The position numbers and the translations under genes are program-made. This document shows, one piece after another, positions 1 through 64,000 of a DNA stretch of 64,000 bases; position 1 is the first letter of the stretch, and each line of letters begins with the position of its first letter. The stretch is from contig NZ_AOIN01000067.1 in NCBI RefSeq assembly GCF_000337135.1, positions 67,443 through 131,442 on the forward strand. The letters run 5' to 3'. Under the pieces are notes generated by a model that was not told the origin of the DNA, did no database searches, and saw only the letters and a program-made list of their open reading frames with translations. This stretch comes from Natrialba chahannaoensis JCM 10990 (lineage in GTDB: Archaea > Halobacteriota > Halobacteria > Halobacteriales > Natrialbaceae).

Positions 1-179
<179 letters not shown>

Positions 180-203
180 CCAAGGCGGGTTGCCGCCAGG
201 CGT

Positions 204-389
204 ATGGCGCTGAACAAACTTCGTCAGTTAGATCAGAACTCGCTCGGCGTTACACTACCAAAAGACGACCTCCGAATTGATGGGGTGCTTGATGAGAACG
301 GAGAACTTCGTGACGAGCATTACGTTCATATTCGTCATTTAGAAGAAGGAGAATGGAAGATTGAATTACTTGACAATACATCTTCATAG
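204..389 (+). CDS. Small SpoVT/AbrB-like DNA-binding protein
   Basis: A 61-residue protein read as an AbrB-type swapped-hairpin DNA-binding protein. Residues 4-20 (KLRQLDQNSLGVTLPKD) follow the usual pattern of a short strand, a Ser-Leu-Gly-Val-Thr-Leu-Pro stretch and a polar turn. The C-terminal half is acidic, as is common in haloarchaea. Such proteins act as antitoxins or autoregulators. No toxin gene follows here: the next sequence downstream is a decayed fragment. The ATG lies so close behind a TATA-like element that the transcript is probably leaderless. The DNA-binding role comes from the fold pattern; any target is unknown. Confidence 0.7.
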   Translation: MALNKLRQLDQNSLGVTLPKDDLRIDGVLDENGELRDEHYVHIRHLEEGEWKIELLDNTSS

Positions 390-450
390 CGATGCCTGTG
401 CGGTTGAACTGTGTACGCTAAGGGCGGGACCGTAGTGTGACCTCTCGACG

Positions 451-570
451 GAACCCAACGCTCGTGTTAGTTGGTCGGGGCACGCTCACAGCGGCCGTCG
501 ACGCACGTGGCCACTCGGAAGTGATTGTCTTGGGTGCGGCCGTGATTGATCGGAGCGAATTACTGAATAG
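451..570 (+). pseudogene. Decayed coding fragment, copy 1
   Basis: One frame reads about 40 residues of protein-like sequence (core VDARGHSEVIVLGAAVIDRS) with no start codon and no gene body before it. A diverged copy is found at about 1912-2034. I do not recognise the parent family. The sequence is best described as the 3-prime scrap of a gene. Confidence 0.4.
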
Positions 571-638
571 CCTATCTCTAAAGACCACTTTTACTTATCT
601 CGAACCAAAATAAAACTGCAGGAGGTTATCGACTTGAG

Positions 639-1445
639 TTATCCGTGTCCGTCCGCAGAAGCGTATAGCGTTACGCTAAAGTAATCACCTCTCCAGGGGG
701 TATCATCCGTAAATTTCTCCTCTGAACGGTATTCGGAAATACCGTTCATTGAGAACGAGGTTTCAGATGTATTATCGTTTTCATATTCAACACCAAAGCT
801 TCCACTTTGACCAGTGGATTGGTTTACTGGGTGAACAGTTCCTTGATGGACATAATTGGAACCTGACAGACCAGCACCTGCACCACTTGGAAGTGTGACA
901 TCTGCTGAAAGGTCGTATTCTCGCTCGCGCTGTAATTGAGAACTAGTCGGATCATATGACACCAGTGTCACATCGTCGTCAACCACGTCAATGCTCACTT
1001 CCATCTCTCTGAGTCTGACTTTGTAGAAATACCCATCATCAGGGTAGCCAGTCATATGGTGCCAGATGAAGTACACGTATTCATCACTAACCTGTTCATG
1101 GGCTCGATACATAGTGGCGTGCCCCTGTGCGTACCCATAATCAACACCCGCTGAACTTTCAAGATCGAGTGTGGAACTGAACGTCGCAACGTGGTCAACC
1201 GTATCGGTTGGCTCCATTCCACCGCCGGTTAGGATTCCGGGTCCACTGTGTGGATCCTCAGTTGTGATACTGGCGTCACCACCAATGTCGTCGCTAGTGA
1301 CAGTTGCTTCGGCATACGCTTCTGATTCGGAGCGGTCCTCCGTATCATCTGCAGATGCCATGCCGGTAAGCGCAACTCCAGCTATGGAGCCAGTGGTAAT
1401 TGTTTTCAGAACTTTCCTCCGGTCATACCCATTATCCATAGGCAT
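639..1445 (-). CDS. Tat-exported protein of unknown function
   Basis: A 268-residue protein with a twin-arginine signal peptide at its N-terminus: D-R-R-K-V-L-K at residues 8-14, then a hydrophobic stretch to about residue 32 ending in Ala-Ser-Ala-Asp. The mature part is Ser/Thr/Asp-rich with scattered aromatic residues, including a Trp-His-His-Met segment, and looks mainly beta. It has no lipobox Cys, so it is probably secreted or wall-associated. I recognise no family. It lies in an AT-richer patch together with the pilins, and decayed copies of one fragment flank it on both sides, which suggests acquired DNA. A second in-frame ATG at codon 3 is an equally likely start. Confidence 0.75.
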   Translation of the reverse strand: MPMDNGYDRRKVLKTITTGSIAGVALTGMASADDTEDRSESEAYAEATVTSDDIGGDASITTEDPHSGPGILTGGGMEPTDTVDHVATFSSTLDLESSAGVDYGYAQGHATMYRAHEQVSDEYVYFIWHHMTGYPDDGYFYKVRLREMEVSIDVVDDDVTLVSYDPTSSQLQREREYDLSADVTLPSGAGAGLSGSNYVHQGTVHPVNQSTGQSGSFGVEYENDNTSETSFSMNGISEYRSEEKFTDDTPWRGDYFSVTLYASADGHG

Positions 1446-1649
1446 ACGACATCACCTATTCAGAGGAGTGTTATAAAATTATGGGCTAAAACAAAACCCA
1501 AATAAAAACTATTCGCTGATTATCTATGCTAGCTCATACACTGTTTGAACGGACTATTTTCAGATTACCATAACAATGTATAAGTAGTGAAAAGACAGCA
1601 CATCTTCAGTAAACTACTCTATTTCGCTCGTTGGGGGTAGGGCTTTCGT

Positions 1650-2034
1650 GTGGACTCCCGTTCTATGCCATCCACAAATCCTTCGGATCTGGCTGCGCGA
1701 GATTATATCTGGCGAGCACCGTCCGTGGTAGCAAGGGAGATATACTTCCCACTCACGTTCAGCGTCCCACTGATTCTTCGCGCGTGTGCGCTGTCTGTAG
1801 CGGAGTTGCGTCTCAACGATACTGTCGAGGCCGTGGCACTGTTCGACGGCGCGACTGTGGACGTGTTACGACTCGCGGTGCGATGTGTTGTACTCGGTGA
1901 CAGCTGCTGAGAGAACCCAGAACTCGTGTTTGCTGGTTCGGGACACACTCGTGGCGGTTGCTGATGCACGTGGCCGCTCGGAGGTAATTCTCTCGGGAGC
2001 GGCTGTGATCGCCCGAAGCAAGAGCTGATTCAAT
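1650..2034 (+). pseudogene. Decayed ORF including fragment copy 2
   Basis: An 86-codon open frame (1650-1910) has a protein-like middle (LRLNDTVEAVALFDGATVDV) that faintly resembles a TrkA C-terminal domain. In another frame, 1912-2034 repeats the fragment at 451-570 (VADARGRSEVILSGAAVIAR). The change of frame and the lack of a recognisable N-terminus suggest a degraded gene rather than an active one. The rest of the 1446-2088 interval holds nothing else I can identify. Confidence 0.3.
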
Positions 2035-2088
2035 ATATAAAGTACGGAGTCAAGAAGTTACGCAAAAATCGCAAAATTAGGGGGTGCG

Positions 2089-2607
2089 CTAGTTCTCGAT
2101 CTCGAAGTTCTGGACCTCGTTCTGTTCTTCGATGTTACCAGGGTCGTTTCCGATATATGCGATCACAGCGTAGTCTCCCTCAGGCAGTTCCTCACTGCCT
2201 GTACCGATGTCTGCTTCGTCGCCAAGGGTCATCGTTTGACCGACAGTGTCTAGATGAGCACCATCACTATCAACGGCACCGGGTTCACTGTCTCCATCGG
2301 TGTAGAACTCGTTGTCCGTCGAGCCGTCTTCGACGACGTACTCACCGGTTTCACTGTGCAGCAAGATGATTCCATCGGCGTTCTGCAAGTTAGTGGCCGA
2401 TAGTGTCACTTCGTTCGTCCCATCTCCCTCAATATCTATGGCAGCTTGAGCGTTTTCGCCCATGTCACCCATATCCAGCACGAATGCAGCAATCACGGCC
2501 GCGAGAATGACAGTAATCGCCACCATGAGTATAACTCCGATGACAGGGGAAACTGCACGCTCATTGTCCGATCCGACCAATTTGTTGCGGATTGTTTTTC
2601 CGTCCAT
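2089..2607 (-). CDS. Archaeal type IV pilin
   Basis: A 172-residue pilin precursor. A short charged leader (about 18 residues ending N-E-R-A) is followed by the conserved haloarchaeal H-domain [20 protein letters not shown], which prepilin peptidase PibD would expose and which forms the filament core and membrane anchor. The rest is an acidic, beta-rich head. The pilin probably works in adhesion or biofilm formation at the cell surface. Its 5-prime 160 bases are nearly identical to those of the next pilin gene upstream (2681-3160), while the heads differ. This points to recent tandem duplication with diversification of the exposed part. The assembly genes (pilB/pilC) are not in the window. 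Confidence 0.9.
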   Translation of the reverse strand: MDGKTIRNKLVGSDNERAVSPVIGVILMVAITVILAAVIAAFVLDMGDMGENAQAAIDIEGDGTNEVTLSATNLQNADGIILLHSETGEYVVEDGSTDNEFYTDGDSEPGAVDSDGAHLDTVGQTMTLGDEADIGTGSEELPEGDYAVIAYIGNDPGNIEEQNEVQNFEIEN

Positions 2608-2680
2608 GTATTATTTATTGTGTTTGTCTTTTATCTGTGTTTTGTACATTCATGATATATGCCAATTGGGTTTGATCCCG

Positions 2681-3160
2681 TTAGTCCGTCAGCTCGAAGT
2701 CTCGGATTCCAGTCTGTTCTTCAATGTTTTCGGGATTCTCACCGATATAGGCGATGGCAGTGTAATCTCCTGCGTGGTCGAAGTTGGTGCTATCGTGCTC
2801 AATGGTGACTTGTTCCCCAACAGTGTCGAGTTCCATCGCGGTCTCTGTGCCGTCCAGATCGATCAGATCTTCGTTGTCTTCCCTCACGTACTGACCTTCT
2901 TCAGAGTTGATGAAAATAACCCCGTCGGCGTTATCCATGCTAGCTACTGAGATAGTGACAGCATCGGTACCGTCTCCCTCGACGCTAACACCAGCTTGGG
3001 CGTTTTCACCCATGTCACCCATGTCCAGCACGAATGCAGCAATTACGGCTGCCAGAATGACAGTAATTGCCACCATCAAGATAACCCCGATAACAGGCGA
3101 TACAGCGCGCTCATCTTCCGATCCGACCAATCTGTTGCGGATTGTTTTTCCGTCCATCAT
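2681..3160 (-). CDS. Archaeal type IV pilin (paralogue)
   Basis: A 159-residue paralogue of the neighbouring pilin at 2089-2607, transcribed in the same direction with a 73-base gap. It has the same leader and H-domain (processing expected before VSPVIGV), then an acidic head. Both heads share the motif A-I-A-Y-I-G-(E/N)-(N/D)-P, 25-30 residues from the C-terminus. Two adjacent Met codons start the frame, and codon 2 gives the same start as the paralogue. It is probably expressed with or alternately to its partner as a minor or major pilin. Confidence 0.9.
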
Positions 3161-3463
3161 TGTTTAACCACACCTGAATCAGCAGAAAGGTTATACGCGA
3201 TGGCATGGTAGCCAGTCGCGTACGGATGGGGGCTCCACACCGACCCACCGTGCAACCTTCCTCACTGTAATTTGGTGCTGATAGTCTCACGAAATTACCA
3301 TACCTTAAACCCCACTGACGCTCAACAGATAACGGTTTCAGATCTGATAATCAGTGGCCCGCAGAAACCCTACAGCACCCCCTTGAACCGACTCAGTCTT
3401 GCGATTTAGTAATTCGACGAGCAAACGACAATACCAAAGCCAGTTCAGTTCCACGGACTGCAC

Positions 3464-4255
3464 ATGACTAAGACTGTGTTCGTGACCGGCCGCGACCTCG
3501 CGCGCACCTACGACGGCGGGGTCTACGAGAACGCGTGGGAAGCGGTCGAGCAGTACCGCGAAGCGACCCGTTACGCGAACACACACGACGCTGGCTCGGG
3601 TGCTACGGCGTCGGCACTAGATCTACCCCGCGGTCGTCTCCGTACGTGGATCGACGACGGTGGTGCACCGGACGTGGTCCGTGGGATCGATACCGCACGC
3701 GAGTATGGGTGGCTCGAGTGCACTCCCAGTGACGATGTGTTCGCTGGGTTGAACGCACTGGTTGCAAACATCTTTTCGGGCGGTTCGATTGCGGAGCAGC
3801 ACTACCAGCCGTCGTTCGCATTGAACCACCACGGCGAGGACTCTCACGTGATCGACGCGCTCGAGCTGGTCGGCGTCGACTACCAGGTGGTCGACGATCG
3901 CGACGGACGGGCTGACGAAGTCCGTCCTGCTGAGGACGGTACCGTTCTTGGGCGCGTACTCGCTGTGCTCGGCGCACCTGTCGGCCCAAAAACCAGCCAG
4001 CAACTCTCACTCCCGAGCTATCTCGTGGCCGGTTCCGAAGAGGTCCGAGAGACGTTCGTCTACGCGTATCTCGAAAACCGGGCCGTCTATCACGAAGGGA
4101 AGGACACCCTGACGATCACCGAAGAGCGCAACGATTCCTACCTCTCTGGGCTGGCAGCGCTCATCAACGATATTGCAGGTGGTGGCGTCAAACGAAACGC
4201 AGAATCGATTACGATCTCCGCTGAAGCCGCTCGTTCGCTCGGCACCGTTCGGTAA
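3464..4255 (+). CDS. Conserved haloarchaeal protein with LAGLIDADG-like C-terminal half
   Basis: A 263-residue protein I do not know by name. Residues about 20-90 are helical with an HTH-like segment (ATASALDLPRGRLRTWIDD). Residues about 180-260 (FVYAYLENRAVYHEGKDTLT, then I-T-E-E-R-N) recall one LAGLIDADG half-domain: an acidic first helix, a strand pair, then E-R-N and a second helix (S-G-L-A-A-L-I-N-D-I). This could be a homing-endonuclease-derived DNA-binding protein of the WhiA kind. It ends exactly where the convergent repressor-like gene ends (one base apart), and the integrase is 0.9 kb downstream, so it may belong to an integrated element. The function is inference. Confidence 0.6.
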   Translation: MTKTVFVTGRDLARTYDGGVYENAWEAVEQYREATRYANTHDAGSGATASALDLPRGRLRTWIDDGGAPDVVRGIDTAREYGWLECTPSDDVFAGLNALVANIFSGGSIAEQHYQPSFALNHHGEDSHVIDALELVGVDYQVVDDRDGRADEVRPAEDGTVLGRVLAVLGAPVGPKTSQQLSLPSYLVAGSEEVRETFVYAYLENRAVYHEGKDTLTITEERNDSYLSGLAALINDIAGGGVKRNAESITISAEAARSLGTVR

Positions 4256-4516
4256 CTACGGTTCCGGCTCGAGTTCGTCGGCCTCGAGGTCTCCGTTCAT
4301 ATATGCTCGGCCGCGGTCGGTAATCTGGTAGTAGCTTCCGTCCACCTTCTCGATGAGATGTGCCTTCTCAAGCTTGCTCATCCGTCGGGAAACCCAATTT
4401 CGTGAATAGTCCAGATTGATCGCCGTAACCGCGGGAGAGAGTACTAACTCGGATTCATCGAGCAATTCGAGAATCCGGTTGTCGGTTTGGTTCATCCAGT
4501 CAACCCGCGGGCGCAT
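4256..4516 (-). CDS. PhiH1-repressor-like winged-helix regulator
   Basis: An 86-residue winged-helix protein. The middle (LDYSRNWVSRRMSKLEKAHL) is a recognition-helix region followed by a wing (IEKVDGSYYQITDRGRAYM), and the tail is acidic. This arrangement is typical of small haloarchaeal proteins annotated as phage PhiH1 repressor-like. Such proteins repress proviral or plasmid promoters. It is convergent with the 3464-4255 gene and faces away from the hairpin-rich region and integrase, so it may control that promoter region. The target is not shown by the sequence. Confidence 0.75.
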   Translation of the reverse strand: MRPRVDWMNQTDNRILELLDESELVLSPAVTAINLDYSRNWVSRRMSKLEKAHLIEKVDGSYYQITDRGRAYMNGDLEADELEPEP

Positions 4517-4654
4517 ACCCGCTTGTCGTCTTGTTGCATTTAACAGATACCGAAACCTGTTCTACTAAACAATATTCGGTGTTCAATAGAACACGGATTA
4601 GTGGGTTAGAGTTAAGTCCCCTCCGTGTCTGGATCGGAGCAACGGAAGTCAGAC

Positions 4655-4785
4655 GGACCCGCCGCTACTCGGTCGGGTCCTCGTCAGAAACGCGGACCCG
4701 GTGTAGTAGCACCGGTCCGCCTGGCCTCCGTATCCGAGGTACGGAAGCATGCAATCGCTCGACGCAACGGGGGATAAAGCCCCCG
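4655..4785. other. Cluster of strong hairpins in a non-coding stretch
   Basis: Within the 645-base gap before the integrase there are successive inverted repeats: GGACCCG/CGGGTCC (4655-4680), GCGGAC/GTCCGC with CGGTG/CACCG inside (4692-4720), CCGTA/TACGG (4728-4744) and CGGGGGATAAAGCCCCCG (4768-4785). Four stems in 130 bases is unusual for an intergenic region. They could form a structured RNA, a recombination site, or terminators back to back. No tRNA cloverleaf can be drawn. Confidence 0.5.
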
Positions 4786-5013
4786 ATCGACAATATCGAT
4801 TAGACTCCGGCCCACAGCCCACGGCCCGGTCAATCCGGCTCCGAACGACTATCGGAAACGGAATCGGAAAGTATCGGAAATCGACAGGCGCACGCGAGAG
4901 GCTTCAGAAGTGGCGAATTTCACGAAACCCTGATTTATCGGAAGAATCGGAAACGGCCCTGCAACGGCTAAGTATCAGTGGTCCTTTCGATCAAATCTAC
5001 CGACGGACAGCGA

Positions 5014-5052
5014 CCGTGCGCGCCCCCAGGTACCAACTAACGGCGCGCACGG
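5014..5052. repeat. Perfect 11-bp inverted repeat upstream of integrase
   Basis: CCGTGCGCGCC at 5014-5024 pairs perfectly with GGCGCGCACGG at 5042-5052 around a 17-base spacer. It lies 110 bases before the integrase start. It could be an operator, an arm-type recombinase site or an RNA hairpin in the integrase leader. Confidence 0.6.
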
Positions 5053-5081
5053 TGAGTCCGCGGTCCCACAGACGTGAGACC

Positions 5082-5165
5082 ATGACAAACCAAACGCGCA
5101 ACCACGGTAAGCGTATCGCATTTTCAGATCACCGCTGCAGCTGTGCACCCGAGGTGCATCGATGA
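5082..5165 (+). CDS. Possible 27-residue leader peptide of the integrase
   Basis: An ATG-initiated frame of 27 codons whose TGA overlaps the integrase ATG as ATGA, the arrangement used for translational coupling. The peptide is basic and contains a Cys-Ser-Cys motif near its end. Coding status is uncertain: the frame is also open upstream, and there is no family match I know of. Confidence 0.25.
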   Translation: MTNQTRNHGKRIAFSDHRCSCAPEVHR

Positions 5166-6250
5166 GCGTCGGCGAACTCGAGCCGATCACGCCGCGCGAG
5201 GCGGTCGACATGTGGCTCGATCGCCTGCAGTCCACGCGGGCCGATGAAACGCTGAAGAGCTACCGGTACCGACTGAAGCCGTTCCTCGAGTGGTGTGAGA
5301 AAGAGGGCATCGACAACCTGAACAACCTTACCAGTCGCGACGTGTTCCGGTTCGACTCGGATCGGCGCGCTGATGGGCTGAAGGTGTCGACGCTGAACAA
5401 CCAGCTGGGGACGCTCAAGCAGTTCATCCAGTTCTGCGAGCGGATCGACGCGGTTCCTCAGGGATTGCCAGCAAAGGTCGAGGTCCCGTCGGTTGACCTG
5501 GCTGACCGCGTCAACGACGAACTCCTCTCCGCCGACCGTGCCGAGACGATTCGAGGGAATCTGAACCGATATGCGCGAGCATCGCGCCGGCAGGTAATGT
5601 TCGAACTGCTGTGGCACACCGGCTGTCGACTCGGTGGGCTTCGCGCGCTCGATCTCCGTGACTGCTTCTTCGAGGAGTCCGACCTGAAGCGACTGCGCCA
5701 CCAAGACGACATTGATCAGGCCGCACTCGAGGCGGTCGATCTCCCGTTCGTCTACTTCCGTCACCGGTCAGAGACGCCACTGAAGAACAAACGCGAGGGC
5801 GAGCGCCCGGTCGCACTCTCACAGGACGTTGCTGACCGCGTTCGGGAGTACATCGACGTGAATCGCGTCGAGCGAACGGACTCGGACGAACGCCGGCCGC
5901 TACTGACGACCGAGAAGGGGAAACACGCCCGCGTTTCGAAGTCGAGCATTCGGCGGGAGATCTACATCCTGACCCAGCCCTGCCGCTGGGGTTCGTGTCC
6001 GCACAACCGTGATACGACGACCTGCGAAGCCCTGGAGCACACGCTTGAGGCGCGGTGTCCCTCGAGTCGGTCGCCCCACCCGATCCGTTCGGGTTCGATC
6101 ACGCACATGCGTGACGAGGGCTGGCCACCGGAAGTCGTTGCAGAGCGAGTGAACGCTACCCCTGAGGTGATCAGGGCGCACTACGACCACCCTGATCCGA
6201 TCCGACGGATGCAATCCCGTCGCGAGTTCCTTACGGAGGATTCAGCATGA
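5162..6250 (+). CDS. Tyrosine recombinase / integrase (XerCD-like)
   Basis: A 362-residue phage-type integrase. Residues about 10-95 form the SAM-like core-binding domain (a single domain with L-K-S-Y-R-Y-R-L-K-P-F-L-E-W). The catalytic domain follows: the first Arg is in HTGCRLGGLRALDL, the HxxR box is H-P-I-R near residue 307, and the nucleophilic Tyr is in R-A-H-Y-D-H-P-D near residue 342. An insert with four Cys (C-R-W-G-S-C then T-C and C-P) before the HxxR box is typical of haloarchaeal integrases and may bind zinc. It probably catalysed integration of the element whose remains lie around it. No attachment site or tRNA end is visible. Confidence 0.92.
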   Translation: MSVGELEPITPREAVDMWLDRLQSTRADETLKSYRYRLKPFLEWCEKEGIDNLNNLTSRDVFRFDSDRRADGLKVSTLNNQLGTLKQFIQFCERIDAVPQGLPAKVEVPSVDLADRVNDELLSADRAETIRGNLNRYARASRRQVMFELLWHTGCRLGGLRALDLRDCFFEESDLKRLRHQDDIDQAALEAVDLPFVYFRHRSETPLKNKREGERPVALSQDVADRVREYIDVNRVERTDSDERRPLLTTEKGKHARVSKSSIRREIYILTQPCRWGSCPHNRDTTTCEALEHTLEARCPSSRSPHPIRSGSITHMRDEGWPPEVVAERVNATPEVIRAHYDHPDPIRRMQSRREFLTEDSA

Positions 6251-6396
6251 TTCAGACAACCCACGACAGTAACCCGCGTAACAGACGGCTTGTTGAGCTC
6301 GGCGGTCCCACTCGAAATTATCTAAGTGTTCAACTTGTAGCGGCTCGTACCCCGAGGCGTCCGAAAATCTAATTCTCACTTTCGGAATATTACCAC

Positions 6397-6573
6397 ATGT
6401 CCGACAGCACAACGGGAGGTGGTCGGCGTGACGGTCGCACCGGGGTCGTCGTTGACGCTGAATCGGCCGCAGTTTCCAGTCGGTGTTTGGAATGCCAACA
6501 CACTCTTTGTTTGGATCACCAGCAACATTTTGCAACCAGCAGTGGAATCATGGAGCATGGGCCTCACAACTGA
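6397..6573 (+). CDS. Short ORF with one CxxC, uncertain
   Basis: A 58-codon frame with ATG at 6397, preceded by an AT-rich TATA-like stretch. It contains Cys-Leu-Glu-Cys followed by Cys and two His within 12 residues, which could make a zinc site. It overlaps the start of the next small gene by 17 bases in another frame. No family is recognised. It may be a small regulator or a chance frame in decaying DNA. Confidence 0.3.
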   Translation: MSDSTTGGGRRDGRTGVVVDAESAAVSSRCLECQHTLCLDHQQHFATSSGIMEHGPHN

Positions 6574-6709
6574 CGACTTTGCCGAGTTCATGGTCGGTGA
6601 TCCAGAGGACAACGAAGAGGTTCCGCTGGGAGACGCCCTCAACGAGTTAGCCGTCGATGTCGAAGTGGACGCTGTCGAAGAGGTCCGTGACGTTCGCGAG
6701 CGGCTATGA
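6557..6709 (+). CDS. VapB-type antitoxin-like small acidic protein
   Basis: A 50-residue acidic protein (GLTTDDFAEFMVGDPEDNEE then a helix ending V-R-D-V-R-E-R-L). Its stop codon overlaps the ATG of the following broken PIN-domain gene (ATGA), the usual layout of antitoxin before toxin in VapBC pairs. The N-terminal DNA-binding part of a normal antitoxin is missing or very short, so this may be only the toxin-binding tail of a truncated gene. The identification rests mainly on context. Confidence 0.45.
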   Translation: MGLTTDDFAEFMVGDPEDNEEVPLGDALNELAVDVEVDAVEEVRDVRERL

Positions 6710-6892
6710 AGCTCTCTCGATACAAACGTCATTGTGGCCGCTGTCACAAAGGATACCGAACGGTCCGATACTGCTGTCCGTGCACTCAACGAGTTCGATG
6801 GCGAACTCCGAGAGCACGGTGCAAAACAACCGCACGAACGAATCATCTTGTCCTGGAAGATCGTCAGCCCCGATCGCCCATGTGGTTGGTAG
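6706..6892 (+). pseudogene. vapC: Broken VapC (PIN-domain) toxin remnant
   Basis: Removing one T from the CTCTCT run at 6712-6717 turns the start into M-K-L-L-D-T-N-V-I-V-A-A-V-T, the N-terminus of a PIN-domain RNase with its first catalytic Asp. The frame goes on for about 26 PIN-like residues (to R-A-L-N-E) and then runs into F-D-G-E-L-R-E-H-G-A, which is what normally stands at the C-terminus of these toxins. The roughly 80 central residues, with the other catalytic acids, are gone. So this is a toxin gene inactivated by a large internal deletion plus a frameshift. Confidence 0.65.
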
Positions 6893-7501
6893 ACGACGAA
6901 ACAGTACCAGCCGTCGTGCCACGAGTTGCGCTCGAGTTCGAACCGACGCTGTCTTGCATTATCAAATCTGAGAGTGACAACGGCAAGAATTCTGCCAGTC
7001 TTGTGTGACCTGGACCTATGGACTGGGACGAGCCAGTGATCGACAAGCGCGACCCCGCGCACCTACGGTGGAGGTTCGTATGCAGATCTGTGGTCGGCGT
7101 ACTCGACTATCAGGCAGTCATGCGCACGCGAGTCAGTATCTGAACAAGGGCTCCTACGCAATCTCGAACTGACCACAGTGTAGCCAACCACTCGTGACCG
7201 CAGCTCGGTCACCCAAAATCGGCGATGATGTCTCTTCAGCGACGCACTTCCCGAGTTGTTCTCCTGATTCGTTATCACACGCTGGACATCGTGCGCTCAT
7301 CCAGCAGTCGTGGTAGTTCCGTCTATGTGATGGGGGTGGGTCCCAGTGTATTGGGATTGCTCTCACCTTCACAGAAACCGGATGTTTGTCCCTGAGATCG
7401 ATACTCGGTGGTACTCGAGATGACTGCTTTGTGGCGTTCGGGAGCAGTGTGGTGTTTGGGGACAGGCCAGTCGACGACCACCGTGATAACGGAAGCGTGA
7501 T
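6893..7501. other. Degraded non-coding stretch
   Basis: No intact gene is supported here except possibly the short zinc-finger frame at 7154-7300. A minus-strand frame around 6860-7062 contains protein-like sequence (ERNSWHDGWYCFVVYQPHG) without a recognisable family. The stretch looks like accumulated debris between the integrase and the Nmad3 gene. Confidence 0.4.
7154..7300 (-). CDS. Possible small zinc-finger protein
   Basis: A 48-codon frame starting ATG-AGC-GCA. The N-terminus C-P-A-C is followed by another Cys and then W-L-H-C-G near the end, a pattern of the many short CPxC zinc-binding proteins of haloarchaea. It lies in decayed DNA, so it may be a truncated copy. Confidence 0.35.
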   Translation of the reverse strand: MSARCPACDNESGEQLGKCVAEETSSPILGDRAAVTSGWLHCGQFEIA

Positions 7502-7690
7502 GTGACTGAACCCCCACCGTTGTATAACGCCATCGAACCGGCAGCCGTCTGCATCCTCTTTACATCGACTGCAACGCACGACCGCACGGCTGGTCAGGTG
7601 ACAGTTACCTACTACGGGTATCGTGTTACCGTCGATGCAGTCGGGACGGTTTCAGTCGAGACAGTGCCTGAGGGCGCGACGTTTCACCTG
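7502..7690 (+). pseudogene. Orphan HalOD1 output-domain fragment
   Basis: The frame from 7502 reads PPPLYNAIEPAAVCILF, then G-Q-V-T-V-T-Y-Y-G-Y-R-V-T-V-D and G-T-V-S-V. This follows the HalOD1 pattern (L-P-P-L-Y-x-x-I-D-P-x-A-L, then F-x-Y-x-G-Y-x-V-T-V-D). The first third of the domain, before the L-P-P-L segment, is missing because a stop codon lies just upstream, and the sequence after the match is unrelated. It is a truncated copy of a haloarchaeal signal-output domain. Confidence 0.55.
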
Positions 7691-7953
7691 TGGCTACTCC
7701 GAAATATCGCCTTCGTTCCTCGCTGTCGTCTCCGAAACCACGAACCGCGCGAGCTTTCGTTTCGTGTGGGAATCAACAAGATGTTCCTCGAGTCGTGCCT
7801 CTGCTGGTGTCTCTCGGCAGAGTGGGCATTCGATGGGGGCTCTGGACGCCATACTCGTTGCACGTGAGTGAAGACGAAAAGACTTGGCCGCTCAGCGGTT
7901 GACCAGGTACCGAGTGGTTTAACCCGCCGCCCTCGAACCACTCGAACGAACCG

Positions 7954-8793
7954 ATGACAGTCGTCCTCGCCGGCGTCGGTGCCGACAGCACGAATCTTGG
8001 AAGGCTTGCTCCCCTGTACGACGACGGCCACTTCGAGTACGTCCCGATTCCGGAGAAAACGCGCGAGACCACGGAGGCCGAAACGCTCGGCTCGTGGACG
8101 CTGCAACACGACGACCGCACCGCTGCCGATCTCACATCCCGAATCGAACCCCAGCCAGTCCGCGGCGGCGTCGAAACCGTCTCCGGTGACGCGCTCGAGA
8201 ACTGGCCGTTCCATCACGACCCAAATTTCGAGGCGCTGACGTATGGTGAACACCGAACCAGCGGGTACCTGTCGCGACTCAGTGCACTCGAGTCGGGTGA
8301 CGTTGTCGGCTTCTACGCTGGGCTCCGTCGGCCGGACGGTGACCGCGCGCACCGGTATCTCCTCGGGTACTTCACGGTCGACCGGGTCGATGTCGTAACG
8401 CCTGATACGCCTGCAACAGAGCGTGCTGAAATCCTCGCAGCGCATTCGGAGAACGCCCACGCGAAACGTGCTCGAGACGACGGGCTCTATCTGTCGGAGA
8501 AGTCAGTCGTCTTTCTCGACGGTCGGGAACCGGGTGGACTGTTCGATCGGCACCCGATCAGACTCAGCGAGTACGTGGTCAAACCGGGGAACGAGCGCGC
8601 ACAGTACTACCTTCGTGAGGAGGTTGCAGACGAGTTGGCGGTCGTCGAGGGCGGGACAAACATGATGTACAAACCGGCCTACCGGTGTGCGTGCTCGGGC
8701 GAGGAGTTTCGCCAACTGGTTGGTCCACTCAGTGAACGGACGGCGGAAGATGGTATGGTTGACCGATCACAGACGCTGTCTACCGATACGTGA
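7954..8793 (+). CDS. Nucleotide modification associated domain 3 (Nmad3) protein
   Basis: A 279-residue protein that opens with VVLAGVGADSTNLGRLAPLY, the signature start of the Nmad3 family, and has further conserved blocks (FVPIPE-like E-Y-V-P-I-P-E, a G-D-V-V-G-F-Y-A-G-L-R strand, and A-Y-R-C-A-C-S-G near the end). From comparative genomics the family is predicted to take part in synthesis or recognition of modified DNA bases, mostly in phages and mobile elements. Its place 1.7 kb after an integrase fits that view. No thymidylate-synthase-like or glycosylase partner is adjacent. The ATG start is 31 bases after a TTTAAC TATA-like element. The biochemical role is not established. Confidence 0.75.
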   Translation: MTVVLAGVGADSTNLGRLAPLYDDGHFEYVPIPEKTRETTEAETLGSWTLQHDDRTAADLTSRIEPQPVRGGVETVSGDALENWPFHHDPNFEALTYGEHRTSGYLSRLSALESGDVVGFYAGLRRPDGDRAHRYLLGYFTVDRVDVVTPDTPATERAEILAAHSENAHAKRARDDGLYLSEKSVVFLDGREPGGLFDRHPIRLSEYVVKPGNERAQYYLREEVADELAVVEGGTNMMYKPAYRCACSGEEFRQLVGPLSERTAEDGMVDRSQTLSTDT

Positions 8794-8849
8794 ACGACCA
8801 CTGAAAGAATCGGTCAGTTTCTTGTAGCGATCGACCGAAGACCACGCAA

Positions 8850-9416
8850 GTGACCGCAGATAATGCCGACAGCTCGGGACCATCCCGCCACGACCGCATT
8901 CGACGCCACCCGACACCGGGCACACGGAACTCGCTTGCGCACTGGACGTCGGCGAAACATCCGCTCCGCGTCGCGATTAACTACATTTTCGTCTGGCTGG
9001 CTCGCATCTCGCCGAGTCTCCGGCTTCGTCGGTGGTGTCTCCGTCGGATCGGTGTCACCGTCGGCTCCGGCGTCTCCTGGGGGCTCGAGGCGACGCCGGA
9101 TACGTTCTGGCCGGAACTGATCACACTCGAGGACCACGCGATCGTCGGCTACGATGCGACGTTGCTGTGTCACGAATTCCTGCAAGATGAGTACCGGACA
9201 GGAGAGGTCGTCGTCGGTGAACGGGCGATGATCGGGGCGGGCGCGATCGTTCTGCCCGGTGTCGAAATCGGTGCCGACGCGAGCATCGCGGCGAACTCGC
9301 TGGTGACCAAGGATGTCCCCCCGGGGACCACCGTCGCGGGTGTACCTGCACGGCCAATGGGAGGGCACTCGAGTGCCCAGCCGACAGGTGACGACGAGGC
9401 TGATGAATCGGAGTAA
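8850..9416 (+). CDS. Hexapeptide-repeat acyl/acetyltransferase
   Basis: A 188-residue protein starting at GTG. Residues about 25-65 form an amphipathic lead-in (VAINYIFVWLARISPSLRLR), followed by left-handed beta-helix repeats (I-T-L-E-D-H-A-I-V-G, V-V-V-G-E-R-A-M-I-G-A-G-A-I-V-L-P-G-V-E-I). The closing block S-L-V-T-K-D-V-P-P-G-T-T-V-A-G-V-P-A-R-P is typical of the CysE/LacA/xenobiotic acetyltransferase group. It transfers an acetyl or acyl group from CoA to an unknown acceptor such as a sugar. It lies 56 bases after the Nmad3 gene in the same direction and may be cotranscribed. Confidence 0.85.
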   Translation: MTADNADSSGPSRHDRIRRHPTPGTRNSLAHWTSAKHPLRVAINYIFVWLARISPSLRLRRWCLRRIGVTVGSGVSWGLEATPDTFWPELITLEDHAIVGYDATLLCHEFLQDEYRTGEVVVGERAMIGAGAIVLPGVEIGADASIAANSLVTKDVPPGTTVAGVPARPMGGHSSAQPTGDDEADESE

Positions 9417-9435
9417 GGGCGAGTTTGTGTGTGGA

Positions 9436-9710
9436 CGGGTTAGTGTACGAGGCTGTGAGGGCAGGGCGGGTTAGTGTACGAGAGCGTGTCAGTGCATGTC
9501 TTGCCGTCGTGTACTGAAGTGGGTCTACCAGAAGGGGAGAACGAACCGAATGGCAGAGATACCGCTCTCGTCCAGTGAGTCAGACGTAAAAAGACACGTC
9601 GAGTTCGTGCTCGGTTCTGGGCTGGTTCTGATTCGAAATCGAGCTCGGGTTCGAGGTCGATCCGTGCTCAAGTTCGAGTTCGAGTTCGAGTTCGAATCTG
9701 TATTCCGATT
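9436..9710. repeat. Short direct repeats and GTTCGA tract
   Basis: CGGGTTAGTGTACGAG occurs twice (about 9436 and 9468), and at 9680-9704 GTTCGA is repeated four times inside a wider GTTCG-rich stretch. Together they fill most of the 335-base gap between the acyltransferase and the end of ndh. Frames through the tract encode only simple repeats, and I see no gene. Confidence 0.5.
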
Positions 9711-9751
9711 CAGACTATCGTGTCCGTATCCATCTCCGCATTCCTGCTCGT

Positions 9752-10921
9752 CTACAGCGAGGACCAGGACTTGCGGGCTTCGTTCCAGGAGGTAACACTG
9801 GCGATCCACTTGGCAGCGATCATCTTCTTCAGGTTCTTCGCGGGGAAGCCGCCGAAAGTGCCGACGGGCAGCGAGACGCCAAAGGCCGGTTTGACCTCGT
9901 GGGCGACAGCCTTGTCACCGACGGAGACGACGGTTCCTTTGTCCTCGTACTCCCAGGTCTTGAGCGGGCGGTTCTCGATCGCACGCGAAATGTTTTCACC
10001 GACAACCTCTGCCGCCTGCCAGGCGGCCTGAGCCGTTGGCGGTGCAGGGCGGTCACCTTGGTCGATCAGCGCCGAGTCGCCGATCGAGAACACGTTCTCT
10101 TCGGTGGTCTGGAAGTTTGCCTCCACGTTGACGCGGTTGTGTTCTTTCTCAAGTTCGGCGTCGTCGAGTGCATCGCGGCCCGTGATGCCGCCGGTCCAGA
10201 TGAGGACGTCGTGTTCGAGTGGTTCGCCCTCGTCGAACTCGATGACGTCGTCTTTGGCCTCCGTGATCGGATCGTCCGTGTGGATGCGGACGCCGGCGTC
10301 CTCGAGGAGGTCGCGCAGTGCCTGCTGGATTTCGGGGTCGTTCCCAGGGAAAATCTCGTCGAGCGCTTCGACGAGGTGAATCTCGATCGGGGCGCGGTGG
10401 TTGTCGCGGAACTCAGCGATTTCGCCCGCGGTCTGGATGCCGGAGAGACCGGCACCGCCGACGACGACCTGCGCGGGCTCGCCGCGGGTCGCGTCCTGGC
10501 TGGCCTGCGTAACCTCGTCGTGGATTTCCATGGCGTCGTCGAGGCTTTTCAGGGTGAGCGAGTGCTCTTCGAGACCGGGAATGCCGTAGTAGGCGGTCTG
10601 GCTACCCAGTGCAACAAGTACGTAGTCGTAGTCGACATCGTCGCCCTCGGCGAGTTCGACGACCTGTTCGTCGACATCAAGCCCGACGACATCGTCCTGG
10701 ATGAACCGGGTCGACGGATCAGCAATCTGGTCGACTGGGAATGTGATATCCGATCGAGCATCCGGGTCACGGACGACGCGGTGGGCCTCGTGGAGAACGA
10801 GATGGTAGTCCACGTCAGCGATCCAGGTTAGTCGCGCGCTGCCACCGAGTTCCGACTGCAACTTGGCAATCGCACCGGTACCGGCGTATCCAGCACCGAG
10901 CACGACGACGTTCTCAGTCAT
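9752..10921 (-). CDS. ndh: Type II NADH dehydrogenase (NDH-2)
   Basis: A 389-residue FAD-dependent pyridine nucleotide oxidoreductase. The FAD-binding fold starts with VVVLGAGYAGTGAIAKL, and the NAD-binding Rossmann motif is VVVGGAGLSGIQTAGEI near residue 165. The second FAD motif is S-I-G-D-S-A-L near residue 295, followed by P-P-T-A-Q-A-A. The C-terminal P-A-K-N-L-K-K-M-I-A-A-K-W-I segment is the amphipathic membrane-binding region. It passes electrons from NADH to menaquinone without pumping protons, at the inner face of the membrane. I chose the ATG at 10921 because the Rossmann strand starts right after it. It is divergent from the DtxR-type regulator and may share its promoter region. 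Confidence 0.9.
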   Translation of the reverse strand: MTENVVVLGAGYAGTGAIAKLQSELGGSARLTWIADVDYHLVLHEAHRVVRDPDARSDITFPVDQIADPSTRFIQDDVVGLDVDEQVVELAEGDDVDYDYVLVALGSQTAYYGIPGLEEHSLTLKSLDDAMEIHDEVTQASQDATRGEPAQVVVGGAGLSGIQTAGEIAEFRDNHRAPIEIHLVEALDEIFPGNDPEIQQALRDLLEDAGVRIHTDDPITEAKDDVIEFDEGEPLEHDVLIWTGGITGRDALDDAELEKEHNRVNVEANFQTTEENVFSIGDSALIDQGDRPAPPTAQAAWQAAEVVGENISRAIENRPLKTWEYEDKGTVVSVGDKAVAHEVKPAFGVSLPVGTFGGFPAKNLKKMIAAKWIASVTSWNEARKSWSSL

Positions 10922-11077
10922 ACGACACACTCTGAAACACTACGATACAAAGGTGTTGGAACTCGTGTCTGTGTGGGTTATGCTGGCACACACGAGTGGT
11001 GACAGTTGCTGCCGGTCGAAGTGACCACCACAGCGCTACACACTCACACCACAACTGGCACGTCGACAGGTTTAGGG

Positions 11078-11091
11078 TTAGACGGGTCTAA
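11078..11091. promoter_or_regulatory. DtxR-type palindromic operator (autoregulation)
   Basis: TTAGACGGGTCTAA is a near-perfect palindrome (6+2+6) ending 11 bases before the ATG of the DtxR-family regulator. The TTAG...CTAA form is that of operators of archaeal metal-dependent DtxR/SirR/Idr regulators. Its position over the likely transcription start predicts repression of the regulator by itself. Related palindromes lie at 11889-11947 and 22464-22480. Confidence 0.7.
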
Positions 11092-11102
11092 AACCGAATA
11101 AG

Positions 11103-11783
11103 ATGATGCTGAGCGACGTGATGGAGGACTACCTCAAGGCGATCTATCAGCTTCAGCGCGACCACGACGAACGGATCAAAACATCCGAAATCGCAGAAGC
11201 GCTCGACGTCACGTCGCCGACAGTCACCAGCATGCTCGAGAAGCTAGAGGACCGCGGGCTCGTCGACCGCGAAAAGTACCGCGGGGTCACGCTCACCGAT
11301 GAGGGTGAAACGGTCGCACTCGAGGTCGTCCGTCACCATCGACTCCTCGAAGCGTATCTCACAGAGCACCTCGATTACGACTGGTCGGAGGTCCACGCCG
11401 AAGCGGACCGCCTCGAACACCACATCAGCGAGGATTTCGAACAGCGCGTTGCGGACGCGCTCGGCCAGCCGACAGTCGACCCCCACGGGTCGCCGATTCC
11501 GAGTGCAGACCTCGAACCACCGGACCGACCCAATGGCGAGTCCGTCACTGAGTTCTCGGAAGGTGACATCGTCGTGGTCGAGGAGGTTGCCGACCGTGAT
11601 CCGGAGGTCCTCTCGTACCTCGCAGACCACGGTGTCGAACCGGGTGTCGAACTCGAGATTCTTGAGGTCGCACCCTTTGGTATGGTAACCGCGCGCTCAA
11701 GTACAAGCGAAGACGATGTTTCGCTTCCGGAGGGTGTTGCCCATCACGTTCGCGTCACCTCACCGGTCGAAGCCGAGTCCTAG
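11103..11783 (+). CDS. DtxR/SirR-family metal-dependent transcriptional regulator
   Basis: A 226-residue repressor. Residues 1-65 are the winged helix (DVTSPTVTSMLEKLEDRGLV as the recognition region). Residues about 75-135 form the dimerisation and metal-binding domain with the His/Glu ligands in R-H-H-R-L-L-E-A-Y and A-D-R-L-E-H-H. Residues about 150-225 form an SH3-like FeoA domain. In this family Mn(II) or Fe(II) binding switches on repression of metal uptake. The palindrome right before its own start and two more before the ZIP transporter next door make autoregulation and control of that transporter likely. The sequence does not tell whether iron or manganese is sensed. Confidence 0.9.
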   Translation: MMLSDVMEDYLKAIYQLQRDHDERIKTSEIAEALDVTSPTVTSMLEKLEDRGLVDREKYRGVTLTDEGETVALEVVRHHRLLEAYLTEHLDYDWSEVHAEADRLEHHISEDFEQRVADALGQPTVDPHGSPIPSADLEPPDRPNGESVTEFSEGDIVVVEEVADRDPEVLSYLADHGVEPGVELEILEVAPFGMVTARSSTSEDDVSLPEGVAHHVRVTSPVEAES

Positions 11784-11888
11784 CCTCCGTTCCACACCGC
11801 GTCCGCGAGCCGTTTTTCCCGTTCCTCACCGCTACTTGGCTGTTTACCCGCTACCCTGGCCCAAGTAGGAACCTGTCTCGCCAGTAGA

Positions 11889-11947
11889 TTAGACCGTATC
11901 TAATTGAGTATTCGGTGGGTAAACTACAAGTTTAGGGGCATCTAAAC
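11889..11947. promoter_or_regulatory. Two DtxR-type palindromes before the ZIP transporter
   Basis: TTAGACCGTATCTAA (11889-11903) and GTTTAGGGGCATCTAAAC (11930-11947) both keep the TTAG...CTAA core found before the neighbouring regulator. They lie 46-104 bases before the transporter GTG, where a promoter is expected. Two sites 41 bases apart suggest cooperative binding. Control by the DtxR-type protein encoded just upstream is a strong inference. Confidence 0.65.
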
Positions 11948-11992
11948 ATCTATCAATGGTATTTCAATCAGTGGTACTGAGGGGGATCACTC

Positions 11993-12958
11993 GTGAGTGA
12001 CGATATCTATGATCGGGTCCCACGATGGGTTCTTGCCGTCGGTCCCGTCGCCATTCTTATCGCGGTTTTCGGCTTGCTGTATCTCACATCGCCGTTTGGT
12101 GACCTCTCTGGCGTCGAGGAAGCGAGTACACTTGAGATCCTCTGGATGCTGGCGATCATCGGATCGATTGCGGGGATTATTCCGGTCGCGATCGGAATGC
12201 TCTGGTTTCCCTTCATCCGCGACCTTGATCCACGGTATCTTCACGCCTTCCTGGCGCTTGCCGGCGGTGTGCTCGCGTTCATCGCGGTCGAGATGGCCGA
12301 AGACCTGATCTTTGACTACGGCGTCGAGGTCCCAGACACGACGCTTGCTGGCGTTGCCGTCGGCGGGTCGACCCTCGCTGCAGTAACCGCAATTATCGGC
12401 GTTGGCGGAACGTTCGCCATCATGTACGCCGCGAGTGAGTGGCGTCAACGCAAGGCAGCAGCAAGCGAGAAGAGCGGCCTCGAGATCGCCTATCTCGTCG
12501 CACTCGCACTTGGACTGCACAGCATCGGCGAGGGGCTGGGTATTGGTGTTGCCTACATTCAGGGCGACGCTACGCTGCTCATGCTGCTCGTGCTGGCGTT
12601 CGTTATGCACAACGTGATGGAGGGTCCGACTGTCGTCGCTGCCGTCGCCCGGGACAGAGCGACGCCGCCGCTGCGACACTTCGCTGCAATGGGCATCATC
12701 GCCGGCGGTCCGGTTATCCTCGGCGGCTGGCTTGGCAGCTTCGCCCAGTCGAACATTCTCGCTGTCCTCTGTTTCGCGATCGCGATCGGCGCGATTCTCC
12801 AGGTGCTCATCGAGGTCGCAGACCTCATCCGATTCGACGCTGAGGATATCCTTACCCGAACCAACACGGCGACGTTCTGTATCGGGTTCGCCCTCATGTT
12901 CCTGCTCGAGGACGTTCTCGTTGACGTGCTTCTCGAGGGCTGGCTGATTCCGGTCTGA
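11993..12958 (+). CDS. ZIP-family divalent metal transporter
   Basis: A 321-residue membrane protein with about eight hydrophobic helices. The metal-site motifs of the ZIP family are visible: ALGLHSIGEGLGIG on TM4 and FVMHNVMEGPTVV on TM5, plus V-E-M-A-E-D in TM2. ZIP proteins carry Zn(II), Mn(II) or Fe(II) into the cytosol. I chose the GTG at 11993, which has a purine-rich GAGGGGGAT 5-12 bases before it. It follows the DtxR-type regulator in the same direction but has its own promoter with two palindromes, so it probably responds to metal sufficiency. Mn or Fe is the likeliest cargo given the regulator. Confidence 0.88.
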   Translation: MSDDIYDRVPRWVLAVGPVAILIAVFGLLYLTSPFGDLSGVEEASTLEILWMLAIIGSIAGIIPVAIGMLWFPFIRDLDPRYLHAFLALAGGVLAFIAVEMAEDLIFDYGVEVPDTTLAGVAVGGSTLAAVTAIIGVGGTFAIMYAASEWRQRKAAASEKSGLEIAYLVALALGLHSIGEGLGIGVAYIQGDATLLMLLVLAFVMHNVMEGPTVVAAVARDRATPPLRHFAAMGIIAGGPVILGGWLGSFAQSNILAVLCFAIAIGAILQVLIEVADLIRFDAEDILTRTNTATFCIGFALMFLLEDVLVDVLLEGWLIPV

Positions 12959-13157
12959 GTCGGTTTCGTTCTGTCCTTCGCGTAACGCCTTCTACTTCCC
13001 TCACTGGGTGTCCGCCCGACCACGTCACCGCCCGTAGTCACTCCTGACACTGGCCCATTGCGACGCTGCGTCATTGTCGTTCGATCCCACGTCAAAACAC
13101 TGCCACTACCCGACCGTACCCGTCGGGTTTAAGGAATCCAATTACGAATAATTCAGT

Positions 13158-13691
13158 ATGTCATCAATCGAACTGACCCCCAGTCAGAAGAAAATCCTTC
13201 GCGCGCTCACAAATCTCCACAAAGAGTCCGAAGATGCCATCAAAGGTGAAGACATTGCCGAACAGGTAGACCGCAATCCCGGCACCATCCGCAACCAGAT
13301 GCAGAGTCTCAAAGCCCTCCAGCTCGTCGAGGGCGTCCCCGGGCCGAAAGGTGGCTACAAGCCAACCGCTGCCGCCTTCGAAGCTCTCGAGATCCAGCAG
13401 ATGGACGACCCCGCTTCGGTCCCACTCGAGCACGAGGGCGAACCGGTTACCGACGTTATCGTCGAAGAGATCGACCTCTCGAGTGTCCATCATCCAGAAC
13501 TCTGCCGTGCAGAGATCCACATGCAGGGGGCGATCAGCGGGATTCACGAGGACGACGAGGTTACCGTCGGTCCGACGCCGCTTTCGAAGCTCGTTATCGA
13601 CGGCCGCGTCGACGGCAAGGACGATACGAACAATATCCTCATCCTGCGCATCGAGGATATGATTGCGCCGGCCGAAGAACCCGAGCACTGA
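13158..13691 (+). CDS. Winged-helix regulator of the COG2524 type
   Basis: A 177-residue protein. The N-terminal half is a winged helix (L-T-P-S-Q-K-K-I-L-R-A-L, recognition segment RNPGTIRNQMQSLKALQLV, wing G-P-K-G-G-Y-K-P-T), like the DNA-binding part of archaeal regulators that elsewhere carry CBS domains. Here the C-terminal half has no CBS repeat but a compact beta domain of about 85 residues (D-V-I-V-E-E-I-D-L to I-L-R-I-E-D-M-I) that could be a ligand-binding or dimerisation domain. It stands alone with its own AT-rich promoter. The target genes are unknown. Confidence 0.8.
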   Translation: MSSIELTPSQKKILRALTNLHKESEDAIKGEDIAEQVDRNPGTIRNQMQSLKALQLVEGVPGPKGGYKPTAAAFEALEIQQMDDPASVPLEHEGEPVTDVIVEEIDLSSVHHPELCRAEIHMQGAISGIHEDDEVTVGPTPLSKLVIDGRVDGKDDTNNILILRIEDMIAPAEEPEH

Positions 13692-13800
13692 GGGGTCACA
13701 GTCGCATCTGTTCTCTCATCTGCTGTTTTCTCGTTTCAGATAGCGGTGCCACTGAGTTGATTACGAACGATTTCCGACGAGGAGCCGCTATTTACGGAGA

Positions 13801-13838
13801 GTCAAGGAGACAGCCCTTCAGGGCGGGGAGGATGTCAA
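13801..13838 (+). mobile_element. Relic of an IS200/IS605-family right end
   Basis: GTCAAGGAGACAGCCCTTCA followed by GGGCGGGGAGGATGTCA is the kind of short hairpin-bearing tail (GCCCT/AGGGC) that closes haloarchaeal IS605/IS1341 elements, but no transposase sequence precedes it. The surrounding 13692-14037 gap also has a GTT microsatellite at 13906-13925 and no gene. Confidence 0.4.
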
Positions 13839-14037
13839 AGTGAACTGCGCTGTTGGTGACTGGAAACGAACCGCTATTGGTTCACTGTCGTTACCACACG
13901 ATGTGGTGTTGTTGTTGTTGTTGTTCGCCCGGTCCCAAAAACAGCGATCAGGCTGGTTTATGCATTGGCAGTGATTAAAGACGCTGAATGGGCTTGATTC
14001 AGCTGATTCAGTCCACTCTGTCTGAATTCAGCCTGCG

Positions 14038-16572
14038 TTAGTTGGCTGTGTCCGCTTCAACTGTCTCAGCGTCTTCATCCTCGTCTTCATCTTCGTCATC
14101 ATCTTCGTCATCGGCTTCACTCACCGCAGCCGGAATGACATCGACGCTGGCGACCGCATCGCCGTCTTCGACATCCATCACGATCACGCCCATGGTATTA
14201 CGCCCGACCGTCGAAACCTCGTCGACGCGGGTGCGTACGATCTGGCCGCGCTCGCTCATCATCACCAGCTGGTCGTCTGCCGCGACCGCCTTCGCGGTCG
14301 TGACGGGACCGTTTCGCTCGCCGGTCTTGATGTCGATCAGTCCCTTGCCGTAGCGAGACTGGGTGCGATACTCAGAGAGCGGTGTCCGCTTCCCGTAGCC
14401 GTTCTGTGTCACCGTCAGCAGATTCTGCTCGTCGCCCTCGTCAGTCGCGACCAGCCCAGCCACGGCGTCATCGCCCTGGAGGTCGATGCCGTTGACTCCG
14501 CGAGCGTTGCGGCCCATCGCCCTGACTTCGTCCTCGTCGAACCGAATGGTCATGCCGTTCTCGCTGGCGATGACGAGGTCTTTGGTGCCGTCGGTGACCT
14601 CGACGTCGACGAGTTCGTCACCCTCCTGCAAGTCGGCTGCGATGATTCCGGTCGATCGGATGTTGTCGAACTCCGAGCCGGCGGTTCGCTTCACGTAGCC
14701 GTGTCGGGTCGCCATCGTGACGAACTCGTCGTCGCCGAAGGCGTCGGTGTCGACGATTGCCGTGATATCCTCACCGGAGTCGAGATCGAGGATATTGACT
14801 GCGGACTTCCCGCGGGCCGTGCGGCCCATCTCGGGAATTTCGTAGGTCTTGAGCTGATAGACTTTGCCCTGGTTCGTAAAGCAGAGCAGGTAGTCGTGTG
14901 TGTTCGCTCGGAAGACCGTCGCGACACGGTCATCTTCTTTGACATCAGCGCCGATGATCCCCTTGCCGCCCCGGCCCTGGGGATCGAACTGGTTGATTGG
15001 CATCCGCTTGACGTAGTCGTCTTCGGTCATGACGACGAACACCTCCTCCTCTGGAATGAGATCCTCGTGAGTGACCGTCCCCTGGTCCTCGATAATCGAG
15101 GTCCGACGGTCGTCGTCGTACTCGTCTTTGATCTCGCGGAGTTCCTCCTTGATGACCGAGAGCAGTTCCTGCTCGCTTTCGAGAATCGTCGTCAGGCGCT
15201 CGATCTCGGCCTGAACATCCTCGTACTCGTCCTCAATCTCCGCGGCTTCCATCGAGGTGAGGCTACCAAGTTGCATTCGGACGATGTGAGTCGCCTGTTC
15301 CTCGGAGAAGTCGTACGCTTCCTGCAGCGCCGCTTTCGCATCATCGCGCGTCTCGCTGTTGCGGATCAGATCGACGACATCCTCTGCGTTCTCGACGGCC
15401 TTCAGCCGGCCTTCGAGAATGTGTGCGCGGTCCTCGGCCTCCGTGAGATCGTACTCGCTGCGCCGACGAACAACCTCGCGGCGGTGGGCGATGTACTCCT
15501 CTAAGGTCTCCTTCAGCGACAGCACCTGTGGCTGGCCGTCGACTAGCGCGAGGTTGATGACACCGAAGGTTTTCTCGAGGTGGTTCTCGAGTAGCTTGTT
15601 CTTCACGACCTCGACGTTCGCGCCGCGCTTGCACTCGACGACGATGCGGACGCCGTCGCGGTCGGACTCGTCGCGCAGGTCCGAGATTCCCTCGATATCG
15701 CCCTCGGTGACGTCCTCGGCGATGCGCTCGACGAGACGAGCCTTGTTCTCCTGGTAGGGCAGTTCGGTGATGACGATGCGCTCGCGCCCGTTTTTCCACT
15801 CCTCGACCTCGAACTCGGCACGCACACGAATGCGCCCGCGGCCGGTCTTGTACGCCGAGTAGATGGCGTCGCGGCCGACGATGTTCGCTCCGGTCGGAAA
15901 GTCGGGACCCTTGACGTGCTCCATCAGGTCCTCGACCGTTGCGTCGGGGTCATCGATCAGTTCGATCGTCGCGTCGATGACCTCACCGAGGTTGTGCGGC
16001 GGAATGTTGGTCGACATTCCGACGGCGATCCCTGAGGAGCCGTTGACCAGCAGGTTCGGGAACGCCGACGGAAGGACGTCCGGTTCCTGCAGACGGTCGT
16101 CGTAGTTCGACGAGAAATCGACCGTATCCTTGTCGATGTCCTCGAGTAGCTCCTCGGAGACGGCGGCCATCCGGGCCTCAGTGTACCGGGGCGCTGCGGC
16201 CGGGTCGCCGTCCATGGAGCCGAAGTTCCCCTGCCCGTCCACGAGCGGGTAGCGCATCGAGAAGTCCTGAGCCATGCGGACCAGGGTATCGTAGATCGCG
16301 CTGTCGCCGTGGGGGTGGTAGTCACCCATCGTCTCCCCGACGATCGAGGAGGACTTGCGGTGGGACGACCGCGAGGTGACGCCCATCTCGTGCATCGCAT
16401 ACAGGATGCGCCGATGGACGGGTTTCAGGCCGTCACGGACGTCTGGGAGAGCACGACCCGCGATGACGGACATCGCGTAGTCAATGTAGCTCTGTTCCAT
16501 CTCGTCTTCGATGCGGACGTTTTCGACCGCACGAGCCTCTACGTCTGTCGGATCGGGTACGTCTGAACTCAT
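14038..16572 (-). CDS. gyrA: DNA gyrase subunit A
   Basis: An 844-residue type IIA topoisomerase subunit that cuts and rejoins DNA to introduce negative supercoils. The N-terminal breakage-reunion domain contains [20 protein letters not shown] near residue 40, and the active-site Tyr stands in [10 protein letters not shown] near residue 130. The C-terminal beta-pinwheel has the GyrA box form (Q-G-R-G-G-K-G-I and related G-R-x-A-R-G-K repeats). A Glu/Asp run of about 25 residues ends the protein, as often in haloarchaea. It follows gyrB by 13 bases and is surely cotranscribed with it. Confidence 0.98.
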
Positions 16573-16585
16573 GTCTGTCTCACCA

Positions 16586-18517
16586 CTAGATGTCGATCCA
16601 CTCGGCTTCCGGCGCGTTCTCCTTGATGAACTGCTTGCGCGGCTCGACGGCGTCGCCCATCAGTACCGAGAACATCTTGTCCGCGGCGGCCGCGTCCTCG
16701 ACCGTGATCTGCTTGAGGATGCGGTTCTCCGGGTTCATCGTCGTCTCCCAGAGCTGTTCGGGGTTCATCTCGCCGAGACCCTTGAACCGCTGGACCTGCG
16801 AGGGGTTGCCGTCGCACTTCTCTTCGACGATTTCGTCTCGTTCCACGTCCGTCATCGCATCGTAGGTCTCGCCACGATATCGGATGCGATACAGCGGCGG
16901 CTGGGTTGCATAGACGTAGCCACCCTCGAGTAGCGGCCGCATGTGCCGGTAGAAGAACGTGAGCATGAGCGTCCGGATGTGCGCCCCGTCGACGTCAGCG
17001 TCCGTCGCCATGATGATCTTCTTGTACCGGACGTCCTCGACATCGAACTCGTCACCGATCCCCGCGCCGATCCCGGTGATCATGTTCCGGATCTCGTCGT
17101 TCTCCAGAATGCGGTCGAGTCGGTGTTTCTCGACGTTCAGAATCTTCCCCTTGATCGGCAACACGGCCTGGAACTCCGGATTCCGGGCCTGTTTTGCACT
17201 CCCACCTGCGGAGTCTCCCTCCGCGATGAACAGTTCTGCCTCCTCTGGGTCCTTGGTCTGACAGTCCGCCAGCTTACCCGGCAGCGAGGTGGACTCGAGT
17301 GCCGACTTGCGGCGGGTCAACTCCTCAGCCTTCTGGGCGGCTTTGCGTGCCTTTGCCGCCTCGACGGCCTTCATCACGATGGCCTGGGCGGTGTCGGGAT
17401 GTTCCTCGAAGTAGGTGCCGAGGCAGTCGTGCATGGCACCCTCGACGATTCCGCGGACCTCCGAGTTGCCGAGTTTCGTCTTCGTCTGGCCCTCGAACTG
17501 CGGGTCGGGATGTTTGACGGAGACGACGGCAGTGAGGCCCTCGCGGATGTCTTCGCCCTTGAGGTTCTCCTCGATATCCGAGAGCAGATTGTTCTCGTTG
17601 CCGTAGTCGTTGATGACGCGCGTGAGCGCCGTCTTGAACCCGGTGAGGTGGGTGCCACCCTCGCGAGTGTTAATGTTGTTCGCGAAAGCGTGAATCGAGC
17701 CCTGGAGCTCCTTGGTGGCCTGTATTGCCACCTCGACGCGGACGTTCTGATCTTCGTCTTCGAAGTAGATAATGTCCTCGTGCATTGCCGAGCGCGTCTC
17801 GTTCAGGTACTCGACGAACTCGCGGATGCCACCTTCGTACTCGTAGGTCTCTGCGACGGCCTCGCCCGCTTCGGTTCGCTCGCGCTCGTCGCGGAGCGTG
17901 ATGCGAACCCCCGAGTTCAGGAAGGCCAGTTCGCGAAGTCGGTTCGACAGCGTCGAGAACGACATATCGGTCGTCTCGAAGATGTCCTCGTCCGGCCAGA
18001 ACTGAATCTCGGTGCCGGTCTCCTCGTCTGGCTTCATGTCGCGGACGCGCTCCATGTCGCCGACGGGTTCGCCGATTTCGAAGGCGTGCTTGTAGACACC
18101 CCCGTCGCGTTTGACGGTCGTCTCGAGTCGGGTCGAGAGCGCGTTGACGACGCTCACACCCACACCGTGGAGGCCGCCAGAGACCTGGTAAGACTTGTTG
18201 TCGAACTTGCCACCCGCGTGGAGGACGGTTAGAATGACCTCGAGTGCGGGGCGGTCGTACTCTTCGTGCGTGTCGACGGGGATTCCCCGGCCATCGTCCG
18301 CGACGCTAACCGAACCGTCTTCGTTGATCGAGACGGTGATCTCGTCGCAGTGTCCGGCCAGTGCCTCGTCGATCGAGTTGTCCACCACTTCGTAGACGAG
18401 ATGATGGAGGCCTCGAGAGTCGGTAGAACCGATGTACATCGCCGGCCGTTTGCGCACGGCTTCCAGGCCTTCCAAGACCTGAATCTGTCCGGCTCCGTAC
18501 TCGCTTTCCTGGGACAT
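16586..18517 (-). CDS. gyrB: DNA gyrase subunit B
   Basis: A 643-residue ATPase subunit of gyrase. The GHKL ATPase domain has [11 protein letters not shown] and D-D-G-R-G-I-P-V, with [15 protein letters not shown] as the lid motif. The Toprim domain contains [17 protein letters not shown] and [13 protein letters not shown] with the metal-binding acids, and the C-terminal part has [19 protein letters not shown]. Length and order are normal for a bacterial-type GyrB, a gene gained by euryarchaea from bacteria. It is the first gene of the gyrBA operon and is also the classic target of novobiocin. Confidence 0.98.
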
Positions 18518-18773
18518 ATAACTCTAAAACCTGTTTTCGGGTAGTGGCCGACCCCTAATAAAACTCACGTACGCGCGCGAGCGCGAACGGCTGCGAGGCC
18601 CCGTCATCTGTCCGTTCATCGCAGTTCTCAGATGGACGTACATACTGCCCGCACCGTCACTCCCGCTTGTTTCGAGAGAAGGGAACTGCAGTGTGCAGAC
18701 ATCGAATTTGATCCATACCTGCAGGAGTGGGCACCAGATTCTTTTCGACCGGCAAATGAGCGCCGCATATCCG

Positions 18774-19304
18774 ATGACTAGACCAACCTGGGACGCAGAC
18801 GAGCACGAACCGAGCGCGAAACACGACCAGCGGGGGCGTTCCGGGCACTGTGCAACTGCGCGAGATGTCATCGTGCACAACCCCAACCCGAACCGACGCG
18901 GGCGGTGGCTTTCGGCAAGTATTGTCGTTCTCGGGGCCGTTGCGATTATACAGGCCGCTGCCTTCGATATCGTCGCGGGGCAACTCTGGAACGCACTTCT
19001 CGTCGGCACAGCGCTGATCGCAACTGGGGCATACAACTACGCCAAGAGAGCGGACGCGGCGTTCGGAAGCGTCGGTGTCGCGACACTCACTGCGATCCTC
19101 GGTCTCTGGCTCGTCGCATCGCCGTTTGTCATCGGCCCCGACACTGGCACCGTCGCAGCGGCGAACGACTTCAGCGCGGCGATGACTGCCGCCGTTGGTC
19201 TTTTCGTGTTCGTGATCGGGAGTTACAGCGCCGCCACGGCGCGACTGCGGCGAGGCAAAGCCGACGCTCGTGAGACTGCGGTGTACGACCGACGTGGGCA
19301 GTGA
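18774..19304 (+). CDS. SPW-repeat membrane protein
   Basis: A protein of about 176 residues with a polar N-terminal part of about 45 residues and four predicted membrane helices. The helix block L-G-L-W-L-V-A-S-P-F-V near residue 115 is the SPW-type signature (here S-P-F). The family is found in haloarchaea and bacteria and has no assigned function. The start is not certain: in-frame ATGs at 18693, 18756 and 18774 are possible, and I prefer the last because the preceding codons look non-coding. It is divergent from gyrB. Confidence 0.75.
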   Translation: MTRPTWDADEHEPSAKHDQRGRSGHCATARDVIVHNPNPNRRGRWLSASIVVLGAVAIIQAAAFDIVAGQLWNALLVGTALIATGAYNYAKRADAAFGSVGVATLTAILGLWLVASPFVIGPDTGTVAAANDFSAAMTAAVGLFVFVIGSYSAATARLRRGKADARETAVYDRRGQ

Positions 19305-19447
19305 TCCGTGACCTGTCCTGCCACTCGTCATTCGCGACTCGTCACCTCCCACCCGCCATCCGTGACCCGTCACACCAGCCGGTCATCGATCGGTTGGTGC
19401 AGCAAAAAAGGACTATAACTGTTGACCGCAACCGCGAGCGAACGGTG

Positions 19448-20410
19448 TTACCCGTGGATTCCCATCGCTTCGATCTGTTCCTGGTACCGGTTTCGGATGG
19501 TGACTTCGGTCACCTGTGCCACGTCTGCAACCTCGCGCTGCGTCTTCTTCTCGTTGCAGAGAAGCGACGCAGCATAGATCGCAGCGGCGGCATACCCGGT
19601 CGGAGACTTGCCCGAAAGGAGCCCTTCCTCGGCCGTCTTCTCGATGATTTCGTTGGCCTTGGTCTGGACTTCTTCGGACAGTTCGAGTTCAGAACAGAAG
19701 CGGGGAACGTACTTTTTCGGGTCGACGGGGCGCATCTCGAGGCCGAGTTCCTGCGAGATATACCGATACGTTCGACCGATTTCCTTGCGTTCGACGCGTG
19801 AGACTTCCGAAATTTCTTCGAGACTGCGTGGAATTCCTTCTTTTCGACAGGCAGCATACAGCGCAGACGTTGCGACACCTTCGATCGAGCGCCCACGAAT
19901 GAGGTCTTCTTTGAGCGCGCGGCGGTAGATCACCGACGCGACTTCGCGGACGGATCGCGGGACACCGAGCGCGGATGCCATCCGGTCGATCTCACTGAGT
20001 GCGAACTGCAGATTGCGTTCGCCAGCGTCCTTCGTCCGAATACGCTCTTGCCATTTTCGCAGTCGGTGCATCTGACTGCGCTTTTTCGAGGAGATAGAGC
20101 GTCCGTAGGCGTCCTTGTCTTTCCAGTCGATCGTCGTCGTCAGCCCCTTGTCGTGCATCGTCTGTGTCGTTGGGGCACCGACACGGGACTTCTCCTGCCG
20201 TTCCTGGTGGTTAAACGCCCGCCACTCAGGGCCTGGGTCGATTTTTTCTTCCTCCACGACGAGCCCACAGTCCTCACAGATGAGCTCACCCCGGTCGGAG
20301 TCCTTTACGAGATTATCCGATTCACACTCGGGGCAGGCACGTACCCCCTCCTGATCTTCGGTCTCGTCCTTCTCACGCGTTCGCTCCCGCTGGCGGGTGG
20401 ACCGTGTCAT
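19448..20410 (-). CDS. tfb: Transcription initiation factor IIB (TFB)
   Basis: A 320-residue general transcription factor. The zinc ribbon is C-P-E-C-x14-C-E-D-C-G at residues about 25-50, followed by the B-finger/linker ([20 protein letters not shown]). Two cyclin-like repeats follow, and the C-terminal helix-turn-helix ([20 protein letters not shown]) reads the BRE upstream of the TATA box. It recruits RNA polymerase to TBP-bound promoters. Haloarchaea encode several TFBs with different promoter preferences; which one this is cannot be told here. It is transcribed away from rnhA. Confidence 0.97.
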
Positions 20411-20572
20411 CGCACTTTTATAGTAGTATCACCAGCATACATAAACCTTTGGTAGCATGTTTCGGCTGTTGACGAAAGAAGCCCGAAATCGGGCGATATA
20501 AGGACTCAGATTCGAAGTTTACGATTTGAAACCGGAAAACCTTTATTTGAAACTGGCCGACCACAGCACCGA

Positions 20573-21166
20573 ATGCCGGTCATCGAGTGTGACGTCGACG
20601 ATGCGCGTGAACGCCTCACAGACGCCGGTGTCGCCGTCGAATCCGGAAACACCGACCACGAACGCTGGCGTGCGAGCCGCGGCGATGCAACCGCTGTCGC
20701 CTACGATAACAAGATCGTCATCCAGGGTAGCGAGCCCCGGGTACTCGAGTCCATCCTTCGCGAGGGCGGTGGTCGCGCACACGTTTACTTCGACGGTGGC
20801 GCGCGCGGGAACCCCGGTCCGGCGGGAATCGGCTGGGTGATCGTTACGAGCGAGGGGATCGTCGCGGAAGGCAGCAAACGAATTGGGCGCGCGACGAACA
20901 ACCAGGCGGAGTACGAGGCGCTGATCGCTGCACTCGAGGCCGCGCGCGATTACGACTACGACGAGATTCACGTCCGCGGAGATTCGGAACTCATCGTCAA
21001 ACAGGTGCGCGGAGAGTACAACACGAACAATCCGGAGCTGCGGGAGCGGCGCGTGACGGTCCACGAGCTGTTGCGCGCGTTCGACGAGTGGACGCTGGAA
21101 CACGTTCCACGTGAGGTCAACAGTCGGGCGGACGAACTCGCGAACGAAGCACTGGATGGCTCGTAA
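20573..21166 (+). CDS. rnhA: Ribonuclease HI
   Basis: A 197-residue type 1 RNase H that degrades RNA in RNA-DNA hybrids. The first 65 residues form a haloarchaeal N-terminal extension. The catalytic domain then shows HVYFDGGARGNPGPAGIG (first Asp), N-N-Q-A-E-Y-E-A-L (Glu), V-R-G-D-S-E-L-I-V (Asp) and N-S-R-A-D-E-L-A-N (last Asp), the full D-E-D-D set. The ATG is about 30 bases after a TTTATT TATA-like element, so the mRNA is likely leaderless. It is followed after 80 bases by a conserved companion gene. Confidence 0.95.
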   Translation: MPVIECDVDDARERLTDAGVAVESGNTDHERWRASRGDATAVAYDNKIVIQGSEPRVLESILREGGGRAHVYFDGGARGNPGPAGIGWVIVTSEGIVAEGSKRIGRATNNQAEYEALIAALEAARDYDYDEIHVRGDSELIVKQVRGEYNTNNPELRERRVTVHELLRAFDEWTLEHVPREVNSRADELANEALDGS

Positions 21167-21246
21167 GCACGTCGGTCAGGACCACCGGGTGACTGCTCGA
21201 ACGCCGGATCAGCAAGCCACAAACCCTCGCGCACGAACACTCTTGT

Positions 21247-21861
21247 ATGACTGCTGATCTCCCCGATGACGTCGCCGAGGACGCCGAACGCCTCACTCGC
21301 CTCGCACGCAAGACGCCTGACGAGAACGAGGCAACAGCCTACGAGGACCGCCGAGACGACCTGTTGGCCTCCCACGAGTACCGCTCCCGTATCCGCAACG
21401 AGGGCGATGCCGTCCTCGTGCTCCACCCCGCCGAGTGGCACGATAGCGAGGAAGGCGTCATCAGAACCGACCAGATCGACGACCTCTCGCGCGCGGTCGA
21501 GATCCAACTCGAGGGCACTGCCGATCCGGACGACTGGGAGACCGCCGACGCTGCTAACCGAGAACTCGCCGAAGCGGTCCGCGAGGAGTACGACGACGTT
21601 CACGGCGAGAACGCACGCCTGCTCGCAGATTTCGCTGGCAACCACTACGCGAAGCCGATCACATCGCTGACTCCCGCGGAACTCGCGGAGTTCAGCTCCG
21701 AGTACGTCGTTCGAAACGCGTGGCCAACTGAAGCACAGACGGCTGTGCTCGAGGAGTCACTCGAGTTGGTATTCGAAGTAGCCGACGAACCGTACCCGGG
21801 GATCGAGAGAGAGACAGCACAGCCGGCACTGGATGACGCCGTTGGTGAGGATAGCGAGTAG
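21247..21861 (+). CDS. Conserved rnhA-operon protein
   Basis: A 204-residue acidic, mostly helical protein of unknown function that in haloarchaea stands next to rnhA and is named after that. Recognisable blocks are L-A-R-K-T-P-D-E-N-E-A near the N-terminus, V-L-V-L-H-P-A-E-W-H-D near residue 55, and A-D-F-A-G-N-H-Y-A-K-P-I near residue 125. No catalytic motif or membrane segment is visible. The conserved linkage suggests a role in RNA-DNA hybrid or replication metabolism, but that is only context. Confidence 0.8.
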   Translation: MTADLPDDVAEDAERLTRLARKTPDENEATAYEDRRDDLLASHEYRSRIRNEGDAVLVLHPAEWHDSEEGVIRTDQIDDLSRAVEIQLEGTADPDDWETADAANRELAEAVREEYDDVHGENARLLADFAGNHYAKPITSLTPAELAEFSSEYVVRNAWPTEAQTAVLEESLELVFEVADEPYPGIERETAQPALDDAVGEDSE

Positions 21862-22044
21862 AGCGTTGGTGCGAACGTGTGGTTGCGAACGAGTCTGAGG
21901 AGGGGAGTCGGCCGTTCGTACTGGAGCGTAACTGGAGTGCTGTTGCGCTGTCGCGGTGTTTGCTATCGTCCCGTTGGACTGTTCGCTATCTACTCTTGTA
22001 CTGACGCGCGGACCGCAAAACGAAGTACCGAACTGCCCGACAGT

Positions 22045-22404
22045 TCAGTAGCTGTTCTCGATGATCTCGCTGATCTCGTCGGCGCGGTCGTCGCCCGTGA
22101 CGACCTTCGAGAGGGTCCAGCTGAGGCCGTCGAGGACGGCGTCGTAGCCGTCGTCGGTCAGCGAGTACTGGTTGGTCCGCTTGTCGAGTTCGCTCTTTTC
22201 GACCAGCCCGAGGTCGACGAGCTCGTCGAGGTTGGGGTAAAGACGCCCGTGGTTGACTTCGGTTCCGTAGTAGTCCTCGAGTTCGCGCTTGATCGCCAGG
22301 CCGTACATCGGTTCCTTGGCGAGGATGACGAGGATGTTGTTCTGGAACGCTGTAAGTTCTCGTGCAATACTCTGTTCGCCGGTGATTGATTGTGCCTCTG
22401 ACAT
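22045..22404 (-). CDS. rosR: PadR-family regulator, RosR-like
   Basis: A 119-residue winged-helix protein of the PadR class: EPMYGLAIKRELEDYYG, then the recognition helix V-N-H-G-R-L-Y-P-N-L-D-E-L, and the wing K-R-T-N-Q-Y-S-L-T. Family, length and position next to a pyrophosphatase gene match what I recall of RosR of Halobacterium, which coordinates the response to reactive oxygen. It is divergent from ppa, and the shared 200-base region holds a perfect palindrome of DtxR type. Assignment as the RosR orthologue is from memory of family and synteny. Confidence 0.75.
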   Translation of the reverse strand: MSEAQSITGEQSIARELTAFQNNILVILAKEPMYGLAIKRELEDYYGTEVNHGRLYPNLDELVDLGLVEKSELDKRTNQYSLTDDGYDAVLDGLSWTLSKVVTGDDRADEISEIIENSY

Positions 22405-22463
22405 ACCTGTGCAAATGTCACCAGACTATTTAAGACTTGCCAACCATTCGGTAATATCGTCGG

Positions 22464-22480
22464 GTTAGATCGCATCTAAC
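22464..22480. promoter_or_regulatory. 17-bp palindrome between rosR and ppa
   Basis: GTTAGATCGCATCTAAC is a perfect palindrome (7+3+7) placed 60 bases before rosR and 128 bases before ppa. It shares the TTAGA...TCTAA arms of the sites at 11078 and 11889, which suggests that the same DtxR-type regulator, or a close paralogue, acts here. Confidence 0.6.
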
Positions 22481-22607
22481 CGCTGACGATGAGTACAGGC
22501 GGGTCTGTACTCGGTGCCCGTGTGTGTCGGCTGTCTGGCAACCGTCACGTAGAACGTGAAACGTGATTAGGAAAGTACTTTTTGATCCACCGTGGAGAGT
22601 GCGGTGC

Positions 22608-23141
22608 ATGGTCAATCTCTGGGAAGATATCGAGACCGGACCGAATCCACCCGAAGAGATCTACGCTGTCGTCGAGTGTCTCAAGGGCGAACGGAACAAG
22701 TACGAGTACGACAAGGACGTGCCGGGCGTCGTCCTCGACCGCGTACTCCACAGCAACGTTCACTACCCCAGTGACTACGGGTTCATCCCGCAGTCGTACT
22801 ACGACGACGAAGACCCCTTCGACGTGCTCGTCCTCGTCGAAGATCAGACGTTCCCCGGCTGTGTCATCGAAGCCCGCCCCGTCGCCCTGATGAAGATGGA
22901 CGACGACGGCGAACAGGACGACAAGGTCATTGCCGTTCCGACGGAGGACCCACGCTACGATCACATCGAAGATCTCGAGGACATCCCACAGCAGCAACTC
23001 GACGAGATCGACGAGTTCTTCGCGACGTACAAGAACCTCGAAGCGGATAAGGAAGTCGAGACGCTGGGCTGGGAGGACAAGCAAGCGGCCTACGACGCGA
23101 TCGAGCACGCCCAGGACCTCTACGAAGAGAACTTCGAATAG
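22608..23141 (+). CDS. ppa: Inorganic pyrophosphatase (family I)
   Basis: A 177-residue soluble pyrophosphatase. It hydrolyses the pyrophosphate released by biosynthesis to two phosphates, using Mg(II) or Mn(II). Family I residues are visible in E-R-N-K-Y-E-Y-D (substrate Lys and Glu), Y-P-S-D-Y-G-F-I-P, the signature D-E-D-P-F-D-V-L-V-L and K-M-D-D-D-G-E-Q-D-D-K. I chose the ATG at 22608, 15 codons after an upstream GTG, because family members begin with M-V-N-L-W-E-D-I. The metal-regulator palindrome upstream is interesting because the enzyme needs divalent metal. Confidence 0.97.
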   Translation: MVNLWEDIETGPNPPEEIYAVVECLKGERNKYEYDKDVPGVVLDRVLHSNVHYPSDYGFIPQSYYDDEDPFDVLVLVEDQTFPGCVIEARPVALMKMDDDGEQDDKVIAVPTEDPRYDHIEDLEDIPQQQLDEIDEFFATYKNLEADKEVETLGWEDKQAAYDAIEHAQDLYEENFE

Positions 23142-23279
23142 CCTCGACACTCTTTTCTCGTCATTCTCGTTGTTTCCAGTCGTTTCCTACCGTTTCCCAC
23201 CACTTTTGCTTCGACGGACGTGCACCAATCTCGACACCATTCGGAGAGTCAATTCACCATGGTTATCCAACCACGGGTC

Positions 23280-23310
23280 GCTCATGCATTATGAGCATGG
23301 GTAATTTTAA
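23280..23310 (+). promoter_or_regulatory. Palindrome plus TATA before a small ORF
   Basis: GCTCATGCATTATGAGC (arms of 6, spacer of 5) is followed by a TTTTAA TATA-like box whose centre is about 30 bases before the ATG at 23339. The palindrome covers the position where an activator or BRE-proximal repressor would bind. Confidence 0.45.
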
Positions 23311-23338
23311 CCCTGTGTAGGTGATACACTGATCCGTC

Positions 23339-23524
23339 ATGGCAGTAACCAACCCGTCCTCGCGTGAATCGGTACCGGCCAACGAGCAGGCAGCCGGTGT
23401 CGGAATGCGTCACGTGACGGTCGTCCCGACCAACTTCGAGGCCGCCGAGGAAGATGCAACCCTCGAGTCAACCGCCAGTTCTGACCCCAACACTGACGCC
23501 GCTGCTGATGGTCGGGACGACTGA
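23339..23524 (+). CDS. Small haloarchaeal protein of unknown function
   Basis: A 61-residue acidic protein. The only ordered-looking part is V-G-M-R-H-V-T-V-V-P-T-N-F-E in the middle; both ends are polar and probably disordered. It has its own TATA box and a palindrome upstream, which supports a real, regulated gene. No family function is known to me. Confidence 0.55.
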   Translation: MAVTNPSSRESVPANEQAAGVGMRHVTVVPTNFEAAEEDATLESTASSDPNTDAAADGRDD

Positions 23525-23667
23525 TACGGTCTGCTGTAACGGTTTACCGGCCTGACCGCAGGACGGCTCGCGGTCGAGCCGGAAATGACTTACAGTAGTC
23601 CGTATGAGACACCGTAGTAACGCCCTCCTCCTCGGGTCGCGTCTTTCACTGCTACCTTCTCTGTTGT

Positions 23668-23793
23668 CTATAGTAACACCTGCAACTAGTTACACACTGA
23701 TCGCACGTTCGCGGTTCTCGTTCAGTTCACTCGCTCCGAACCGCGCTGCCGTCGTGCGATCAGGTGCGCAGTGACTTGCAGTGGCTACTATAG
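23668..23793. mobile_element. Miniature inverted-repeat element, copy A (126 bp)
   Basis: The left end (CTATAGTAACACCTGCAACT) and the right end, read on the other strand (CTATAGTAGCCACTGCAAGT), are matching inverted repeats that continue inward to GATCGCAC/GTGCGATC. The middle holds about 45 bases not found in copies B and C. There is no coding capacity, so it would need a transposase supplied from elsewhere. It fills most of the 377-base gap before the phosphodiesterase gene; nothing else is visible there. Confidence 0.7.
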
Positions 23794-23901
23794 TTACAGC
23801 GCTCCCATATCGAGGGCCCCGTCCGCTGAGAAGGGTTTCGTCCTTCTCAAAAGAGTGTCCCGAAACGAACCTTCTTGTATACGGTTGAACTACGTCCGTC
23901 C

Positions 23902-25245
23902 ATGGGTCTATTCGACCGGTTGCGGGGCGATGATGCCCCCCGCGTCGCATTTATTGGGGTCGACGGCGTGCCGTACAGTCTACTCTCGGAGAACGAAGAC
24001 CTGTTCCCGAACTTTGCAACACTCGCCGACGAGGGGACGGCGGGCGAAATTTCGAGTATCGTTCCGCCGGAATCGAGCGCCTGCTGGCCGTCGTTGACGA
24101 CCGGTGTTAATCCCGGTGAGACCGGTGTCTACGGCTTCCAGGATCGCGAGGTCGGCACCTACGATACCTACGTCCCAATGGGCAACGAAGTCCAGGCCGA
24201 CCGCGTCTGGGATCGCGTCCAGGAGGAGGGCCGCCGGGCCACCGTGATGAACGTCCCCGTCACCTTCCCACCCCAACGCAACGTCCAGCGAATGGTTTCG
24301 GGCTTCCTCTCGCCAGGTCTCGAGAAGGCTGCCTATCCGGACGACGTCCGCGACTACCTCGACACACTTGATTACCGGATCGACGTCAACCCGAAACTGG
24401 GTCACGAGGAGAACAAAGAGGAATTCATCGAGGACGCCCACGCAACCCTCGACGCCCGGTTTGAGGCGTTCAAACACTACATCGAGGAGGACGACTGGGA
24501 CCTGTTCTTCGGTGTCTTCATGACGACCGACCGGGTCAACCACTTCCTCTTCAAGGACTACGAGCGTGACGGGCAGTACAAGGACGAGTTCATCGAGTTC
24601 TACCAGAAGGTCGATGACTACATCGGCCGCCTGCGCGAGGCGCTGCCCGACGACGTGACCATGATCGTTGCCTCCGACCACGGATTCACCAGTCTGGACT
24701 ACGAGGTCCACTTCAACGAATGGCTCCGCGAAGAGGGCTGGCTCTCCTTCCAGGACAACGATCCCGAGGAACTGGGAGACATCGCAGCGGAGACGAAGGC
24801 CTACTCGTTCATCCCCGGCCGTTTCTACATCAACCTCGAAGGCCGCGAACCTCGCGGCTCCGTTTCCGAAGACGAGTACGACGACGTCCGGGACGAACTC
24901 AAGGCAGCTCTCGAGGCACTCGAGGGCCCGGACGGAAACAAGGTGGTCGAACGCGTCGTGGAAAAAGAAGATGCGTTCCGTGGCGATCACGACGATATCG
25001 CGCCCGATCTGGTCGCAATTCCGAGCAAGGGATTCGATCTCAAGTCCGGCTTCAAGGCCGATTCTGAGGTATTCACGACCGGTCCGCGAAACGGGATGCA
25101 CAGCTTCGACGACACTTCGCTGTACATCGACGAGCCGAGTGCCTCGATCGGCGATGCTGACCTCTTCGACATCACGCCGACGATTCTCGACCTGCTAGAC
25201 ATCGAGTACAGTCGCGGCGAGTTCGACGGCGCAAGTCTGGCCTGA
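23902..25245 (+). CDS. Alkaline-phosphatase-superfamily phosphodiesterase/phosphatase
   Basis: A 447-residue soluble enzyme of the type I phosphodiesterase / nucleotide pyrophosphatase group. Metal ligands and the nucleophile are visible: F-I-G-V-D-G-V-P (first Asp), S-A-C-W-P-S-L-T-T-G (Thr/Ser nucleophile region), F-M-T-T-D-R-V-N-H-F (Asp and His), I-V-A-S-D-H-G-F (Asp-His) and N-G-M-H-S-F-D-D near the end. It has no signal peptide, so it is cytosolic. It hydrolyses a phosphodiester or phosphomonoester that the sequence does not identify. I prefer the ATG at 23902 to a GTG or TTG further upstream. Confidence 0.88.
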   Translation: MGLFDRLRGDDAPRVAFIGVDGVPYSLLSENEDLFPNFATLADEGTAGEISSIVPPESSACWPSLTTGVNPGETGVYGFQDREVGTYDTYVPMGNEVQADRVWDRVQEEGRRATVMNVPVTFPPQRNVQRMVSGFLSPGLEKAAYPDDVRDYLDTLDYRIDVNPKLGHEENKEEFIEDAHATLDARFEAFKHYIEEDDWDLFFGVFMTTDRVNHFLFKDYERDGQYKDEFIEFYQKVDDYIGRLREALPDDVTMIVASDHGFTSLDYEVHFNEWLREEGWLSFQDNDPEELGDIAAETKAYSFIPGRFYINLEGREPRGSVSEDEYDDVRDELKAALEALEGPDGNKVVERVVEKEDAFRGDHDDIAPDLVAIPSKGFDLKSGFKADSEVFTTGPRNGMHSFDDTSLYIDEPSASIGDADLFDITPTILDLLDIEYSRGEFDGASLA

Positions 25246-25356
25246 ATCGGTGACTTGCGGGCGGTTTCCTGTTGTCGCTCTCCCACTATCGCTGTTTCCC
25301 GCTCGTCGATTCGAGTCCGTTTTCCGCCCGGCGACGTACCGCCAACCAGAGACACT

Positions 25357-25770
25357 ATGGAGGAACACATCCACGCTCAGGGTCACGAGCATGTCCGCGC
25401 CGAGCACACAAGCACGTTCGAGGTAACCACCGACGACTATCTCACACCCGCAGGTGACTGTATCCTCGCTATCAACGCCGACCGCGCACCTGCGGACTTC
25501 GACCCCGACTTCATTACCGCGTGCCAGGACGCCGACGCCACCATTACCGTCACCATCGAGGCCGACGGCCACACCGAAACAGTGACCGGTCGTGGAGATC
25601 CGGCACTCGAGTACACGAACGAACGAAGCGCGGTTGGCCGGACCAGTGACTACGTCGATGACCGGACGATTATGGTGGGGGCTGAGTTTGCTGCGGATGG
25701 GTTCGATCGCGATCTTATCGAGGCGCTTGCGGCGGGTGCAGACGTGACGGTGACGTTCAGGGTCGAGTAG
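25357..25770 (+). CDS. DUF371 family protein
   Basis: A 137-residue archaeal protein of the DUF371 family. It begins with the conserved H-A-Q-G-H-E-H-V-R-A and T-T-D-D-Y-L-T-P-A-G-D-C-I-L block and is otherwise a small beta protein. Function is unknown; most archaea have one copy, which suggests a basic role. The ATG at 25357 fits the family start. Confidence 0.88.
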   Translation: MEEHIHAQGHEHVRAEHTSTFEVTTDDYLTPAGDCILAINADRAPADFDPDFITACQDADATITVTIEADGHTETVTGRGDPALEYTNERSAVGRTSDYVDDRTIMVGAEFAADGFDRDLIEALAAGADVTVTFRVE

Positions 25771-25872
25771 CACGCTGTATTCGCAGTATGTGGCAGGTAA
25801 TTCGTCGTGCTGTTGGGCCAAGACGACCCGAACGGCCACAACACAAATGGCAGAGAACGAGAATCGGTCAGT

Positions 25873-26052
25873 ATGTCACAACGCGTTATTTGTCCGCACT
25901 GCTCGGCGAAGACTGCTGTCGATATCGATCGAACAGTACTCAGGACGCGTGAACGGACTGGTTCGCTTCGAGATGGCTACGATAGATCGGCGACGTGTGA
26001 CGAGTGCGAGGAGACGTTTGCGTGTAAGGTCGAGGACCCGCTACGTCACTGA
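25873..26052 (+). CDS. Small zinc-ribbon protein
   Basis: A 59-residue protein with C-P-H-C near the N-terminus and C-D-E-C 37 residues later, a four-Cys zinc ribbon of the type common in haloarchaeal microproteins. The knuckles are linked by a basic, Arg-rich segment that could touch nucleic acid. It is preceded by the end of the DUF371 gene 100 bases away. No specific function is known. Confidence 0.7.
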   Translation: MSQRVICPHCSAKTAVDIDRTVLRTRERTGSLRDGYDRSATCDECEETFACKVEDPLRH

Positions 26053-26356
26053 GTTCTTGGTTTTTGGTGCTGTTAGTGCTGCTGGTGCTAGAGCTTCTGT
26101 GTGCTATTAAATCGACTGTGTTGAACAGCCATACGGCGTGGATTCCACTGTTTCACGGCAAATTTGTGTTGTAGCGGCACACACTATGGCAATTTCTCGA
26201 AACTCACGGAACCAAGGTCACGTTCGCACGGCGAAGCCGAGCGAGGTGGTTGACGCCGAGACGAGTTTCGGTCTCGATCGTAGAGCGCTGATTGGAGCGC
26301 CGCTCATCGATTCTGGAGTTACTCTACGATTTGTTTGGTTGTTGTGTGGGGCCGTG
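26053..26356. other. Intergenic stretch without recognised gene
   Basis: This gap follows the zinc-ribbon gene. Open frames in it have no family features and unusual composition. I see nothing to annotate. Confidence 0.5.
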
Positions 26357-26698
26357 TCACTCCGGTACTGCCGCGACTGCGTCTGCCACCGTCGTTCCGA
26401 CCTGTTCGTAGAACTGTCCACGGAGGCTATCAGCGTGTTGTGACATCTGGGTTAGGATCACGATGTGATCAGACTCAACGACGAACACAATGTCGAGGTC
26501 GATGTCGAAGAATGTCCCTCGAATAATAAATTTCGTTTTGTCGTACAACCCTTCGTGGTTCGGCGAGACTTTCCGGCAGACGTAGCCAGATCGGTCTCGG
26601 AGAGTGGTCTTCAGCTCTGCTGGCGTGAGATAGCGGTCGCATTTCTTGCGTGCTGTCGTGGTAATACGAATCGTATCAAGTGGCGACTCAGCGGTCAC
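26357..26698 (-). CDS. Hypothetical protein with RelE/DUF4258-like pattern
   Basis: A 113-residue protein. Two beta strands with positive charge (T-K-F-I-I-R-G-T-F-F then I-D-L-D-I-V-F-V-V-E) and an end strand H-I-V-I-L-T-Q-M-S-Q resemble small RelE-superfamily or DUF4258 toxins, which often end in a strand carrying a His. No antitoxin-like gene is adjacent on the same strand, so it may be a solitary domain with another role. The likeness is weak and based on pattern only. Confidence 0.5.
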   Translation of the reverse strand: MTAESPLDTIRITTTARKKCDRYLTPAELKTTLRDRSGYVCRKVSPNHEGLYDKTKFIIRGTFFDIDLDIVFVVESDHIVILTQMSQHADSLRGQFYEQVGTTVADAVAAVPE

Positions 26699-26813
26699 AC
26701 GCGAATACTACCGCCAGACGAACTTAAAACGATACGGCGATGCGTTCGCTATCGATCAATCCAATCTGGACCGCAGAGAAAAACCGATACGCATGTCTCC
26801 CTGACAGAACCGT

Positions 26814-27713
26814 ATGAGCGACGAGTCGGAACAACCGGCGGATCCAGAACCCGATGTCAACATCAGCGGTGGGACGACAGGTGGCGATGTCGCCACCTCG
26901 TTCGATCCTGCAACCGCCGAAACGCGAGCCGAACGCGTCGTCGACCGGCTCGGGGAGCGCTACTGGCAGAAGACCTACGGCGGACAGGACGCTTTCACCT
27001 GTCTCGTCCGCACGATTCTGAGTCAGAACACGAGCGACAAAGCAAGCCAGCCAGCACACGATGCACTGATCGAACGCTACGGGCACTCGAGTTCACGTGC
27101 GGATGAAACGGGAGCCAGCGCCGAAGCCGAGACGGGACCCACGCCAGCCAACGACGGCGAAGCGGACCTTGCGGTCGCACTCGCACACGCCGAGCAGTCA
27201 CAACTTGCCGAGACCATCAGTTCCGCGGGGCTCTACAACCAGAAATCCGAGATGCTCATCGGCGCGGCTGAGTGGGTCTGTGACGAGTTTGGCTCCGCGG
27301 CCGAGTTCGACCGATTCGTCACAGATGAAGCTCCCGACACCGTTCGCGAGACGCTCCTCGACGTGCGCGGGGTCGGTCCAAAGACGGCCGACTGTGTTCT
27401 TCTCTTTGCTGGCGGCCGCGGCGGCGTCTTCCCGGTTGACACGCACGTCCACCGAATCTACCGGCGCATGGGTATCGCACCCGCCGAGGCCGACCACGAG
27501 GAGGTCCGCGCGGTTCTCGAGGCCGAGGTGCCGGCCGCGAAGTGCGGCTTCGGACACACGGCCACGATCCAGTTCGGCCGCGAGTGCTGTACCGCGCGAA
27601 AACCGGCCTGTCTCGAGGACCCTGAGGCGTGCCCGATGGCCGACATCTGCGACCAGGTCGGTGTCTACCCCGAGACGGGCGAGGTCGTCGATCCTGCTGA
27701 CGCGCCGACGTAA
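26814..27713 (+). CDS. nth: Endonuclease III (HhH-GPD DNA glycosylase)
   Basis: A 299-residue base-excision repair enzyme that removes oxidised pyrimidines and cuts the abasic site. The helix-hairpin-helix is LLDVRGVGPKTADCVLLFA with the catalytic Lys, and the catalytic Asp is in F-P-V-D-T-H-V-H-R. The 4Fe-4S loop has four Cys but spaced C-x6-C-x6-C-x5-C, with four more residues in the middle than the usual C-x6-C-x2-C-x5-C. A 30-residue acidic insert (around residues 90-120) interrupts the N-terminal helices. Both oddities look like haloarchaeal loops rather than damage. Confidence 0.92.
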   Translation: MSDESEQPADPEPDVNISGGTTGGDVATSFDPATAETRAERVVDRLGERYWQKTYGGQDAFTCLVRTILSQNTSDKASQPAHDALIERYGHSSSRADETGASAEAETGPTPANDGEADLAVALAHAEQSQLAETISSAGLYNQKSEMLIGAAEWVCDEFGSAAEFDRFVTDEAPDTVRETLLDVRGVGPKTADCVLLFAGGRGGVFPVDTHVHRIYRRMGIAPAEADHEEVRAVLEAEVPAAKCGFGHTATIQFGRECCTARKPACLEDPEACPMADICDQVGVYPETGEVVDPADAPT

Positions 27714-27727
27714 CCTGCGCTAGGGTG

Positions 27728-27812
27728 TATAGTAGCCACTGCAAGTCACTACATACCTGATTCGTACGACTGCCGTGCGACCAATGTGTACATCGTTGCA
27801 GTGTCACTAGAG
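27728..27812. mobile_element. Miniature inverted-repeat element, copy B
   Basis: TATAGTAGCCACTGCAAGTC at the left matches copy C exactly, and the right part (TGTGTACATCGTTGCAGTGT) is a degraded version of the right ends of the other copies. Total length is about 85 bases. It lies between nth and the interrupted methyltransferase gene, ending 30 bases before that gene's ATG and so within its promoter region. Confidence 0.6.
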
Positions 27813-27842
27813 CTATTTCCGCACTCGAGTACCACACTCCCT

Positions 27843-28349
27843 ATGGCACGCCCCCTGACACTCCTGAAGACCGCCGTCTTCACTGTCCTCGTTCCGGGCA
27901 CCGTCGCCGGACTGATTCCCTGGCTGCTTGGGCGGAGTGATCTCGAGTACGACGTACTCGAGTTGTCGTCGGTCCAGCGCCTTGGACAACTCTCTCTGGT
28001 CGGTGGCGTTCTCCTGTATCTGCACACCGCGTTCCGGTTTGCGGACAGTGACGGGACACCATCGCCGAGCGATGAACCGGACGAACTCGTCACCGGTGGT
28101 GTCTACGCCTACAGCCGGAATCCGATGTATATCGGTGTCGTACTGGTCGTTGTTGGCTAGGCGATTCGGTACCGATCAGCGCTCGTCAGTTGGTGGGCGG
28201 TCGGCTGTCTGCTCGGCTTTCACAGACGCGTCGTGAGGTACGAGGAGCCGCATCTGGCGGCCGAACACGGCGAGGCGTTCGATGCATATGCAGAGCGTGT
28301 CCCGCGCTGGTTTCCTCTGTCACGGGTTCTTCGCCGAGTCGTCGAATAA
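27843..28349 (+). pseudogene. ICMT/PEMT-like methyltransferase interrupted by an in-frame TAG
   Basis: The reading frame encodes a 168-residue membrane protein of the isoprenylcysteine carboxyl methyltransferase / phospholipid methyltransferase type. It has several hydrophobic helices and the motif YAYSRNPMYIGVVLVVVG; after the stop come R-Y-E-E-P-H-L, E-A-F-D-A-Y and V-P-R-W-F-P, which complete the family's SAM-binding end. A TAG at 28158-28160 interrupts it after 105 codons, and the frame is otherwise open to the TAA at 28347. Homologues often have Glu at that position, one base from TAG. It is either a fresh nonsense mutation, a sequencing error or a read-through. Confidence 0.75.
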
Positions 28350-28587
28350 GCGAACCGCTCGGTTCTGTACCGCTTGTCCGTGGCTATTTACCGTCATATA
28401 TGTGATAGTTCACTTTCTCATCTGGTCTGGTAGGGTGAGGTTGTTGGGACAGACGACTCCGTGTCAACATTGACGGCCAATAGTGAGTGAGCGTCGCTTC
28501 CTGTGGAGTGTATGGTCATGAGTCACAAGATGTAGTTCGAACATCACAACGGTTTTATGTCGCAATCGGGGTAGAACCGGGGCACCA

Positions 28588-29730
28588 ATGGCTGCAGGCC
28601 CAGAACGGGATGCAGAGGTTGACGAGACGAAGTCCGCGATCGACGCTTCAACTACCACATCGGCTGGATCTACCTCGAGACGGCGGTTACTCTCCGCAAC
28701 GGCGGTTGGTTCTGTCACTGCCCTCGCCGGCTGTGCCGAACTGCTCGGCAGTGGGGACCCGCTGCGCGTGAGTATCTGGAGCGGCAATTACGCAGATCGC
28801 TTCGAGGAAGGTGTTGTCGACCGATACGAGGCTGACCACGACACCGAAATCGAGATTCACCGTGGCTGGGACGAAATCCTGGCCGACATCCAGTCGGCAC
28901 CTGAGGATAACCCGCCGTTCGACGTCACCGTTGCCGAGGGGAACTTCTACTACTACGGCCGTCAGCAGGACCTCTTCGAGCCGATTCGCGAGGAGAATAT
29001 CCCGAACGCCGACGGTATCATCGACTTCTACAGCGAAATGCGCGACACGGAGTACGGGCTCCCCGTCGACGGCGCGCCGTGTACCATCATCCACCGGGAG
29101 GACGCAGACGTTGACCCCGAACAGTGGGGCGACCTCTCCTCGTCGGCCGTCGCCGACAGCACCGGTATCGGCGTCGATACCGGCTTCTGGTGGTACCCGC
29201 TCTACGCCGCCGCGATCGGCATGGACGAGGAAGACGGTGCTGGCGAGATGCACGACGAGGCCTACCACGACGACGTGCTCGATCAGGTCGAGGACTGGAA
29301 CGTCCAGAGCTGGGCGAGCTCCGGCGAGGACATCTGGCGAGCCTTTGAAAACGGCGTCATCGATGTCGCCCAGTGGTACTACGACCAGACCGCCTACGAC
29401 ATCGACGACTACGACGGGCTGACCCACACGATGCCCGACCAGACAACTGGCTGGCTCAACAACTGGTGTGTCGTCCGCGGCACCGACAAACGCGCCGAGG
29501 CAGAGGAGTTCATCAACTTCCTGCTCGACGCCGACGTGCAGTCCGAGTGGTCCGAACACGCGCCGATGGTGTTCAGCAACGAGGACATCGAGTACGCCGA
29601 GGGACTCGAGGACGACCTTCCGACGACGACCGAGGAGGCACAGGACATCGCGTTCCCGGACTGGGAGTTCCTCGCGAGCCACGACGATCACCTGTCAGAC
29701 CAGTTCTCGACGATCCAACAGCAGTCCTGA
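28588..29730 (+). CDS. potD: Spermidine/putrescine-type ABC substrate-binding lipoprotein
   Basis: A 380-residue extracellular binding protein. A Tat-type signal (T-S-R-R-R-L-L-S-A-T) is followed by a lipobox L-A-G-C with the lipidated Cys near residue 51. The mature protein has the PotD-like opening L-R-V-S-I-W-S-G-N-Y and ends with P-D-W-E-F-L-A. Acidic and aromatic residues line the expected pocket. It captures polyamines or a related cation for the transporter encoded by the next three genes. The substrate is a family-level guess. Confidence 0.85.
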   Translation: MAAGPERDAEVDETKSAIDASTTTSAGSTSRRRLLSATAVGSVTALAGCAELLGSGDPLRVSIWSGNYADRFEEGVVDRYEADHDTEIEIHRGWDEILADIQSAPEDNPPFDVTVAEGNFYYYGRQQDLFEPIREENIPNADGIIDFYSEMRDTEYGLPVDGAPCTIIHREDADVDPEQWGDLSSSAVADSTGIGVDTGFWWYPLYAAAIGMDEEDGAGEMHDEAYHDDVLDQVEDWNVQSWASSGEDIWRAFENGVIDVAQWYYDQTAYDIDDYDGLTHTMPDQTTGWLNNWCVVRGTDKRAEAEEFINFLLDADVQSEWSEHAPMVFSNEDIEYAEGLEDDLPTTTEEAQDIAFPDWEFLASHDDHLSDQFSTIQQQS

Positions 29731-29811
29731 GCAGCGACGGCGACACTCCATCACTCACACCACAATTTCACCTACCTGTCACTGAGCGCACTCCATACCA
29801 ACTCCATATCA

Positions 29812-30957
29812 ATGTCAGAAATCACACTGCACGACTTAGAAAAGCAATACGGCGAGACGACCGCCGTCGAAGAGGTCTCCGTCGAAATCGAAGACGGCGA
29901 GTTGCTGTGTCTGCTCGGCCCGAGCGGCAGCGGCAAGTCGACGACCCTGCGCATGATCGCCGGTCTCGAGACGCCCACGAGCGGCGAGATCTCGATCAAC
30001 GGCGACGACGTCACCGACGATCCGGCATACGAACGAACCACCTCGACGGTGTTCCAGGACTGGGCACTGTTCCCGCACAAGACCGTTCGCGAGAACGTCG
30101 AGTTCGGCCTCAAGATGCGCGGCGTCCCGGCCGACGAGCGCGCACAACGGGCCGAGTCGATGCTCGAGCGCGTCCAGATGGACGGGTACGGCGACGACGA
30201 TCCGACGAACCTGAGCGGCGGCCAGAAACAGCGCGTCGCACTCGCCCGCTCGCTCGCGGTCAATCCGGATGTCCTCCTGCTCGACGAACCGCTGTCGAAC
30301 CTCGACAAGCGCCTGCGCGAGGACATGCAGATCGAACTCCGCGAAATCCACGAGGATTTAGACGAGACCTTCGTCCACGTCACCCACGACCAGGACGAGG
30401 CGTTCACGCTCGCCGACCGCATCGGCATCATGGATCAGGGGGAACTCATCCAGGTCGGCGACCCCGACGAAGTCTACGAGAACCCGAAGAACCAGTTCAT
30501 CGAGTCGTTCCTCGGCGATACCAACTTCGTCAACAGTCGCGTCACACGAGCGACTGCCGACGCCGTCTACGTCGACACCGACCTCGGCACCGAACTCGTA
30601 TTACCGACAGACGCCGAACCAGCCGTCGACGAGGGAACGGCACTCACGCTCTCGTTGCGCCCGGAAATTCTCTCGATCGACCAACCGTCTGCTGATGGCG
30701 GCACGGCCGCTGCTGACGCCAGCGAGCAACTCGCCACCGACGGCAGCTCGCGAACCGCCGTCACCGGCACCGTCGAGAACGTCGTCTACCGCGGCTCGAC
30801 CGTTCGCTACTCCGCCGACATCGACGGCACGTCCATGTTCGCCGAGCGAACCGACGCGAGTACCGGCGCGCTGTCGGCCGACGACCAGATCCGACTCGAG
30901 TGGAACGGCGCAGACGTGCTGGCCTTCCGCGAGGACGGAACGCGGGTTTCCCTCTAA
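29812..30957 (+). CDS. potA: ABC transporter ATP-binding protein (PotA-like)
   Basis: A 381-residue ATPase of the polyamine-type importer. It has Walker A (L-L-G-P-S-G-S-G-K-S-T), the signature L-S-G-G-Q-K-Q-R-V-A-L-A-R, Walker B (V-L-L-L-D-E-P-L-S-N-L-D) and a switch His in V-T-H-D-Q-D-E-A. Residues about 240-380 are TOBE-like regulatory domains with an acidic insert. It is 81 bases after potD and ends three bases before potB, so the genes form one operon. Confidence 0.93.
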   Translation: MSEITLHDLEKQYGETTAVEEVSVEIEDGELLCLLGPSGSGKSTTLRMIAGLETPTSGEISINGDDVTDDPAYERTTSTVFQDWALFPHKTVRENVEFGLKMRGVPADERAQRAESMLERVQMDGYGDDDPTNLSGGQKQRVALARSLAVNPDVLLLDEPLSNLDKRLREDMQIELREIHEDLDETFVHVTHDQDEAFTLADRIGIMDQGELIQVGDPDEVYENPKNQFIESFLGDTNFVNSRVTRATADAVYVDTDLGTELVLPTDAEPAVDEGTALTLSLRPEILSIDQPSADGGTAAADASEQLATDGSSRTAVTGTVENVVYRGSTVRYSADIDGTSMFAERTDASTGALSADDQIRLEWNGADVLAFREDGTRVSL

Positions 30958-30960
30958 GCA

Positions 30961-31896
30961 ATGTCTGAGACGACATCACTGCCACAGATCCCGACCTCGC
31001 TCGCCTCGCTCCGGGAGTCGGTCGCCGGCCAGTCGAGTTCGACACGGGCGCTCCTGCTAATGGCCCCGCTGATCGCGTTCGAACTGCTGGTGTTCGTGAT
31101 TCCGTTCCTGATCCTGCTGCGGATCAGCTTCGCGGAACCATCGAGCGATCTGATCTACGAACCGGGGACGTGGTCGGTCGAGGCCTACGCCGGCGTCATC
31201 GACAACATCCTGGCGTTCGAGTTGTTCTGGAGTATCGTCAGCTACTCGTTCCTGTTAGGGATCGTGGTGACCGTCGTGACGGTCGCGCTCGCGCTGTTCT
31301 ACGCGTACGCCATCTGGCGCGCGACCGGGCTGATCAAGACGCTCTTGCTGTTCTCGGTCGTCTTGCCGCTGCTGACGACGCTTGTCATCCGGACGTACGC
31401 ATTCTCACCGCTGCTGTCGCCGACAGGGACATTCAACGACCTCTTGCTTTCGGTCGGTCTCCTCTCGGACCCCGTCCAGTTCGTTCCAAGTACGGTTGGT
31501 GCCGTGATCGGCCAGGTCTACATCGTCCTGCCGTACGCCGTGCTGGCGATCTACAGCGTGCTGGCGACGATGGACTGGCACGTCGTCGAGGCAGCCCGAG
31601 ACCTCGGTGCGAGTCGACCGCGCTCTGTTGTGGAGGTCGTCGTGCCACAGGCGATGCCCGGCATTATCGTCGCAGCGGTCATCTCCTTCGCTTGGAGCGT
31701 CGGCGCGTACGCCGCACCGGGACTGCTCTCGGAGAACATTACGTTCGCACTCTACGTCGAGGAGTTGTTACTTGGCGACCTGCGTTATCCGACCGCCGCC
31801 GCACTGTCGGTCATCATGCTCGTCCTGATGCTCGTCACGATTTCGATCATGTTCGCCGTTCTCAACCGCTTCGGAGGTGACTTCGACCTTGCATAG
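30961..31896 (+). CDS. potB: ABC transporter permease (PotB-like)
   Basis: A 311-residue permease with six predicted membrane helices after a polar N-terminal stretch. The EAA loop, which contacts the ATPase, is V-V-E-A-A-R-D-L-G-A-S-R-P-R-S near residue 210. It forms the membrane channel with the next gene's product. Three bases separate it from potA. Confidence 0.9.
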   Translation: MSETTSLPQIPTSLASLRESVAGQSSSTRALLLMAPLIAFELLVFVIPFLILLRISFAEPSSDLIYEPGTWSVEAYAGVIDNILAFELFWSIVSYSFLLGIVVTVVTVALALFYAYAIWRATGLIKTLLLFSVVLPLLTTLVIRTYAFSPLLSPTGTFNDLLLSVGLLSDPVQFVPSTVGAVIGQVYIVLPYAVLAIYSVLATMDWHVVEAARDLGASRPRSVVEVVVPQAMPGIIVAAVISFAWSVGAYAAPGLLSENITFALYVEELLLGDLRYPTAAALSVIMLVLMLVTISIMFAVLNRFGGDFDLA

Positions 31897-32695
31897 AGAG
31901 ACACTCGAGAACGCCGTGTTCCGTGCCGGCTACGGCGCGCTGCTGGTGTTCATGTTGTTGCCGCTGCTCGTCGTCGTCGTGACGTCGTTCTCGGCGTCGA
32001 GACGGGTCGCGTTCCCACCGGACAGCTACTCGTTCGTCTGGTATGTCGATTTCTTCGACAGCACACAGTGGTTAGACGCCTTCACGAACAGCATCGTCAT
32101 CGGCGTCGGAACGGCGCTGCTCGCAACGGTGCTCGGCGTGCTGGGTGCGTTCGGGCAGGAACTGGAAACTGACAGCGTGGTCGGCTCGGTTGTGGCACCG
32201 GTCGTGTTGATCCCGCTGTTGATCCCGCCGGTGATACTCGGCATCACGCTGTTGCTGTACTTCAACGAAGTCGGCCTGCGGGGATCCTACGCGAGCATCA
32301 TTCTGGCGCACACGCTGTGGGCGACACCGCTCGTCTACTTCGTGATGCGCTCGGTATTCAGCCGGTTCGACTGGCAACAGCTCGACGCGGCCCACGACCT
32401 CGGTGCGGGGCCGGTTCGCTCGTTCGTCTATGTCGTTCTACCGAACGTGAAACACGGCATCTTCGTGGGCGGGCTGCTGGCGTTCATCATTAGCCTGCAA
32501 GAGTTCGTGATGGCGCTGTTCCTCTCGACGCCAGGGACTGAGACGATTCCGGTGCTCGCCTGGACGGAGATCCGCCAGGCGCTCGATCCGATGGTGAGCG
32601 TCGTCTCGACGTTCCTCATTCTGATCTCGATCGGCGCAATCATCGTCGCCGCGATTGCGACGAACCTCGAGTGGGTGTCGAAACAGCTCTCCTAA
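31889..32695 (+). CDS. potC: ABC transporter permease (PotC-like), TTG start
   Basis: A permease of about 268 residues with six helices and an EAA loop (Q-L-D-A-A-H-D-L-G-A-G-P-V-R-S). Start choice: a strong ribosome-binding site GGAGGTGA lies at 31873-31880 inside the end of potB, and the in-frame TTG at 31889 stands at ideal distance from it, while the GTG at 31877 is part of the site itself. I therefore use TTG, which gives an 8-base overlap with potB and translational coupling. It completes the importer. Confidence 0.9.
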   Translation: MHRETLENAVFRAGYGALLVFMLLPLLVVVVTSFSASRRVAFPPDSYSFVWYVDFFDSTQWLDAFTNSIVIGVGTALLATVLGVLGAFGQELETDSVVGSVVAPVVLIPLLIPPVILGITLLLYFNEVGLRGSYASIILAHTLWATPLVYFVMRSVFSRFDWQQLDAAHDLGAGPVRSFVYVVLPNVKHGIFVGGLLAFIISLQEFVMALFLSTPGTETIPVLAWTEIRQALDPMVSVVSTFLILISIGAIIVAAIATNLEWVSKQLS

Positions 32696-32813
32696 CTCCT
32701 TTTCGAGGCCGACGGTCGTCGAATTTCATTTCTGCCACATCTTGATTGAAAATCGTAGTACCCTCTTGTGGGCGATTACAGCTACCTTGCTTGGTCAGGA
32801 CAGTGAGGTAACG

Positions 32814-35279
32814 TCAGGTCACGTCATCGCTTGCAGCAGGGAGTGTAAACGAGAATGTCGCACCCTCGCCTGGCTCAGACTCAACCCAGATGTCGCCATC
32901 GTGGCGTTCGACAATGCGCTTGCAGAGCGCGAGGCCAATCCCCGTTCCCGAGTGCTCGTCTTGGGCGTGTAGGCTCTGGAATATCTCGAAGACACGCTCT
33001 TTGTCGTCCGGGGCAATACCGATTCCCTCGTCGGCGACTGAGACGACGACATTCGACCCGCTCCGCGCAGCCGAGATCTCCACCTGTGGCGGGCCGTCAC
33101 TGTACTCGATTGCGTTAGACAGCAGGTTCTGGAATACCTGCCGTAACTGCCCTGGATCACCCTCAACATGAGGCAGCGACTGGGCTGTGATCTCGGCATC
33201 GCTCTCTTCGATGCTCATCTGGAGATCCTGGCGAACATCCGCGAGAACGGCATCCAGATCAATCGGCTCGAAGGGGTTACCGCGCGTTTCGATCCGTGAG
33301 TACTCGAGTAACCCCTTGATCATGGCGCGCATCCGTTCGGCACCGTCGATGGCGAACTCGATGAACTCCTCACCGTCCTCATCGAACTCATCCCCGTAAC
33401 GGCACTCGATCAACTGGAGATAGCTTGTGACCATCCGCAGAGGCTCCTGGAGGTCGTGTGAGGCGGCGTAGGCGAACTGTTCGAGGCGCTTGTTGGATTC
33501 CTTGAGTCGTTGTTCAAACTGCTTGCGCTCGGTGATATCGGCCATGGCACCAGGGAACGATACTGGATTCCCATCGTCGTCGTACTCGACGTGTCCGCGC
33601 GCAACGACCCACCGGAGGTCGTCGTTGGCGTCCCAAACGCGGTACTCATCTTCGTACTCCGCTCCCGATTCGATAGTGTCGTCGATCTTTTGTTTCACTC
33701 GCTCGCGATCATCGTCATGGATCGCAGAGACGAACTGATCGAGTGAGACACCTTCGGCGGCCGCGTCGGGATCGATCCCGAACTTCTTGGCGAAGGATGC
33801 GCCTGCAACCATCCGGTCCTCGGGGATATACCACTCCCAGGTTCCGACAGCGCCAGCTTCTGTTGCCGCTTCCAGTCGCTCTTTTGCATCTTCGAGATCG
33901 CGCTTGCGTTCGACCCGCTCGGTCACGTCGTTCACCACCCCCAACCATCGACTTATTTTGCCCTCCTCATCGAAGAGCGGTGTGGCACGCGAAACGACCC
34001 AGGCTACGGTGTCGTCTTCACGAACGACCCGGTGTTCCAACTCGAAGCTGCTTTTCGTGTGAATCGCTTCGTCAATGGTTTGCTGGACGCGGGGCTGGTC
34101 TTCGGGTGGGACATATTGTTCAACCCATGACCGCCCGTGCTCGTCGGCATCAGCCAGAAAATCTGATCCCGCGACACTGTCTAGCTCGCTCCAATCTGCG
34201 TTCGTACTGAACACTGCATCCGACGTGGTGGTGACTAACGCGCGAAAGCGCTCTTCACTCTCGCGCAGTTGTTCGTACGCTTCTCGCTTTGCCTGTTGGA
34301 GTAGCTCCTGTCCGCGCAACACGACGTCCGATGCGAGCTGTGAATCCGCGGCGTCTCGATCCTGTAGTAGCTCCTCTTCGCCCTCTGCCTGGAGTTCCTG
34401 GACGATCGGCGTGATATCCTCGACACTGTGGACGATGTAGTCGATTTCCCCAGCTGTGTCAAACACTGGTGAATTGATCGGACTCCACCAGCGCTCCTCG
34501 AATCCATTGTCATCTGACTCACGGTCGGGGATCGGGTAGTGCGTCACCGGCATGGTGTCCGCTTCCCCGGTGGCCGCGACTTTATCGAGTGATTCACGGA
34601 GGTTCTCGACACCGTCGGCTGGGTCGTCGGGGTTATTCGGAAAGATTTCGAACAATGTGTTCCCCAGCATCTCCGACCGGTCGGTCATCGTCGCCTCCAG
34701 ATATGCATCGCTCACGGCCACGATTTTGTAGTCCTCTGGCTGTACGATGAGATAGTTCCCAGGGACGTTCTCGAACAATCGACGAAAGGTCGCTTCGGTG
34801 GCTTCCGTTTCCGTTTCCGTTTCTGTTTCCGTTTCCGTTTCCGCTTCTGTTTTTATCTGTTTGCGGTCGCCAATTTCGCGAACGATTCCGACTGTTCCCT
34901 GCACGGTATCCCCTGCATCGAGGACGTTCACCCGAACTTCACAGCGAACCTGTTCGCCCTCCGCGGTTTCCAGGGTGAGATCGAGTGCCTCGCTTTGGTC
35001 GGCGGCGTTCGCTCGGAGACGGTCGATCTCACGGTCGATCACCACACTGTCGCCGCCAAAGAGCATGGACACGTGTTCGTCGAGCAGCTCCTCACGCGTG
35101 TATCCCGTTCTCTCGACGAGGACGTCGTTGATCGAGACAAGGCAGCCATCGGTGTCGAGCCGATAAACTCCGTCGTCGATCGTATTGACGAGGGTACGAT
35201 AGTGCTGGAGGGCCTCGGTGTCATCGGCATCTCCCCAGAATGCCATTTCGGAAGCTCCAGCCCGTTCACTCATACACAT
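32814..35279 (-). CDS. Multi-PAS sensor histidine kinase
   Basis: An 821-residue cytosolic kinase without membrane segments. PAS domains cover about 25-140, 165-295, 338-455 and 470-590, each ending in D-I-T-E-R-type motifs. The dimerisation domain has the phospho-accepting His in A-A-S-H-D-L-Q-E-P-L-R (about residue 608). The ATPase domain follows with Q-N-L-L-S-N-A-I-E-Y-S, D-E-G-I-G-I-A and G-T-G-I-G-L-A-L. PAS1 and PAS2 are joined by a run of Glu-Thr repeats. It probably senses redox, light or energy state and phosphorylates a response regulator encoded elsewhere. Met-1 and Met-3 are both possible starts. Confidence 0.92.
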   Translation of the reverse strand: MCMSERAGASEMAFWGDADDTEALQHYRTLVNTIDDGVYRLDTDGCLVSINDVLVERTGYTREELLDEHVSMLFGGDSVVIDREIDRLRANAADQSEALDLTLETAEGEQVRCEVRVNVLDAGDTVQGTVGIVREIGDRKQIKTEAETETETETETETEATEATFRRLFENVPGNYLIVQPEDYKIVAVSDAYLEATMTDRSEMLGNTLFEIFPNNPDDPADGVENLRESLDKVAATGEADTMPVTHYPIPDRESDDNGFEERWWSPINSPVFDTAGEIDYIVHSVEDITPIVQELQAEGEEELLQDRDAADSQLASDVVLRGQELLQQAKREAYEQLRESEERFRALVTTTSDAVFSTNADWSELDSVAGSDFLADADEHGRSWVEQYVPPEDQPRVQQTIDEAIHTKSSFELEHRVVREDDTVAWVVSRATPLFDEEGKISRWLGVVNDVTERVERKRDLEDAKERLEAATEAGAVGTWEWYIPEDRMVAGASFAKKFGIDPDAAAEGVSLDQFVSAIHDDDRERVKQKIDDTIESGAEYEDEYRVWDANDDLRWVVARGHVEYDDDGNPVSFPGAMADITERKQFEQRLKESNKRLEQFAYAASHDLQEPLRMVTSYLQLIECRYGDEFDEDGEEFIEFAIDGAERMRAMIKGLLEYSRIETRGNPFEPIDLDAVLADVRQDLQMSIEESDAEITAQSLPHVEGDPGQLRQVFQNLLSNAIEYSDGPPQVEISAARSGSNVVVSVADEGIGIAPDDKERVFEIFQSLHAQDEHSGTGIGLALCKRIVERHDGDIWVESEPGEGATFSFTLPAASDDVT
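34801..34851 (-). repeat. In-frame hexanucleotide repeat in the kinase
   Basis: Seven to eight nearly perfect TTTCCG/TTTCTG units, read on the minus strand as Glu-Thr pairs (residues about 146-159 of the kinase), link its first two PAS domains. Because the unit is six bases, slippage would change linker length without breaking the frame. Confidence 0.8.
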
Positions 35280-35435
35280 GTAGAGCGCTCCGACTCGGAT
35301 AAGTTCCCTGCCAAACTACACCCCGTCTCATTCGGAAATTTGAGATCGGCCTCCAACACCGCCTTCGGCCCACCTTACTCACGCATAGCCAGTCTGACTC
35401 AACACACAGCCAGCTACCAGTGAACTACCCCTGCC

Positions 35436-35762
35436 TACTTGGTGGCTGCGTCGCCTCCTTGAGGCAGGGACTTCCTGTTTCAACGACGTTGTCAGACTAC
35501 GTCTGACAGCTTGTCGGGGTTCCCTCGACAAACGCGGCTTGCAGATACGACAAGCGTATCCACAGCGGCCGCAGTCTCTGCAGGCGTAGATTCGGAGTGA
35601 CCCACACCTATTCCGAGATCAGCCCAACCACGCTGCGACACGTTCGGCGCGGCGTTCCAATCCCGGTCGGTTTGTAACTCGTGTGGGCGCTGTATCCCCG
35701 CCCTACTCACTCGGCCTCGCCTCGCTCCTTGAGGACGGGGGTTTAGTGCCCTCTCTTTCAGC
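35436..35762 (-). mobile_element. IS200/IS605 (IS1341-type) relics with two right ends
   Basis: Read on the minus strand, 35711-35762 (CCCCCGTCCTCAAGGAGCGA, then G-rich sequence) and 35436-35478 (CCCTGCCTCAAGGAGGCGAC) are two right-end-like tails of IS605-family elements. They stand on either side of a TnpB C-terminal fragment. This suggests one element landing beside another, followed by loss of nearly all transposase sequence. Confidence 0.5.
35492..35710 (-). pseudogene. TnpB C-terminal fragment
   Basis: The frame contains T-D-R-D-W-N-A-A-P-N, the third RuvC-type motif of IS1341-type TnpB (usually D-R-D-W-N-A-A-x-N). It then continues with GHSESTPAETAAAVDT and S-A-S-R-V, the typical tail of haloarchaeal TnpB proteins. 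The other 350 or so residues, with two of the three catalytic acids and the zinc finger, are missing. The upstream Met is accidental. Confidence 0.65.
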
Positions 35763-35764
35763 TA

Positions 35765-36200
35765 ACACCGACGCCATCCCCTCTGGACCAGCGTGAACGG
35801 ATCGAACTCCGCCTCGAGTACCGCCGGCACCAGCTTCGACAGCGAGAGTGCGCCGACGAGAAGCAGCGGGTCCCGGTTGTGTGCTGCAATCGTGTCGGTC
35901 AAGCAGACGGGAACTCGAGTGCAGGACCGAACCGCGCCCCGGCACGAAACGGGGCGATCGCTTCTGTTTCTCCACCAGCCCCGCTCGCGGCACCCGATGC
36001 GAAACCGGGCCCGTTGCTGATCGCCGGCTACTCGAGTACCACACCTGAAACAACATACACGGCCTAGAACGGCACGCAGGAGGAGACCGCAAGCGTGAGC
36101 GGGTATCGATCGACGCGCCGCTAACGACCTTCGCGAGTAGCGCGATAGCTGCGTAGACGACGGCAGTGAGCAGTGCGTAGCCGAACCAGACTGAGATCAT
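35765..36200 (-). pseudogene. Frameshifted membrane-protein remnant
   Basis: It starts well (MISVWFGYALLTAVVYAAIA, a clean membrane helix), but after about 35 residues the frame becomes non-protein-like. Protein-like sequence resumes in another frame near the end (D-P-L-L-L-V-G-A-L-S-L-S-K-L-V-P-A-V-L-E, then F-D-P-F-T-L). At least two frameshifts or deletions are needed. The family is not recognised. It abuts the IS605 relic. The 36201-36492 gap beyond holds nothing I recognise. Confidence 0.4.
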
Positions 36201-36492
36201 CGGCGCAGCACTCGCCCCCGTTCGTTGATGCTAACCAGTACTCACTCTCGTTCGTCGCCACTCGAAGCCACTGTTCGTGTGGCGTGTCGCCGTCGTGGAG
36301 CGCTGTTCGACACTGGGACACCGTTCTAGCTGTGGATCGAAGCGGAAAACTCGGTTGCCGGCGTGCGTTGGACGAGCGCGATTGGTGACGTGCGGGACAC
36401 AAGCGCGATAGCGTCACAATCAAGAAGCAGGCGAGAGCCGGCACGCGCCGGCGAGCACTACAGAGAAGCGCAGCGTCAGTCGACGACGCAGC

Positions 36493-38427
36493 CTACAGGA
36501 ACCGGAACGTCTCCAGATTCTTCGGCGCGAACGTGCGCATGTTGTAGTCGTGATAGAGCGCACTCGAGAGGTCCTGCGTCGAGCGCTCGTCGCCGTGGAC
36601 ACAGAGCACCTTCTCGGGGCGCGGGTTCATCGTCTTCACGAAGTTCTCGAGTCCCGCGCGGTCGGCGTGGCCGGAGAACCCGTCGACGGTTTCGACGTCC
36701 AGATTCAACGCGAGGGTGCCGCGGCCGTTGCCGCCGCCCATTGCGCCGACTTCGCTCGTCGGGATCTCGTCCCAGCCGTTCTGGATACGGCGGCCGAGAG
36801 TACCCTGTGCCTGGTAGCCGACGAACACCATCGTCGACTCTGGATCCGGGCCGATGTGGCCGAGCCAGGACATGATCGGACCGCCGGTGACCATCCCCGA
36901 GGTCGAGAGGATGATACACTGGTCGCCGTCGGCGACGTCCTGTCGCTCCTCCTCACCGCCGTCGATGTGGTTGAACTCCTCGGCGAGGAACGGATTCTCG
37001 TCCTCGTGGAAGATGCGGTCGCGGAGTTCATCACGTAGATACTCCGGATACGTCGTGTGGATCGCCGTCGCCTCCCAGATCATGCCGTCCAGATGGACCG
37101 GCATCGACGGAATCTCGCCGTTTCGCATCGCCTCCTCGATGACGAGCATGATCTCCTGGGAGCGACCGACGGCGAACGCCGGGATGACGACCTTCCCACC
37201 CTTCTCGTAGGTCTCGTTGATGACCTCCTTGAGCTTCTCCTCGGAGTCTTCCTGGTCCGTCTGGTAGTCGTTGCGACCACCGTAGGTGGACTCCAGAACA
37301 AGCGTTTCGACGCGCGGGAAGTCGTTGACCGCGCCGTTGAACAGGCGCGTATCGTCGTAATGAATGTCCCCGGAGAAACAGACGTTGTAGAGACCATCGC
37401 CAATGTGGAAGTGCGAGACGGCCGAGCCGAGAATGTGCCCCGCGTTGTGGAAGGTGAGTTTCACGTCTGGCGCGATGTCTGTCACGTCACCGTACTCGAG
37501 TGGGATGCAGTGTTTGATCGCCTCGCGAACCATCTCGGAGTCGTACGGTGGGGTGCGTCCCTCCTTGGCGGCGACGTCGAGGTAGTCGAGGGTGAGCAGG
37601 CCCATCAGGTCTCGCGTGGGTTCGGTACAGTAGATTGGACCGTCGTAGCCGTACTTGAACAGGAGCGGGATAAAGGCGGAGTGGTCGAGGTGGGCGTGAG
37701 TGAGGACGACGGCGTCGATCGTTTCCGGACCGGCACCGAACGCCTCTGGGGCGTGGAGGTACGGCACTTCGCCCTCTGCGCCGGGCTTGTCACCACAGTC
37801 GATGAGGATGCGCGTTTCCGGTGTCGAGAGGATGAATGCGGCGCGCCCGACTTCGCGGCAGCAGCCAAGTGTCGAAATGCGGACGTACTCGTCATCGGAC
37901 ATCTCTTCGCGGTGGATCTGTCGGCCGACCTTCTCCAGAATGTCTCGGCGCTCGTCGCGCTCTTGCTTGAGGAAGCTCCGAACGTTCGAGACCGTCGAAG
38001 ACTCAATCGGTGGGGTACGGACAACTTCGGGCGTCCAGCCGACGTTCTTCGTGATGTCACGAAGCGTCGAACCGTGGCGACCGATAACCATACCCGGCTT
38101 TTCGGCCTCAATGACGACCTCGCCGGTGTCGGCGTGGAAGTCGAGGTCCGTGACGCCGGCCTCGTCAGGGATGACGTTCATGATCTCCTCGCGAGCTTCG
38201 TTCGGCCGGGAGAGAACGCTTGGGTCCGGCCGGACAGTGATGCGCTTTCGAAGCTTGCTCGCGAGCTTCCGGATGAGGTCACCTTGCTGGGCGAACTCTT
38301 TCGGATCGCGTGTGTAGACGACCAGCTCTGGTCCTTCGTACTTCACCGAGGAGACCGAGATATCACTCGGTAACTCGCTCGTGATCTCTGCTTGCAAATC
38401 GTCGAGTTGCTGCTCTACAGTGCTCAT
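36493..38427 (-). CDS. fttA: Archaeal CPSF1 / FttA transcription-termination ribonuclease
   Basis: A 644-residue metallo-beta-lactamase, beta-CASP RNase. Residues 1-145 are the N-terminal KH domains (V-I-G-R-H-G-S-T-L-R-D-I is the KH loop). The MBL core has L-T-H-A-H-L-D-H-S-A-F-I-P and further metal ligands in G-H-I-L-G-S-A and F-S-G-D-I-H. The beta-CASP domain has VIPAFAVGRSQEIMLVIEE and S-T-S-G-M-V-T-G-G-P, and the C-terminal motif is V-H-G-D-E. It cleaves nascent RNA at U-rich sites and terminates RNA polymerase. Length is normal. It is essential in the archaea tested. Confidence 0.95.
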   Translation of the reverse strand: MSTVEQQLDDLQAEITSELPSDISVSSVKYEGPELVVYTRDPKEFAQQGDLIRKLASKLRKRITVRPDPSVLSRPNEAREEIMNVIPDEAGVTDLDFHADTGEVVIEAEKPGMVIGRHGSTLRDITKNVGWTPEVVRTPPIESSTVSNVRSFLKQERDERRDILEKVGRQIHREEMSDDEYVRISTLGCCREVGRAAFILSTPETRILIDCGDKPGAEGEVPYLHAPEAFGAGPETIDAVVLTHAHLDHSAFIPLLFKYGYDGPIYCTEPTRDLMGLLTLDYLDVAAKEGRTPPYDSEMVREAIKHCIPLEYGDVTDIAPDVKLTFHNAGHILGSAVSHFHIGDGLYNVCFSGDIHYDDTRLFNGAVNDFPRVETLVLESTYGGRNDYQTDQEDSEEKLKEVINETYEKGGKVVIPAFAVGRSQEIMLVIEEAMRNGEIPSMPVHLDGMIWEATAIHTTYPEYLRDELRDRIFHEDENPFLAEEFNHIDGGEEERQDVADGDQCIILSTSGMVTGGPIMSWLGHIGPDPESTMVFVGYQAQGTLGRRIQNGWDEIPTSEVGAMGGGNGRGTLALNLDVETVDGFSGHADRAGLENFVKTMNPRPEKVLCVHGDERSTQDLSSALYHDYNMRTFAPKNLETFRFL

Positions 38428-38557
38428 AATCGCCAGATGTGGCTTGCGTGAACTCGCCGCCGGAGAGTACGTTCGTGGACGCTATCGCGAGAGAGAGATC
38501 GACGTTGTGGTCGATTTCGATGCCGAGAGCGGTTCCGACAGAACTGCCTGCCGTGAT

Positions 38558-38633
38558 ACGGTCCGTTGTAGTTCGGTACCAGCGATCGCCGCCCCGTCGG
38601 GGCGATCTCCGGTAAGCCGCTACAACGATCCGT
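38558..38633. repeat. Long imperfect palindrome
   Basis: ACGGTCCGTTGTAG (38558-38571) pairs with CTACAACGATCCGT (38620-38633) with two mismatches. Nested inside is GATCGCC-G-CCCC against GGGGCGATC (38584-38606). The whole 76 bases could fold as one cruciform or RNA stem. It lies in the 396-base gap between aCPSF1 and the next gene, which holds no coding sequence. It may be a non-autonomous element of its own kind. Confidence 0.5.
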
Positions 38634-38823
38634 CTGAAACAACGCAGACTGCGTCGTATCTCGGATCATTCTGTGTGACATCGTCCCATACGAACATACT
38701 CCCAGGTCGGTTATCCTGGTCACTGCGGGAAGATTCCAGGGAGAACCCGCTTACCCGAGGCTATTCTTTGCGTGGTATAAAAGCCTTCGCAAAATCCAGG
38801 ATGGTAGCCCGCGAAGCCGTCCT

Positions 38824-39327
38824 ATGGACCTCACACCGGCCCGCGTCGCCGCCGAACGAGACTGGGTTCGCGAGCGCGCCGACACCATCGTCCCGCTGAT
38901 CAACGACGTTCGCGATGACCTCGGTGAACGTTTCGAGACCGATGTCGATCCCGTCACCGAACAGCAGTACCGCGAGGAGGTTGACGTTGTCTTCGCAGAT
39001 GGTGATCTCGCCGTCAACGTCGCCGCGATGGTTGGACTTCTCCGTGAGCTGGACGTCGAGAGTGACTATCCCGGCTTCGTCGTCGACGAACTCCTCGGCC
39101 GTGAACTCGCTGCCACGATTGCCGGCACGCAGCCACTCCGAACGCTCGGCGAGGCAACGTTCCACTACACGGATGTCAACCTCCACGGCGACGAAGACGA
39201 AAACGCCGGCATCGACGACCTCGAGGCCGCCCTCGCCGCCGGGTTTCAGGAGCGACTCCCGGGTTGGGACTGGACCGAACGCGAGAGTCCGTTCAGCGTC
39301 CCTCCGATCGACGACGCCGACTCGTAG
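38824..39327 (+). CDS. Conserved haloarchaeal protein of unknown function
   Basis: A 167-residue acidic, helical protein (L-T-P-A-R-V-A-A-E-R-D-W-V-R-E-R at the start; G-F-V-V-D-E-L-L-G-R in the middle; L-P-G-W-D-W-T near the end). It has no signal peptide, membrane segment or catalytic motif. The intact frame, acidic composition and GC-rich third positions support a real gene. I cannot name a family. Confidence 0.7.
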   Translation: MDLTPARVAAERDWVRERADTIVPLINDVRDDLGERFETDVDPVTEQQYREEVDVVFADGDLAVNVAAMVGLLRELDVESDYPGFVVDELLGRELAATIAGTQPLRTLGEATFHYTDVNLHGDEDENAGIDDLEAALAAGFQERLPGWDWTERESPFSVPPIDDADS

Positions 39328-39407
39328 CTCATCGCCACCCTGCAAGAAATGCTGGTCCCGAACCAGCGCTCTCACCATACTGCATCACGTCGAAACCGAA
39401 GAAAACA

Positions 39408-40130
39408 TCAGTTACTCTCGTCGTCGGAGTCGGAGTCCGAGTCAGCGCCATCGTCGTCTGCCCCCTCTTCGTCGCTATCGGCCGTCTCGTCGTCATCAGC
39501 AGCTTCACCATCGTCGCTGTCGCCGTCGCCGTCATCAGCCTCATCCTCGTCCTCATCCTCGTCCTCATCCTCATCAGCTTCTTGCTCGTCTTCCGGTTCC
39601 GGCTCTGGCTCAGGCTCGGACCCCGGCGCAGGTTCCTGTCCCTGCATCTGCTCCAATACGAGTTCGTAATCCTCGCCCGGCAACAGCGCTGCGACCTCTC
39701 CGTTTCGAAGAAGGTCAACCAGCCGCTCGTCCGGCCCATCGAGCAGGAACGCCCCCTGCTCAGCGATAGCGCCCTCGAGTGAGATCTCGTCCTGCTCGAG
39801 CATGGCGGATTCGAACTCGACGGCCTCCGTTCGGAACAGCTCCGTCGTTCGCTGCTCGATTTCCGCCATCAGCTCCTCCTGAGTTGCATCTTCGCCCGCC
39901 TCAGCGACGACCTCCTGTTGGATCTGGGCCTGCTCCTGCTGGCTCGGCTGGACGGATGCCGTGATGCCGTCGGCGGGATCGATCCCTGGCTCCTGGCCCG
40001 TCTCGAGTTCGGGCGCGCTGTCGTCCGAACCGATGCCGGGGATATCGAACTGGGTACAGCCGGCGAGCGACGCTGTCGCACCGACACCGGTCAACTGGAG
40101 GACACGACGTCGAGTGGGGAAATCAGTCAT
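39408..40130 (-). CDS. Tat lipoprotein with long acidic tail
   Basis: A 240-residue predicted lipoprotein. The twin-Arg signal (T-R-R-R-V-L-Q-L-T) leads to S-L-A-G-C with the lipidated Cys at about residue 23. The mature part has a helical, Gln/Glu-rich region and ends in about 75 residues of Glu, Asp, Ser and Pro repeats encoded by GAC/GAT/GAG runs. Such tails are probably extended and strongly hydrated at the cell surface in high salt. I chose the ATG at 40130 because it places the RR motif where it is expected. Function unknown. Confidence 0.75.
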   Translation of the reverse strand: MTDFPTRRRVLQLTGVGATASLAGCTQFDIPGIGSDDSAPELETGQEPGIDPADGITASVQPSQQEQAQIQQEVVAEAGEDATQEELMAEIEQRTTELFRTEAVEFESAMLEQDEISLEGAIAEQGAFLLDGPDERLVDLLRNGEVAALLPGEDYELVLEQMQGQEPAPGSEPEPEPEPEDEQEADEDEDEDEDEDEADDGDGDSDDGEAADDDETADSDEEGADDDGADSDSDSDDESN

Positions 40131-40328
40131 TACGCATTTGCTGTCGACGACCGGCAGGAATAAACCCTCGTTCTCGGCGTGCAAACACGTTCGGTGCGTT
40201 GTCCGATGGACAAGTTAATCCGCGTGCAGCAGTGCATAGGGTCGTCGTTCTGGCGAGTCAGTCCGGTACCTTCCCCGTCTCGACGCCGGTCGCGGCCCTT
40301 TTATTCGCCGCGTCGGTATCACTCGACA

Positions 40329-41171
40329 GTGACCACCAGTCGCAGTACGCAGTCCGTTCGCGCCGTGACACTCGAGCGGCCCACCCCCACAGCGGCTCGC
40401 GATGCGATCGCAGACGGTCTCGACCGTGAGGCACTCGTGACCGTTTTCGGTCGCTGTACCGTCGACTATGACGGCCGTGCCTCGAGTCAACTCGCCGCCG
40501 GCGACCGCCACGTGATGCTCAAGCCCGACGGCGCGGCGCTCGTTCACACCGACGAGGGCCAGCAGCCGGTCAACTGGCAACCGCCGGGCTGTGCGCACGA
40601 CGTGTTCTGCGAGCCAGCAGCTGGTGCGGACGGGTCTGACGGGTCTGAAACAGACGGAAGTGGAAGTGGAAGTGGCAGTGACGATGTCACCGCTTCGGAC
40701 ACAGACACCGCGACACTCGTCCTCGAAAGCACCAGATCTACCCCCGAAGAACGCCTCCTCGTCTGCTTTCAGGACGTTCTACAGGTCTCGACGTTCGCCG
40801 GCACAGACGAGGGGGAACTCACCCTCTCTGGCACCGAGTCTGACCTCCGCGATCGCATCCTTGACAGTCCAGACCTTTTGGAATCCGGCTTCACCCCACT
40901 GGCCACCGAGCGCGACACGTCCGCCGGTGCCATCGACATCTACGGCGAGGACGACGCCGGCCGCACCGTCGTCGTCGAACTCAAACGCCGCCGCGTCGGC
41001 CCCGACGCGGTTAGCCAACTCCGGCGCTACGTCGACGCACTCGAGCGCGACCTGCACGCGGATGCGACCCTCCGTGGCATTCTCGTTGCCCCGTCAGTGA
41101 CCGAGCGCGCACAGCGGTTGCTGGGAGAGCACGGACTCGAGTTCGTCTCGCTAGAGCCGACCGACGAGTAG
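40329..41171 (+). CDS. nucS: Mismatch-specific endonuclease NucS (EndoMS)
   Basis: A 280-residue RecB-like nuclease. The N-terminal beta domain is interrupted by a Gly/Ser/Asp-rich insert (around residues 98-125). The nuclease core reads G-A-I-D-I-Y-G-E-D-D, then T-V-V-V-E-L-K-R-R-R-V-G-P, and Q-L-R-R-Y, the D...E-x-K...Q motifs of the family. EndoMS cuts both strands at G-T, G-G and T-T mismatches and provides repair in many archaea that lack MutS-MutL. The GTG at 40329 is the most likely start, because the codons upstream are Arg/Ser-rich and not protein-like. mutS lies only 0.8 kb away on the other strand. Confidence 0.9.
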   Translation: MTTSRSTQSVRAVTLERPTPTAARDAIADGLDREALVTVFGRCTVDYDGRASSQLAAGDRHVMLKPDGAALVHTDEGQQPVNWQPPGCAHDVFCEPAAGADGSDGSETDGSGSGSGSDDVTASDTDTATLVLESTRSTPEERLLVCFQDVLQVSTFAGTDEGELTLSGTESDLRDRILDSPDLLESGFTPLATERDTSAGAIDIYGEDDAGRTVVVELKRRRVGPDAVSQLRRYVDALERDLHADATLRGILVAPSVTERAQRLLGEHGLEFVSLEPTDE

Positions 41172-41185
41172 GTTCGGGTTCGCGG

Positions 41186-41665
41186 TCAGGCTGGATACGT
41201 CCCCTCGAGCGTCGCCGTCTCGATGACGTGTCCGTCCATCGCGGACTCGAGGTCGTCGGCACTGGTTTCTGTATCGAGGTCGCTTCCGAGCTCCGACTCG
41301 AGTGCGAACAGCCGGAACCGATAGGTGTGTTCCCGGTCCGGCGGGTTCGGACCGCCATAGCCGCGCTCGCCGAAGTCGTTCGTTCCCTCGCGGGCACCTG
41401 CCGTCTCGGGGTCCCAGTCTTCAGGGATCGTGTGCTGGTCAGGCGGGATATTCCAGACGAGCCAGTGGTCCCAGATCTTCCCGGCTGGTTCGACCGCGTC
41501 CGGGTCGTCTACGATGAGTGCGAGCGAGGTGGTACCGTCTGGAACGCCGTCGAACTCGAGTGGTGGGTTGATGTTTGCGTTGCGGTAGCCGTGCTGGTCG
41601 GGAATGCGGTCACCGTCGGTGAACGCCGAACTCCTGAGCGTGAGTGTTCGCGAGTGTGTTGTCAT
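41186..41665 (-). CDS. YbhB/YbcL-type PEBP (Raf kinase inhibitor-like) protein
   Basis: A 159-residue phosphatidylethanolamine-binding-protein fold. The ligand-site motifs D-D-P-D-A-V-E-P-A-G-K-I-W-D-H-W-L and G-P-N-P-P-D-R-E-H-T-Y-R-F are clear, as is the opening I-P-x-x-H-G-Y with N-I-N-P-P-L-E. Its role in archaea is unknown; possibly small-anion or phosphate-compound binding. The ATG at 41665 fits the family start. It converges with nucS, 14 bases apart. Confidence 0.9.
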   Translation of the reverse strand: MTTHSRTLTLRSSAFTDGDRIPDQHGYRNANINPPLEFDGVPDGTTSLALIVDDPDAVEPAGKIWDHWLVWNIPPDQHTIPEDWDPETAGAREGTNDFGERGYGGPNPPDREHTYRFRLFALESELGSDLDTETSADDLESAMDGHVIETATLEGTYPA

Positions 41666-41945
41666 TCGTTTGGCCTCCGTTTTCCGCTTTCTGTCTTCGA
41701 CCCGTTGCCGGCAATAAACTGCATGCTGCAGGCAACGAGCGACACGAAAGCATTCGACGAGGCACTGGAAGAAGGTTTCATGGCAGCGTCGGAGTCTGGG
41801 GCCTGCCACAACCATGTCGAGTTCTCCCGTCCACAGTCCTCGGTTCGAAACATGGGCTGGACGAATGAATCACCTCCGCGAAGACCACGGAGACACCGCT
41901 ACCGGAGTTCACGGCCCCGGCAGCGAGCGGCGGTCTGCTGCTCGG

Positions 41946-44684
41946 CTACGACTCCTCCTCGAGGAGTCGCTGCAGCCGGTCGAGTTCGGTGAGCGCCTCG
42001 ACGGGCGTCATGTGCCCGACGTTGAGGTCGCGGAGTTCGGCGGCGACGCTATCGGGGACCGGAGCGGTTTCTGTCGATTCGAGTTCGCTGGTGCCGCCGT
42101 CGGCTGTTGGTTCAGTTCTTGCTGTGGTCTCAGCGGCAGCGTTGGCGTCGACCAGTTCTCGCGACCGGTCGACGACATCCTCGGGGACGCCCGCTGCGGT
42201 CGCGACCTCGACGCCGTAGGAGCCGGTAGCTGCGCCAGGTTCGATCTCGTGGTGGAAGACGACCTCGCCGTCTGTCTGTTCCACCTCGAAATGGAGCGTG
42301 AACGCGTCTGGGAGGTCGTCAGCCAGTTCGGTCAGCGGATGGTGGTGGGTCGCAAAGAGCGTCGTCGCGCCGACCGCGTCGTGGAGATGTTCGGTGATGG
42401 CCTGCGCGATAGCGAGGCCGTCTGCGGTCGAGGTTCCTCGTCCCACTTCGTCGAGCAGGACGAGCGAGCGCTCGTCGGCGTCCCGGAGGATAGTTGCGAG
42501 TTCGTCCATCTCAACCATGAACGTCGAGCGGCCGCCAGCGATGTCGTCGCTCGCGCCAACGCGGGTGAAGATGCGCTCGACGGGCGTCAACCGCGCTGAC
42601 TCCGCGGGGACGAAGCTCCCGACCTGCGCGAGCAGGACGATTTGAGCGACCTGCCGCATGTAGGTCGACTTGCCGGACATGTTGGGCCCCGTGATCACCG
42701 CCAGGCGCTGTTCGGCATCGAACCGTGCACTGTTCGGGACGAACGACTCCTGGGTGCGCTCGACGACGGGGTGGCGGCCGCCGGTGATGTCGATTTCTAC
42801 CCCACCGTCGGTTCGTTCTGATTCGGGATCGAGAATCTCGGGCCGGCAGTAGTCGTACTGTGCCGCGACCGTTGCAAGCGAGACCAGCGCGTCGAGCGTC
42901 GCCAGCGCGTCTGCCAGTCCCTGCACGCGTTCGACTTCGTCACCGATATCGCTGCGAACCTCACAGAAGAGTTCGTACTCGCGTTCGTCCGCACGCTCTT
43001 CCGCGCCGACGATTTCGTCCTCGCGCTCTTTGAGTTCAGGCGTGACGAATCGTTCGGAGTTCTTCAGCGTCTGGCGGCGCTGGTAGTTCTCCGGTACGGC
43101 GTCGAGATTGGGGTTCGTCACCTCGATATAGTAGCCGTGGACGGAGTTGTAGCCGACCTTCAGCGAGTCGATGCCGGTTCGCTCGCGCTCTCGGGCTTCC
43201 AGGTCGTCGATCCACTGCTTGCCGTCCCGTGCGGTGCCGCGGAGGTCGTCCAGATCGGAATCGTACTCCTCGGCGATGATACCGCCCTCAGTGATCTCGA
43301 TCGGCGGATCGGAGACGACGGCGTCGTCGATCAGTTCCCGCACGTCGACGAGCGGATCGAGATTCTCGTGCAGGTCGCGCAAACGGTCGCAGTCCGCGTT
43401 AGCCAGCTGGTCTCGTATCTCGGGCACGACAGCGAGCGTGTCCCGCAGCGAGCGCAGGTCCCGTGCGTTCGCCCGCTCGCGGGAGATGCGTCCAATCAGG
43501 CGCTCCAGATCGTATACATCGCGGAGCAACTCGTGGCAGTGCTCGCGCGTCTGGACCGACCCCGTGAGCTCTTCCACCGCGTCGAGGCGCGCCTCGATTC
43601 GGTGGGACTCGAGTAGCGGCCGGCGAAGCCAGTCACGAAGCGTCCGCCCGCCGAGGGCGCAGGCGGTCTCGTCGAGCACGCCGACGAGCGTCGCGTCGTC
43701 CCGGCCGTTGACGGCACGGGGCTCGAACAGTTCGAGACTGCGCAGGGCAACGGCGTCGAGCAGGAGGTACTCCCGAGGATCGTACCGGGTGAGATGCGTG
43801 AGGTACTCGAGTCGGTCCGTCTCGCCGGGCTCGCGGGAACTCCCAGCTTTACCGGCGTCATCGCTCTCATCGCTCTCATCGCCCCCTTTTTCGCCCTCGT
43901 GCTCGCCGCCACGTGCGTATTCGGCGTAGGCGAGCAACGCGCCGCAGGCTCGAATTTCGGCGTCGCTCGCGAGCAGCGCGTCTGGTTCGCCGAAGTACTC
44001 CGAGAGGATCGATGCGGCGCGCTCGCGGTCGAAGACGCGCTCGTCGAACGGCGTCACCATGCAGTCGTCGGGGAGCACATCGGAGGGGGCGTTCGGGCCG
44101 ACGACGGCTTCGGCGGGTGCGAAGCGACTCACCTCGTCCGCGATCGACTCTTCGGCAGCGGAGCTCGTGGCGAGGAAGTCGCCGGTCGAGACGTCGAGGA
44201 GGGCGAGGGCGAGTTCGTCGTCTGCGGGTCGCGTGTCGATCCCACGGCCGCGGGCAACGGCCGCGACGAAGTTGTTGTCGTCGCTCGCGAGGAGTTCGTC
44301 CTCGGTGAGCGTGCCGGGTGTGATGACGCGGGTGACCGCGCGTTCGACGACACCAGCGGTTTCGCCGGGCTCTTCGACCTGATCCGCGACAGCAACGCGG
44401 TAGCCGGCTTCCAGCAGGTCCTCAATGTACGATTCGGCGTTGTCAATTGGGATGCCGGCCATCGGGTACTCGCCGGTGCTGTCCTCGCGGCTGGTCAGGG
44501 CGATCTCGAGGAGGCGGGCGCTGCGCTCGGCGGCACCGCAGAAGGTCTCGTAGAAGTCACCGACCTGAAAGAGGACGATTGCGTCGTTGTAGCGGGCACA
44601 GAGGTCGTGGTACTGACGCATCATCGGCGTCAACTCGTCGCGTTTCTCGGCCATCGCGTTGGGCGGGCCAAGCGCCGGGTCCAT
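41946..44684 (-). CDS. mutS: DNA mismatch repair protein MutS
   Basis: A 912-residue MutS1-type ATPase that recognises mismatches. The mismatch-probing Phe-x-Glu is in [11 protein letters not shown]. The ATPase has [13 protein letters not shown] (Walker A), [12 protein letters not shown] (Walker B) and A-T-H-H-H-P-L. Near residue 265 there is a 40-residue acidic insert, and the last 60 residues include an Ala/Thr/Glu-rich linker before the helix-turn end. Haloarchaeal MutS was acquired from bacteria. No mutL is next to it in this window. NucS is encoded nearby. Confidence 0.96.
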
Positions 44685-44781
44685 ACAGTGTGGTCGGCCG
44701 CCGGACGCTGAAATAGCTTGCTGGACGGGACGACGGTGGTGAGGGGTTGGATAGAGTGGAGTGGGGTGGGTGAGAGGACGC

Positions 44782-45126
44782 TCACTCGCCGTCCGTCTCG
44801 AAGTTTACCTCGAAGTATAGCTCTGCGTGTGCCGCACAGCCCGGATTGAACGGTGCGTCGCAGTTCGGACACTCGTACGCACAGTCAAGGTAGTCGGGAA
44901 CCGTGAACGTGGCATCACAGACGCCACAGCGGACGGATGGCTCGTCGAATCGGCGTTTGGGCCAGGGAACGGTCTCGTGGTCCGTCACGGCGTTGTGGCA
45001 CTGAAAACAGGGATAGTAGGCATCACAGCAGGCAAAGCGAAACGCGACAACGTCCAGTTCGCTGTCGTAGTGGTCACAGCGCGTGTCGGAGCCGACATCG
45101 ACGCCACGGATCGGGAGGCGAGACAC
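44782..45126 (-). CDS. CHY zinc-finger protein
   Basis: A 114-residue protein with the CHY-finger pattern: T-R-C-D-H-Y then [14 protein letters not shown], followed by [12 protein letters not shown] and C-A-A-H. These Cys and His can bind three zinc ions. Haloarchaeal and bacterial versions are stand-alone domains with unknown role, perhaps thiol-redox or metal handling. The next gene downstream on this strand is mutS, 97 bases on. Confidence 0.9.
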
Positions 45127-45245
45127 GGCTCTAACCGAGTGGAGGGGTGAGTCCTACTTCGAGATTTCGGATCGTGGATCCCGGGTTCTGCTCGCAGGGT
45201 TCTGTTCTATGGATCCGATCTACAGGCGGAGCAGGCCGAGGCGGT

Positions 45246-45896
45246 TCACTCGAATGCGGTCGTATCCCCGCGGCGATACCTGTCGAGCCGTCGGTACCCC
45301 TGGACGACGCCGTCCGTGTCGAGGTCGATCTCGTACCGGCCGAGCACGTCCTGCGTGTCCGGGATCGACGAGCGCTCGACGACCTCGACAACGGCACACC
45401 AGCCCTCGTCTGTCGGCGAGATTTCACTGACGCCGTCGAACTCGTGGCCGATGAGTTCGCCGGCCGTCGAGACGACGGTTCGGCGGATCGCGAGCACGCC
45501 TTCGATCCGGTCGGCGTCGACCTTCGATTCGACCTCGACGTCGAAGTCGTCGGTGTCGACGTCGCCGGGATCTGTTGTTTCGTTGCTTGCCATATGGGTT
45601 TCTTCGTCTGTCTGGTCGGTCTCTGGTTGGTCAGTGTCTGACTGTTCTTGCTCGTCTTGCTCTTCTTCCTGCCCCTGCTCTTGCTCTTCACCGCCTCCGT
45701 TCTCCTCTTCAGCGTCCTGTTCCTCAGATTCAGCAGCCGATTCTTCCGTCTCGTCGTCGGACTCACTCACTGTCGGATCATCCTCGTCGTGTTGAAAGCA
45801 AAAGCCGTCCTCCTGGGCCGGCCGCGAGCAGCGCTCGCCGTCAGCGGTGAGCGCCTTACACTGTGTCGTCGCGTCCGCTGTCTCTGCGTTTCCCAT
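45246..45896 (-). CDS. gvpO: Gas vesicle protein GvpO with N-terminal zinc-finger-like extension
   Basis: A 216-residue protein whose last 95 residues are the GvpO domain (T-V-V-S-T-A-G-E-L-I-G, E-G-W-C-A-V-V-E-V-V-E, then I-P-D-T-Q-D-V-L-G-R-Y-E). GvpO is needed for gas vesicle formation in haloarchaea and may influence transcript or assembly levels. The N-terminus adds C-K-A-L-T-A-D-G-E-R-C-S and G-F-C-F-Q-H, a C-x7-C-x11-C-x2-H motif like the DUF5763 zinc motif, and then 60 residues of Glu/Asp/Gln. It starts four bases after gvpN and is the last gene of gvpA-N-O. Confidence 0.88.
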   Translation of the reverse strand: MGNAETADATTQCKALTADGERCSRPAQEDGFCFQHDEDDPTVSESDDETEESAAESEEQDAEEENGGGEEQEQGQEEEQDEQEQSDTDQPETDQTDEETHMASNETTDPGDVDTDDFDVEVESKVDADRIEGVLAIRRTVVSTAGELIGHEFDGVSEISPTDEGWCAVVEVVERSSIPDTQDVLGRYEIDLDTDGVVQGYRRLDRYRRGDTTAFE

Positions 45897-45900
45897 GCTC

Positions 45901-47070
45901 TCAGTCTCGAAGAACCTCGTTAATCTGCCTTTGCAGGGCGGCGATCCCGTCGATCTCTGCCTCCGTCCCGGCGACTTTCGGACCGAGCACATCCGTCAAC
46001 ACGTCAGCGAGCAGGTCGTCGCTGTCGCCGTCGCTGAACTGAATCTGACCACCGTCTGTCCGCCCAGCCGCAGCCTCGCCGCCGTCCCAGTCGTCGAACA
46101 CCGAAAGCCCCTTCGCGGCCGTAATCGCGGCCCGCGTTCCGACGACGATTGGTAGCTCCTCGCGTAGCGTTCGGGTCGCGTTGACGACCGTCTCAATCTC
46201 CTCGTCGGAGACGGTTCGGCCCGGGTCGTCGTCAGCAGGCCCGTCCTGCTTCTCAGCCACGTGTGACCGAACGATTTCGTGCTCGGTCTCCGCGTCGTAG
46301 TAGTCGACGTGCACGCCGACCATCCGGTCGAGCAGCGCATCCTGTTGCTGGTGGACACCCGCGTACTCCACATCGTTCGACGTGAAAATCACGCGGAACT
46401 CCGGATGCACGTCGATCGATCTGTCGGCTCCGTACTTGCCCGGCCGCTCGAGTACACCCTCCTCGAGGACGGAGAGCAAGACGTTGTGGGCGGCGGGGTC
46501 GCTCCGGGAGAACTCGTTGTAGATGAACGTTGCGCCCTCACGGACCGCGACGGAAAGTGGGTTGTCGACCCAGCGGTCGCGGACGATCTGTGTCTTCTTG
46601 CTGACGCCGCTGACGTACTCATCGCGCTCCTCGTAGCGTTCGCCGCCGCTGTAGCCGCCGACGAGCGCGCTCGTGTCGACCGCCTTGTCGCCGTTGCAGA
46701 GGACGACCGGTCGGCCGCGTGCTGCGGCCGCTGACAGTGCGAGTGCCGTCTTGCCAGTGCCGGTCGGTCCGATCAGGTGAACCGGCTGATCGGCAGCGAG
46801 CCACCCGGTTATCCGGTCGCGAACGGCCGCAACGGCGTCGGTTTCGATGAACGGTTCCGGTGCGGCGTCGGCGGGATCTATGAGGAGGTCGTCCTCGCTT
46901 GTGCGCTGGGTGTGAGTACCCCCCGACTTCCCGGACGGTTCGCTCTCTGTCTTCGCCTTCGATACCGACCGAGCCAGTTTCTTCCGGGCCTTGCAGCGCT
47001 GTTTCGCCTCCCGATCATCGCGAATCTTTCTGCCGCGGACCGTACGCTTGCGCGAGGTGTCCTCGGCCAT
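45901..47070 (-). CDS. gvpN: Gas vesicle ATPase GvpN
   Basis: A 389-residue AAA+ protein of the MoxR/CbbQ type. A basic N-terminal 60 residues precede the ATPase: H-L-I-G-P-T-G-T-G-K-T-A-L (Walker A), A-T-F-I-Y-N-E-F-S-R-S (Walker B region) and V-I-F-T-S-N-D-V-E-Y (sensor 1). GvpN helps gas vesicles grow to full width and may remodel the GvpA shell. It lies six bases after gvpA. The basic tail and a C-terminal spacer make it longer than the roughly 345 residues of the classic protein. Confidence 0.93.
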   Translation of the reverse strand: MAEDTSRKRTVRGRKIRDDREAKQRCKARKKLARSVSKAKTESEPSGKSGGTHTQRTSEDDLLIDPADAAPEPFIETDAVAAVRDRITGWLAADQPVHLIGPTGTGKTALALSAAAARGRPVVLCNGDKAVDTSALVGGYSGGERYEERDEYVSGVSKKTQIVRDRWVDNPLSVAVREGATFIYNEFSRSDPAAHNVLLSVLEEGVLERPGKYGADRSIDVHPEFRVIFTSNDVEYAGVHQQQDALLDRMVGVHVDYYDAETEHEIVRSHVAEKQDGPADDDPGRTVSDEEIETVVNATRTLREELPIVVGTRAAITAAKGLSVFDDWDGGEAAAGRTDGGQIQFSDGDSDDLLADVLTDVLGPKVAGTEAEIDGIAALQRQINEVLRD

Positions 47071-47076
47071 CGTGGG

Positions 47077-47364
47077 TTACTCGGTGGCCGATTTCGGCGA
47101 GGATTCGGGCCGCGGCTCGACCTCGAGCTCTTCTAGGTCCTCGAGGTCGCCCTCCGCGGTCGCTTGCTCAATTTTTGCGATCTCCTCCGCGTAGTGGAGG
47201 AACGTGTCGACGGAGGCGACGACGACACGGGCCTCGATGGTGAGGAGTTCGATCCCGACGACCGAGACGCGCGCCCAGACGTCGATGACGACACCCTTGT
47301 CGAGTACGCGGTCCAGTACCTCCGCGAGACTCGATGAGTCGGGCCGTCGTTGTGGTTGTGCCAT
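47077..47364 (-). CDS. gvpA: Gas vesicle structural protein GvpA
   Basis: A 95-residue shell protein. The core [25 protein letters not shown] is the hydrophobic helix-strand-strand unit that polymerises into the gas-permeable wall, and [13 protein letters not shown] follows. The C-terminal tail ([10 protein letters not shown] to the end) is about 20 residues longer than in the best-known GvpA. I chose the ATG at 47364, which gives the family start. It is the first gene of gvpA-N-O. Confidence 0.95.
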
Positions 47365-47406
47365 TGCGAGTCGCGATTCACCCCGGTTTCGTAACACGAC
47401 TTTCGT

Positions 47407-47477
47407 TGCGACTGCAAGCCAGTTGCTGGCTGTGAGCGCCTCAAATCGGTATTGCTAGCTGGGCTGCGACTGCAAGC
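47407..47477 (-). promoter_or_regulatory. Direct repeats upstream of gvpA
   Basis: TGCGACTGCAAGC occurs at 47407-47419 and again at 47465-47477 (58 bases apart), 43-113 bases before the gvpA start on its strand. Spaced repeats at promoter distance suggest activator sites. In other haloarchaea gvpA is activated by GvpE, but gvpE is missing from this cluster. Confidence 0.45.
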
Positions 47478-47890
47478 AGTACGATAACGCACGGGGCTAT
47501 CGAACACTTCCTGACGATTGCGTTTCACGACTGCGGGGACGGGATCACTGCCGCCGTCACCGTCGACATCGATGCCGACGGGTCAAACTGGTGCGTGATC
47601 GTGTCCCTGGTCCAACATACCTCTCATGACCGACACACGATCCAGCCGTCACACGCGGCCGTGCTCGCAGTGGTGGAGAACGCTGCTCACGCACAGCCTC
47701 TCACCCACACTCAGGTCCAAGTTTTCACCCACATCCAGACCCCTGCCCACACTCATGTCCAGATCCAGACCCACAGCCACAGCCACAGCCGCACAAAGGC
47801 TCCGACCTTTGTCCCACCACCATCCCCCCCCCAACACCCACCACTACACCCATCCCCACCCCGTCGTCCACTACGGAGCGTGACTACCCA
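47436..47890 (+). other. gvpA-gvpF divergent region with possible GvpO-like remnant and C-rich tract
   Basis: From 47436 one plus-strand frame stays open and reads, around 47490-47620, A-I-E-H-F-L-T-I-A-F-H-D-C-G-D-G-I-T and D-I-D-A-D-G-S-N-W-C-V-I-V-S-L-V. This echoes the G-W-C-A-V-V-E-V-V part of GvpO but has no start codon. From about 47700 to 47870 the plus strand is strongly C/A-rich with CACAGC and CCCACC repeats, possibly able to form unusual structure. Promoters for gvpF and gvpA must lie in this region. Confidence 0.35.
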
Positions 47891-48526
47891 ATGAGCAACA
47901 GTAACCGATACGTCTACGGCATCGTCAACAGCGGCGACATCGAGTTCGAAACCGACGCCGTCGCCGGCGCAGACCGCGTCTATACCGTCTCCCACCGCCG
48001 ACTCGGTGCTGTCGTCTCGAACATCGACACCACCGATCCCGAGGAGACCGACGAAGACGCCACACGCCACGACGACGTCCTGCGCGAGATCATGGACTAC
48101 GACGGTGGCCGAACCATCGTCCCGATGCAGTTCGGCATGGCCTTCGAGAGCGATCGCACCCTCAAGAACGTCCTCCGCGGCGCACGGCCCGCCTTCCGCC
48201 GCGCCATGAACGATATCGAGGGCCGCATCGAACTCGGCCTCAAACTCGTCACACAGGAAGACGCCACGGTCGACCCCGACGAAATCGAGGCCGCCGTCGA
48301 AGACGAACTCGAGTCCATCGTCGCACAGACGGTTACGAACGACCAGTTCAGTGACCGCCTCGTCCTGAACAAGTCCTACCTCGTCGACGAGGACGACCGC
48401 GCGGCGTTCGACGACGGTGTCGCCCGCATCGAGGACACCTACGGCGACGACCTGTTGGTTCAGTACACTGGCCCCTTCGCGCCGTACAGCTTCGTCGATG
48501 TCGAAATCGGGGCCCAATCTCGGTGA
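47891..48526 (+). CDS. gvpF: Gas vesicle protein GvpF
   Basis: A 211-residue GvpF/L-family protein, a minor shell-associated assembly factor. It begins R-Y-V-Y-G-I-V and contains I-V-P-M-Q-F-G-M-A-F and Y-T-G-P-F-A-P-Y-S-F-V, the family's two conserved ends. It is the first gene of the plus-strand cluster and overlaps gvpG by four bases. Confidence 0.92.
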   Translation: MSNSNRYVYGIVNSGDIEFETDAVAGADRVYTVSHRRLGAVVSNIDTTDPEETDEDATRHDDVLREIMDYDGGRTIVPMQFGMAFESDRTLKNVLRGARPAFRRAMNDIEGRIELGLKLVTQEDATVDPDEIEAAVEDELESIVAQTVTNDQFSDRLVLNKSYLVDEDDRAAFDDGVARIEDTYGDDLLVQYTGPFAPYSFVDVEIGAQSR

Positions 48527-48786
48527 CTACTATGTTCGTTCTCGACGACCTCCTGTTTCGGCCGTTCGTGGGCATCATCGACGCGCTGCACTCGCTCGCA
48601 CTCGAGGAACTCTACGACGTGGACGCACTCGAGGACGAGCGCAAGGAGAACCAGTTGCTGTACGAACTCGGCGAGCGATCGGAGGAGGAGTACCTGGAGC
48701 GAAAGGAAGTGATCGAGGAGGAACTCGAAATTGCTCGTGAGGTGCACGAGCAGTTCGGGAGTGGTCGTGTCGAGGTGAAACGGTGA
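48523..48786 (+). CDS. gvpG: Gas vesicle protein GvpG
   Basis: An 87-residue, mostly helical accessory protein. F-V-L-D-D-L-L-F-R-P-F-V-G-I-I-D at the N-terminus and a long charged helix (Y-E-L-G-E-R-S-E-E-E-Y-L-E-R-K) are typical. It starts with GTG overlapping the gvpF stop; an ATG three codons later is also possible. It overlaps the next start by four bases. Confidence 0.9.
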   Translation: MTTMFVLDDLLFRPFVGIIDALHSLALEELYDVDALEDERKENQLLYELGERSEEEYLERKEVIEEELEIAREVHEQFGSGRVEVKR

Positions 48787-49808
48787 TGGTTCCTGATGGT
48801 AGTAGTGGTGGCAGCGGTGGCGGCAGCGGTCGTGGAGGTAGTAACGGTGGCAGCGGTAGCGGTGGTGGTCCCGGTGCTGATGGTACTGGTGGCAGTGACG
48901 GCAACGGTGGCAATGGCCGTGATCGACGGGTCGGACACAACGGACGTGATGAGCGGGATGAACGAGATGAACGAGACGACTGGAACAATTGGGACGAACG
49001 GGGCGAGCGTAAGCAACGCGATTCTCGTGATGCCCGCGACTCGGACACCGGCTGGCTCGCCACGTTCCGGGCACTGCTCGACCGGCTGGAGGGTGACTCG
49101 AAATCCAACACCCTCTCGAATCGTGGCCGACGGAGCCGTGACCGGTCGATATTCGATTACAACATCTCGATTCGGACGGGTGACGATCTCCTCGACGACT
49201 CCCGGTTTGGCGACTCGATTGCAGACGAATGGCTCGAACGGTTCCGGAACCGAGACAGCACAGGAAACGACACCGACGAGCGACGGCAGGGACGGGACCT
49301 CCCCTCCCGATCGTGGTCGTCTCGCCGGCATTCCCCCCGTTCATCATCGGATCGATCATCACGCGTCCGCGACGCCGCATCGACAGGCCCGTCGCCACCG
49401 TCGACGGGAAGCGGGACTCGGCCAGACAATCACCGCGTAACGACGCGCACCCACGAGGACGAACTCCTCGTCATTGCCGATGTCTCCGGCGTCGCCCGTG
49501 AGGACGTCACGGTCGGCTTCAGCGACACTGAACTGGTCGTCGTGATCACCGGCACCGAACTCGAGCGCGTCGAGGTCCCCTGGCCCGACCGAACTGGTCA
49601 GGCAGCGATTAACAACGGTGTCTTGACGGTCCAGGTCCGTCCCGACCAGTCGAACACTGCTGCTGATGAACCAACAGGATACTCGAGTTCAGCTTCGAGT
49701 TCGGGTGCAAGTTCGGATACGGGTGCGGGCTCAAACTCGAGTTCGGAGTCAAGTTCGAACACCGACTCGAATACCGGGGCCGAGACCGAGTCAGGAGGGG
49801 AGCCATGA
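48783..49808 (+). CDS. gvpH: Gas vesicle protein GvpH, HSP20-like, with Gly-rich extension
   Basis: A 341-residue protein, about twice the normal length. Residues about 215-290 form the alpha-crystallin/HSP20 fold of GvpH (E-L-L-V-I-A-D-V-S-G-V, V-G-F-S-D-T-E-L-V-V-V-I, N-N-G-V-L-T-V-Q-V). The first 50 residues are Gly/Ser/Asn repeats, the next 140 are Arg/Asp/Ser-rich, and the last 50 are Ser-rich repeats. GvpH is thought to act as a chaperone in shell assembly. It starts at GTG overlapping gvpG (the ATG one codon later is possible) and overlaps gvpI by four bases. Confidence 0.85.
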   Translation: MMVPDGSSGGSGGGSGRGGSNGGSGSGGGPGADGTGGSDGNGGNGRDRRVGHNGRDERDERDERDDWNNWDERGERKQRDSRDARDSDTGWLATFRALLDRLEGDSKSNTLSNRGRRSRDRSIFDYNISIRTGDDLLDDSRFGDSIADEWLERFRNRDSTGNDTDERRQGRDLPSRSWSSRRHSPRSSSDRSSRVRDAASTGPSPPSTGSGTRPDNHRVTTRTHEDELLVIADVSGVAREDVTVGFSDTELVVVITGTELERVEVPWPDRTGQAAINNGVLTVQVRPDQSNTAADEPTGYSSSASSSGASSDTGAGSNSSSESSSNTDSNTGAETESGGEP

Positions 49809-50821
49809 GCGACGGCTCGGTGACCGAGTCGGTCGATGCCGACCTCGGCGACCTCATTGCAGATGCAGAGGATGCACTCGAGTCACTCGAGACGTTCGGC
49901 GAGGAAGACGGTACCGACCGCGAGAGCCTCGACGACGAGACCCTCACCGACCTTTCACAGAATCTCGACACCCTCGCCGAACTGGCGACCGAACTCGAGT
50001 CTGTCCTCGAGACGGTCGACCTGTCGGACCTTCCGGAGGCAGTCGACGCAGACGAATTGGTTGCAGCAATCAACGCGGGTGAAATGCCGTCTGCACTGGC
50101 TGATGACGACACTGGTGCATCCGACGTGATCGATTTCGGACACCTCTTTCAGGCGATCGACTTGCTCGATGCCTGGGATGCAACTGACCTCGGCAGCCTC
50201 TGGGAGACGAAACGCGATCTCGAGGAAACGGCCGGGGAACTGACTGGTGACGACGAGGACGGCGGTGGGGGCGGGATCACAGAAGGTCTCGTCGGCGATG
50301 ACGACGGTGAGGATGATGACCTCCTCGACGCGGATTTCGACGGCGACATGCTCGAGACGGACGCCGACCCCACCGAACTGCTCGGCGACATCGACGTGAT
50401 GGACGATCCCGAGGCCTACCAGGTCGCGATCCAGCAGACGGCGATGGCGGGGATCGACAGCTTTCGGGCGGCGTTACTCGAGACGCACGCCAAATTTTCC
50501 CGGGTTCACGAGTTCAATCGGGAGAAGATGCGCCGCCAGGATACGAGTGCGAACTCGCGCAATCCGACGGCGGCGTCGACGATGCCGACAGAGCGAGCGG
50601 ATGTCGCGAGTGGCGTCAAGCACTCGACGGTGCCACAGCAGGTCAAACTCTCGACGGCCCCGAGTCGGAAGCGGATCTACGGCAAGCGGTTCGAGCGCGA
50701 ACGGAAAAAGCGCCGAAACGATGCCTCTCTCGACGAGACCGAGGACGAACAGGCGACTGAACAACCGGCGGACCAGCGTGCGAGCGACGATGTCGGAAAC
50801 ACCGACGGAGGTGCGAACTGA
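49805..50821 (+). CDS. gvpI: Gas vesicle protein GvpI with acidic N-terminal extension
   Basis: A 338-residue protein. The basic C-terminal third (H-S-T-V-P-Q-Q-V-K-L-S-T-A-P-S-R-K-R-I-Y-G-K-R-F) is the GvpI signature. Ahead of it are about 230 acidic residues with helical leucine-rich segments (T-L-A-E-L-A-T-E-L-E-S-V-L-E-T-V), a Gly run and a long conserved-looking helix (Q-V-A-I-Q-Q-T-A-M-A-G-I-D-S-F-R). The classic GvpI is about 140 residues. The position between gvpH and gvpJ agrees. The acidic part may be a fused partner. Confidence 0.75.
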   Translation: MSDGSVTESVDADLGDLIADAEDALESLETFGEEDGTDRESLDDETLTDLSQNLDTLAELATELESVLETVDLSDLPEAVDADELVAAINAGEMPSALADDDTGASDVIDFGHLFQAIDLLDAWDATDLGSLWETKRDLEETAGELTGDDEDGGGGGITEGLVGDDDGEDDDLLDADFDGDMLETDADPTELLGDIDVMDDPEAYQVAIQQTAMAGIDSFRAALLETHAKFSRVHEFNREKMRRQDTSANSRNPTAASTMPTERADVASGVKHSTVPQQVKLSTAPSRKRIYGKRFERERKKRRNDASLDETEDEQATEQPADQRASDDVGNTDGGAN

Positions 50822-50915
50822 TGCCTGTTCGAGCCCAGCCGTTGGTCTTCTGGACGAGCCGTGTCGCCACTGCCGCTACAGTACCTGTATCCAGCATGAG
50901 TCACACCAGACCTGA
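50811..50915 (+). CDS. Possible 34-residue Cys/His peptide between gvpI and gvpJ
   Basis: A GTG-started frame right behind a GGAG sequence, overlapping the gvpI end. It reads D-E-P-C-R-H-C-R-Y-S-T-C-I-Q-H-E-S-H, a C-x2-C-x4-C-x2-H pattern. A second frame, starting with ATG on the gvpI stop (50821-51072), covers the rest of the 240-base gvpI-gvpJ gap but is Ser/Arg/Thr-rich and not protein-like. Coding status is uncertain. Confidence 0.3.
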   Translation: MRTDACSSPAVGLLDEPCRHCRYSTCIQHESHQT

Positions 50916-51061
50916 ATCAGCGTCGATGTCCCGTCGCAGTCGAACCGCCTCCCAGACATCACAGACAGAGCGTCGACAGAGCAAGAACTCGAGTGCTCCG
51001 TTTAGCTCGTGTCCCACTCCGTTGTCGGTGCCGAACGCGAACCCAACGCGAGGTGGGCCGG

Positions 51062-51505
51062 ATGGCCGATAGCTTCCAGCCGAGTCGCCAGCAGAGCGAT
51101 CTCGCTGATATCGTCGAGATGCTGCTGGACAAGGGCATCGTCATCAATGCCGACATCGCCGTCTCGATCGGCGACACGCAGTTGCTCGGCATCCAGCTTC
51201 GGGCTGCCATCGCCTCCTTCGAGACAGCGGCGAAGTACGGACTCGAGTTCCCCGAAGGGACGGATATGCAGCGAGTCGCCGAAGCGGCGGGCGATCCAGA
51301 ACTTGCCGAGATGGAGCGACCGAAGCCAGCGATCGATCCGACACGAGGGGTCAACGTGACGGCGGCTGACGACGGTGATGAGGACAGCGGTGATGACGAC
51401 GATAATGAGACCGGCGGTAATGATGGCGACGATGCTGATACCGAAGCAGCGACAGCACAGGACGACACCGACGAGACCGCCGACGACCCGGGGGGCAACG
51501 AATGA
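51062..51505 (+). CDS. gvpJ: Gas vesicle protein GvpJ
   Basis: A 147-residue GvpA-like minor shell protein: [26 protein letters not shown]. The shell domain ends near residue 75, and about 55 acidic residues follow. It is probably needed for nucleation or tip assembly. The ATG at 51062 fits the family, and its stop overlaps the gvpK start by four bases. Confidence 0.92.
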
Positions 51506-51846
51506 CCACGATCGACATCGGCGACGGCGACGACGCCCGCCAGGGACTGATCACCCTCGTCATCACTGTCGTCGAACTCCTCATCGACGCACTCGAGCGC
51601 GAGGCCGTCCGACGCATGGAGTCCGGCAACCTCTCGGACGAGGAAATCGACCGCCTCGGCCGCCAACTCGCAACGATCGAAGCGGAGATCGAACAGCTCA
51701 AAGCAGACGAGGGGATCGAAGACGGCGTCGACGACCTGCGCGGCGATCTGGATGGACTGGTCTCGGACGCGATCGAACAGTTCAACGCCGACGCGCCGTC
51801 TCACCGCAAACCCGGCTACTCTGTGTTCGGAGGTGAGGAACAGTGA
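51502..51846 (+). CDS. gvpK: Gas vesicle protein GvpK
   Basis: A 114-residue helical protein of normal length. The conserved N-terminal block [18 protein letters not shown] is followed by a coiled-coil-like middle, [17 protein letters not shown]. It is a required assembly factor. It overlaps both neighbours by four bases. Confidence 0.93.
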
Positions 51847-52847
51847 CGACTGACGAAACGACCCCCGACGCAGCGGATATTCCCGAGATCAACAACGGGC
51901 GCTACCTCTACTGTGTCGTCCAGGCCGAGTCCGACGCCGAACTCGAGACGACCGGGATCGACGGCGAGTCAGTTTCGGTGATCGCGGAGAACGGAATCGG
52001 AGCCGTCGTCCACGCCTGTGACGGGCTCTACGACACGGACGATCTCGGACAGATCCAGCGCTGGCTGATCCGCCACCAGACGGTAGTCGACGCGGCGGGT
52101 GAGGCGTTCGGCACGCCGGTTCCGTTCCAGTTCGACACGATCCTCCGCGGCGGCGAGGCTGGCCTTCGGCAGTGGCTTCGCGAGGAGACAGACACGCTGC
52201 AGCCGGTGCTCTCGGAGCTCGCTGGCCACTGGGAGTACCGCGTCGAGGTCGTCGAGTACGATTCGCCGGACGACGAGACGCTGATTGCGCAGGACGAGCG
52301 CCTGTCCGAACTCGAAGCGCAGATCGACGAGGCGAGCAAGGGACAGGCGTTCTTGCTCGAAAAGCAGTTCGACCAGCGACTCACCGAACTTCGGGCCGCC
52401 CGTCGCGAGACCATGACGGCCGAACTGGAGGCGGAGTTGGCCAAGGAAGCACGCGAGGTGCATACACTTGAGCGCTCGCCGGCGTCGGAGATTACGAAGG
52501 TTGCGGGTCGCGGTAGTGGCGGGAGCAGTAGGGAGAGCGATGGCGGTGACGGTGGCGATAATCATCGGCCCGGCGGTGACGGCGACACTGAGGACGAGAG
52601 CAACGCAACCACGGCCGACTCGGAGACCATCTGCCGACTCACACTCCTCGCACACGAAGACAATGAGGACGAGATTGGCTCGATCCTCGACGACGTGGCG
52701 GCCGAAGACGGGATCGAAGTCCGCTTCACGGGCCCATGGCCACCGTACACGTTCGCGCCGGCGATCGGCGACGACGAGAACGATGGCAATGGCAATGGCG
52801 ATGGCGATGGCGGAAACGCGGGTGGCCCAGCCCGCATCGGGGGGTGA
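51843..52847 (+). CDS. gvpL: Gas vesicle protein GvpL
   Basis: A 334-residue GvpF/L-family protein. It opens G-R-Y-L-Y-C-V-V and contains V-P-F-Q-F-D-T-I-L and G-P-W-P-P-Y-T-F-A, the family motifs. A Gly/Asp/Ser-rich low-complexity insert sits at about residues 220-260, and a Gly/Asn/Asp tail ends the chain. GvpL interacts with many accessory Gvp proteins and is thought to be a platform for assembly. It starts with GTG, overlapping gvpK by four bases. Confidence 0.9.
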
Positions 52848-52853
52848 CCAACT

Positions 52854-53234
52854 GTGGAACCGCGAAAGGACGACGACGCGCTGGTCGACCTGCTAGACGT
52901 GATCCTCCGGGACGGCGTGATCCTTCGGGCCGACGTTATCATCTCTGTCGCCGAAATCCCACTCGTCGGCCTCAAGCTCACGGCCGCACTCGCTGGCATG
53001 GAGACGATGACCGAGTACGGCCTCTTCGAGGAGTGGGACGCGAGACACAGGCTGCGTAGCGCAGAGAAACACGGCGAACTCGAGCAGACGACGGGGTCGG
53101 GTACGAAGACGGACGGGGCACAGCGGACGGCAGTTCCAGGTCCGCGACCGAGCGGCGAGTTAGACGGCCGCATCGGCACGTCGAGCCCGACTAGCAGCAG
53201 GAAAAGGGGGAGTAGACACGATCTTGATCGGTAA
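52854..53234 (+). CDS. gvpM: Gas vesicle protein GvpM
   Basis: A 126-residue GvpA-like protein: D-A-L-V-D-L-L-D-V-I-L-R-D-G-V-I-L-R-A-D-V-I-I-S-V, then G-L-K-L-T-A-A-L-A-G-M. It is a minor shell component, very aggregation-prone and held by GvpL/H in other species. The C-terminal 50 residues are Gly/Ser/Arg/Thr-rich. It starts with GTG six bases after gvpL and closes the cluster. Confidence 0.9.
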   Translation: MEPRKDDDALVDLLDVILRDGVILRADVIISVAEIPLVGLKLTAALAGMETMTEYGLFEEWDARHRLRSAEKHGELEQTTGSGTKTDGAQRTAVPGPRPSGELDGRIGTSSPTSSRKRGSRHDLDR

Positions 53235-53288
53235 TGTGGTACTCACCAGGTTGACCAGTGTCCTGCGCCGGATCACCGGTCGCAGCTG

Positions 53289-53504
53289 TCAGGCGAACTT
53301 CGGTCGCTCGGTCGTCAACTCGACGTCGCCAGAGACCGCCTCTTCGTCGCGATCCTCGTCGTAGACGTACTGACCGGTTGACCCACAGAGGGTACACTCG
53401 TAACTCTCTGATAGTTCGTTGATGACCTCTCCATCTTCGAAATAGACGCGACTCTGGGTGATCTGCAGGAACTGCGGGGTCTCACAGTTTGTACAGGTGA
53501 TCAT
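53289..53504 (-). CDS. Small zinc-ribbon protein
   Basis: A 71-residue protein with M-I-T-C-T-N-C-E near the start and Y-E-C-T-L-C-G-S-T near the middle, a four-Cys zinc ribbon followed by an acidic tail. It converges with gvpM but shares no known role with gas vesicles. Confidence 0.75.
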   Translation of the reverse strand: MITCTNCETPQFLQITQSRVYFEDGEVINELSESYECTLCGSTGQYVYDEDRDEEAVSGDVELTTERPKFA

Positions 53505-53840
53505 ATCCGACGGGTCGCTTGCACCGGTTGTAGTTATCCGGCTTGTAACCGAATTGAATGGTACACTATCACAGTCTTACCGTCTGGAAATCGGTCGATC
53601 ACTCCCATGCTATCGACTCTCTTTCGAGGCGTTCGTCCGGCGCTCCTGAAGCCCGCGTAAACAGGTCATAATCGCACGACTGAATCGGGGCCATCCACCA
53701 GGATACCGTTCCGAGTAGCCGTCGGAAAACGGGGAGTTATCAGCTCGTATCGAACCGTTATTCGTCGCCTTCCCACAACCGCTGACCGGTCTGTTCGAGG
53801 GGACACTGGGCCCCCTTCTCGGCCGCCGCTACTGGCCACC
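53505..53840. other. Intergenic stretch without recognised gene
   Basis: The gap between the zinc-ribbon gene and the end of the oxidoreductase holds only short frames without family features. Confidence 0.5.
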
Positions 53841-54881
53841 CTACTCGAGTCCGACCGAGACTCGCTCGCCGGTTCGGGCGGCCTCGTAGGCTGCCTCAGT
53901 CAGGGCGGTTACCCGGAGTGCATCGCGGGCGGTCGCCGGCGGTTCGTGCTCGGGTCCGCCACGAATGCTCTCGACGAAGGCATCGGCGCGGGTTTGTTCT
54001 CGCCGGTGGTCGATGTAAGGGACGCGTTCGCTTGCGTCGGTCTCAATTTCGAAGATATCGCGCGAGCCCCACTGGGTGCCCTCGATGTAGAGTGCGCCGT
54101 CGTCATCCCAGCAGTGGATGTGTTCGCGGGTCGTGGGAAGATCGCCGTGGAGCGAGACTGTTCCCGTCGCGCCGTTCTCGAACCGGATGTCTAGGTGTGC
54201 ACGGCTGTCGACTCGCTGTTCGACATCGTGAAAGTCCATGCTCGCGGCGACGGAGGTCGGCTCGAGTCCGGTCGTCCAGAGGATGCCGTCGAGGACGTGA
54301 CTCCCCGTATCATAGAGGAAGCCGCCGCCCGAGAGTGCTGGATCGAGCCGCCACGTTTCCTGCGAGTCCGCGATCCAGTCCTGGGTGATCGAGGCCGTCA
54401 CCCACCGCGGCGGCCCCGAGTCGAAGCGATCCCGTGCCAATTGAAACGCGGTCTGGAGGTGGCGCTGATAGCCGACCATCAGGGTCAGGTCGGTGTGCGC
54501 CGATCGCTCGACGAGATCGCGAGCGTGTTCGCGTTCCGTCGTCAGCGGCTTATCGCAGTAGACGTGCAGGTCGGACTCGAGTGCGGCGACGACCTGCTCG
54601 TAGTGGAGCGTGTGGGGTGTGGCGATGAGGACGGCATTGAGTTTGCCGTTCGCATTAGCGAGCATCGACTCGTACTCGGTGTATCGCCGTTCGGGTGGAA
54701 CACCGAACTCGTCGCCGAGGGACTCGAGTTGATCGGGATCGAGATCACAGACGGCTTCGATGGTGGCGTCGGCGTGGCGGTGGAGTTGCCCGCCGACCGT
54801 GGTGCCGATGTAGCCGAGGCCGACGATACCGACGCGGATCGGTGTTGAAGTCGATTCGGGTGGGGATAGGCTAGCACACAT
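53841..54881 (-). CDS. Gfo/Idh/MocA-family oxidoreductase
   Basis: A 346-residue NAD(P)-dependent dehydrogenase, probably acting on a sugar or inositol. The Rossmann motif is V-G-I-V-G-L-G-Y-I-G, the conserved catalytic Lys lies in Y-C-D-K-P-L, and the substrate domain has G-G-G-F-L-Y-D-T-G-S-H-V-L-D with the catalytic His. It stands alone, so the substrate is unknown. I chose the ATG at 54881; a Met seven codons upstream is also possible. Confidence 0.88.
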   Translation of the reverse strand: MCASLSPPESTSTPIRVGIVGLGYIGTTVGGQLHRHADATIEAVCDLDPDQLESLGDEFGVPPERRYTEYESMLANANGKLNAVLIATPHTLHYEQVVAALESDLHVYCDKPLTTEREHARDLVERSAHTDLTLMVGYQRHLQTAFQLARDRFDSGPPRWVTASITQDWIADSQETWRLDPALSGGGFLYDTGSHVLDGILWTTGLEPTSVAASMDFHDVEQRVDSRAHLDIRFENGATGTVSLHGDLPTTREHIHCWDDDGALYIEGTQWGSRDIFEIETDASERVPYIDHRREQTRADAFVESIRGGPEHEPPATARDALRVTALTEAAYEAARTGERVSVGLE

Positions 54882-54902
54882 AGACCGGGACACGCGGTCC
54901 AC

Positions 54903-55548
54903 GGGTATCGATCTGACGGCGACTTCGGTGCCTATCGCGGCGGTAGGCAGTGAAATACGTCCAACAGGCGGGCCGTACTGCTATCCGACCGCCGGGAACC
55001 ACTCTGTGCTGCGATTTTAGACCCTACTCGAGTGATACGGTCCTCACGAGGGTGCGTAGAGAACTGGCGGTGAATTCGACTGTAGTGGATCGATACGCCC
55101 GCCGTATTCTACTCCTGTTGCAGGTTTGCACACACTACGATCCACCAACTCTGTTCATAACAAAGGGGAACACCGTCCTCTGACTCACGTGCGGGGATAA
55201 CACGCCCCGCCGGGTACGCGCTTGGCCCAGACACGACGCGCTGACAGCCGATTGCGTGCGTTCGTGCCCGGATCGCTCGGAAGTGGACTCGCCCCCGCTT
55301 CGAGTTAGCTCATGTCTCTCACGCCCGGGCGGGCTCCCGCCCCCGTTCGGGTATACGTGCTGTCTGTCGGTCGCCGCCCGCCGTTCCGACGGCGGCGCTG
55401 GCGGCGGCTTTCACGGCAGTGACAGTAGTGTTGCAGTATCCTGTCCCAGCCGCACCGCTCGTTTCTCAGAACAGATACACACGCTGTGAGCTATTGAACC
55501 GAAAGAACGGCTAACGGGTCAGAACTGAACCAAGAACGCCCTGTCGTA
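54903..55548. other. GC-rich non-coding stretch with hairpins
   Basis: The largest gene-free gap in the second half of the window. From about 55190 to 55420 it is very GC-rich with stable stems such as GGGCGGGC/GCCCGCCC-like arms near 55325 and CGCCGT/ACGGCG near 55385. I cannot fit it to tRNA, SRP RNA or RNase P RNA, whose conserved boxes are absent. The rest is featureless. Confidence 0.4.
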
Positions 55549-56610
55549 TCAGAACTCCGTAACAACCGGAATCCCGACCGTCTCGTAGTTGTCCATCGAG
55601 GCCAACGTCTCGGGGACCTCCTCGAGTGACAACGTCTCGCCGATAATCTTGCTCGGCTCGAGTGTCCCCTCCCCGATCAGCTTGAACAGTTCCTCGTAGC
55701 GAACGAGCGGCATGCCGAACGAGCCGTGGAAGTCGAGTTCCCGCATCGTCATCACGTCGACGGGGAGCTCGATCTGTCCTTCTTCTTCGCCGGTTGTGAG
55801 GCCGACCTGGACGTGCGTACCACGGGTGCCGAGGCTGCCGATCGAGTTCTGGCAGGTCTCGGCGATACCGAGCGCGTCGATCGAGACGTCTGCGCCGCCG
55901 CCGGCGAGCGCCTTGACCTCTTGAGCCGTGGTGCCCGCCTCGGCTGCGTTGACCGTTGCGGACGCGCCGAGTTCGCGGGCACGCTCGAGTTTGTCCTCGC
56001 GAACGTCGACTGCGATCGGATGTGCGCCCAGTGCGTCGGCGATGTGGATCGCCGAGAGGCCGACGCCGCCACAGCCGTGGACCGCGACCCAGTCACCGGG
56101 CCGGAGCTCTGCGCGGTCCGCCAGCGCGTGGTAGGCGGTCATGAACCGGCAGCCGAGGCCGGCCATCTCGGCAAAGTCGAGGCTATCGGGGAGCTTCACG
56201 CAGTTGTAGTCTGCTTCGCGGACCGGAAACGCCTCGGCGAACGCACCTGGTGCGATGCTCGACAGTCCGAGCGGGATCACCGTCTCGCAGTTGTTCGCGC
56301 GCCCCTCGCGACAGTGTGAACAGGTACCGTCACCGAGGTGGAACGGCACTGCAACGCGGTCGCCTTCCTGTAGCGTCTCGACATCCTCACCGACCGCGGA
56401 GACGATGCCCGCGGGTTCGTGGCCGAGAATCTGGCCCTCCGGAACCGAGGCACCGATCCAGCTCCAGTCGCCCTGCCAGGCGTGCCAGTCGCTCCGGCAG
56501 ATCCCACAGGCTTCGGTTTCGACGATCACCTGATCGGGTTCCGGTTCAGGATAGTCAACGTCTTTGACCGCGAGCGGTTCACCGTGTTCCTCGAGTACTG
56601 CTGCTCGCAT
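55549..56610 (-). CDS. Zinc-dependent alcohol dehydrogenase (MDR family)
   Basis: A 353-residue medium-chain dehydrogenase. The catalytic zinc ligands are in A-C-G-I-C-R-S-D-W and G-H-E-P-A-G. Of the structural-zinc Cys, C-S-H-C and the Cys of N-N-C-E are present. The NAD-binding motif is H-G-C-G-G-V-G-L-S. It probably interconverts an alcohol and aldehyde. The ATG at 56610 is about 30 bases after a TTTTATA TATA box, so the mRNA has almost no leader. An upstream Met would lie inside the promoter. Confidence 0.9.
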   Translation of the reverse strand: MRAAVLEEHGEPLAVKDVDYPEPEPDQVIVETEACGICRSDWHAWQGDWSWIGASVPEGQILGHEPAGIVSAVGEDVETLQEGDRVAVPFHLGDGTCSHCREGRANNCETVIPLGLSSIAPGAFAEAFPVREADYNCVKLPDSLDFAEMAGLGCRFMTAYHALADRAELRPGDWVAVHGCGGVGLSAIHIADALGAHPIAVDVREDKLERARELGASATVNAAEAGTTAQEVKALAGGGADVSIDALGIAETCQNSIGSLGTRGTHVQVGLTTGEEEGQIELPVDVMTMRELDFHGSFGMPLVRYEELFKLIGEGTLEPSKIIGETLSLEEVPETLASMDNYETVGIPVVTEF

Positions 56611-56708
56611 ATCTTCTTGATTCCTGTCCAACATATAAAAGTATGACAGTTGGGCGCAGGTGTCACGGTCGGCGATACACACATCCCGCCACGGTTCGAA
56701 TCACGTCT

Positions 56709-57374
56709 GTGACGCACCCAGACGCGCCAGTCACACGGCAGTTGGCAGCCGTTGCAAGTGAATCACAGCACCCACCGGAAGCGCAGACGGCAACGTTCGG
56801 CATGGGCTGTTTCTGGGGCCCCGACGCCAGATTCGGCGCGATGGAAGGCGTCGTTCGAACACGGGTCGGCTATGCCGGCGGCACCACACCGAATCCGAGC
56901 TATTACTCCCTTGGCGATCACACCGAAGTCATCCAACTCGAGTTCGACCCGGAAACGCTCTCGTACGAGGAGCTGCTCGAGGTGTTCTGGGCGAACCACA
57001 CCTGGCAATCCTCGTCCCGAAAGCGACAGTATCGCGGCGTTGTCCTCGCACACACTGACGAGCAGTACGAGACTGCCCAGCGCACGAAAGACGACCTCGC
57101 CGAGCGAACCGGTGCGACAGTGGTATCGGAGATTGAGGTACTGGAGTCCATCACGCTCGCGGAGGACTATCACCAGAAGTACGAACTTCGGTCGACGCCG
57201 GTCGCTGGCGACGAACTTGCCGACCGATACGGTGACGAGTTCGTCGACTCGACAGTCGTTGCCCGGCTCAACGGCTTTGTTGCCGGCCACGGAACCGAAG
57301 AGCAGCGTCGTCGTGCACTCGCAGCACTGGACGTCCCGGCGACGGTTGTCGCTGAACTTCGGCGGCGGTTCTGA
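56709..57374 (+). CDS. msrA: Peptide methionine sulfoxide reductase MsrA
   Basis: A 221-residue repair enzyme that reduces methionine-S-sulfoxide in proteins. The active-site motif is G-M-G-C-F-W-G-P-D near residue 32, and T-R-V-G-Y-A-G-G and D-H-T-E-V-I-Q-L-E-F follow. Phe of the usual G-C-F-W-G is kept. The C-terminal 60 residues contain no resolving Cys pair, so recycling needs another thiol. I chose the GTG at 56709, because codons before it are not protein-like. It is divergent from the alcohol dehydrogenase. Confidence 0.93.
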   Translation: MTHPDAPVTRQLAAVASESQHPPEAQTATFGMGCFWGPDARFGAMEGVVRTRVGYAGGTTPNPSYYSLGDHTEVIQLEFDPETLSYEELLEVFWANHTWQSSSRKRQYRGVVLAHTDEQYETAQRTKDDLAERTGATVVSEIEVLESITLAEDYHQKYELRSTPVAGDELADRYGDEFVDSTVVARLNGFVAGHGTEEQRRRALAALDVPATVVAELRRRF

Positions 57375-57459
57375 TCGGCTGGAAGGAAGATCTCCTGACC
57401 GCGTTGTCAGGCGAGCAATTATACAACGTCCGGGTGTAGGTAGGTAACGAGTCAGGCCT

Positions 57460-57612
57460 ATGTCCACACTCTGTGCGAACTGCGGCGACGACAGTCTGCC
57501 GGTACAGTGGTGTCACGTCTACCTCTCGACGGACGAGGTCGTCGAGGTCGAACTCTGTGAGGGGTGTCGGTACAGATTCGTTACTGCAGAGTGGGTCGAG
57601 GCCGTCGTCTAA
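57460..57612 (+). CDS. 50-residue zinc-finger microprotein
   Basis: A complete frame with ATG at 57460, too short for most gene finders. It has L-C-A-N-C-G-D-D near the N-terminus and L-C-E-G-C-R-Y-R 28 residues later, a four-Cys zinc site, and ends F-V-T-A-E-W-V-E-A-V-V. Its stop is four bases before the next gene, so the two are probably translated from one message. Confidence 0.65.
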   Translation: MSTLCANCGDDSLPVQWCHVYLSTDEVVEVELCEGCRYRFVTAEWVEAVV

Positions 57613-57616
57613 GCCA

Positions 57617-58018
57617 ATGTCAGCGCCATCACGCTACAAACTGGTCGGTGTCTACGTCTCACAGCCGGTGTTCGAGGCGCTCGCAGACTACCTCCACGAC
57701 GAGGCTGGCGTCGTGGATCTCGAGACGTACTTCGACCCGACCGCCGATTCCGTCCCACAGGGAGACCCCGGTGCCGACGCGACCGCCGACCTCGTGACGG
57801 CGGTTGTCGACGAGTTTGCAGCGCTCTACGACGACGCGTCGTTCGATGTGGCCGCCACCGTCGAACCAGATTCGTTCGTTCTCACACACCTGGCCGCGCC
57901 ACCCCAGACGGCTGCGAGCGTTCGGGAGCGGTTTCAGGCCGCTGCGACGATTCAGGAGACGGATCACCGTGAGGTTCACACGGCGATTCTGGCTGCGTAC
58001 TTCGACGTGGCACCGTAA
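57617..58018 (+). CDS. Hypothetical protein cotranscribed with a zinc microprotein
   Basis: A 133-residue acidic protein. It begins Y-K-L-V-G-V-Y-V-S-Q-P-V-F-E-A-L and has a mixed alpha/beta look, ending I-L-A-A-Y-F-D-V-A-P. No motif is recognised. The four-base gap to the zinc-finger gene suggests a functional pair. The ATG at 57617 is preferred since the upstream frame is Ser/Arg-rich. Confidence 0.65.
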   Translation: MSAPSRYKLVGVYVSQPVFEALADYLHDEAGVVDLETYFDPTADSVPQGDPGADATADLVTAVVDEFAALYDDASFDVAATVEPDSFVLTHLAAPPQTAASVRERFQAAATIQETDHREVHTAILAAYFDVAP

Positions 58019-58122
58019 GAATCAGCACTAGAGCCAGAACCAAGCCAGAGCTATTGTGACTCTCGTCCCCGTCCCCGCCTCTATTTCCATTTCCATTTCC
58101 ATCTCCGTCTCAGCCACCATCT

Positions 58123-58584
58123 CTACTCGGCATCCTCGCCTGGGTTCCGCCGCTCGATCATCCCCAGTCCGATCCAGGAGATGACGACCTCGTCGTGCTG
58201 GTTGATCCCCTCCAGTCGGCTGTCAACGTACCCTCGTTTCGGGTCGCTCTCGGAGACTCGCTTGTCGATCACTTCCGTTCGAATCGAGAGCGTATCGCCC
58301 GGTTTGACCGGCCGCTTCCAGCGTAGTTCGTCGATGCCGCGGGCACCCATACTCGCCCGGTCGTCGATCGGTCCGTCGACGAGCAGCCGCATACACATCG
58401 ACGCCGTGTGCCAGCCCGAAGCGACCAGTTCGCCGAACGCAGACTCCGTCGCCGCTTCCGTGTCGATGTGAAACGGCTGCGGGTCATAAGTGTCGGCGAA
58501 GTCGATAATTTCCGCTTCGGTCACGTGATACTCGCCGAACTCCATCGTGTCTCCGATTTCGATGTCCTCGTAGTACTTCATCAC
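58123..58584 (-). CDS. MaoC-family dehydratase
   Basis: A 153-residue hot-dog fold protein. M-K-Y-Y-E-D-I-E-I-G-D at the start and D-F-A-D-T-Y-D-P-Q-P-F-H-I-D-T near residue 30 carry the hydratase catalytic Asp and His. G-W-H-T-A-S and K-P-G-D-T-L-S-I follow. It probably hydrates enoyl-CoA in fatty or branched acid metabolism. It stands alone. Confidence 0.9.
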   Translation of the reverse strand: MMKYYEDIEIGDTMEFGEYHVTEAEIIDFADTYDPQPFHIDTEAATESAFGELVASGWHTASMCMRLLVDGPIDDRASMGARGIDELRWKRPVKPGDTLSIRTEVIDKRVSESDPKRGYVDSRLEGINQHDEVVISWIGLGMIERRNPGEDAE

Positions 58585-58669
58585 CTACTACTGGCTCACA
58601 GACGACAAAGAGGGTACGGGACGCGGAACAAACTGGTCTGAATTGGTGTGCGCCAAATCAGCACCGTCC

Positions 58670-58936
58670 TCAAATATACTCGCCCTCGCACTCGTACACC
58701 GACGGATCGGCCCTGAACGTTTCCGCGACCGTCTCGAGTGCGACGAACTCCGCGCGTTCGTGGCTTTTGACGTAGCGGATGAACTCCTCGAACAGCGTGA
58801 GCAGTCGCAGAACGCCCTCGCTGCCGGCCGAGAGGCCGCGCGAGAGGTCCGCTAGTGAGTCTTCGCCACCGTAAGAACCGAGCCAACCGGCGACGCAGTC
58901 CGTGTCGACGCCGATGGCAACGTCAATATCTCCCAT
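58670..58936 (-). pseudogene. Polysaccharide deacetylase collapsed by internal deletion
   Basis: An 88-codon frame. The first 45 residues ([20 protein letters not shown], then L-R-L-L-T-L-F) are the N-terminus of a haloarchaeal polysaccharide deacetylase. The last 40 ([16 protein letters not shown]) match the C-terminal helix and tail of the same family. About 200 residues in between, including the metal-binding His, are gone without loss of frame. It may still be translated but cannot be an active enzyme. Confidence 0.65.
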
Positions 58937-59027
58937 CGTCACTGGGACGGGCACCGTCGACCGACAAAGAAGTGTTCTCCGACCGGATGACTGTGTTACA
59001 ATCTGATTGGTTGGTCTTGCTGGTGGC

Positions 59028-59168
59028 TCAGACCGCCTGCAGATCGTGGATACTCACCCAGTGGCTTCCGTACTTCGCTTCGTGTTCTCGTGCGGCGCTG
59101 CTGGCTTCGACCCAGTCGGCGAGCTCCTGGTCGAAATCACAGCTGTCACAGCGGACCTGGTATGACAT
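59028..59168 (-). CDS. 46-residue small haloarchaeal protein with CxxC
   Basis: A complete short frame from ATG at 59168: [13 protein letters not shown], then [14 protein letters not shown] and a hydrophobic end. C-x2-C with the later His pair can make a zinc site. Small proteins with H-x-x-x-x-G-x-x-H are frequent in haloarchaea. Function unknown. Confidence 0.6.
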
Positions 59169-59513
59169 GGTTTATCATTCATCACGGGCCTCCTTAAGCC
59201 TTCGTCGGCTATTGGTTGGAAGTGTTATTCCGCACCGAGCGTCTCTAGTACCGGTGATTCCCATGGCAGTTGCCGCATCCACAGCGCCGAGTCAACGATG
59301 ACGCGTTCGGACCCCTCCAGCAACTCGGCGTCGTCGGACGCCAGCCGTTCTGACCGGCTGCTGCACACGCCGCTCACGACTACCGATCATGACTTTTTCG
59401 AAAAAACGCCCGCAACGCAAACCGCATTTCGGTCGATCACGATCTTGTGTCACTTCCTACTACAAGCTACCTCGGCTACTCGCTCGTAGCTGAACTCGAA
59501 GCAGGTCGTCTGC
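59169..59513. other. Intergenic stretch without recognised gene
   Basis: Short frames here are Ser/Thr-rich without family features. I see no RNA gene or repeat. Confidence 0.5.
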
Positions 59514-60041
59514 TCAGCCGTGCACAGCCCGGTCGTCGACTGGCTCGTCAGCCAGCAGCGCGTCCAACTTCTCGAAACTCTGGTCGTACCCCTCGGCCAT
59601 CCCATCTATATGTTCGGCAATCTCCGGCGTTGCCCGCACCACACTGGCTTCTACGACTAGTTCGGTCTCGTCGCCGCCTCGCTCCTCGAAAGTCACGACC
59701 GTGTCGACCTCAAGTTGGGGCTCGCCGTCCTCGTCGTGGAACGCCATGCTGGTGTACTCGAGTCGACTCGGCTCGTCGATGGCGCGGTAGACACCTTCGT
59801 CGGGATAAACCGTTCCGTCCGGTGCCTCCATGTCGATCCGGAACGTGCCCCCGGGTCGCAGGTCGACCTCGCAGTTAGGGACGGTGAAGCCGGTTGGCCC
59901 CCACCACTGCTCGAGTTGGTCGGGTTCGGTCCACGCGGCGAACACGCGGTCTCGGGGGGCGTCGAACGTTCGGTGGATGGTCGTATCGTAGTCGCTGGGG
60001 TCGAATTCTGACTCGGATTCGGCAGTTGTTTCGTCAGTCAT
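59514..60041 (-). CDS. SRPBCC/AHSA1-domain protein
   Basis: A 175-residue START-like fold protein: I-H-R-T-F-D-A-P-R-D-R-V-F-A-A-W-T-E-P-D then W-W-G-P-T-G-F. The family binds hydrophobic ligands or acts as a chaperone-activator-like domain. It overlaps the ArsR regulator gene by eight bases, the very common ArsR-SRPBCC pairing in which the regulator controls its partner. Confidence 0.92.
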   Translation of the reverse strand: MTDETTAESESEFDPSDYDTTIHRTFDAPRDRVFAAWTEPDQLEQWWGPTGFTVPNCEVDLRPGGTFRIDMEAPDGTVYPDEGVYRAIDEPSRLEYTSMAFHDEDGEPQLEVDTVVTFEERGGDETELVVEASVVRATPEIAEHIDGMAEGYDQSFEKLDALLADEPVDDRAVHG

Positions 60042-60375
60042 TGGTCTCGTGCTCCAGATGGTCAGCCAACGCGTCCAGCCGATCCTCCCAGAAGACGCGG
60101 TACTGCGTCAGCCAGCTGAACGCAACGCTCAGCGGGGCTGCCTCCAGATGACACTGCCGCACGCGTCCGTCCTGTTCGACCTCGATCAGCCCGGCGTCTG
60201 CGAGCACTTGCAGGTGCTTCGACACCGCAGCCAGCGACATATCGTGTGGCTCGGCGAGTTCGGTGACGTTCGCCGGCCCGGTGGCAAGCTCTTCTATGAG
60301 CGCCCGTCGCGTCGGATTCGACAGCGCCTGAAAGATCGCGTCGAGCTGGTCATCGTCCACTCGTTGGGTAACCAT
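60034..60375 (-). CDS. ArsR-family transcriptional regulator
   Basis: A 113-residue winged helix: I-F-Q-A-L-S-N-P-T-R-R-A-L-I-E-E-L, then the recognition helix M-S-L-A-A-V-S-K-H-L-Q-V-L. The metal-binding Cys pair of arsenic or zinc sensors is absent, so the signal is probably something else. It precedes and overlaps the SRPBCC gene in one operon. A repeated 11-base motif in front of it may be its operator. Confidence 0.92.
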   Translation of the reverse strand: MVTQRVDDDQLDAIFQALSNPTRRALIEELATGPANVTELAEPHDMSLAAVSKHLQVLADAGLIEVEQDGRVRQCHLEAAPLSVAFSWLTQYRVFWEDRLDALADHLEHETND

Positions 60376-60414
60376 CTAGTTGAGTACTCGTCGCGCAGAC
60401 AGTTAACCATTTAG
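60369..60414 (-). promoter_or_regulatory. Repeated motif at the ArsR promoter/start
   Basis: TAACCATCTAG (60369-60379, covering the start codon) and TAACCATTTAG (60404-60414) are near-identical direct repeats 35 bases apart. Their placement over the promoter and start would suit autoregulation of a leaderless message. Confidence 0.35.
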
Positions 60415-60537
60415 TTTAATATTGTGACCGTCGTCGACACTGTCTGTACTGCTGTTTTGATCGATTCTTGCTGCGCATCGGTCCGCCGTTTTCGATCCTG
60501 TTTTGGGACGATCCCCACCAGCGAACTCGGTTCCGTT

Positions 60538-60831
60538 TCACGGCATCGACTCGAGTACCTCCCGCGTCGCGTCCCGGTCGAACGCCCGGAGGGTCTCCGA
60601 ACTCACGTTTCCGGCTTCGGTGACGGAGAGGACGGCCTGTGCAGCCGTTTCGTCATCCGGGAACTCGCTGATCGTGATGGTATCGTACTGGCCCATCAGC
60701 ATGTAGAAGGACTTGAGTTCCCCGCCGAGGTCTTCGAACTGCTCTTCGATGCGGTCGATACGATCAGGGCTGTCCCGAATCGATGCCGCGCCTTGCTCTG
60801 TGAACTGCCACAGGGTGATGTATGGTGGCAT
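60538..60831 (-). CDS. GYD-domain protein
   Basis: A 97-residue protein of the GYD family: Y-I-T-L-W-Q-F-T-E-Q-G then L-K-S-F-Y-M-L-M-G-Q-Y-D-T-I-T-I, with the family G-x-Y-D motif at G-Q-Y-D. It has the ferredoxin-like fold of dimeric alpha-beta barrel proteins. Function unknown. The ATG at 60831 fits the family length. Confidence 0.88.
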   Translation of the reverse strand: MPPYITLWQFTEQGAASIRDSPDRIDRIEEQFEDLGGELKSFYMLMGQYDTITISEFPDDETAAQAVLSVTEAGNVSSETLRAFDRDATREVLESMP

Positions 60832-61003
60832 GGCAGGGCAATCGCCACCGGCTGGTGTAATAAATTTCACAGGTGGTCGTAGTCTGCGAGCGAGTCGCTG
60901 CTGTGCGGTGGCCGGTCGGCCCAGTAGATGGACTGTGGGGCAGTTTACAGGGTCAGCGTTGAAGATCGGTGGGAGTAGTGCGGCGGGTACTCGAATGCAG
61001 TGC

Positions 61004-61089
61004 CTATAGTAGCCACTGCAAGTCAATGCACACCTGATCGCACGTCAGTTGTGCGACCAGTGTGTAAATAGTTGCAGTTGTTACTATAG
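61004..61089. mobile_element. Miniature inverted-repeat element, copy C (86 bp)
   Basis: The clearest copy: CTATAGTAGCCACTGCAAGT at the left and CTATAGTAACAACTGCAACT read from the right end. The arms continue to GATCGCAC / GGTCGCAC around a 7-base loop, so that the whole element is one long imperfect palindrome. It has no coding capacity. It lies between the GYD gene and the chemotaxis fusion gene. Confidence 0.75.
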
Positions 61090-61439
61090 TACGCGGTTTC
61101 GACAGCGAACAAGCGGGCAGATTTTGGATTGTACACCTTCTCCAAGCAGACACTCATCCGAATCCGATGTGATCGACTGAAACGAGATTGCAAGACAATC
61201 CTGAATCTCTATATGTGGACGGCGGCTGCAGAGAGAGTACGTGCGACCAACGAGACCACCAAACAGGCACCAGAAAACGAAAGAAAACGCAAAAGTTGGC
61301 CACTGTGCTGTGGAACTAACCGAATAGACTACGCGCTCAATCGACTACCCGAGCCGATTGTCTGCCATGTGGAACCATATAGTACTCGCTGATAAGAAGT
61401 TATTATCATAGTAAATATTACTGAGCGAGAGACTTACTG
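61090..61439. other. AT-richer intergenic stretch
   Basis: The 350 bases between copy C and the end of the transducer gene are poorer in GC than the surroundings. An 87-codon frame at 61129 has Lys/Arg/Cys-rich composition unlike the acidic proteins around it, and I do not take it as a gene. It ends in a run of A/T near 61390-61425, which may terminate transcription. Confidence 0.45.
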
Positions 61440-63929
61440 TTAGTGGTCGATACCGCTGAGGTCCTCGTCGCGATAGCGCCGAAGCTGGAGTTCGACCTGG
61501 TCGTTGAGACGTTCGAGTCCGTCGTCGACACCGAATTCGGGGATCACGTTGTCGGAGGCTTCAGCGATGAGGGTGCGGACGGTGTTGAACGGTCCCATTC
61601 GCGCGCCGTTCGTCGCAGGGGTGTTCTCGGATGCGAGGAGTTGTTCGATCGCGGTTTCATAGCCGGGTTTTTCGCGGAACCAGCCCTCTCGGTCGAGCCG
61701 CTCGACGGCCTCTTCGTGGATGGGGAAGTAGCCGGTTTCCTTGTGCCAGCGGGCCTGTTGTTTGGGCTGGGCGAGCCAGGCGAGAAATTCGGCGGCGGCG
61801 CGTCGCTCCTCGCGCGATGCAGCAGCAGTGATCCACAGCGAGCCGCCGCCGACGACGACACCGTGACGTTCTGCGGGAACTGGGAAGTAACCGGTACCGA
61901 CATCGAAGTCGGCGTCGCCGACAACGGACGTCAGCGACGATGTGGAGTCAATGAGCATGGCGGCGTCCCCGGCGTGAAACCGCTCTCTGGCTTTGCCGCG
62001 AGCTTCGATGCCAGGATCGTGGTAGAGGCCGTCACGATCGAGTCCGGTGAGCCAGTCGTAGACGGTCCGTCCAGCGTCGCCGTCGAGATAGGCTTCGGTC
62101 GGCGTGCCGTCGCGGCCGTTGTTTTCGTCGACCAGCGGCTGGTTCTGTTCGGCGAACCACTGTTCGATGAACCACGAGTAGTTTGCGAAGGTAATTCCGG
62201 CGTCGACGACGCCAGCGTCGACCAGTTGTTCGGCGGCGTCTCGAACCTCGTCGAAGGTTCGCGGCGGCGACGTCCGTTGGAGTCCGGCACCGTCGAACGC
62301 CGCCTCGTTGAAGTAAAGCACCGGCGTCGAGGCGTTGAACGGCATCGAGTAAAGCTGGCCGTCGGTCCGGTAGTACTCAAGGACAGGGTCGAGCAATTCG
62401 TCGAGCGAGAGGTCGTGGCCCGAAAGGACTCGTTCAACCGGGACAAAGGCGTCGCTGTCGAGGGCGCGTTTCGTCCCAATCTCGTACAGCTGTGCAATCG
62501 CCGGCGGGGAACCACGTTCGACTGCCGAGAGCGTCGCATCGAACGTCCCGCGGTAGCTTCCTTTCGATCGGGATTCGATCCGGATGCCGTCGGTCTGCGC
62601 TTCGAATTCGGCGATGAGCTCGTCGAGTAGTACTCCCTTGTCGCCACCCATCGCGTGCCAGAACTCGAGGACAGTGGCGTCGGTTTCGACGCGGACAGTG
62701 CTGGTGTCGTACGTGTCAAGGAGAGACTCGATCGCGGTCGCCCGTTCCTTGAGGGCGGAGACACTGGCGGCGACCTCGGTTAGGGAGGTGGTCTGTTCCC
62801 GCGCGGCGACGGTTACGTCGTCAGTTTTCGTTGACGTATCGTCCGAAATGTCTGCGATGTCATCGGCCATCGAGACGATCGCTTCGACGGAGGACGCCTG
62901 CTCGTCGGTCGCCTCGGAGATTTCCTCGACCGCGACGGTCGTCTCCTCGATGTCGTCGACGAGGTCGGTGAACGCTTCGAGCGCCGACTCGGCGGTTTCG
63001 AGACCGGTGGTGACGCGCTCGTGCATTTCCTCGATCTCGGCGACGGTGTCATTGGTTTCGTCCCTGATCTCGTCGATCGAGGTTTCGATCTCTGCCGTCG
63101 CGTCGTGGGCCTCCTCGGCGAGGCTCTTGATCTCGTTCGCGACGACCGCGAACCCGTTACCTTCCTCGCCGGCCTTGGCCGCCTGGATCGACGCGTTGAG
63201 TGCGAGCAGGTTCGTCTCGTCGGCGATATCGCGGATCAGTTCGACGATCCCCTCGACCTCGGCGATCCGCTCATCCAGCCGCTCGACGCTCTCGCGGGCC
63301 CGCCCGGTCCGATTGTTGATGTCGTCGAGTTCCTCGAGCGCACCCGTCGCCGCGTTGCGACCATCCTGGCCGCGTTCGGCGACGTTCTGTGCGGTTGCGG
63401 CTGCTTCCGCGGCCGAACTCGCGATCTCTTCGGTTGTGGCCGAGAGCGTCTGGAGTTCGCCCGTCGCGGTGTCGATTCGCGCGTGTTGTTCGGTTGCACT
63501 ATCGGAAATGTGCGATACCGCCGTACTCACCGTTTTACTCGTGTCCTTCACGTCGTCGACACGTGAACCGACGTGATCGCTGGCTCCGGTGACCTGCTCG
63601 CCGAACTCATCGACGTCGTCGATGGTCTCCGAAAAAGTGCGGACGAGTCGATTGAATTCCGCGGCGATCGCGGCGATGCGGTCGTCTGCTGCGTTTTCGT
63701 CTAGCCGTACCGTCAGGTCGCCGTCGGCACACCGATTCATGGCCGTTTGGACGCGCTCGAGTTCGGCATCGGCTAGATCGTCCGATTCGATACCACCGTC
63801 ACCGGACCCGCCGTTGGTGAGCCGGTTGGCCCCGTCGTTCGACTCACGGGAGTCGGATTCGCTTGCTCGGTCAGCGGTCCCCGTCTCCGTTTGCGACTGG
63901 TCGCCCGAGGAACGCGTGCCCTTCACCAT
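61440..63929 (-). CDS. Chemotaxis transducer fused to an extracellular-type solute-binding protein
   Basis: An 829-residue fusion. Residues 1-50 are polar and low-complexity, with no signal peptide or membrane helix. Residues about 52-110 form a HAMP-like unit ([13 protein letters not shown]). Residues about 110-405 are a coiled-coil MCP signalling domain whose tip is [13 protein letters not shown], then G-F-A-V-V-A-N-E-I. Residues about 417-829 are a UgpB/MalE-like binding protein ([10 protein letters not shown] then [11 protein letters not shown], and [11 protein letters not shown]). The binding domain would thus sit in the cytosol and could sense an internal sugar or phospho-sugar and signal to CheA. 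The ATG at 63929 is preferred to a Met five codons earlier. Confidence 0.9.
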
Positions 63930-64000
63930 GACTACCACCCACACAACTAACCGTTAAATATGTTTTAGCCGAACGTGAGCGTGTCATAGAAACCGTCACG

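Follow-up and report, generated by a model that had tools for sequence, protein, structure and literature searches.

Results

One uninterrupted frame occupies positions 61440..63944 of the reverse strand of the window, that is, of the whole 64,000-nucleotide stretch of DNA from Natrialba chahannaoensis JCM 10990 that was analysed. Counted from the first GTG (63944), it encodes 834 aa. The ATG at 63929 is the likely start codon, and the gene would then extend from this ATG to the stop (61440..63929, -) and encode 829 aa; residue numbers of the fusion protein (P0001) are counted here from the GTG, not from the ATG. About 28 nt upstream of the ATG, the sequence TATTTAA at 63954..63960 (-) reads as a possible archaeal TATA box.

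The protein is composed of an acidic N-terminus, a HAMP-like stretch, a complete MCP signalling hairpin, a 14-residue linker and a complete UgpB-type solute-binding protein (SBP) domain, in this order. The HAMP-like stretch (residues 62-102; 63639..63761, -) matches the Pfam HAMP model weakly, below its cut-off, and the structural model has a helix at 54-73. The helical hairpin, delimited by DSSP on the AlphaFold model, spans residues 88-409 (62718..63683, -) and contains the Pfam MCPsignal domain at residues 182-366 (E 1.7e-37; 129 bits against a cut-off of 34.6). Its tip motif TNLLALNA is at residues 244-251 (63192..63215, -), the region that contacts CheA and CheW in known MCPs; T244, N245 and L247-A251 were invariant in the 20 orthologues aligned. 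The short linker (residues 410-423; 62676..62717, -), placed from the alignment and the model, is of low confidence, with pLDDT < 50 at 415-421. Residues 424-830 (61455..62675, -) were assigned as a UgpB-type (CUT1) SBP domain from Pfam, NCBIfam, PDB search, AlphaFold and Foldseek. Pfam SBP_bac_8 covers residues 442-753 (E 1.2e-39), the best NCBIfam model is UgpB at residues 420-801 (E 6.4e-73; 245.8 bits, below the equivalog cut-off of 411), and the closest solved structures in a sequence search of the PDB are those of UgpB (E about 1e-61). A first-pass annotation of this DNA had placed a complete UgpB-like domain C-terminal to a transducer, behind the signalling hairpin. Both the domain and its position were borne out by the domain order, Pfam, NCBIfam and the predicted structure; in the domain search that it had proposed, MCPsignal and SBP_bac_8 were clear, and HAMP was weak and under its cut-off. 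The MCP hairpin is antiparallel, with both ends at one place, away from the CheA/CheW tip. A C-terminal sensor therefore sits where an N-terminal one would, which makes a sensor behind the hairpin less odd.

The hydropathy of the fusion protein peaks at 0.93 over any 19-residue stretch, so the window protein has no membrane helix or signal peptide. Unlike in a transmembrane MCP, no two membrane segments flanking a sensor were found in the 19-residue hydropathy scan of the window protein, and no Tat or Sec export signal was found in it by hydropathy and motif scans. These results agree with the earlier description of a transducer without membrane segment or export signal. In contrast, a Tat/lipobox signal precedes the SBP domain in all 20 separate haloarchaeal relatives examined. 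The word soluble, used in the same description, holds for the window protein but not for the whole family, since an additional hydrophobic segment is found at the N-terminus of several Halohasta, Halonotius and Natronocalculus orthologues. This segment was absent from the window protein and from the examined orthologues of Haloarculaceae, Halorubrum and Natrialbaceae. In L022, L023, L024, L025 and L034, which form one Haloferacaceae group, it is followed by a short second one. The hairpin of the orthologues with a hydrophobic N-terminus must be cytosolic because it must reach CheA. A hidden export signal had been named as a reason to doubt the proposal; besides its absence from the window protein, a motif scan of 56 fusions gave two matches, neither convincing. 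The match in the Halonotius fusion L025 falls inside the lineage-specific membrane segment, and the match in L160 sits in a frame read upstream of the gene. We infer that the window fusion protein is located in the cytosol.

The isolated SBP domain was modelled with AlphaFold at pLDDT 93.1 and pTM 0.89. In Foldseek, Escherichia coli UgpB 6x84 ranked first (TM 0.93, 1.7 A), and the ligand-bound UgpB forms 9lff and 4aq4 gave TM 0.88 and 0.83, so the modelled domain appears to be nearer the 6x84 form. MalE-type sugar-binding structures matched worse than UgpB, which makes a sugar ligand such as maltose less likely. The full-length model (pTM 0.53) has the helix at 88-409, a poorly predicted linker with poorly predicted mutual placement of the domains, and an SBP domain that is again UgpB-like (Foldseek TM to target 0.92). 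The SBP domain is 31-33% identical to UgpB. In Phaeobacter UgpB, the phosphate of glycerol-1-phosphate (G1P) or sn-glycerol-3-phosphate (G3P) contacts Tyr64, Ser143, Ser266 and Tyr342, the hydroxyls contact Glu88, Gly303 and Arg393, and Trp188 and Trp191 form a clamp, mutations of which are reported to impair binding (Wang et al. 2025, PMC12718374); we confirmed the residue numbering on the PDB chain. In the alignment, the phosphate contacts correspond to Tyr464 (62553..62555), Ser539 (62328..62330), Ser667 (61944..61946) and Tyr739 (61728..61730), the hydroxyl contacts to Glu488 (62481..62483; the glycerol hydroxyl), Gly700 (61845..61847) and Arg790 (61575..61577), and one half of the clamp to Trp591 (62172..62174), all on the reverse strand. 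The other half, Trp188, is replaced by Asn588 (62181..62183, -). Thus, eight of the nine contact and clamp residues are identical in the window protein. The same eight are invariant in 56 of 56 fusions, for which the hypergeometric P is 8.6e-6 (34 non-redundant fusions, with 19% of SBP columns invariant), and the ninth is Asn in 44 and Thr in 12 of the 56. Conservation is higher in the binding domain than in the signalling domain; relative to the L033 orthologue, for example, the identities are 59% and 43%, respectively. With eight contacts and the UgpB fold kept, the loss of the ligand pocket that the first-pass annotation had named as a possible objection was not observed. Because Asn is also found at the clamp position in exported haloarchaeal relatives, the Trp188-to-Asn change is a lineage trait, and its explanation as an adaptation to the cytosol is ruled out.

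A scan of species genomes found the full architecture in 27 named haloarchaeal loci at 46-72% identity. In the Halobacteria survey, a match spanning the junction of both domains was found in 54 of 292 genomes, about one in five; two of these matches start inside the hairpin, and the genome G038, in which the match is in two pieces of one frame, is additional to the count. The architecture thus recurs in other haloarchaea, where a survey had been suggested. The fusion genomes belong mainly to Haloarculaceae and Haloferacaceae. In Natrialbaceae, the family of the window, only the window genome and G151 (a Halopiger djelfimassiliensis contig) have the fusion, and it was absent from the four other genomes of the genus of the window among the 292. 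No full-length fusion was found on plasmid records at 80% cover, and the matches listed there are separate ABC-type relatives. In the tree, the SBP domains of the fusions form one side of a branch with SH-aLRT 99, beside haloarchaeal exported UgpB-like proteins, and those of Natrialbaceae group with Halorubrum. This topology suggests that the fusion arose once and was perhaps transferred into Natrialbaceae.

In 24 of the 54 genomes, representing seven genus codes and several gene orders, glpK lies within a few kb of the fusion gene, mostly with gpdCBA. If genera are taken as independent, the probability that at least 7 of 13 would be linked to glpK by chance is about 1e-12. GlpK itself is found in all 54 fusion genomes and in 251 of 292 genomes overall (P about 1e-4, a value that ignores ancestry). 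In Haloarcula, Halomicroarcula and Halomicrobium, the fusion gene lies between the divergent gpdCBA and glpK, and glpK is followed by a membrane protein. Where measured in Haloarcula and relatives, gpdA is 256-350 nt upstream of the fusion gene and divergent from it, and the fusion gene is followed after 129-209 nt by glpK on its own strand. In Halohasta, Halonotius and Natronocalculus, gpdCBA is followed on the opposite strand by glpK, a membrane protein, an AAA protein, the fusion and HPr, and PtsI and the dihydroxyacetone (DHA) kinase subunit DhaL are also present in some of these clusters. Haloferax mucosum and the genome G267 have two further arrangements of the fusion near glycerol genes. 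Neighbours were called as GlpA, GlpB, GlpC, GlpK, PtsI and DhaL above the curated NCBIfam cut-offs; for HPr, the cut-off of the subfamily model was exceeded. For the membrane protein adjoining glpK, a role as a new glycerol transporter has been predicted (PMC3102087). The fusion is not beside glycerol genes in Natrialbaceae (the window included), Halorubrum, most Haloferax and one Haloarculaceae genus (g51). No ugpA, ugpE or ugpC was found among the neighbours of the window gene (L019) or the annotated neighbours of the orthologue loci. The exported sister group includes Tat lipoproteins, and those checked adjoin genes for an ABC permease, an ATPase and a glycerophosphodiesterase, which fits glycerol-phosphate binding for the clade; the exported sister on pNRC200 of Halobacterium salinarum adjoins two permeases and an ATPase.

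The Orc1/Cdc6-like AAA protein recurs consistently in the haloarchaeal glycerol cluster. Genes matching the representative at L033:15138-16313 (+), of 391 aa, adjoin glpK in many loci, and another lies at L144:18079-19437. A different orc1/cdc6 gene is near glycerol dehydrogenase and UgpB on pNRC200. The protein of the glycerol cluster is perhaps a regulator, not a replication protein.

In the window genome, the glpK-gpdABC operon is on another contig and does not adjoin the fusion gene. On that contig (C80), about 2.7 kb from the operon, L144:4525-7722 (+) encodes a 1065-aa MCP with HAMP, which may be the glycerol-linked receptor of this genome. The ABC sugar permease that was looked for just past the window end was not there; the next genes encode a cobalamin adenosyltransferase, an alpha/beta hydrolase and an NAD-kinase/inositol-phosphatase. 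The last of these, L019:10565-12358 (+), combines an NAD kinase domain with an inositol monophosphatase domain in a single frame. No further UgpB-like protein was found in the window genome at E 1e-5. The window has a second SBP_bac_8 protein at 28588-29730 (+), of 380 aa, which the UgpB-like domain of the fusion does not match at E 1e-5.

Other arrangements of UgpB-like domains were also noted. In two Natrialbaceae loci (L175 and L049), a separate UgpB-like Tat lipoprotein adjoins an MCP gene, which is the conventional two-protein arrangement. In the spirochaete Marispirochaeta (L053:9398-13484), the gene for an MCP lies close to that for an exported UgpB-like protein, without fusion. In three Chloroflexota loci (L065, L067 and L095), a single frame of 879-971 aa encodes a tandem pair of UgpB-like domains.

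Discussion

In this study, we found a chemoreceptor with a C-terminal UgpB-type domain whose orthologues are often encoded next to glycerol genes. The first-pass annotation had proposed a one-protein sensor for an internal sugar or phospho-sugar. In silico, the evidence best supports a single protein that senses a phosphorylated solute inside the cell; the solute is refined to a glycerol phosphate, and a sugar is less likely. Judged by the pocket residues and by the glpK and gpdABC genes linked to the orthologues, the ligand is most likely G3P. We estimate a probability of about 0.6 that the fusion is a cytosolic chemoreceptor that senses the G3P of the cell itself and feeds CheA, giving chemotaxis on internal glycerol flux. 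We also lean slightly towards a wider view, in which a widespread haloarchaeal receptor family moved a periplasmic-type G3P-binding protein into the cytosol as the C-terminal sensor of a chemoreceptor, lets cells navigate on an internal intermediate of glycerol and not on glycerol as such, and has the gene built into the glycerol catabolic cluster.

In Haloferax volcanii, glycerol is converted to G3P by glycerol kinase and then to dihydroxyacetone phosphate (DHAP) by G3P dehydrogenase (PMC12366361). It is plausible that the fusion works as follows: Glycerol would enter the cell, glycerol kinase would make G3P, and G3P dehydrogenase would oxidise it to DHAP. The cytosolic UgpB domain, placed between both enzymes, would read G3P. 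Closure of the C-terminal clamshell on G3P at the hairpin base would twist, stabilise or shift the helical bundle, and this change would alter CheA activity at the tip and hence archaellum switching. The cell would then follow how well glycerol is eaten, not the amount outside. Proteins of this type normally catch glycerol phosphate extracellularly; a cytosolic glycerol-phosphate catcher on a receptor probably steers cells by their own glycerol metabolism. We infer the affinity of the fusion receptor, the coupling of its domains and the sign of its response. The affinity may be low because one clamp Trp is lost in every fusion and mutants of the clamp Trp residues of UgpB are reportedly impaired in binding; weak binding could be adequate at cytosolic concentrations, or the pocket may accept a different glycerol phosphate.

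The latter idea, that the main ligand of the same cytosolic receptor is G1P (the archaeal lipid precursor), a glycerophosphodiester or DHAP, is unlikely in our estimate, and G1P or a phosphodiester is still a live alternative because the affinity of UgpB for G1P is close to that for G3P, with Kd of 2.36 uM and 0.80 uM, respectively, in Phaeobacter (PMC12718374). The double-Trp clamp is said to have arisen as larger phosphodiester ligands gave way to G1P and G3P (PMC12718374), and the fusions have Asn or Thr in place of Trp188; the glycerophosphodiesterase genes beside the exported sisters and the HPr, PtsI and DhaL genes of the dihydroxyacetone pathway beside some fusions point the same way. 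However, the linked orthologues adjoin glpK and gpdABC, whose products make and use G3P, and DHAP would have no hydroxyl at C2, the group that the pocket contacts in G3P. The loss of half of the clamp could also mean that the SBP domain senses nothing and serves as a structural or docking module, for example in receptor packing or in binding a glycerol enzyme. This is improbable given that the model keeps the UgpB fold in a form like 6x84 and that eight pocket residues are invariant (P as above) in 56 proteins diverging to about 45% identity.

The output and the setting of the receptor can be read differently as well. It is quite improbable that the receptor drives a pathway other than chemotaxis, such as array organisation or a second CheA system. 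In favour of this reading, two CheA-type kinases, in frames of 761 and 1489 aa, are encoded in the window genome, and two Halohasta fusion genomes have no CheA match at E 1e-5, a tight threshold at which several genomes pass with 8e-6, but the hairpin tip is canonical and 52 of the 54 fusion genomes have a CheA match at that threshold. Non-classical export, which would put the protein or its SBP domain outside the cell, is very improbable. The hydrophobic N-terminus of some Haloferacaceae orthologues could be taken in its favour; the window protein and the Haloarculaceae, Halorubrum and Natrialbaceae orthologues examined lack such a segment, the lipobox present in 20 of 20 exported relatives is missing, and the MCP hairpin has to be in the cytosol for contact with CheA and CheW. 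An assembly or frameshift artefact that joined two genes, the remaining doubt raised in the first-pass annotation, has a negligible probability and is ruled out by the survey, since the same architecture is in one frame in 54 of 292 genomes and in the 27 named loci and the SBP domains share one branch.

Metabolism-dependent (energy) taxis is an old idea. To our knowledge, only a few receptors respond to a single, defined metabolite inside the cell. For the proposed G3P chemoreceptor, sequence, pocket, structure and gene neighbourhood all point to one metabolite. The pathway is simple (glycerol, GlpK, G3P and GpdABC), so that a single knockout can tell internal from external sensing. Haloarchaea use glycerol that leaks from Dunaliella as a carbon source (PMC12366361), which would give the receptor a central place in their ecology. 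The fusion also offers a way to learn how a clamshell at the C-terminal hairpin base controls CheA, and its SBP domain might serve at high salt as a genetically encoded G3P sensor.

The fusion shares its fold and eight of nine ligand residues with UgpB of the UgpBAEC ABC importer (CUT1; PDB 4aq4, 6x84 and 9lff). It differs from UgpB in that it has no export signal, lies behind an MCP hairpin, has no adjoining permease or ATPase genes and carries Asn or Thr for one clamp Trp. Among chemoreceptors, BasB and CosB are separate extracytoplasmic lipoprotein SBPs, and BasT and CosT are membrane transducers. BasT/BasB and CosT/CosB are cited as halobacterial binding-protein-dependent transducers (Kokoeva 2002, cited in PMC9602780). 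In these pairs and in the fusion, haloarchaeal MCP signalling goes through an SBP, whereas the fusion is a single polypeptide without a membrane segment. TlpD of Helicobacter pylori is a solved soluble chemoreceptor with a C-terminal zinc-binding CZB sensor (PMC12871147). TlpD and other CZB receptors resemble the fusion as soluble MCPs with the sensor at the C-terminal hairpin base; however, CZB is a small zinc-binding domain, whereas the sensor of the fusion is a 400-residue clamshell, and the Pfam scan found no CZB match in the protein. According to a general remark, SBP-type sensor domains occur in kinases and transcription regulators (PMC9602780), which, like the fusion, use an SBP Pfam domain for sensing, not transport. 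A UgpB/CUT1 domain on a soluble chemoreceptor had no description in the literature searched (on the architecture, haloarchaeal glycerol chemotaxis and cytosolic SBP sensors, mostly outside subscription journals). Each element by itself, the soluble chemoreceptor, the C-terminal sensor and the SBP-type sensor domain, is already known; what is new relative to the papers searched is a CUT1 SBP as a cytosolic C-terminal sensor in a catabolic cluster.
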